A model generated the notes under the pieces. It did not search any database. It saw nothing but the letters and a program-made list of their open reading frames with translations, and was not told the origin of the DNA. Below are positions 1 to 28,504 of a DNA stretch of 28,504 nt, piece after piece. Origin of the DNA: Burkholderiales bacterium. GTDB taxonomy: Bacteria; Pseudomonadota; Gammaproteobacteria; Burkholderiales; Casimicrobiaceae. Within the stretch, counting starts at the first letter, position 1. Every line of letters starts with the position of its first letter. The translations under genes were made by a program, and so were the position numbers. The DNA lies in contig JANXNO010000453.1 in NCBI GenBank assembly GCA_025354075.1, forward strand, positions 1-28,504, given 5' to 3'.

Positions 1-12
1 GCCGCTCCTACA
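1..12. repeat. Partial REP-B palindromic repeat at window edge
   Basis: The first 12 bases, GCCGCTCCTACA, are identical to positions 4107-4118, where they form the outer part of a double-hairpin repeat. The element sits directly downstream of the arsR stop codon and is cut by the window edge, so only its tail is visible. Such GTAGGAGCGGC-type repeats are common intergenic REP elements in beta/gammaproteobacteria. Confidence 0.45.
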
Positions 13-18
13 TGGCGA

Positions 19-363
19 TCAACAGGCAACACAACCCTCCGCCACTTCACACGTTTCATCCTGACAACAGTGCTGCGTCAGATACGCCAGCAACCCGTTC
101 ATTTGCGCAAAATTGGCGCGATAAATCAGGTTTCGTCCACGCGCCTCGCTGCTGGCAAGGCCCGAGTACGTCAGTTCCTTCAAGTGAAACGACAGCGAAC
201 TCGGCGCCACACTCAAAAGCTCAGCGAGCGCGCCCGGCGTCAGTCCGTTCTCGCCCGCGACCACCAAAGCGCGAAACACGCGCAATCGGTGCGCTTGCGC
301 AATCGCGGCCAGTGAGCGCACAGCGAGGTCTTCGGTCAAGTTCGCAGAAATATTCGGTTCCAT
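19..363 (-). CDS. arsR: ArsR-family arsenite-responsive transcriptional repressor
   Basis: This 114-residue protein has the size and layout of a winged-helix ArsR/SmtB repressor. The recognition region is around residues 41-72 ([10 protein letters not shown] ... [10 protein letters not shown]). It lacks the ELCVCDL metal loop of E. coli ArsR. Instead it carries a C-terminal cysteine group C99, C100, C105, C111 and C114, which resembles the C-terminal As(III) site described for the Acidithiobacillus-type ArsR (vicinal cysteines plus a third a few residues on). It is divergent from arsH, with a 13-bp dyad between them, so it probably represses both genes and releases DNA on binding trivalent arsenic or antimony. 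The ATG at 361-363 is the only sensible start. Family assignment is firm; the ligand is inferred from the cysteines and from arsH. Confidence 0.9.
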
Positions 364-372
364 GTTTCGATT

Positions 373-385
373 ATGATTGAATCAT
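373..385. promoter_or_regulatory. Candidate ArsR operator dyad
   Basis: ATGATT-G-AATCAT is a perfect inverted repeat with 6-bp arms and a single central base in the short gap between the divergent arsR and arsH genes. ArsR dimers bind AT-rich dyads of this kind over the promoter. The dyad begins at the first possible ATG of arsH, which argues that translation of arsH starts further downstream. Confidence 0.45.
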
Positions 386-402
386 CAAATTATTGCAAAG
401 CG

Positions 403-1158
403 ATGACAGATTCGATGACTAGCGCCCTGAAATCGTCGCTGGACGTCTTGCCTGACCTGCCGAACATGACGCCTGAGTTGTTTGTCGTGCCCGCGCAGTC
501 TGCATTGCAAATCCCCAAACCATCGACCCACGCGCCGCGAATCCTGCTGCTTTATGGCTCGTTGCGCGAACGCTCGTTCAGCCGCTTGCTTGCTGAAGAG
601 GCCGCGCGTTTTTTGCAAGCGATGGGGGCCGAAACGCGCACCTTCAACCCGCACGGCCTGCCGTTGGTGGACTCGGTGCCCGACACGCACGAAAAGGTGC
701 AGGAGCTGCGCCAGCACGTGATGTGGGCTGAAGGCATGGTCTGGTCGTCGCCCGAGCGCCACGGCGCGATGACCGGACTCATGAAAACGCAGATCGACTG
801 GATTCCGCTTGCCGAAGGTGCGACGCGGCCCACGCAGGCCAAGACGCTGGCAGTAATGCAGGTGAGTGGGGGCTCACAGTCGTTCAACGCGGTCAATCAA
901 CTGCGCGTGCTCGGACGCTGGATGCGCATGCTGAGCATTCCCAATCAATCGTCGGTCGCCAAAGCCTTCGCTGAATTCGACGAAGCAGGCCGCATGAAGC
1001 CTTCGGCGTACTACGACCGCGTAGTAGACGTGATGGAAGAACTGGTGAAGTTCACGCTGCTCACGCGCGACGTGTCACCGTATCTGGTGGATCGCTACAG
1101 CGAACGCAAAGAGAGCGCGGCTGAGTTATCAAAGCGGGTGAACCAGCGCTCGATCTGA
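403..1158 (+). CDS. arsH: ArsH, NADPH-dependent FMN reductase / organoarsenical oxidase
   Basis: The product (251 residues from this start) is a flavodoxin-fold flavoprotein. The phosphate-binding loop [14 protein letters not shown] and the motif [19 protein letters not shown] are diagnostic of ArsH. ArsH proteins reduce FMN with NADPH and several oxidise toxic trivalent methyl- or aryl-arsenicals; some also reduce quinones or Cr(VI). It pairs with the divergent arsR. Three in-frame ATG codons exist at 373, 403 and 415. The first coincides with the operator-like dyad and none has a strong Shine-Dalgarno, so 403 is a judgement and 373 remains possible (261 residues). No arsenite efflux or arsenate reductase gene is visible on this side; the rest of an ars operon could lie to the left of the window. 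The 3' end lies 10 bp from the convergent Sel1 gene. Confidence 0.93.
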
Positions 1159-1168
1159 TTTGCGGGCG

Positions 1169-1939
1169 TTACGGCGCAGCCCTCGGATGTCGCAGCGCAT
1201 GCTCCACAGCGCGACGCATTTGTTCCGCCTGAAAGTCACTTTGCGGCAGTAGCGTGTCGCCGCGGGCGAAGGCTTGGGCTAACTCCTGGGTGGCTTGCGG
1301 GTGTTCGAGCGATGCGGCGCGCAGATACCAGCGCATGGCTTCGCGCGGGTCGGTATCGACGCCTTCGCCGCTGGCGTACGCGTTGCCGAGAAGATACATC
1401 GCCTCGGGCATGTTTTGCCGCGCGGCAAAGCGAAAGTGCACCGCAGCGGCGACCGGATCGGCGGGTTTGCCGTAACCGCCCTTTTCCATGATGCCGAGGT
1501 AATACGCGGCATGTGAATTGCTGCCCGGTTGGGCGCGTTCAAACCACGCCCGCGCTTTGTTGGCGTCCGCTTTGCGGCCTGATGCGGGTAAGCCGAACAG
1601 CCATGCTTTGCCGAGCATGATCATGGCGCGCGTGTCGTTCTGCGCGGCGGCGCGCTCCAGCCACATTATGCCTTCAGCAGCGCGCGTTTGATCGGCGCGA
1701 TTCAATAGTGCTTCGCCCGCAGCACGTTGCGCGTCGGCGTTGTCGGTGCGCGCTGCGACCAGCAAAGCGTCAAGCGCGGTGTTGTCTCGACCGGCGTCGG
1801 CGTACATGCGCAGGCGGTCGATTTCGGCGGGAGAGGGCGAGACAAGAGGCGCAGCAAACGTTGTGCTTGCCCAAACGAATGTGGACACCATCAGCATCCA
1901 CTGCGAGTGGACTTTACTGAGCACGCTGAGCGCCCTCAC
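1169..1939 (-). CDS. Exported Sel1-repeat (TPR-like) protein
   Basis: The protein has several Sel1-like repeats of about 36 residues, with typical cores such as AMIMLGKAWLFG, AAYYLGIMEKGGYG and AMYLLGNAYASGEGV, covering roughly residues 65-240. These alpha/alpha solenoids mediate protein-protein contacts; no enzymatic motif is present. The N-terminus has basic/polar residues, a hydrophobic stretch WMLMVSTFVWAS and a likely signal peptidase I site TFA/AP, so it is probably periplasmic. The start is uncertain. The longest frame begins with GTG at 1937-1939, which lies inside a REP palindrome, and an ATG at 1895-1897 would give a shorter signal sequence. It has no operon partner: arsH is convergent and the next minus-strand gene upstream is separated by the REP. 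The specific role is unknown. Confidence 0.8.
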   Translation of the reverse strand: MRALSVLSKVHSQWMLMVSTFVWASTTFAAPLVSPSPAEIDRLRMYADAGRDNTALDALLVAARTDNADAQRAAGEALLNRADQTRAAEGIMWLERAAAQNDTRAMIMLGKAWLFGLPASGRKADANKARAWFERAQPGSNSHAAYYLGIMEKGGYGKPADPVAAAVHFRFAARQNMPEAMYLLGNAYASGEGVDTDPREAMRWYLRAASLEHPQATQELAQAFARGDTLLPQSDFQAEQMRRAVEHALRHPRAAP

Positions 1940-1970
1940 CCCAACCCTCTCCCGCGCGCGGGAGAGGGGG
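1931..1970. repeat. REP-A palindromic element
   Basis: CCCTCACCCCAAC is followed by a perfect 24-bp palindrome at 1945-1968 (CCCTCTCCCGCG and its complement). The same 23-base left flank plus stem recurs, inverted, at 20259-20297 and 21570-21609 within uvrA. It lies between the cpdB-like gene and the Sel1 gene and overlaps the most upstream possible Sel1 start codon. Confidence 0.85.
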
Positions 1971-2004
1971 CAGAACCGGGATCTCGCTCAACGACTGCCC
2001 CGCA

Positions 2005-4038
2005 CTACTTCGACAAATTAACCTGATACACCGACAAACCCTTACCGCTGCCGTCGTCGGCCTTGAACAGGCTCACGTTGTTGATGCCCGCAGCCGCAGC
2101 GAGCGGTAGCTTGTCGACTGCGGATTTGAACGTAATCGGCCCAGCGGTCGTAACTTTGGTGAAACGCCAGCTGCGATCCGAGCCGTGTTCTTTGCGGGTC
2201 AATGTTTTCGTCGCTTTTATGAATTCGATCAACACGTCGCGATTGGAGTCGGGTGAGGCGATGATGGTTTTAGTGCCATCAAGGCCAGGGAAATTGCCGC
2301 CGCCGCTGGCGCGATAGTTGTTGGTCGCGACGATGAACTCAGCGGTGGGCGAGACGGGTGCGCCCTTGTGCATGAGGTTCTTGACGCGATTGCCGTTGCC
2401 TTGCGTGACGTCAATTTCATAGCTGAAATCGCGGCTGGTGATCATGTCAAACGTGTAGCCCGGCGCGGTGCTGGTGAGCGATTGTTCGGTGGTCATCGTC
2501 GGGTCGATTTGGCGGAAGCGACGTGCTGCGGCCTCCAGCCAATCCTTGAGGCCCGCACCGGTGACTTTCACCGCATACAGCGTGTTTGGAAACAAGTACA
2601 AATCGGCCGCGTTGTTGATCGCCATATCGCCTGCTGAGATGTCGGTGAAATCCGCGCCGCCTGCGAAACCGGTCTTGAACGGAGAGGCGGTACTGAGCAC
2701 GGGCAGCGTCGAGTATTGCGGCAAGTTCGCCTTCACGTATCTCGCGACGTAATTGGCCTGCGCCTCGTTAACAATTTGAATCGCCGAGGTATCGCCGACA
2801 TCGACGAAGTACGAGGTCATCGGAAAATTGCTGCGGCCGATGGGTGTTTTGACATAAGCAATCGTTGCTTCGTGTTCTGCCTTGATGCTCGCGGCGACAG
2901 CGGGCAGCGGCGCAACGAACGTCTTGTCGGCGTTCTGGATTGAGCGTGCCTCGACGATGGTCTTCGATTTATCGACGCTCCACTTGCCGTCTTTGGCAAC
3001 GAGGCTCATCTGGATCACGCCGAGCGATTTGCCCCAAAAATTTGCCATGACTGTTGGCGTGCCATTGACAAAACCTTTGACCTTGTCGACGCCCGGCAAG
3101 TTGAATTGCGGCATCGTGCTTGCGGCATTTGGAAACAGTTGGTGTGAGTGACCGATTAGCATCGCATCAACGCCCGGCACCGTCGCCAGATGCCAGTTGG
3201 CGTTCTCCATCGACGGCGTGTAGGGTCCCGCGTCAAGCCCGCCATGCGAAATGGCGACCACCAAGTCCGCACCTTTGGCGCGCATTTCAGGCACGTACTT
3301 TTCGGCCAGCTCACGGACGCCGTCGGTGTACACCACGCCGTTCAGCCAGCGCTTGTCCCAATCGAGAATTTTCGGCGGCGTGAAGGCGATGACGCCAACC
3401 TTAATCGGCGCATTTACGGGTTTGCCGTCAGCGCCGGTCGCCTTGATCGTGCGATCAAGAATCACATACGGTTTGAACAGCGGCTGCCGGTCTTTCACTG
3501 ACAACACGTTGGCCAACACTAGCGGAAAATTGGGTCCTGCACACGGCTGGGCGGGGATCCCCTTTTCGGCCGGGGCCAAGTTCACATTGAAGCGATTGCC
3601 AGTGACTTGCGACAAGAAACTCAGGCCGTAATTGAACTCGTGATTGCCGATGCCGCCCGCATCGTATTTCAGCTCGTTCATCACTTTATACATGGCGAGC
3701 ACCTGGTCGCATGCGAGCGGATTGACCTGCGCCTGATAGTCGGAAAGGGCGGTGCCCTGAATGGTGTCGCCATTGTCGAACAGGAGCGTGTTGACGAACT
3801 GCTTGCGCGCATCGGTGATGAGTGTGGCCACGCGCTCGAAGCCGACTGTTTTGTCCTCCGCGAGGCGGAAGTAGTCGTAGCTCATCACGTTGGTGTGCAG
3901 GTCGGTCGTTTCCAGCAGCGCGAGGTCAGCGCGCGTGCCGTCGGCGATCGGGTTGGTCGCTGTTGGTGCGTTCGCGCATCCGACCAGCGACATCGTAAAG
4001 AGCGCGCTGATCACGAGTTGGGTGATTGTGTTTATCAT
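2005..4038 (-). CDS. cpdB: 2',3'-cyclic-nucleotide 2'-phosphodiesterase / 3'-nucleotidase, lipoprotein form
   Basis: A metallophosphoesterase domain carries the metal-ligand motifs DLHTNV, DNGDTIQG, GNHEFNYG, SHGG and GHSH, and is followed by a 5'-nucleotidase C-terminal domain with YRASGGGNFPG. This architecture and the length (677 residues; E. coli CpdB has 647) fit CpdB, which hydrolyses 2',3'-cyclic nucleotides from RNA breakdown and 3'-mononucleotides in the periplasm. The ATG at 4036-4038 is chosen because it yields a signal sequence ending in the lipobox LVGC (residues 18-21) and is preceded by AAAGG. The longer frame starts with a TTG at 4071 and would bury the signal. A lipid anchor differs from the soluble E. 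coli enzyme. The gene follows the TonB receptor gene on the same strand, separated by a REP-B element. Substrate specificity is by family. Confidence 0.88.
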   Translation of the reverse strand: MINTITQLVISALFTMSLVGCANAPTATNPIADGTRADLALLETTDLHTNVMSYDYFRLAEDKTVGFERVATLITDARKQFVNTLLFDNGDTIQGTALSDYQAQVNPLACDQVLAMYKVMNELKYDAGGIGNHEFNYGLSFLSQVTGNRFNVNLAPAEKGIPAQPCAGPNFPLVLANVLSVKDRQPLFKPYVILDRTIKATGADGKPVNAPIKVGVIAFTPPKILDWDKRWLNGVVYTDGVRELAEKYVPEMRAKGADLVVAISHGGLDAGPYTPSMENANWHLATVPGVDAMLIGHSHQLFPNAASTMPQFNLPGVDKVKGFVNGTPTVMANFWGKSLGVIQMSLVAKDGKWSVDKSKTIVEARSIQNADKTFVAPLPAVAASIKAEHEATIAYVKTPIGRSNFPMTSYFVDVGDTSAIQIVNEAQANYVARYVKANLPQYSTLPVLSTASPFKTGFAGGADFTDISAGDMAINNAADLYLFPNTLYAVKVTGAGLKDWLEAAARRFRQIDPTMTTEQSLTSTAPGYTFDMITSRDFSYEIDVTQGNGNRVKNLMHKGAPVSPTAEFIVATNNYRASGGGNFPGLDGTKTIIASPDSNRDVLIEFIKATKTLTRKEHGSDRSWRFTKVTTAGPITFKSAVDKLPLAAAAGINNVSLFKADDGSGKGLSVYQVNLSK

Positions 4039-4072
4039 GAGCCTTTGATACTTACGTGCAACAAAAAGCAAA

Positions 4073-4118
4073 GCCGCGATAAACGCGGCCTTGATTCGCG
4101 GCTTGCGCCGCTCCTACA
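4073..4118. repeat. REP-B double-hairpin element
   Basis: Two hairpins lie side by side: GCCGCG-ATAAA-CGCGGC (4073-4089) and GCGGC-TTGC-GCCGC (4098-4111), followed by CTCCTACA. The last 12 bases match the first 12 of the window. The element fills most of the gap between the TonB-receptor stop and the cpdB start, where it could act as a transcript-stabilising or attenuating structure. There is no U-run to mark it as an intrinsic terminator. Confidence 0.7.
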
Positions 4119-4130
4119 ACTGCGTCTCGT

Positions 4131-6554
4131 CTAGAAATCAGCGCTCAAAGTTACCGAAAAGAATCGCGGTGCGCCCAGATAATAAGAGACGGTACCGGAT
4201 GCGGGTGCCGTGCCAAACGGCTTCGCGTTAATTTGCGAACCTGAGCTTGGGTTACGGTACTTTGCGTCGGCAATATTGCTGATATTCAGCCGAAACTGTG
4301 CATTCTTAACAAACCAGAAGCCGGGCAGCGTGTAGCCCGCATCAAGGTCGGCTGAGGTGTAACCGGGCACTGCCTCGTCGTTGAGCAGCGTGGCGTATTG
4401 CTTGCCGGTATGTTTGGCTTTAAGGCGCACGTAGTATGGGCCCGCAGCGTATTGCAGCGAGAAACCAGCCATCGTCTCAGGCGTGAGCGGGAACTGTTTG
4501 CCGGAGGTGGGGATTGACACATTTTTTAGCGGCGAAATGTCGCTCCTGATTTTGCTCTTCTGCGCGGTGAGAGACAGGTAAGCGGAGAAGCCGTTGACAG
4601 GTTGCGTGCCCAGTTCCGCCTCGACACCGCGGTTATTCACGTCGCCCGCGTTGGTGTAGATGCTCTTGTCGATGGACGCGTCGTACGCATTGGCTTGACG
4701 GTTTTTGAAGTCGACGTTGTATACAGAGGCCGAGAACGTGAGAGCTTTGCCTTGATAGCGATAGCCCAAGTCGCTCACGATGGAGGTTTCTGCTTCAACC
4801 TTGCCCACCAACGTTGCCACGCCGTTGATGATGGCAATGTTGTTGTTGGTTGGGAAAAACGCAAAGTTGGGTGGTGCACGGAAGTTTTTGCCGATGTTGG
4901 CAAAAATTTGCTGCTCGCGGTTTAAGTTAAAGCGCAGCCCCAGTTGTGGAAGTACGTCGCTGAACTTTTTCTGGAAGGTGTAAGTCGTGCCGAAGCTTTC
5001 GTTGGCCGTGTTGGTGTAATTGCGCGTAATTTGCGGTGCGCGCACACCCATTTGCAGCAGGCCCCGATCATTCATAAAGCTGAAGGAATCAGAGGCGTAC
5101 ACCTGATAGGCTGGACTCACGGTCAGCGAGTCGCGATTTTGGTAGTCGGTGCCGTCTGGACGGGCAATGTGGCCATCGCGGAACCAGATGTCGGTCGCAT
5201 TGCCGTTTGCATCAACTGCCACGCTGGGCGCTGTTTGTTTGTGCTCCGCACGTTCGTACCAAAGACCGAGCTTGAGCTGGTGCGCGCCGAAAGCATGGCT
5301 GATTTCTGTGGTGACGCCGGGTCGTGTGGTTTTGGTGACGCTGCCGCGGGCGACGATAACGCTATCGAGGGTATCGCCGTCGCCGTTCAGGTCGCGACCG
5401 GCACCGTTTTTGCCGGTGATTCGGTTCAAAAACGCGGTTTCTGACAACGCCGACTGCTGAGTGCCACCGGTGCCGTAGCCGGTCCACAGGTAGGGTTGTA
5501 CTTTGAGGTAAGTGTTCTCAGCCAATTTGAATGAGCCCGACAACGATGCGATGACGTTCTCAAAGGGATTTACCGACAGTTTGTAAAACGCCGGATTGGG
5601 GCCGGTTTCCGCTTGACGCACGCCTGCGACCGCAGGCAGATGCCCGGGCGTGAACGTGGTCGAGTAATCCCAGTCGTAACCGTTGGCTGCAAGCTGCGCG
5701 AGTGTAGGCGCGAGATAATTGTTGTTAATGGCGCGGTTGAACATGACCGAACCAAGAATGCGATTTTCAGGTGAGAGATCGAGCGAGAACGCGGCATCAA
5801 TATGGTCACGTTTGGCACTGCCCGGGCCCTTCCATTTATCAGCTTCAGTGTGCGAATAGCTCAGGAACACTTTCGCCATGTCGTTGGCGAAACGACCCGA
5901 GTCGGCGCGGACATAGGTGCGCGAAAGTTTTAGGCTACCCACCGTTTGCGCTACACGAAAACGCTGCTTTTCTTCGGGATCACAAATGTTGATTCCCACC
6001 GATCCGCCCGTCGCTCCGACGTGAGGGGACTCCACATCCGGGTTGCCTTGCGACACTGTTTGCGTGCAAGTGTTTTCCTGGTCTACGTACTCTTGCGGGA
6101 ACACGGCGTAGTTGCCTGAGTCGTTGACCGGCACGCCGTTGATGGTGAAGCCAATCTGGTCAGAGTTGAAGCCGCGAATGGTCAGGCCGCCGCCGAACAA
6201 GCCGGTCGCGTCATGGTTAAACGTGTTCACCCCAGGCAGGATGGAGATGGCTTGATAAGGATTGCCAGTGGCGCGATCTTTTTCGGTCGCGTCCTTGGTG
6301 ACAGTGCTGCGCGATTTTGTGGCATCTTCGTTGAGGATCTGACCCGCTCCGAGCTTGTCGCCTTTGCCGACAATCGTGATGGTGCCCAGACGAACCGCGT
6401 CGTCTTTGGCGCGCGGCGCGGTCGTTTCAGCGGGCGTTACATCAGGGGCGGTTTGGGCGAACGCGCCGGAAACGGCAGCGCCGGCCAGTGCCAAGGTGAC
6501 CGCTTGGGCGAGCGCGGTGAGACTGTGTTGACGACGACATTTGACGAAATTCAT
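4131..6554 (-). CDS. TonB-dependent outer-membrane receptor
   Basis: This 807-residue protein has a signal peptide with predicted cleavage after A33 (GAFA/QT), a TonB-box-like TITIVG at about 58-63, a plug domain at about 80-220 (PYQAISILPGVNTF, GLTIRGFNSDQIGFTINGVPV), and a long beta-barrel ending in the aromatic C-terminus LSADF that is required for outer-membrane insertion. These proteins import scarce ligands using TonB-ExbBD energy. Ligand prediction from sequence is unsafe. The downstream cpdB-like phosphodiesterase suggests a phosphate- or nucleotide-containing substrate, but this is context only. Two cysteines in the plug (NTCTQ and INICDPEE) may form a disulfide. The ATG at 6552-6554 has no clear Shine-Dalgarno, and no alternative start would preserve the signal peptide. 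Confidence 0.9.
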   Translation of the reverse strand: MNFVKCRRQHSLTALAQAVTLALAGAAVSGAFAQTAPDVTPAETTAPRAKDDAVRLGTITIVGKGDKLGAGQILNEDATKSRSTVTKDATEKDRATGNPYQAISILPGVNTFNHDATGLFGGGLTIRGFNSDQIGFTINGVPVNDSGNYAVFPQEYVDQENTCTQTVSQGNPDVESPHVGATGGSVGINICDPEEKQRFRVAQTVGSLKLSRTYVRADSGRFANDMAKVFLSYSHTEADKWKGPGSAKRDHIDAAFSLDLSPENRILGSVMFNRAINNNYLAPTLAQLAANGYDWDYSTTFTPGHLPAVAGVRQAETGPNPAFYKLSVNPFENVIASLSGSFKLAENTYLKVQPYLWTGYGTGGTQQSALSETAFLNRITGKNGAGRDLNGDGDTLDSVIVARGSVTKTTRPGVTTEISHAFGAHQLKLGLWYERAEHKQTAPSVAVDANGNATDIWFRDGHIARPDGTDYQNRDSLTVSPAYQVYASDSFSFMNDRGLLQMGVRAPQITRNYTNTANESFGTTYTFQKKFSDVLPQLGLRFNLNREQQIFANIGKNFRAPPNFAFFPTNNNIAIINGVATLVGKVEAETSIVSDLGYRYQGKALTFSASVYNVDFKNRQANAYDASIDKSIYTNAGDVNNRGVEAELGTQPVNGFSAYLSLTAQKSKIRSDISPLKNVSIPTSGKQFPLTPETMAGFSLQYAAGPYYVRLKAKHTGKQYATLLNDEAVPGYTSADLDAGYTLPGFWFVKNAQFRLNISNIADAKYRNPSSGSQINAKPFGTAPASGTVSYYLGAPRFFSVTLSADF

Positions 6555-7177
6555 GGCAGTTAACGCAATTAAAAGGAAACCACCGTGAATATTTCAAACA
6601 TTTTGTGCAGAGTAATGACGAATAGGTGACAAATCGAATACAGGGTATCGGCAACTAGCAAACATGCCGACAATGTGACGGTTGAGCCCTGATTTGGGCG
6701 ATAAAAGCGACGCGGGCGCTGCGAGACGCTGCGTAGGGGCGACAGATTCGGGAGTTTGTTAGCGAAACAGCTTTTACCTGAAAGCCTTGTGCAGCAGGGG
6801 CTCAGCGGCTATTTGTCGCCTTGTCGGTTACGGCCATATCGTGTGGTGAGCCCAAATCCAATAACGCTCGAAGCGAAAAGCTGTTAGCCCTTGAGGTGAT
6901 GGGAGCGCGGTTTGACACGACCGCCATCAACCAATGCCGCGACCCGTCCAAAGGCAATGGATGCGTTATGTCGTCGCATGCGAACACGGTCGTGTACGGG
7001 CGTCACAACGATGCACGAACGGCGAGTCGTTGTGACGCAAGACCGACATCAGGCGGCCGTTCGTGCCACCAGCCGCTTCGGAGTGCCCGCTGGCGGCGCT
7101 GTTGTGAACCGCCAACAGTGATCCGCGTAGGCGCGGCGAGACCGTTCGCTACGGTGTTTTGAATCCGACCCTATGCG
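6555..7177. other. Intergenic region rich in inverted repeats, no supported gene
   Basis: This 623-bp gap lies upstream of the TonB-receptor gene and downstream of the propeller-protein gene. The one longer open frame in it (plus strand, 6821-7162) has an arginine-, cysteine- and serine-rich, low-information product, resembles no family I know, and runs through the hairpin cluster, so it is not called. Visible structures are AACAGCTTTT (6766-6775) with its exact complement AAAAGCTGTT (6876-6885), and a dense set of hairpins at 6961-7118. The receptor promoter is presumably within about 6560-6700 but no convincing -35/-10 pair was identified. Confidence 0.5.
6961..7118. other. Hairpin cluster with pseudoknot potential
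   Basis: The following perfect arms were read directly: ATGCG/CGCAT (6961-6965/6975-6979), ACAC/GTGT (6984-6987/6992-6995), CGTCACAACGA/TCGTTGTGACG (7001-7011/7027-7037), CACGAACGGC/GCCGTTCGTG (7014-7023/7056-7065), and TGGCGG/CCGCCA (7091-7096/7109-7114) competing with CTGTTG/CAACAG (7099-7104/7113-7118). The left arm of the fourth pair lies in the loop of the third, the topology of an H-type pseudoknot. This could be a structured RNA, a remnant of a small mobile element or a recombination site; no known family is recognised. Confidence 0.4.
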
Positions 7178-10100
7178 TCAGCGCAAGCACTGCCCCAGGA
7201 TGCTTTGAATCTGTGCCGGGCTGCGTGTTCGCGCTGCCGACAACGCACCAACCGTCACCGTTGAACGATTGAGACCCTGCAGTGCGCGCATGGCCAGCAG
7301 CGCGTCAGTGGCCGTTACCGAACCGTCACCGTCAATGTCGAAACTGCGACCCGGCGTTTCGATGTAGTTGACGATGGCAAGCGCGGACTGCCGCAACGCG
7401 GACAGGGAGATATTCAGGCCCTGCGTCAGGCCGGCGTCACGGAAGCCGAGGCTGTAACGCAACAGCAGCATGCCGTCAATGGCGGGCGTAAACAACGTGT
7501 CGCCGTCAAGGTCCAGCGAGCAGGACAGCGGCGTGCCATCCTGCTCTACCAGCACCGAGGTTCCGGCGACGGTGATGCTGGTGGCACGCGGCGCACCGGT
7601 GTTGGCCGCAATGTTCAGGTTGAGCCGCGCGCTGCCGCTGCCGCTGCCGAATGCGGGCGACACCCAGCCCGTTGTCGAAGTCGTCGTCCATGCGCACGAT
7701 GACAGCGTCGACGAAACGTCAATCGAGACGGTGCTGGCTACCGCGCTCGCTGCCACAGGAACCGGAGTCACGTTAAACGCGCAGGCAGGCGCGGTGCCAA
7801 CGACGGCCTTGAACATGCCACGACCATGCGTGGCGGCAATGAGGGTGTTGCCGTTTTGCCATGCCAGATCTTCCACCGACACGTTGGCCGGGCCGTCGGT
7901 CGCTGCTTTCCAGGTGGCACCCAAATTTTCGCTGGCGAACAAGCCCACTTCGGTGCCCGCGTAGAGCCAGGTCGTTGCCGTTGGGTGGCGGGCGATGGCA
8001 CGCACCGGGCTGGGCGGAAGGCCGTTGCCGATGCTTACGCAGGTGGTGGCGCCCGTGGAGTCGAGTTTCCAGAGATTCGCGGCGTCGTAACCACCGTGTC
8101 CGGCGTAAACGACATTGGAATTGGTGGGCTCGACGACGAGCCTGAGCACTTGTCGAAAAAAGACAGGATAGGCCGGTGCCGCGCATGTCAACTCTGTCCA
8201 CGTCGGCGTAGCTGTAGTCGCGTTGATGGTCTTGAATACACGGCCATCGTTGTGGCCGACATACATGATGTCGGCGTTGCCTGGTGCAACCGCGATGGCG
8301 CTGATGTAGGTCCAATAAGGATTGGTCGTCACGCCGCTGTCGCGGTTGGCAGCCTGAGCGCGAGCGATTGCCCAGCCCGGCGTGGTGGCCTTTACGTTGT
8401 TGCTCACCCAGAGTCGCTTGGCACCACCGTACAGGCGCGACGAATTGTTGGGGTCGAGCACAAACGGCGCAATGAAATTTGCCTCACTGGTGCCGTTGCA
8501 GTAATTTGGAGACGGCCCGGCGGCGTCCGCGATGCCATTACAGATGTATTGAGCACTACTACCGCCGTTAATTGACCGGTGCAGTCCGAGGTACACATAT
8601 TCGCCGTACAAATAGTTTGGATCGCCGGGATCCACGGCAGAAGCACCGCCGTCGCCACCGAACACCGTTGTCCAGTTGGTGCCGCTGCCTGACCACTTAA
8701 GCGAGCCATTGTCCTGCGTGCCGCCGTACACCGCGCCCGCTCCTGCCGACGATGCACCCACACCGTAGAACTGGGTGATGGAGAGGCCGTTGTTGAGGCT
8801 CGTCCATCCGGCAACGTTGCAGTTGGTCTGAGCTTGCAGTCCTTCAACGCTCGCGACTTTATAAACGCCGCCGTCGTTACCCCAATACACCGTGCGCACG
8901 GTTGATGCGTTGAAGTCGCTTGCCTCGACGATGGCGTGATTGTCAGCATGTGAGTGCAGCGGCGCGCAATACCACAGGCTCACTTTGGAAAAGGTCAGGC
9001 CGCCGTCGGTGCTGCGATGGTTGTCCAGCCCGCCGACGAGCAACACATTTTCATTGGTCGGGTCGACCCAGATCGCGTTGTTGTACCAGCCCTGTCCGGC
9101 CAGATGGAAGGGCGTCGCACGCGCCGTCCAGCTCGCGCCGCCGTCGGTAGACGTGTAGATACGGCCATCCTGTGTTCTGCTGCCCTGCGTTTGCACGCCC
9201 GCGTAGAGACGTCCGGTCGAGCGTGCCCAGGCAATCTCGACGCGGCCCCACGAAAAACCAGACGGATCGGTCGCCGTCGCGGGCACCAACACGTTAGAAA
9301 AGGTTGCGCCGGAATCGCTGCTGCGTTCGATACGCCCGTCGTTCCGACCGGCAACGGCGCGGGTTGGATTCGACACGTCAAATTTGACATCGAGCACACG
9401 CGAAAAAGAAACCTTGCTCCAGCTGGCGCCACCATCGGTGGTTCGGTAGATGCCACCCTCGGTTGCCGCGAGCAGTATCAGCGGGTTGGTTGGATGGATG
9501 CTCAACCGGTTGACGTAATACCAGTCCGCGCTTGCCGTAGGCGATGCGGCGGTCAGTCGAAACCACGACGAACCGCCGTTGGTGGTCTTGTAAACACCGG
9601 CCCCGCGGATGGCGTCACCGTTATAGAAGCCTTCGCCGGTAGCGGCATACATCACGCTGCTGTCAAGCGGATTAATTACGATTGAAGATACGCTGAGCGT
9701 TGCGCCAAAACTGTTGACCGGGTTCCATGAGGCACCTCCGTCGGTGGTCTTCCAGATGCCACCGCCTACCGAGCCCGCAAATAGCGTAAGGGGGCTGCCC
9801 GGTACCGTTGCCAACGCGCGGATTCTGCCGCCAATATTGCCGGGTCCGATCGCCGTCCAGGACGCAGAATTGATACCAGCGTCTTGCGGCGCTATTACGC
9901 CATTGGCAGCCGTGCTTTGCGCGCTCGAATCGGCCGCAAGCATTGCCTCACGCGCGGCGATGGCATTACTCAGGCCCATGGGATCTGCTTTGCCGTCGCT
10001 GCCCCAGCGCTGACGCTCGCGAAAGCTGGCGGCTTCTCCAGGATGATCCGGCTTCGGTTGTGATACTTTGACGATGGCTCGTTGCAGGCGCGACTCAGGC

Positions 10101-10366
10101 ATGGTGCAGATGTCAACGTTTGACAACCCCCGAACCAACTTTACGCGAGCCAGCGTATCGATGTCCAGATACAGAACGTTCGCAATGTAGTTGAGCGTCC
10201 ATTCCTGATTGACGTCACAGCGTTCAGACCACGTGTCGGTCGGCACGATGGCTTCAATGTCTGGAGTCGCTGCCGCCGGAATACTGTAAAGCACCGCCAC
10301 GAAAGCAGTTGCCGATACCACCAGCACGCGCCAATTCGACGCGAACGTTGTTAGTCTTTGAAGCAA
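7178..10366 (-). CDS. Large exported BNR/Asp-box beta-propeller protein with BACON-like and dockerin-like C-terminus
   Basis: The protein has about 1062 residues from this start. A signal peptide (VLVVSATAFVAVLY, then IPAAA/TP) leads into a region with many Asp-box repeats of the S/T-x-D-x-G-x-x-W type, for example KTTDGGASW, KTTNGGSSW, RTTDGGASW, TSTDGGASW and RSTDGGLTF. These mark sortilin/VPS10- or GH74-like propellers. A BACON-like beta-sandwich follows (roughly the segment from CAFNVTP to VLVEQDG). Two dockerin-like calcium loops, DLDGDTLFTPAIDGMLLLR and DIDGDGSVTATDALLAMR, close the protein. No glycosidase acid/base residue can be assigned, so enzymatic function is not claimed; binding to glycans or protein is more likely. 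The start is TTG at 10364-10366 with GGGGG six bases upstream. A longer TTG frame at 10420 would begin upstream of the transcript predicted from the promoter at 10421-10448. Confidence 0.8.
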   Translation of the reverse strand: MLQRLTTFASNWRVLVVSATAFVAVLYSIPAAATPDIEAIVPTDTWSERCDVNQEWTLNYIANVLYLDIDTLARVKLVRGLSNVDICTMPESRLQRAIVKVSQPKPDHPGEAASFRERQRWGSDGKADPMGLSNAIAAREAMLAADSSAQSTAANGVIAPQDAGINSASWTAIGPGNIGGRIRALATVPGSPLTLFAGSVGGGIWKTTDGGASWNPVNSFGATLSVSSIVINPLDSSVMYAATGEGFYNGDAIRGAGVYKTTNGGSSWFRLTAASPTASADWYYVNRLSIHPTNPLILLAATEGGIYRTTDGGASWSKVSFSRVLDVKFDVSNPTRAVAGRNDGRIERSSDSGATFSNVLVPATATDPSGFSWGRVEIAWARSTGRLYAGVQTQGSRTQDGRIYTSTDGGASWTARATPFHLAGQGWYNNAIWVDPTNENVLLVGGLDNHRSTDGGLTFSKVSLWYCAPLHSHADNHAIVEASDFNASTVRTVYWGNDGGVYKVASVEGLQAQTNCNVAGWTSLNNGLSITQFYGVGASSAGAGAVYGGTQDNGSLKWSGSGTNWTTVFGGDGGASAVDPGDPNYLYGEYVYLGLHRSINGGSSAQYICNGIADAAGPSPNYCNGTSEANFIAPFVLDPNNSSRLYGGAKRLWVSNNVKATTPGWAIARAQAANRDSGVTTNPYWTYISAIAVAPGNADIMYVGHNDGRVFKTINATTATPTWTELTCAAPAYPVFFRQVLRLVVEPTNSNVVYAGHGGYDAANLWKLDSTGATTCVSIGNGLPPSPVRAIARHPTATTWLYAGTEVGLFASENLGATWKAATDGPANVSVEDLAWQNGNTLIAATHGRGMFKAVVGTAPACAFNVTPVPVAASAVASTVSIDVSSTLSSCAWTTTSTTGWVSPAFGSGSGSARLNLNIAANTGAPRATSITVAGTSVLVEQDGTPLSCSLDLDGDTLFTPAIDGMLLLRYSLGFRDAGLTQGLNISLSALRQSALAIVNYIETPGRSFDIDGDGSVTATDALLAMRALQGLNRSTVTVGALSAARTRSPAQIQSILGQCLR

Positions 10367-10420
10367 GGTAACCCCCGAAAGAATCTTGCCCAACAAGATG
10401 GCGGGGCAAGCGTCGGGCAA

Positions 10421-10448
10421 ATTATGCCTCTGAAATTCAGGAAATCAA
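10421..10448 (-). promoter_or_regulatory. Sigma-70-type promoter for the propeller gene
   Basis: On the minus strand TTGATT (10443-10448) and CATAAT (10421-10426) are separated by 16 bp, a good match to a housekeeping -35/-10 pair. Transcription would begin near 10413, making the TTG codon at 10418-10420 untranscribed and supporting the start at 10366. Confidence 0.5.
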
Positions 10449-10580
10449 CAGGCTAAATGGGGCCGTCGCTCACGTCAGTATCGAGTGGCTCGGACCCATT
10501 CGGCTGCGCAACCACGGCACTATGGGCGAATCGTCAACGCGTTTAGCCATGTCGTCTAAGACGCTTTTTCGCAGTCGCTG

Positions 10581-12365
10581 CTATTCCTCGTCCCAGTCTT
10601 TCCAGGCTACGCTGAACGTCGTTCGATAGACGTTCACCGCTCGACCTACGGTAGGCTCGAAGATGTCGTGCCCGATGACGTCAAGCGTGCCATAGTGCTT
10701 TAACCGATCCTTCACCGGGCCTTTCATACCGGCAAAGTACAAGTCGACGCCTTGGCGTGACAAATCACTATGCAGCGCAATCAATGTGTCGGCGGCCGTA
10801 ATGTCGATGTCGGTGATGGCGTCGGCCGCCACAACAATTCGCCGCACCGGTGAAGCAGCGTTAGCGAGCGCGCGCAACACTTCGTCGCGAAACAATTCTG
10901 CATTGGCGAAAAAGAGCTGTGCGTCCCAACGAAACAGGATCAGTCCCGGCACCGTTCGCCCCTCGGGGTGCCGCATGATGTCGTGATACCCCTTCTGTCC
11001 ATCCACCCGCGCCAGCACGGCGAAGTGCGGATGCCAGGCATTCCACACAAGGACAAGCACCGCCAGCGACAGCGTGAGCAAGATGCCTTCAATGACGCCG
11101 ACCAACGCAACGCCCAAAAAACTCACCACCGCCAGCGCAAATTCCACCGGGCGCTGGCGCCTCATCGCCCACATGCCCGAGAAGTCGACAAACGACAGGC
11201 AGGCGGCGATGACGACCGCACCCAGCGCCGCAGCGGGAAGGCTTCGCAGAAGATCGGGTGCCAGTACGAGCAGCAGCGTAATGGCGGCTGCGCCAACCAG
11301 CCCGGTGAGCTGTGTCTTCGATCCGGCGGCCGCAGCGATCGGCGTTCGAGAGGCGCTGCCGCTGACCGAGAAGCCCTGAAAAAGCCCGGCTGCAATATTG
11401 GCCGCACCCAGCGCGACCATCTCCTGGTCCTGGCTCACCCGGTAGCCAGCGCGCTGCGCCAGAGATCGTGACAATACGCTGGTATCGGCAAATGAAAGTA
11501 CCGCGATCATCGCTGCACCTGGTAGAAGCTGCAGCACGTCGGCCCACGCAACGAGCGGAATCCGAAGCGCCGGAAGCCCTTGCGGAAGCGGCCCAAGCAC
11601 TGCAAGGTGTGATGCAGACGCCAGATCGAACACAGCCGACACAACCGTTGCCATGCCGACCGCAAGCAGCACACCGGGCCAGTTTGGGCGAATCCGCTTC
11701 AGTAACACTATGCCGACGAGACACATCGCGCCAAAGGCAAGCGCAATGGGATTCATTTTTCCTTCTGCAATGCCGTTAGCGAGCAAACCGATGCGCGCTG
11801 TCAGTCCATCAGTGCTGATTGAGAAGCCGAGCACTTTCGGCAGCTGGCCGATGATAACGGTGAGCGCGATTGCGTTCAGGAAGCCAATCCGGATGGGCTT
11901 CGAGAGCAAGTCCGCGATCAGACCGAGGCGAAGCAGGCCGATGACGAGCGAGCAGGTTCCCGACAATAGGGCGAGCATTCCAGCCAGCGCAACGGCACGC
12001 TCGGCGCTGCCGCCAGAAAGCGGCAGAATCAGCGCTGCGATGACGGCGGCGAGTGTAGAGTCCGGACCCAGCACCATGATGCGGCTCGGCCCCATCAGCG
12101 CATAGACAATGAGCGGGAGGATGCTCGCGTACAGGCCGTGGATCGCGGGCACCCCGGACGCCTCCGCGTAGCCCATGCCGACCGGGACTAATATCGCAGT
12201 GAGTGCCAGGCCTGCGGCTACATCGTTGAATAGCCAGCCGCGCCGATAGTTGAGCAACACGGCCAGTCCCGGCAGCCAGTGTCGCCACCCGTGTGACGAG
12301 ACGTCTTGCTTGATCATCGATGGCCTGAAGGAGAGTTTCGTGGACGCGCAGTCGCATTCAGCCAT
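10581..12365 (-). CDS. SulP-family anion transporter (SLC26/SulP) with STAS domain
   Basis: The protein has the SulP layout: an N-terminal membrane domain with about 10-14 hydrophobic segments, opening with WLFNDVAAGLALTAILVPVGMGYA and containing GPDSTLAAVIAALI, then a cytoplasmic STAS domain (about the last 120 residues, with LFFANAELFRDEV and VVAADAITDIDITAADTL). SulP proteins carry sulfate, bicarbonate, chloride or dicarboxylates, and the substrate cannot be fixed from sequence. Start choice is uncertain. The longest frame begins at 12461, but its first 32 residues do not resemble the family and overlap the control region of the divergent ppk2. ATG codons at 12363-12365 (AGGA 9 bases upstream) and 12315-12317 are both plausible. 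It is divergent from ppk2. Confidence 0.88.
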   Translation of the reverse strand: MAECDCASTKLSFRPSMIKQDVSSHGWRHWLPGLAVLLNYRRGWLFNDVAAGLALTAILVPVGMGYAEASGVPAIHGLYASILPLIVYALMGPSRIMVLGPDSTLAAVIAALILPLSGGSAERAVALAGMLALLSGTCSLVIGLLRLGLIADLLSKPIRIGFLNAIALTVIIGQLPKVLGFSISTDGLTARIGLLANGIAEGKMNPIALAFGAMCLVGIVLLKRIRPNWPGVLLAVGMATVVSAVFDLASASHLAVLGPLPQGLPALRIPLVAWADVLQLLPGAAMIAVLSFADTSVLSRSLAQRAGYRVSQDQEMVALGAANIAAGLFQGFSVSGSASRTPIAAAAGSKTQLTGLVGAAAITLLLVLAPDLLRSLPAAALGAVVIAACLSFVDFSGMWAMRRQRPVEFALAVVSFLGVALVGVIEGILLTLSLAVLVLVWNAWHPHFAVLARVDGQKGYHDIMRHPEGRTVPGLILFRWDAQLFFANAELFRDEVLRALANAASPVRRIVVAADAITDIDITAADTLIALHSDLSRQGVDLYFAGMKGPVKDRLKHYGTLDVIGHDIFEPTVGRAVNVYRTTFSVAWKDWDEE

Positions 12366-12451
12366 TACGATAAGTCCTGCGGCATGCGCCTGCAGGGTCG
12401 CCCACACCTTATTCGCACGACGCTTGACAAAGATCAAATGACAGGGGGTCC

Positions 12452-12469
12452 GTGTCATCAAAATGTCAC
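12452..12469 (+). promoter_or_regulatory. Candidate PHO box upstream of ppk2
   Basis: GTGTCAT-CAAA-ATGTCAC forms two direct heptamers exactly 11 bp apart, each matching the PhoB half-site CTGTCAT at five or six positions, 29 bp upstream of the ppk2 ATG. An additional inverted TGTCAT half lies at 12438-12443 on the opposite strand. The neighbouring polyphosphate and phosphate-transport genes make PhoB control plausible. Confidence 0.5.
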
Positions 12470-12497
12470 AAACACGCTTTAGAAGGACACGTTACTG

Positions 12498-13670
12498 ATG
12501 ACCACCACCGATTCCGAAGCACATCCGTCCGATACGGTTGCGGCACGCAATCCGGCCAAGCGTGAGCCAGGTAAGTCCGCGCGAAGATCGATAAAGCGTA
12601 ATTCCGATATTGAGCGGGCGGGCGAAGCTGTTATTCGCGAAATCGTCGCGTCGCGGATTGACGAAACCGTAAGCGCGCTCAGCTATGCGATGACGCACGC
12701 CAGTGACGATAGCCAGACCCAGTTGCTTCAGTCTGCGCTGTCCAGCATGTCACCTGCGGATGCGAAGACAATTCGTCGTGCGCTGAAGCAGGAGCTGGAC
12801 CCCGGAAAGAAGGCACGCGCGGCTCGACCTGATCCGGACCTCATCCTGACTGATGACCGCCGCGTCGGCGCCTATCCTTACAAGAACAGGATGGCGCGCA
12901 AGTCCTACGAGTTTCAAAAGTACGTGCTTCAAGTTGAACTACTCAAGCTGGCGCGCTGGGTCAAAGACCACGGCGAGCGTGTCGTGATTCTTTTCGAAGG
13001 GCGGGACGCGGCAGGCAAGGGCGGGACCATAAAACGCATGATGGAGCATCTAAATCCGCGCGGTGCGCGCGTGGTGGCGCTGGAAACGCCCACCGAAAAG
13101 GAGCGCGGCCAGTGGTACTTCCAGCGCTATGTGCAGCATTTGCCTGCAGCGGGCGAGATCGTGCTCTTTGACCGTTCCTGGTACAACCGCGCGGGCGTTG
13201 AACGGGTGATGGGCTTTTGCACCGATGCGGAATACCACGAATTTCTGCGCCAGGCCCCCGAGTTTGAGCGGCAGCTGATCAATAGTGGTATCCGGCTTAT
13301 CAAGCTCTGGTTTTCGGTGAGTAGAAAAGAGCAGCAGCGCCGTTTCAAGCAGCGAGATACCGATCCGCTCAAACGTTGGAAACTGAGCCCGATTGACCGA
13401 GCCTCAACTAACAAGTGGGACCAATACACGCAAACCACAGAGGCCATGTTTGCCGCCAGCGATACCACTGACGCACCGTGGACGATCATCAATTCAGATT
13501 GCAAGAAACGCGCGCGACTCAACGCCATGCGCCATGTGCTGCTGACCATCCCGTATGTGCCGCGCGACGGAAAGAGTATCGGTGCGGTCGACACGCGTTT
13601 GGTCAGTCGCCCGTCGGTTTCGCGGTCGATCCCCGCTGAGCCGCCGAGGAAAAAAGTACGGTCCGGCTAG
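12498..13670 (+). CDS. ppk2: Polyphosphate kinase 2, class I
   Basis: PPK2 enzymes transfer phosphate between polyphosphate and nucleotides, in class I mainly making ATP or GTP from the diphosphates. The 390-residue protein shows Walker A GRDAAGKGG (168-176), the Walker B region LFDRSWYNRAGVERVMGF (223-240) and the basic lid KQRDTDPLKRWKLSPID (284-300), all characteristic of single-domain PPK2. A poorly conserved, charged N-terminal extension covers about 110 residues, and the basic tail ends PPRKKVRSG. Translation from ATG 12498 is preceded by AAGGA (12483-12487). The gene is divergent from sulP and convergent with the DUF47-PiT-DUF47 operon, leaving only 17 bp between stop codons. A PHO-box-like site upstream suggests induction by phosphate limitation. 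Confidence 0.92.
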   Translation: MTTTDSEAHPSDTVAARNPAKREPGKSARRSIKRNSDIERAGEAVIREIVASRIDETVSALSYAMTHASDDSQTQLLQSALSSMSPADAKTIRRALKQELDPGKKARAARPDPDLILTDDRRVGAYPYKNRMARKSYEFQKYVLQVELLKLARWVKDHGERVVILFEGRDAAGKGGTIKRMMEHLNPRGARVVALETPTEKERGQWYFQRYVQHLPAAGEIVLFDRSWYNRAGVERVMGFCTDAEYHEFLRQAPEFERQLINSGIRLIKLWFSVSRKEQQRRFKQRDTDPLKRWKLSPIDRASTNKWDQYTQTTEAMFAASDTTDAPWTIINSDCKKRARLNAMRHVLLTIPYVPRDGKSIGAVDTRLVSRPSVSRSIPAEPPRKKVRSG

Positions 13671-13687
13671 ACTGCTCGATGAGGATG

Positions 13688-14335
13688 TCATGCATTTTCA
13701 ATCACAATTTCGTCGATGGTCCGGGCCGCACGCTTGCAGTCATCAAGCACAGCTCGCAGCATGAAGTAGAAGCCACGCATCTTGATGGCGTGCCATACGG
13801 CAGCCTCGTCACCTTCGCGTTCAAATAGCACGCGAACCGCATGCCTCATGACGTCGGTGCCGCGCGTTTCCAGCGTTTCGATCTCGCTGCAGCGCGCCGT
13901 GATGGCGTCAACCCGATCACGGCTACCCAACGCGATGACGGCCCGGTTGAGCTGGATGCAGGCATCCGCGCCGAGTGACGACAATTCACGCGCTTGCGCC
14001 GTCGATACTTCAATGCGGTGCGTGGCGATCGAATTTGCCACGCTTTGCAGGCCGTCGATCACGCGATCAAGGTCACGGGTGAGCGTGTGCAGTTGATCGC
14101 GGTTGATGGGTGTAGTGAACGATTCATAGAGCAGATGGATCATCTCGTCCTTGATGCCGTCGGCACTCGTTTCGTTCAGATTGACCTCCTCGATGAGCGC
14201 GGCAATATCGTTGCTTGGATTACCGAGACTCGTGATCAACCGCAGCGTCGCATTCGCGGCTGCGACGAGACGGTCTGCGTGCGCCGTCAGCAGATTGAAG
14301 AACACACTGCGCTGGGGCATGACGTTTTTAAGCAT
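13688..14335 (-). CDS. DUF47 / PhoU-like phosphate transport regulator (second copy)
   Basis: The 215-residue all-helical protein belongs to the DUF47 (Pit accessory protein, PhoU-like) family, as shown by the core FFNLLTAHADRLVAAANATL, the segment SFTTPINRDQLHTLTRDLDRVIDG and the C-terminal helix with ALDDC-like spacing (VLDDCKRAARTIDEIV). Such proteins lie beside PiT permeases and are thought to modulate phosphate uptake. It is the last gene of an operon after the PiT gene (45-bp gap) and is clearly paralogous to the first gene at 15421-16059. The start at 14335 has GGAG eight bases upstream; an overlapping ATG four bases earlier is out of frame and stops at once. Confidence 0.9.
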   Translation of the reverse strand: MLKNVMPQRSVFFNLLTAHADRLVAAANATLRLITSLGNPSNDIAALIEEVNLNETSADGIKDEMIHLLYESFTTPINRDQLHTLTRDLDRVIDGLQSVANSIATHRIEVSTAQARELSSLGADACIQLNRAVIALGSRDRVDAITARCSEIETLETRGTDVMRHAVRVLFEREGDEAAVWHAIKMRGFYFMLRAVLDDCKRAARTIDEIVIENA

Positions 14336-14380
14336 TCATTATTCTCCGGACGACAGGGCGCGATGATGAATGGCAGCGGA

Positions 14381-15394
14381 CTAAAGGAAGCCGCGCCCAA
14401 GGTACCAAAACACTGCTGCGATCACGCCAGCCGCCGGGACGGTCAGCACCCATGCGATGACCAGATTAAAGGTGACGGCCCAGCGCACCGCTCGCACGTC
14501 CTGCGCGGTTCCCACGCCGACGATCGCGCCGGTGATGGTGTGCGTGGTTGATACGGGGATACCGCCGAGCGTGGCCAGTCCCAGACTGATTGCGCCCCCC
14601 AGGGATGCGCATGATCCGCTGACCGCGTTGAGCCGCGTGATCTTGGTGCCCATGGTCTTGACGATCCGCCAGCCGCCGAGATACGTGCCCCACGCGATCG
14701 CAGCGTAGCAGGCGTACACCACCCACATCGGCAGTGTGCTCACATCAGTGGTCGACACACCCGCTGTAATCAGCAACAGCCAGACGATCCCGATGGTCTT
14801 CTGGGCATCGTTGCCGCCATGTCCGAGACTGTACGCCGCAGCCGCGAAAAGCTGGCCCGAGTTGAACCAGCGCGACGCCTGGTGCGGTGACTGGTTTCGG
14901 AACAGCCAGGCCACGAGCACCATCAGCATCCCGCCAATCAGAAAGCCTACCAGCGGCGAAATGATGATGAAGATCAGTATCTTGCCGAAACCTCCCCAGA
15001 GGATGGGCGTGAGCCCGCCAGCCTTCGCAACGGTCGCGCCCACGAGGCCGCCCACCAGCGCGTGTGAAGATGAAGATGGAATACCGTAGTACCAGGTGAT
15101 GATGTTCCATGCCAGCGCGCCCATGAGCGCACCAAAAATCACGTAATGATCAACCAGCGTTGGATCGACGGTTCCTTTGCCAATGGTGGCAGCCACTTTG
15201 AGCTGAAAAACCCACAGTGCAATAAAGTTGAAAAGCGCGGCGAAGGCTACGGCTTGTTTCGGCGTCAGCGCGCCCGTTGCCACGATTGTGGAGATCGAGT
15301 TTGCACCGTCGTGAAACCCATTCATAAAGTCGAATGCCAGAGCAACTGCGATGAGCAGTCCGAGAGACCAGAGGCTGATGGTGATGTGTTGCAT
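14381..15394 (-). CDS. pit: PiT-family low-affinity inorganic phosphate transporter
   Basis: This 337-residue integral membrane protein carries both PiT signature repeats: FDFMNGFHDGANSIST near residues 21-36 and SLGHGGNDAQKTIGI in the middle, with GIPVSTTHTITGAIVG near the C-terminus. These proteins import metal-phosphate complexes in symport with protons or sodium. The length suits the short bacterial PiT group usually associated with DUF47. It lies 26 bp downstream of one DUF47 gene and 45 bp upstream of another on the same strand, so the three genes are probably co-transcribed. ATG 15394 has no strong Shine-Dalgarno, suggesting coupling to the upstream gene. Confidence 0.94.
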   Translation of the reverse strand: MQHITISLWSLGLLIAVALAFDFMNGFHDGANSISTIVATGALTPKQAVAFAALFNFIALWVFQLKVAATIGKGTVDPTLVDHYVIFGALMGALAWNIITWYYGIPSSSSHALVGGLVGATVAKAGGLTPILWGGFGKILIFIIISPLVGFLIGGMLMVLVAWLFRNQSPHQASRWFNSGQLFAAAAYSLGHGGNDAQKTIGIVWLLLITAGVSTTDVSTLPMWVVYACYAAIAWGTYLGGWRIVKTMGTKITRLNAVSGSCASLGGAISLGLATLGGIPVSTTHTITGAIVGVGTAQDVRAVRWAVTFNLVIAWVLTVPAAGVIAAVFWYLGRGFL

Positions 15395-15420
15395 GGCGTG
15401 CGCGTGTCTCGCTCGGGTAA

Positions 15421-16059
15421 TCAGGAATTCTCAATGAGGATTTCCTCGATCGTCTTCGCAGCATCCTCACAGCGATCCAGTACGTTTTCCTGCAGCGAAT
15501 AAAACTCCCGCATCTTCATCGCCCACCAGACGGATACCCCACCTTCGAACAACGCCGTGATGGCCTTGCGTTGCACGCGGTCGGCCTGCGATTCGATCGC
15601 GTCAATTTCCTTGCAAAGGTTGATCGTCTCCGCCTTCCTGTTCTTTTGCGGAAGTGCGATCACCGCCCGGTTAAGGCGCATGCATGCGTCGGCTCCAAGC
15701 GCGGCCATCTCGCGCGCCTCTGCGGTGGATTCCTTGATGCTGTACATGCCCACCGCGTTCACCACATCCTGTAGCGCATTGAGCACGTTATCAAGCTCAA
15801 TGGTGAGGGTATGGATCTGGTCGCGATTGATGGGCGTAGTGAACGACTGATGCAAAAGCACGATCAACTCCGACTTGATCTTGTCGGCGCTCTTTTCGTG
15901 AGTGTTGACTTCCGCCACCAATGCTGGAATGTCCTCGCTCCCCAGGCCCAAGCCGTTGGTCAAACGCAATGTTGCGTTGGCCCCAGCGACGACCCGATCT
16001 GAATGAGCAGCAAGCAGTGTGAAGAATTCCTTCCGGTGCGGCATCAGGTAACTGAACAT
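15421..16059 (-). CDS. DUF47 / PhoU-like phosphate transport regulator (first copy)
   Basis: The protein (212 residues from this start) aligns end to end by eye with the second copy, sharing MPHRKEFFTLLAAHSDR-like and FTTPINRDQIHTLT segments. It is the promoter-proximal gene of the DUF47-PiT-DUF47 operon and so is probably the PiT accessory protein proper. The ATG at 16057-16059 is chosen because AGGA stands five bases upstream and because the paralogue starts at the equivalent residue. A longer frame starting with GTG at 16104 adds 15 residues with no family support and would overlap a dyad at 16100-16113. Confidence 0.9.
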   Translation of the reverse strand: MFSYLMPHRKEFFTLLAAHSDRVVAGANATLRLTNGLGLGSEDIPALVAEVNTHEKSADKIKSELIVLLHQSFTTPINRDQIHTLTIELDNVLNALQDVVNAVGMYSIKESTAEAREMAALGADACMRLNRAVIALPQKNRKAETINLCKEIDAIESQADRVQRKAITALFEGGVSVWWAMKMREFYSLQENVLDRCEDAAKTIEEILIENS

Positions 16060-16387
16060 CGGAGTCCTATCTCTCACGTTGAGCCGAAGCCGTATGTGAT
16101 GCACAAATGTGCAAGCCCCTGACGTGCAAGCCAGGTGATGCGTCGCGTCTCACAGCGCCGACACATCAGCCCGAACGCTCATAGGTCAATGGCCGCGCAC
16201 GGCTGGTGCGCTCATCAGCATCATGTGCGGTCTGCGGCTGACAAACATTGACCTGTCTCAAGCTTTGCCCAGTTTCGCGGCAAGGTCCGCGCCAGTTAGT
16301 CTGTGTCGAGACTAAGTGGAATTGTTTGATCCGTGGGCCGCTGAAAGCGCGTCGTAGCGGTTGAGCAAACGGTGCTAAATTGGCCAG
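16060..16387. other. Intergenic region between the phosphate operon and uvrA
   Basis: This 328-bp gap must hold the promoter of the DUF47-PiT operon (minus strand) and the 3' end of the uvrA transcript. The clearest element is the dyad TGCACA-AA-TGTGCA at 16100-16113, about 40 bp upstream of the first DUF47 start, a possible operator. No intrinsic terminator with a U-run was found after uvrA, and no coding frame is supported. Confidence 0.45.
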
Positions 16388-19300
16388 TTAATGCAAGAAC
16401 TCGGCTAACACCGCCCCCGTGTGCGATTTCGCCCGTGCCTTCAGTAGCATTGGCACGTTGCCAGCAACCACCACGTTGCCGCCACCGGTGCCCCCTTCCG
16501 GGCCCATATCGATGATCCAGTCCGCTTCTGCGATCAGGTCGAGGTTGTGTTCGATGAGGATCACTGTGTTGCCAGCTTCAACCAGTCGATGCAGTACGTG
16601 GATGAGCTTTTCAACGTCAGCCATGTGCAGGCCGACAGTGGGTTCGTCGAGTACGTAAAGGGTGTGCGGATTCAGCGCGCGGCGACCGTGCGCCTTTGCC
16701 TTCACGGCAACGGCCGGGCCGTTTTGCTTTGCCAGCTTTTGCGCGGCTTTCGAGAGTTTTGGCGCATCCTTCGGATCGGTGCTTTCGGTGAGGAAGACGG
16801 GGGCTTTGACTTTTGAAAGCTCGGTCACCAGTTTGATGCGCTGCGCCTCGCCGCCGGAAAGTGTCGGGCTCGGTTGGCCCAGCGTGAGATAACCCAGGCC
16901 CACGTCCTGCATGAGCTTGAGTGGGTGATGTATCGACGGCATCGTTGCAAAGAAATCTACCGCATCGTCGACATCCATCGCCAGCACATCGCCGATAGAT
17001 TTTCCGTGCCACAAGACAGCGAGCGTCTCGCTGTTGAAGCGTGCGCCATTGCACACATCGCAAGGCAGCTTTACATCGGGCAAAAAATTCATTTCGATGG
17101 TGATCACGCCCGCGCCGGAACACGCATCACAGCGGCCACCTGGGGTGTTGAACGAGAAGCGGCCCGGCCCGTAGCCGCGCATTTTCGCTTCCAGCGTTTC
17201 GGCGTAAAACTTGCGAATGTTGTCCCAGAAGCCGATGTAAGTCGCAGGGCAGGAGCGCGGCGTTTTGCCGACTGGCGTTTGATCGACTTCGAGCACCCGG
17301 TCAACGTCCTCCCAGCCTTCGAGCGACGCGCAGCCATTCAGGGCTGGCGCTTTCTTGCGATTGTTGCGCGCGCTGACGAGTGCTTCCAGATTGCTGTACA
17401 TGACTTCGCGCGCAAGCGTCGATTTGCCAGAGCCGGAGACGCCGGTGATGACCGATAGACGAGACAGGGGCAACTTCGCAGATACGTTGCGCAGATTGTT
17501 CAGCGTCGCACCTTTGACTTCGACGAACAAATCGCACTTGCCGACCGGCGCTCGCTTGTGCAGCGGATGCTTGAGCGGATTCTTGAGGAAACGCCCGGTG
17601 ATTGAGGCGGGGTTGCCCTTGATTTCCTCGTAGGTACCTTCCGCCACGATTTCCCCGCCGCGCACACCTGCGCCGGGGCCGAAGTCGATGATGTGATGAG
17701 CGCGTTTGATCGTGTCTTCGTCATGTTCAACAACGATCAGCGTATTGCCTTTCGCCTGTAATTTTTCGAGCACATCAAGCAGGATGCGGTTGTCGCGCGC
17801 ATGCAGACCGATGGTTGGCTCATCCAGTACGTAAGCTACGCCTTGCAAGTTTGATCCCAGTTGCGCGGCGAGACGAATGCGTTGTGCTTCGCCACCCGAA
17901 AGCGTCGGCGCAGAACGATCCAGCGTCAGGTAACCGAGGCCCACCTCCTGCAAAAATTGCAGGCGCGATTTCACCTCGGACACAATGTCGCGAGCGATCT
18001 CTTCTTCGCGCGGGCCGAGCTTCAATTCACTCATGAAACGCTCAACTTCGATGACCGAATGTTTCACCAGCGCATGAATGCCTTCATCGCGGAAGCGTAC
18101 GTTGCGCGCAATTGGATTCAGGCGAGCGCCGTCGCAGGCGATGCACACTTCGAACGCCTCTTTTGCGTCGAGGAATGCATCAAGTTCACGGTCCGCGAAT
18201 TCCTCGCTCACGCGATCATCGCGTTTGTAGCCTTTGACGCTTTCGCCCATGCCTTGGCACGCCGTACACCAGCCGTGTTTGCTGTTGAACGAGAAGAGGC
18301 GCGGGTCGAGTTCCGCGAAGCTGGTGCCGCAACTTGGGCAGGCGCGTTTGGTGGAGAACACGACAAGTTCGGCCTCACCGCTGCCCTTCTTCCACGCCAG
18401 AACATGCACCACCCCTTTGCCATAGTCGAGGCCGGACGAAAGCGCTTCGCGCAAGGGCTTTTCTTTCTTGGCGTTGACTTCAACGGTCGCTACGGGCAGC
18501 TCAATCGTGTGCTCGGCAAAGCGATCCAGCCGCGGCCAGGGCGCGACTGGTATCAGTTCTCCGTCGACGCGCAAATGCTCAAAGCCTTTGCCCTTGGCCC
18601 ATTTCGCGAGATCGGTGTAGAGCCCTTTGCGATTGATGACCAGCGGCGCGAGCACGGTGGCGTTGCGACCTTTGAACTCACGCAGCACGCGTGACGCAAT
18701 CGCATCGAGTGACTGTGGCTCAATCGGAACGTCGCAGGTAGGACAATACTGAGTACCGAGCTTCATCCACATCAGACGCAAAAAGTGATAAATCTCGGTT
18801 AGCGTGGCTACTGTTGATTTGCGCCCGCCGCGCGACACACGCTGCTCGATGGCAACGGTGGGTGGAATGCCGTGAATCGCGTCCACGTCAGGTCGTGCAG
18901 AAGGTTGCACAAATTGCCGTGCATAAGCGTTCAGCGATTCGAGATAGCGGCGTTGTCCTTCGTTAAAAATGATGTCGAACGCGAGCGTCGATTTGCCCGA
19001 CCCCGATGGCCCGGTAATCACCGTGAAACCCTTCGCCGGAATCTCCACGCTGACGTTTTTGAGGTTGTGTTCGCGGGCGTGCAGGATGCTGATCGACTTA
19101 GCCGCAGCGCGCGTCATGTAAGCGGCGCGCGGCTCTTCAGCGCGGGGCTGGTTGCTAAGCTTCAGCGCCGCCAGATCACGGTCATAGTCGTTGAGCGCTT
19201 TGCCCGTGTGTGATCGCGCGTCATGGCGGATACCGTTGGGCGTGCCTTCGAAAATGACCTCACCGCCCGCGTCGCCGCCTTCCGGGCCAAGGTCAATCAG

Positions 19301-22300
19301 CCAGTCGCTCGCGGCAATCAGATCAAGATTGTGTTCGATGACGAGGATGGAATGACCGGCATCAATCAGTTTGTCGAACGCGCGCAATAGCTTGGCAATG
19401 TCCTCGAAGTGCAGACCCGTCGTGGGTTCGTCAAATACGAATAACTTGCCACGCGGATGTTTTGCGTCTTCGGGTTTGATGCGCTTGGGCAGCATCGCAA
19501 TAGGGCGGCCCCCCTCAGAACCCGCGCTTTCGGCCAGATGGCCAGCAAGCTTCAAGCGCTGTGCTTCGCCGCCCGAGAGCGTCGGCACCGGTTGCCCAAG
19601 GCGCACATAGTCCAGACCCACATCGGCGAGCGGTTGCAAGGTGCGCAGCACTTCAGCGCCACCCTTGATGTCTTTAAAGAACAGCAGCGCTTCGCTGACC
19701 GTCAGGTCGAGCACATCGCTGATGCCTTTTTCGTTCACCTTAACTTCACGCACTTCAGCGCGGAAACGCGTGCCATCACAGTCCGGGCAGCGCAAGTACA
19801 CATCGGAGAGGAATTGCATCTCAACGTGTTCAAAGCCCGAGCCGGAGCAGGTGGCGCATCGGCCATTGCCCGCGTTAAAGCTGAATGTGCCAGCGGTGTA
19901 GGCGCGCTCGACCGCCATCGCGGACTTCGCGTAAATCGCGCGGATCGCATCGAACGCGCCGACGAAACTGGCGGGATTGGAGCGCGATGATTTGCCGATG
20001 GGCGATTGATCGACAAACACGACATCGTCGACGTTTTGATGTCCGAGCAACAAGTCGTATGTGCCGGCAGTGTCGGTGGTTTTGCCCTTTGCTTTGTACA
20101 GCGCAGGCACCAGAATGTCCTGCACCAGCGAAGACTTGCCCGATCCGGAAACGCCCGTGATGGTGACCAAGCCGCGCAGCGGGAAGCTGACCGTGATGCC
20201 CTTGAGATTGTTCTCGCGGGCGTTGGTGAGAACTATCTCGTCCAACCCGACGCTGGCTCCCTCTCCCGCAAGCGGGAGAGGGTTGGGGTGAGGGTGGTTC
20301 TTGGCGCTGCTAGCAAACTTGGACTTTGCGACCCGCGCACCCCCACCCGCAACTCCTCCGCCTCTTATAGGAGAGGGGAGCAAATTAGCGGACGACGCAA
20401 CCAGCGTGCGATGCGTTCGCGATATCCGCTCTCTCCCCAACAGATAAGCCGCCGTCCGCGAGTCCTTGGTCGTCGCCAATTCCCTTGGCGCGCCATCAAA
20501 AATAATCTCACCGCCACGCTCGCCCGGCCCTGGCCCAACATCCAACAATCGATCCGCAGCAAACATGATCTGCGGATCATGTTCCACCACGACCAGCGTG
20601 TTGCCGGCGTTGCGGAGCCGCTGCATGACGCCGATGATGCGCGACATATCGCGTGGATGCAGGCCGATGGACGGCTCGTCAAGCACGAACAGCGTATTGG
20701 TCAGCGACGTGCCGAGCGCTGTCGTCAGGTTGATGCGTTGCACTTCACCGCCGGACAACGTTCGCGATTGTCTGTCCAGCGTGAGATAGCCGAGACCGAC
20801 ATCGCACAGGTAACCGAGCCGCCCGCGAACCTCACCGAGCACGAGTTCGCCTGCTTCATCAAGCACGGCACCGTCGCCGTGAAAGTCAAGTTCACCAAAG
20901 AAGCTGCGCAATTTCGAAATCGGCAAAAGCATCAAGTCATGAATCGTGAGCCCCGGCAGAGCTTCAAGCGTTTCCCGTGAAAATTTGAAGTGGCGCGGAG
21001 AAAAGCGTTTCGTTGCGACCAGCACGGAATCTGCATTTGCCTTCGAACCAAGGCGGAAATTCAGCGACGTCGGCTTAAGCCGCGCACCTTCACAGGCAGG
21101 GCACGGCGTGTACGCGCGGTACTTCGACAGCAGTACCCGAATGTGCATCTTGTACGCCTTCGTCTCCAGCCAGTCGAAGAAACGGCGCACGCCGTACCAC
21201 TTCTTGTTGTTATCCTTTTCCCAACTGCGCCAGGTGTCATCGCCCTCGACAACAAAGCGCCGATCCTGCGGTCCCATGTCGCGATACGGCACATCCATCG
21301 GGATGTTGCGCGCCGCCATGTATTTTTTGAGATCGTCCTGACATTCCTTGAAGCTCGGCGTCTGCCACGGCTTCACGGCTCCCTCAGCAAGCGTCTTGCC
21401 TTCATCGGGAATGACCAAGCCAAGATCAACACCAATCACCCGACCAAAGCCACGACAGGTGTCGCAGGCACCGAGCGGATTGTTGAACGAAAAGCTGGAG
21501 GCGTGTGGGTCGGAGTAGGTGATGTCGCAGGCGGCGCAGTGCAGGTCGCTGGAGTAACGCCAGACAGCACCCTCTCCCGCAGCGCGGGAGAGGGTTGGGG
21601 TGAGGGCGGTTGCGTTCGCAGTTGAATCTCCCGGGCTCGGAACGCCATCTCCCTCATCCGCCCTGTCGGGCACCTTCTCCCGCGCTGCGGGAGAAGGGCT
21701 CGCTGCGTCTACCGCAAAGATGTTCACCCGCCCTTTTCCATGCAACAGCGCCGCCTCCAGTGCCTCCATCACGCGCGCCTTCTCGGCGGTGCCGATGCGC
21801 ATGCGATCCTGCACCACATGCAACAACGTCGCGCCGTCGCGCTTCTCCTGAGAATGCACGCGGGTGTAGCCCTGCGCGGACAGAAACTGCTCGACCTCTG
21901 CCTCCTTGAAATTCTCTGGTACGGTCACGGGAAACGTGATCGCCACACGCGGATCATTCGCTTTCGCGGCACGTAATTTCAGATCAACATAAATCGTGTC
22001 AGCACTGTCCCGCGTCACCTTCGCGCCGCAGTTTTGGCAGTGCAACGCCGCCAGTCGCGCGAACATGAGCTTCAGATGATCGTTGACCTCGGTCATGGTG
22101 CCAACCGTTGAACGCGAAGTGCGCACCGGGTTGGTCTGGTCAATCGCAATCGCGGGCGGAATGCCTTCGATGCGATCTACCTGCGGCTTGTCCATGCGGT
22201 CGAGGAACTGCCGCGCGTACGGCGAAAACGTCTCGACGTAACGGCGCTGACCTTCGGCATACAGCGTGTCAAACACCAGCGACGACTTGCCGGAACCGGA

Positions 22301-22489
22301 TACGCCAGTGACGACGGTCAACTCGCCGGTGTGGATATCGAGATCAATATTCTTGAGATTGTTCTGCCGCGCACCGCGAATGCGGATGTCGGTGCTGGCC
22401 GTTGTCGCCAGTGCGCTAGGCGCGGGCGGTGCTACAGATGACGTGGATGCGAGGGATTTGGCGGAAGGACGTTTGCGGCTGGCTGCCAT
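16388..22489 (-). CDS. uvrA: Tandem-duplicated UvrA (four-ATPase excinuclease ABC subunit A homologue)
   Basis: At 2033 residues this is about twice the usual UvrA (about 940). The first unit (about 1-1120) and second unit (about 1125-2033) each contain two ABC-type ATPase domains. Walker A motifs of the G[VP]SGSGKS[ST] type are near residues 62, 778, 1158 and 1680; LSGGE[VA]QR signatures are near 576, 965, 1525 and 1874; DEP Walker B motifs follow each. Zinc-finger cysteine pairs (CPACEGARL, GRCATCSGSG...CPDCDG, GRCDACSGAG...CDVCNG) are kept. UvrA recognises damaged DNA and loads UvrB. Tandem forms are a known minor class whose role is less clear, and a canonical uvrA probably exists elsewhere in the genome. 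The first unit carries two insertions (about residues 265-307 and 701-744) encoded by REP-type repeats. M1125 could serve as an internal start. No LexA box or strong Shine-Dalgarno was seen upstream. Confidence 0.93.
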   Translation of the reverse strand: MAASRKRPSAKSLASTSSVAPPAPSALATTASTDIRIRGARQNNLKNIDLDIHTGELTVVTGVSGSGKSSLVFDTLYAEGQRRYVETFSPYARQFLDRMDKPQVDRIEGIPPAIAIDQTNPVRTSRSTVGTMTEVNDHLKLMFARLAALHCQNCGAKVTRDSADTIYVDLKLRAAKANDPRVAITFPVTVPENFKEAEVEQFLSAQGYTRVHSQEKRDGATLLHVVQDRMRIGTAEKARVMEALEAALLHGKGRVNIFAVDAASPSPAAREKVPDRADEGDGVPSPGDSTANATALTPTLSRAAGEGAVWRYSSDLHCAACDITYSDPHASSFSFNNPLGACDTCRGFGRVIGVDLGLVIPDEGKTLAEGAVKPWQTPSFKECQDDLKKYMAARNIPMDVPYRDMGPQDRRFVVEGDDTWRSWEKDNNKKWYGVRRFFDWLETKAYKMHIRVLLSKYRAYTPCPACEGARLKPTSLNFRLGSKANADSVLVATKRFSPRHFKFSRETLEALPGLTIHDLMLLPISKLRSFFGELDFHGDGAVLDEAGELVLGEVRGRLGYLCDVGLGYLTLDRQSRTLSGGEVQRINLTTALGTSLTNTLFVLDEPSIGLHPRDMSRIIGVMQRLRNAGNTLVVVEHDPQIMFAADRLLDVGPGPGERGGEIIFDGAPRELATTKDSRTAAYLLGRERISRTHRTLVASSANLLPSPIRGGGVAGGGARVAKSKFASSAKNHPHPNPLPLAGEGASVGLDEIVLTNARENNLKGITVSFPLRGLVTITGVSGSGKSSLVQDILVPALYKAKGKTTDTAGTYDLLLGHQNVDDVVFVDQSPIGKSSRSNPASFVGAFDAIRAIYAKSAMAVERAYTAGTFSFNAGNGRCATCSGSGFEHVEMQFLSDVYLRCPDCDGTRFRAEVREVKVNEKGISDVLDLTVSEALLFFKDIKGGAEVLRTLQPLADVGLDYVRLGQPVPTLSGGEAQRLKLAGHLAESAGSEGGRPIAMLPKRIKPEDAKHPRGKLFVFDEPTTGLHFEDIAKLLRAFDKLIDAGHSILVIEHNLDLIAASDWLIDLGPEGGDAGGEVIFEGTPNGIRHDARSHTGKALNDYDRDLAALKLSNQPRAEEPRAAYMTRAAAKSISILHAREHNLKNVSVEIPAKGFTVITGPSGSGKSTLAFDIIFNEGQRRYLESLNAYARQFVQPSARPDVDAIHGIPPTVAIEQRVSRGGRKSTVATLTEIYHFLRLMWMKLGTQYCPTCDVPIEPQSLDAIASRVLREFKGRNATVLAPLVINRKGLYTDLAKWAKGKGFEHLRVDGELIPVAPWPRLDRFAEHTIELPVATVEVNAKKEKPLREALSSGLDYGKGVVHVLAWKKGSGEAELVVFSTKRACPSCGTSFAELDPRLFSFNSKHGWCTACQGMGESVKGYKRDDRVSEEFADRELDAFLDAKEAFEVCIACDGARLNPIARNVRFRDEGIHALVKHSVIEVERFMSELKLGPREEEIARDIVSEVKSRLQFLQEVGLGYLTLDRSAPTLSGGEAQRIRLAAQLGSNLQGVAYVLDEPTIGLHARDNRILLDVLEKLQAKGNTLIVVEHDEDTIKRAHHIIDFGPGAGVRGGEIVAEGTYEEIKGNPASITGRFLKNPLKHPLHKRAPVGKCDLFVEVKGATLNNLRNVSAKLPLSRLSVITGVSGSGKSTLAREVMYSNLEALVSARNNRKKAPALNGCASLEGWEDVDRVLEVDQTPVGKTPRSCPATYIGFWDNIRKFYAETLEAKMRGYGPGRFSFNTPGGRCDACSGAGVITIEMNFLPDVKLPCDVCNGARFNSETLAVLWHGKSIGDVLAMDVDDAVDFFATMPSIHHPLKLMQDVGLGYLTLGQPSPTLSGGEAQRIKLVTELSKVKAPVFLTESTDPKDAPKLSKAAQKLAKQNGPAVAVKAKAHGRRALNPHTLYVLDEPTVGLHMADVEKLIHVLHRLVEAGNTVILIEHNLDLIAEADWIIDMGPEGGTGGGNVVVAGNVPMLLKARAKSHTGAVLAEFLH
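20259..20297. repeat. REP-A palindrome inside uvrA, in frame
   Basis: The 24-bp stem-loop at 20259-20282 (CCCTCTCCCGC-AA-GCGGGAGAGGG) and its conserved flank TTGGGGTGAGGG are the inverse of the copy at 1931-1970. Read with uvrA it encodes HPHPNPLPLAGEGAS in the linker between the first and second ATPase domains of unit 1, with no stop codon. Confidence 0.85.
20340..20380. repeat. Probable second repeat element inside uvrA
   Basis: A C/G-rich stretch with CCTC-TTATAGGA-GAGG around 20360-20377 encodes LLPSPIRGGGVAGGG, about 45 bp from the REP-A copy. The peptide has the low-complexity, repeat-derived look of dispersed elements rather than of UvrA sequence. There is no second copy in the window to prove repetition. 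Confidence 0.4.
21570..21609. repeat. REP-A palindrome inside uvrA (proximal insertion, copy 1)
   Basis: CCCTCTCCCGC-AGC-GCGGGAGAGGG at 21570-21594 is followed by the conserved flank TTGGGGTGAGGG. Read with uvrA it gives ALTPTLSRAAGEGA, a different reading frame of the repeat from the one used at 20259. It lies just before the first zinc-binding segment (LHCAACD). Confidence 0.85.
21648..21697. repeat. REP-A variant inside uvrA (proximal insertion, copy 2, opposite orientation)
   Basis: CTCCCTCATCCGCCCTGTCG leads into the stem CCTTCTCCCGC-GCT-GCGGGAGAAGG (21673-21697). It faces the neighbouring copy at 21570, so the two form a BIME-like inverted pair. In uvrA it encodes the segment SPAAREKVPDRADEG. 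Confidence 0.75.
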
Positions 22490-22612
22490 GGGCGGTACTA
22501 CTCAAAAAATTATCCAGTGCAGCACTTAGACTGCGAATCTATCCAGTAGTTTATAGCGAGCGAGCCAAGCGGCGCACGGTTGGGCGAAAACCACCGAAGA
22601 CGATCAATTAGT

Positions 22613-22646
22613 CGCTGTTTTGCTGCGCGGAGCGCACCCAACAGCG
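22613..22646 (-). terminator. Hairpin just downstream of the MocR gene, possible terminator
   Basis: CGCTGTT (22613-22619) pairs with AACAGCG (22640-22646), enclosing an inner GCGC/GCGC stem, seven bases after the MocR stop codon. There is no U-run on the minus strand, so it may only be an mRNA 3'-end structure or a weak terminator separating the gene from uvrA. Confidence 0.35.
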
Positions 22647-22652
22647 GGGCGC

Positions 22653-24044
22653 TTACATCAACGTCGCATGCGGATGCTGTGGGTGCTCCATCGTGTCCGC
22701 GATGAGCCGCAGCGCGCTGTCGCATTCGTCACGGCTCATCGGGCCACCAAGGCACACACGAACCGCATCTGGCGCATCACCATCGGTGCAAAACGCAGCG
22801 CCTGCGACGACACCCACGCCTTGACTTCGCAGGTACGACGCAAACTCCACCACGCTCCACGCGGACATCACGGGCAACCACAGATGAAATCCTTCGGGCT
22901 GCGCGCTTGGCCCGTATTTGGCAAGATGCGTTTCTGCCAGCGTTTGTCGCGCTATCGATTCGTCGCGCATCGCGGTCAGCACAGCGGCCGCTGTGCCATC
23001 AACAATGGCGCGACTGGTGAGCGCAACAGTGATGGGTGAGGCCATCACTGTGGTGGCCCGCAACGCCCCGGCCAGCCGTTGCGCGAGCCGTGGGTTCGGC
23101 GCATGGACAAACGCTGTACGCAAACCTGCGCCGAAGCATTTGGAAAAACCAGAGATGTAATACGTTAACTCTGGTGCTAGTTCTGCCAAGGGCGTTGGCG
23201 TGGCCAGCGGCAACTTGCAATACGCATCGTCCTCGATGATCGGGATGCTGTATCGCAATGCGATATCGGCCAGCGCCTCACGCCTTGCGCGACTGGTCGT
23301 GATGGTCGTCGGATTCATGAGCGTGGGGTTGCAGTACAGTGCCTTTGGGCTCAAGTGTTTGCATGCCTCTTCAAAATCGTGGGGATTCGGCCCGTCTTCA
23401 TCAAGTTGCAGCGCAAAAAGTTTCACACCAAACTGCGCCGCAATCGCCTTGATGCCGGGATACGCCAGCGACTCGACGCAGATCAGCTCACCCGGCCGCG
23501 CCAACAGCGAGACGAGGCCCGCCAAGACGCTGTGAATGCCGGGCGCTATCAGCAGATTCTCTGCGCTAGCACCCTTGAAGTAAGGCCGCATCCAAAGCGC
23601 CGCAATTTCCTTATCGACCGCCGAGCCACCAAAGTCCTGATAGCGCAACAGCTCATACATGTTCGACGCAACCAGCGCCTGATGCGCACTCTCCTCAATG
23701 CGCGCAACGAGCTTGGCGTCCTGAGGCTCCGGCGGCAGATTCATCGTCATCTCGGCACCGCTGCCGCCACGCAACGGCAGCGATGGGCTGCTGCCGCGAA
23801 CGAAGGTGCCCGCGCCGGGATGCGAATCGATCAGGCCGCGCTTTCGTGCCTCCGCATAGGCGCGTGCCACGGTCGTGTAGTTCAGCTCCAGCTCGTCCGC
23901 CAAGTCACGTAGCGTCGGCAACTTGTCACGCGCACTCAATCGCCCCAGACGCACATCTTCCGCGATCAGATCCGCGATCAACAGATACGCGGGCTTGCTG
24001 TTCGCTTGAAGTTGCTTTACCCAATGATGGGCGATTTTTGACAT
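22653..24044 (-). CDS. MocR-type regulator (GntR winged helix fused to class I/II aminotransferase fold)
   Basis: The 463-residue protein begins with a GntR winged helix (about 15-85: KLPTLRDLADELELNYTTVARAYAEARKRGLI) and continues as a fold-type I aminotransferase domain with the PLP-lysine motif SGFSKCFGAGLRTAF. MocR regulators such as GabR and PdxR bind PLP and usually direct DNA repeats, and switch on metabolite binding. ATG 24042-24044 is preceded by GGAG with a six-base spacer. It is divergent from the Nit1C operon across 382 bp containing four identical 9-mers, which makes it the likely cluster regulator. Genuine aminotransferase activity is less likely but not excluded. Confidence 0.9.
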   Translation of the reverse strand: MSKIAHHWVKQLQANSKPAYLLIADLIAEDVRLGRLSARDKLPTLRDLADELELNYTTVARAYAEARKRGLIDSHPGAGTFVRGSSPSLPLRGGSGAEMTMNLPPEPQDAKLVARIEESAHQALVASNMYELLRYQDFGGSAVDKEIAALWMRPYFKGASAENLLIAPGIHSVLAGLVSLLARPGELICVESLAYPGIKAIAAQFGVKLFALQLDEDGPNPHDFEEACKHLSPKALYCNPTLMNPTTITTSRARREALADIALRYSIPIIEDDAYCKLPLATPTPLAELAPELTYYISGFSKCFGAGLRTAFVHAPNPRLAQRLAGALRATTVMASPITVALTSRAIVDGTAAAVLTAMRDESIARQTLAETHLAKYGPSAQPEGFHLWLPVMSAWSVVEFASYLRSQGVGVVAGAAFCTDGDAPDAVRVCLGGPMSRDECDSALRLIADTMEHPQHPHATLM

Positions 24045-24076
24045 CCATTACTCCAGATAGTCGGTGACTTACGTAG

Positions 24077-24091
24077 CTGCGGTGACCGCAG
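24077..24091. promoter_or_regulatory. Perfect 7-1-7 dyad upstream of the MocR gene
   Basis: CTGCGGT-G-ACCGCAG is a perfect inverted repeat 33 bp upstream of the MocR start codon and 6 bp from the nearest TTGATCGCA repeat. It may be a separate operator or a 5'-leader hairpin of the regulator mRNA. Confidence 0.4.
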
Positions 24092-24097
24092 TTTCAG

Positions 24098-24128
24098 TTG
24101 ATCGCAAAAGTAAGTCGACTTGATCGCA
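24098..24128. promoter_or_regulatory. TTGATCGCA direct-repeat pair, 22 bp apart (MocR side)
   Basis: Exact copies of TTGATCGCA lie at 24098-24106 and 24120-24128, two helical turns apart, close to the MocR start. They match the pair at 24311-24330. Direct repeats on one helix face are the usual MocR-family binding pattern, so this is a likely autoregulatory operator. Confidence 0.6.
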
Positions 24129-24310
24129 TGTGCTGTCTCGCTTCGCTCGCATTTGTTGCATCACTCGCACTGACATGGTGAATTGGTGCAGACGATTTGA
24201 GCTTGTTGCATAGGGTGGTGCCAACGCTGCAATAACCGTACCGCATGGCTCTCGCGCAATCTCGGCACACACAAATATTTTTTCGACCGCGTAAATCCGA
24301 TGCACGCGTA

Positions 24311-24330
24311 TTGATCGCAAATTGATCGCA
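24311..24330. promoter_or_regulatory. TTGATCGCA direct-repeat pair, 11 bp apart (Nit1C side)
   Basis: Exact copies of TTGATCGCA lie at 24311-24319 and 24322-24330, one helical turn apart and about 100 bp upstream of the first Nit1C gene. Together with the pair at 24098-24128 they suggest that the adjacent MocR protein controls the operon, possibly with looping between the pairs. Confidence 0.6.
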
Positions 24331-24426
24331 TCGCGTGTCATCGCCCGTGGCATGGATGCTGCAAAACAGGCAAGAGCACATTCGTGTTTCCTAGTACGCA
24401 CGACCCCAAATCACAGGAGATCCATC

Positions 24427-24909
24427 ATGCCCACCGTCACTAAACCCGCCCATGTCAAAGGTGACTTTCTCGTTAACTACGAAGAGAAAGTTTTTGAAGA
24501 TGTCAAAGCCGATCCCGGTGAAAAAGCGCTCGTGACTTTTCACACTGTGGCCTTTGAAGGCTCCATCGGATTCGTCAATCTGCTGCAAGCCACGCGCTTG
24601 CAGCGCAAAGGCTTCGAGACCTCGGTCCTGCTATACGGTCCTGGCGTCACGCTCGGCGTACAGCGCGGCTTCCCGACGCTTGGTGACGAAGCATTCCCCG
24701 GTCATCTGAACTTCAACAATCAGATCAAAAAATTCATGGAAGAGGGCGGCAAGGTCTATGCCTGCCGCTTTGCGCTGCAAGCGTTGTACGGTCATGGCGA
24801 GCCGTCGTTGATACCTGGCATTCGCGCGATTAGTCCACTCGACGTGCTCGACATTGTGCTGCTGCATCGCAAGGACAACGCGTTCATTCTGGACACCTGG
24901 ACACTGTAA
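24427..24909 (+). CDS. MSMEG_0572/Sll0783-family nitrogen-starvation response protein
   Basis: The 160-residue product matches the Sll0783/MSMEG_0572 family, which opens Nit1C clusters and has no assigned biochemical function. Recognisable segments are [39 protein letters not shown] and the C-terminal half with [16 protein letters not shown]. The fold hints at a DsrE-like small alpha/beta protein, but that is an impression. ATG 24427 is preceded by AGGAG with a seven-base spacer, which decides this start over an in-frame ATG at 24322 lying inside the operator repeats. It is the first gene of the operon, and the nitrilase gene follows after two bases. In Synechocystis the homologue has been tied to nitrogen-starvation responses. 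Confidence 0.88.
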
Positions 24910-24911
24910 TC

Positions 24912-25961
24912 GTGAGCATGCCTCGCATCATCAAGGCCGCAGCAGTTCAGATCACGCCCGATTTCGAGCAGGTCGACGGCACGCTGAACAAGGTGTGCGA
25001 GGCGATTGATTCGGCTGCGGATCAAGGGGTACAAATCATCGTCTTCCCCGAGACGTTTGTGCCCTACTACCCGTATTTCTCGTTCGTGAAGCCGCCGGTG
25101 CAAATGGGTGCCGATCACATGCGCCTGTATGAGCGCGCCGTGGTGGTGCCGGGGCCAGTGACGCAGGCGGTAGCGGAGCGGGCGCGCGCTCGCGGCCTCG
25201 TGGTCGTGCTCGGCGTCGACGAGCGTGACCACGGTAGCCTTTACAACGCGCAACTCATTTTTGATGCGACAGGTGAGCTATTGCTCAAGCGGCGCAAGAT
25301 TACGCCCACGTTTCATGAGCGCATGCTGTGGGGCATGGGCGACGCCAGCGGCCTCAAGGTGGTAGACACCCACGTGGGCCGCGTTGGTGCGCTCGCCTGC
25401 TGGGAGCACTACAACCCGCTGGCACGTTACGCACTGATGACGCAACATGAAGAGATTCACTGCGCGCAGTTTCCCGGCTCGCTAGTCGGCCCGATCTTTG
25501 GCGACCAGATCGAAGTCACGATTCGTCACCACGCACTGGAGGCGGGCTGTTTTGTGATCAACGCGACCGGCTGGCTGACCGATGCGCAAATCACCGCCAT
25601 CACGCCCGATCCGGCGTTGCAAAAGGGCTTGCGTGGCGGCTGCAACACCGCGATTGTTTCGCCGGAAGGCGTGCATCTGGCACCACCCTTGCGTGAAGGT
25701 GAAGGCATGGTGATCGCTGATCTCGACATGACGCTGATCACCAAGCGCAAGCGGATGATGGACTCGGTCGGGCACTACGCACGGCCCGAGTTGCTGAGTC
25801 TTGCGATTAACGATCAGCCTGGCGCGACATCGCGCCCGATGTTTGATGTAGCACACGAAGGACAAGATCATGACGACCAACGTACCCAGCCTCGCCACGC
25901 TCCCACCAGCCAGTCGCCAACTGATGACGGAGCTGCAATCCACCGGATTAAGGCTGCTTGA
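24912..25961 (+). CDS. Nit1-type nitrilase (Sll0784 family)
   Basis: This carbon-nitrogen hydrolase hydrolyses nitriles to acid plus ammonia by family. The catalytic set is present: E47 in [12 protein letters not shown]129 in [11 protein letters not shown] (with E136) and the nucleophile C163 in LACWEHYNP. The Nit1 group is defined by its place in the Nit1C cluster, which has been associated with use of cyanide or nitriles as nitrogen source; the natural substrate is not known from sequence. The start is GTG 24912, with ATG 24918 as an alternative, and neither has a clear Shine-Dalgarno, suggesting coupling to the previous gene. The last 31 codons overlap the start of the radical SAM gene in another frame and have a polar, unfamiliar composition ([12 protein letters not shown]...), beyond the family's usual end near [16 protein letters not shown]. 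Confidence 0.93.
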
Positions 25962-26994
25962 TCCGAGCGCGGGCGCGGCGAGTCGTCGCGGCGGCGCGGG
26001 GCCGTCCGACCACAAGGCGGTGACGGTCGACGGCCACACCATCATGGTGCCGGTTCACACGGCCACCGCGTGGACGTCACCTTTTGTCGCCGAAGCACCG
26101 GATGCATCGGGCAACAGCCGATTAATGCGCGGCACCATTCCGATTGCCAGCATCACCTTTCCCAAAGCGCCGCGCTTCTACGCGCTGCAAACGCTCGATG
26201 GCATCCCGTATTCGCATATCGCAACGCTGCACAGCTCGGACGTGCTCGCCACCACCGTGCTGCAAAACTGCATTCGTTACGAAAGCCGCAAGAAAACCTG
26301 CAAGTTCTGCGCGATTGGACAATCGCTGGCTGCGGGCCGCACCATCGCGCACAAAGCGCCGCAGCAACTGGCAGAAGTAGCGCGCGCCGCCGTGTTGCTC
26401 GATGGCGTTAAGCATATGGTCATGACCACCGGCACACCGAACGCCACAGATCGCGGTGCGAGCGTGCTTTGCGACAGTGCTTACGCGATCAAAGCCGCAG
26501 TAGATCTTCCGATTCAGGCGCAGTGCGAACCGCCGGATGATGACCAATGGTTCGTGCGCATGAAGGCGTCTGGCGTTGACACGCTGGGCATGCATCTCGA
26601 AGTGGTGACGCCCGAATTACGCGCGCGAATCATGCCGGGCAAAGCTTCGGTGCCGATTGAGCGCTATATGTCGGCGTTCGCCGCATCGGTTGGTGTGTTC
26701 GGTCGCGGGCAGGTCAGCACCTACATCCTCGCGGGCTTGGGCGACACCAGCGAAGCGATTTTGAACATCAGCGAAAAGCTGATCGCGCTCGGCGTGTATC
26801 CGTTCGTCGTGCCGTTTGTGCCGATCAGTGGCACGCCGCTGGAAGACCACGCAGCGCCGTCGCCCGAGTTCATGAAAAGCATTCTCGCGCTGCTGGGTGC
26901 GATGCTCAAAGCAGAGAATCTGCGCTCGTCCGAAATCAAGGCGGGTTGCGGCAAATGCGGTGCCTGCTCCTCGCTTTCAACATTCGAGGTGTGA
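25870..26994 (+). CDS. MSMEG_0568/Sll0785-family radical SAM protein
   Basis: The 374-residue product belongs to the biotin-synthase-like radical SAM family of Nit1C clusters. The cluster-binding cysteines are C134, C144 and C147, an unusual C-x9-C-x2-C spacing in [19 protein letters not shown] instead of the common C-x3-C-x2-C. A second group, C360, C363 and C366 (GCGKCGAC), near the C-terminus could hold an auxiliary Fe-S cluster. [11 protein letters not shown] near the N-terminus is also typical of the family. The ATG at 25870 has AAGGA seven bases upstream, which favours it over the in-frame ATG at 25924 even though it lies 92 bp inside the nitrilase frame. The reaction catalysed is unknown. 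The acetyltransferase gene starts two bases after its stop codon. Confidence 0.9.
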
Positions 26995-26995
26995 G

Positions 26996-27550
26996 ATGGT
27001 TGTCGAAGACGACGAAGTAACGGTCGAGGTATTTACGCCGACCGAATTCCGAGTGAAATGGGCAACACAAGTGTGGGAAGAGCGCGAAGCGCACAAGCTG
27101 CGCCGCGCCGTGTTCTGCGTTGAGCAGGGCATATTTCTCGGGGATGATCGGGACGCGATTGACGAGCATGCGCAGTTGCTCGTTGCCATGGTTTACGTAG
27201 GCGGCATGCCTGATCAAGTGGTCGGCACCGTGCGCATTCATGAGGACGCACCGGGCGTATGGATTGGCTCGCGCCTCGCGGTGCATGCCGCATTTCGCAA
27301 TCACAGCCGCCTTGGCGCAACGCTCATTCGCCTTGCGGTCAGCAGTGCACACGCGTTGGGCTGCCGCAACTTTCTCGCGCATGTGCAAAGTCAGAATGTG
27401 CCGCTGTTTGAACGCTTGAACTGGCGCTCGCACAGGGAAGAAATGTTGCATGGTCGGCCCCATCATCTGATGCAGGCGGATTTGAGTGCTTACCCCCCGT
27501 GTCATGACACCGTGAGCGGATTTGTCGCGCAAGGCAAATCGTCGAAATGA
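26996..27550 (+). CDS. MSMEG_0567/Sll0786-family GNAT N-acetyltransferase
   Basis: The 184-residue protein shows the GNAT fold, with the N-terminal LRRAVFCVEQGIFLGDDRDAID typical of the Sll0786 branch and the acetyl-CoA loop region RNHSRLGATLIRLAVSSAHALG. It presumably acylates an amine intermediate of the Nit1C pathway; the acceptor is unknown. ATG 26996 follows the radical SAM stop by one base, and an in-frame upstream ATG at 26897 lies within that gene and is not needed. In mycobacteria the equivalent MSMEG_0567 protein is fused to the AIR-synthase-like domain; here the two are separate genes overlapping by four bases (ATGA). Confidence 0.88.
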   Translation: MVVEDDEVTVEVFTPTEFRVKWATQVWEEREAHKLRRAVFCVEQGIFLGDDRDAIDEHAQLLVAMVYVGGMPDQVVGTVRIHEDAPGVWIGSRLAVHAAFRNHSRLGATLIRLAVSSAHALGCRNFLAHVQSQNVPLFERLNWRSHREEMLHGRPHHLMQADLSAYPPCHDTVSGFVAQGKSSK

Positions 27551-28504
27551 ATCTCGCGTCACTCGCCGCCGAGCTGCGCAACGGGCGAGGCTTTCGCCAC
27601 AAGCGCGACATCTGCGATGTGGTGGCCGCACTTGGACGCGCGTTGCCGGGTGGTGCGAACGACATGAATCAGGGGGTGGCTGTCGGTGACGATTGCGCCG
27701 CGATTCCTGACGGTGATGGTTATCTGCTGTTTGCGATTGAAGGGTTGGTCGAAGACTTCATCAGCAAGATGCCCTGGTTCGCGGGCTACTCCAGCGTGAT
27801 GGTGAACGTGAGCGACGTGTACGCGATGGGCGGTCGCCCGATTGCCGTGGTTGACGCGCTATGGAGCAAAGGCATGGAGCCGGGTGGTGACGTACTGAAA
27901 GGCATGGCCGCAGCGTCCGCTGCGTATGGTGTACCGATCGTGGGCGGCCACAGCAATAACCAGTCGGATCGCGGTCAACTGGCGGTCGCTATTCTGGGGC
28001 GGGCCAAAGCGTTGCTGACCAGTTTTGCCGCGCGTCCGGGAGACGTGTTGCTGATGGCAATTGATTTGCGCGGCGCGTTTGAAGAGCCGTTTCCGTTCTG
28101 GAACGCTTCCACCCGTGCGCCAGACTGGCGACTGCGCGCAGACCTAGAAATCCTCCCGCAACTCGCCGAAAGTGGCTTGTGCGATGCTGCGAAAGATATC
28201 AGCATGGCTGGCGCGCTCGGCACCACCCTGATGTTGCTCGAATGCTCAAACTGTGGCGCAGAGATTGATCCTTCAGCGATTCCAATTCCGGCGAATGTGC
28301 CGCTCAATCGCTGGTTGACTGCGTTCCCAAGTTTTGGTTTTGTGCTGAGTGTGCGCCCGGAAAAAGCGGCGGAAGTACGCGCACGATTTGCAGCGCGAGA
28401 CATCGCGTGCTCACCCGTTGGCATGGTGACGGAAGGTACGCAGGTCGTCCTGCAAACGGGTGTTGACAAGGCGACGCTGTGGGACTTTGCAGACGATGCA
28501 TTCA
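27547..28504 (+). CDS. Sll0787-family AIR-synthase-like protein (3' end beyond window)
   Basis: An open frame starts with ATG 27547, overlapping the GNAT stop codon as ATGA, and runs without a stop to the window end (319 codons visible, close to the family's full length). The N-terminal part has the PurM/AIR-synthase ATP-binding pattern VGDDCAAIPDGDG and SSVMVNVSDVYAMGGRPIAV, followed by the second domain with MLMATRxx-like elements replaced by LLMAIDLRGAF and the glycine-rich DISMAGALGTTLM. PurM-superfamily enzymes use ATP to activate an amide or acid; the substrate in Nit1C is unknown. Translational coupling to the GNAT gene and the mycobacterial fusion imply that the two act on the same intermediate. 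Confidence 0.87.
   Translation, partial: MNLASLAAELRNGRGFRHKRDICDVVAALGRALPGGANDMNQGVAVGDDCAAIPDGDGYLLFAIEGLVEDFISKMPWFAGYSSVMVNVSDVYAMGGRPIAVVDALWSKGMEPGGDVLKGMAAASAAYGVPIVGGHSNNQSDRGQLAVAILGRAKALLTSFAARPGDVLLMAIDLRGAFEEPFPFWNASTRAPDWRLRADLEILPQLAESGLCDAAKDISMAGALGTTLMLLECSNCGAEIDPSAIPIPANVPLNRWLTAFPSFGFVLSVRPEKAAEVRARFAARDIACSPVGMVTEGTQVVLQTGVDKATLWDFADDAF

Follow-up and report, generated by a model that had tools for sequence, protein, structure and literature searches.

In-frame REP doublets in a tandem uvrA gene and their likeness to palindrome-bracketed DUF559 nuclease elements

The window, by which we mean the whole stretch of 28,504 nucleotides that was analysed, carries a gene for a tandem UvrA protein, in which two UvrA units share one reading frame. 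Two palindromic inserts lie in this gene, and a further palindrome of the same kind was found elsewhere in the window. The features are the following:

16388..22489, minus strand: tandem UvrA gene (two UvrA units, 2033 amino acids), host of both inserts
21570..21703, minus strand: insert 1, about residues 263-306, an inverted palindrome doublet absent from several relatives; pLDDT below 50
21652..21697, minus strand: first arm of insert 1, of the CCTTCTCCC type and translated as PSPAAREKVPDRADEG
21570..21610, minus strand: second arm of insert 1, REP-A, read as TALTPTLSRAAGEG; residues 294-307
20250..20386, minus strand: insert 2, at about residues 702-748, where a linker joins the two ATPase halves of unit 1
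20340..20382, minus strand: first arm of insert 2, a degenerate hairpin (third arm type), read as LLPSPIRGGGVAGGG
20259..20297, minus strand: second arm of insert 2, REP-A, read as NHPHPNPLPLAGEG; residues 731-744
1931..1970, plus strand: REP-A copy outside genes

The tandem gene is under constraint, since its substitutions outside the inserts are concentrated at third codon positions (0.471 vs. 0.106 and 0.067, G000 compared with G001). A single named match among the 120 homologues listed, 80% identical, suggests that the source organism is close to Casimicrobium. In another part of the window (24400-26000), short genes follow a MocR-like regulator; one of them looks nitrilase-like by eye.

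The first-pass annotation had proposed that copies of the REP-A palindrome found at 1931-1970 also encode two parts of unit 1, and that this palindrome is open in at least two reading frames. Both proposals held, the same palindrome being translated differently in the second arms of the two inserts. The annotation had further taken an inverted copy pair for a complete BIME. Each insert is indeed an inverted doublet, but its two arms differ in type. In shape both inserts correspond to a REPIN or BIME (two inverted REP palindromes in about 100-150 bp), and so do they in copy number: a strict palindrome pattern matched the 4.4 Mb assembly 38 times forward and 41 times in reverse, while the reversed pattern had 0 and 0, in agreement with the claim that REP-A is repeated genome-wide. 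They depart from the expected extragenic location by sitting inside uvrA. As single strands, both inserts form much more stable folds than shuffled sequence does (z -8.50 and -5.44). Insert 2 falls between the residues aligned to 634 and 648 of the UvrA structure 3zqj. In the predicted structure of unit 1 pLDDT was below 50 at residues 263-306 and 701-745, i.e. at both inserts, and also in eight other short or terminal stretches. An alignment of 39 sequences contained several with short loops at both sites, which are the insertion-free homologues that the annotation had expected, and many with other repeat-like peptides.

Comparison of DNA from 20 related genomes defined six insertion sites in tandem UvrA. 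As judged by eye, sites 2 and 6 represent the same linker, and sites 1 and 5 the same strand end before the zinc finger, in the respective units; the remaining two are at domain or unit borders. Within the genus 9 of 15 tandem uvrA genes had inserts, 22 in total, and 18 of the 22 were inverted doublets (counts made by eye, with the partial genes of G003, which has one insert, and G004 excluded, and with the gene of G007 incomplete). The inserts belong to at least three families: the CCCTC type, a GTAG-type doublet (site 1 of G001 and G013) and a ATTCCCGCG doublet (site 4 of G014). These unrelated GTAG- and ATTCCCGCG-type families were noticed in linkers of the same UvrA at loci L073 (site 3), L074 (site 4) and L061 and L073 (site 1), in the uvrA genes of G013, G014 and G001. 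The ATTCCCGCG-type palindromes resemble the neisserial dRS3 repeat. The number of uvrA inserts tracks the palindrome count of the genome (rho 0.64, p 0.010), although the counts are rough because the head pattern is not clean, its reversed control being nonzero in several genomes (56 and 41 matches in G014, 24 and 24 in G001, 12 and 14 in G005). In 15 genomes of the same genus the separate single-unit UvrA was free of such palindromes, and its inner parts never differed in length by 10 residues or more (0/15 vs. 9/15 for tandem UvrA, p 0.0007; the single-unit protein is half as long).

The inserts are not confined to uvrA. In 400 kb of the relative G010, 19 of 22 palindrome heads lay within called genes, and in larger samples the genic clusters numbered 5 of 28 in G000, 14 of 27 in G005 and 22 of 42 in G010, all genic counts depending on a simple, purpose-written gene caller. 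Besides recG and mnmG (both named by eye), the hosts were prmC, icmF-like, pbpC-like, thyA, metH, valS, ileS, lpdA, aceF, dnaX and dnaG; lipB was also among the insert-bearing genes. Of the 10 G005 hosts scanned, 5 gave no NCBIfam match at 1e-20. Repair and replication genes thus occur in the samples alongside many of other kinds. The annotation had regarded insertion into a DNA-repair ATPase as a notable case; that it is a special one is not borne out, since recG, mnmG, lipB, dnaG, valS and others show the same pattern. Targeting specific to UvrA, considered separately, was ruled out by recG, mnmG and lipB. In host genes one site is often filled in several species from different repeat families, recG and mnmG being examples of recurrent filling of the same site. 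In G010 clusters with CCCTCTCCC heads were in genes much more often than those with CCCTCACCC heads (17/22 vs. 3/14, p 0.0017; this comparison excludes four clusters of mixed type and one that is partly genic, takes the two arms of one element as a single count, and has among its 17 three clusters in uvrA, the gene for which the contig was picked). Tested by heads, the subfamilies did not differ in gene occupancy in G000 (p 0.46) or G005 (p 0.19).

In certain species some of the insertion sites in host genes contain, between the palindromes and in frame, a DUF559 domain. In valS, for example, one and the same loop is occupied by DUF559 in L339 (an Anaerolineales genome; the gene was named by eye) and by a doublet in G010. 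Conversely, DUF559 genes tend to be bracketed by palindromes. Matched perfect hairpin pairs flanked 15 of 24 DUF559 loci of the genus and its kin vs. 2 of 4000 random positions (26 of 28 DUF559 matches entered the test, and the motif was not found in two). In a broader set of 71 loci, from Proteobacteria, Nitrospirae, Chloroflexi, Planctomycetes and other groups, 55 had an inverted palindrome pair around the gene that scored above all of 148 displaced control windows taken at the same loci (0/148 for the controls); by eye, nearly all of these 55 have C/T-rich hairpins of the same kind. The 71 loci came from the best 80 of 580 matches of a scan with an alignment of these domains, of which eight lay too close to a contig end and another was flanked by Ns. 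As that alignment was seeded mostly from palindrome-bracketed copies, the scan was repeated with the Pfam model on 150 genomes of the phylum. DUF559 was found in 46 of them, the window's own genome included, and with the same limit 16 of 24 testable copies had arms (29 new loci, five dropped where the motif was not found). Loci without matched arms thus made up 16 of 71 and 8 of 24 in the two sets. Arm distance correlated with nuclease distance in Mantel tests, from which shared ancestry was not removed. The elements had a median length of 464 bp (range 383-856) at 57 arm-bearing loci, collected with a looser edge rule than the 55 above, and in 23 of the 57 the frame was open through both arms.

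Several single loci deserve mention. G063, G110 and G129 have several DUF559 copies per genome, and their arms, where found, differ from copy to copy. On pSymB of Sinorhizobium meliloti Ak57 (L347) a DUF559 gene lies between double palindromes, which share a spacer of about 50 bp and which may be related to the RIME repeats of rhizobia; this query had short matches in many of 150 plasmid records. A Caulobacter sp. locus (L282) also has a DUF559 gene with matched palindrome arms; Caulobacter can readily be handled in the laboratory, its VsrA having already been studied. In Rickettsiales AM-377-L16 (L283 and L306), DUF559 and palindromes are in frame in genes resembling, by eye, mfd and valS, which raises the question whether rickettsial palindromic elements are of the same origin.

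DUF559-bearing proteins of about 214-680 residues included LipB, MetRS, RecX, a BioA-like protein, a helicase and many HsdS (best 120 of 365). REP-like peptides flanked DUF559 on both sides in 84 of the 103 listed fusions that had enough flanking sequence (99 on the left, 87 on the right), compared with 12 of 232 windows elsewhere in the same proteins; the peptide pattern was written after examples had been seen. In a Pfam scan of four fusions, all models listed were of host domains or of nuclease families. DUF559 proteins have been described as Vsr-like members of the PD-(D/E)XK group (PMC12907096), and the exemplar of the EDxHD homing endonucleases is I-Bth0305I (PMC3943268). In the predicted fold of DUF559 the best match after a solved DUF559 protein was the catalytic domain of I-Bth0305I, and Vsr was matched too, thus the predicted catalytic domain has the homing endonuclease (EDxHD/Vsr) fold. 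Fold matches of lower rank were ignored, as were hits of profile A3 against toxin chains with E values above 0.1, which we ascribe to chance. A shared fold, in this case a predicted one, is by itself no proof of function.

The inserts of the window are linked to these elements by their ends. The REP-A arm of insert 1 is identical, in 41 of 41 nucleotides, to an arm of the lipB::DUF559 element of the close relative G004, so that a terminal sequence is common to the short copy and the nuclease-bearing form, as in MITEs and their parents. Against the same element the REP-A arm of insert 2 scored 30/41 and the extragenic copy 37/41, and the other two arms scored poorly; all three remaining uvrA arms matched the five loci compared less well. 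By eye, arms of the CCTTCTCCC type also bracket DUF559 in L280, L315, L352, L367 and L374. Two DUF559 copies were matched in the window's own genome. The domain match of the first has a TAG at its edge, and the second, in lipB, is cut by the contig end, so that no intact parent element was seen there. G014, whose genome is 80% complete, has the most palindromes (218) and no DUF559 match, and G007 has DUF559 and no match to the head pattern. Where a doublet and a DUF559 copy occupy one site, their arms are mostly of different families, which leaves in-place deletion of the nuclease gene unsupported. The annotation had suggested that the repeat is mobile, and it does behave as if it were, although movement itself is something we infer. 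Around the inserts no movement, excision or target duplication was seen, and no junction could be read because the surrounding linkers are too variable. The search for empty sites at strain level was similarly negative: among the best 25 of 150 Sinorhizobium plasmid records only the source record covered the left flank, the seven Azospirillum plasmid records covering at least 80% of the query all had DUF559, hence no junction, and the 20 E. coli matches listed were all bcsG, the neighbour of the Cedecea copy, with four 80-95% matches outside those 20.

DUF559 genes and palindromes are associated, they are found fused in frame to host genes, and empty, doublet and nuclease-bearing states occur at one orthologous site. 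On these grounds we think that the uvrA inserts are probably nuclease-less copies (REP doublets or REPINs) of a mobile REP-DUF559-REP family. The full form would be a DUF559 gene between an inverted pair of C/T-rich palindromes, about 380-860 bp in all (median 464 bp), encoding a putative nuclease of the Vsr/EDxHD homing endonuclease fold. This nuclease may recognise its own arms or the empty site, cut at or near the palindromes and thereby drive the spread of the element, which would be copied by repair; doublets would be carried along, mobilised in trans. A copy that inserts in phase into a conserved gene, at a linker or surface loop of its product, would leave the frame intact and slightly longer, conserved genes would retain only such in-phase copies in loops, some full copies would be read as a nuclease domain within the host protein, and the insert-bearing proteins would presumably stay functional. 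The annotation had suspected selection for staying open in frame. Such selection is not required: the arms of 73 DUF559 elements were open in 74.9% of the six frames vs. 75.2% for single-base shuffles. The arms are rich in runs of pyrimidines or purines on one side, which keeps stops rare even where nothing selects against them, so that in-phase landings should often be readable.

It is conceivable, though we consider it unlikely, that DUF559 is a passenger with a role in mismatch repair or restriction, caught between palindromes that are moved by another enzyme, e.g. a RAYT. The many fusions to HsdS of restriction systems among the best 120 of 365, and a Caulobacter DUF559 protein that acts with a solitary methyltransferase (PMC12907096), would suit such a role, and RAYT-family genes were found in 20 of 22 genomes searched. 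A RAYT partner, which the annotation had also anticipated, does not agree with the distribution of the palindromes: none of 10 RAYT-family loci had adjacent CCCTC-type hairpins, while DUF559 genes have them (hairpins were scored in the windows used, the loci being the top matches in ten genomes other than G000). Nor do RAYT counts track palindrome counts. The arms, moreover, lie close to the nuclease gene, inverted and matched, and covary with the nuclease, which speaks against a passenger.

It is rather improbable, in our opinion, that the inserts date from old neutral insertion into tolerant loops, with their sequences swapped later by recombination between repeats and no active mobile system left. 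The reuse of equivalent linkers in both UvrA units (judged by eye), the predicted disorder of the inserts and the use of one valS loop in two phyla could all be understood in this way, but at one and the same site close relatives differ in whether an insert is present, in its family and frame and in its cargo, and sites without an insert are common. That repair genes are preferred targets, altered repair proteins favouring mutators, as speculated in PMC3733652, is very unlikely, because the hosts comprise metabolic, translation and cell-wall genes next to uvrA, recG, dnaX, dnaG and a DNA-damage helicase, and single-unit UvrA was palindrome-free in 15 genomes while tandem UvrA had inserts in 9 of 15.

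It is useful to compare the REP-DUF559-REP elements with known systems. REPs, BIMEs and REPINs served by RAYTs are likewise short inverted doublets in many copies, some of them genic, including copies in uvrA of Opitutus and Thioalkalivibrio (PMC3733652). They differ in that the partner here is a DUF559 nuclease and not a tyrosine transposase, that most of the present uvrA inserts lack GTAG ends, and that in one genome one subfamily is mostly genic. Rickettsial palindromic elements are also translated in frame in many proteins (PMC3733652), whereas here a nuclease-bearing form occupies the same sites and the hosts belong to many phyla. With homing endonuclease genes of the EDxHD kind (I-Bth0305I) and with inteins the elements share a small nuclease in conserved genes, and the I-Bth0305I likeness of the predicted fold; unlike those, the insert stays in frame, its ends are inverted palindromes, and no intron or splicing domain was seen, in scans not dedicated to that search. 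Unlike Vsr endonuclease, most DUF559 copies studied here are bracketed by palindromes. As with MITEs, short copies share ends with a longer coding form, but this parent codes for a nuclease and not for a recognised transposase, and no target duplication was seen.

REPs inside uvrA and other repair genes of other bacteria were already reported in 2013, in a paper which also guessed at a preference for repair genes (PMC3733652). What seems to be new is DUF559 as the likely owner of such palindromes. By title and start of abstract, no open-access paper found under the name DUF559 was on REPs. REPs are common in bacteria, and for some REP families we know of no enzyme. A palindrome-bracketed nuclease of homing endonuclease fold, with which the arms covary, is a candidate enzyme for these orphan REPs. 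We propose, with moderate confidence, that DUF559 may be the dedicated enzyme of many of them. On this view REP-DUF559-REP would be a splicing-free, in-frame homing element that settles in loops of essential proteins in various bacterial phyla, and its offspring without the nuclease would be the widespread CCCTC-type REPs and REPINs, among them those of the present uvrA. The evidence points to a little-noticed kind of mobile DNA. If the proposal is true, it would give a role to a widespread DUF family, it would explain why core proteins carry odd inserts rich in proline and glycine, and it would mean that mobile DNA can inhabit conserved genes without splicing.
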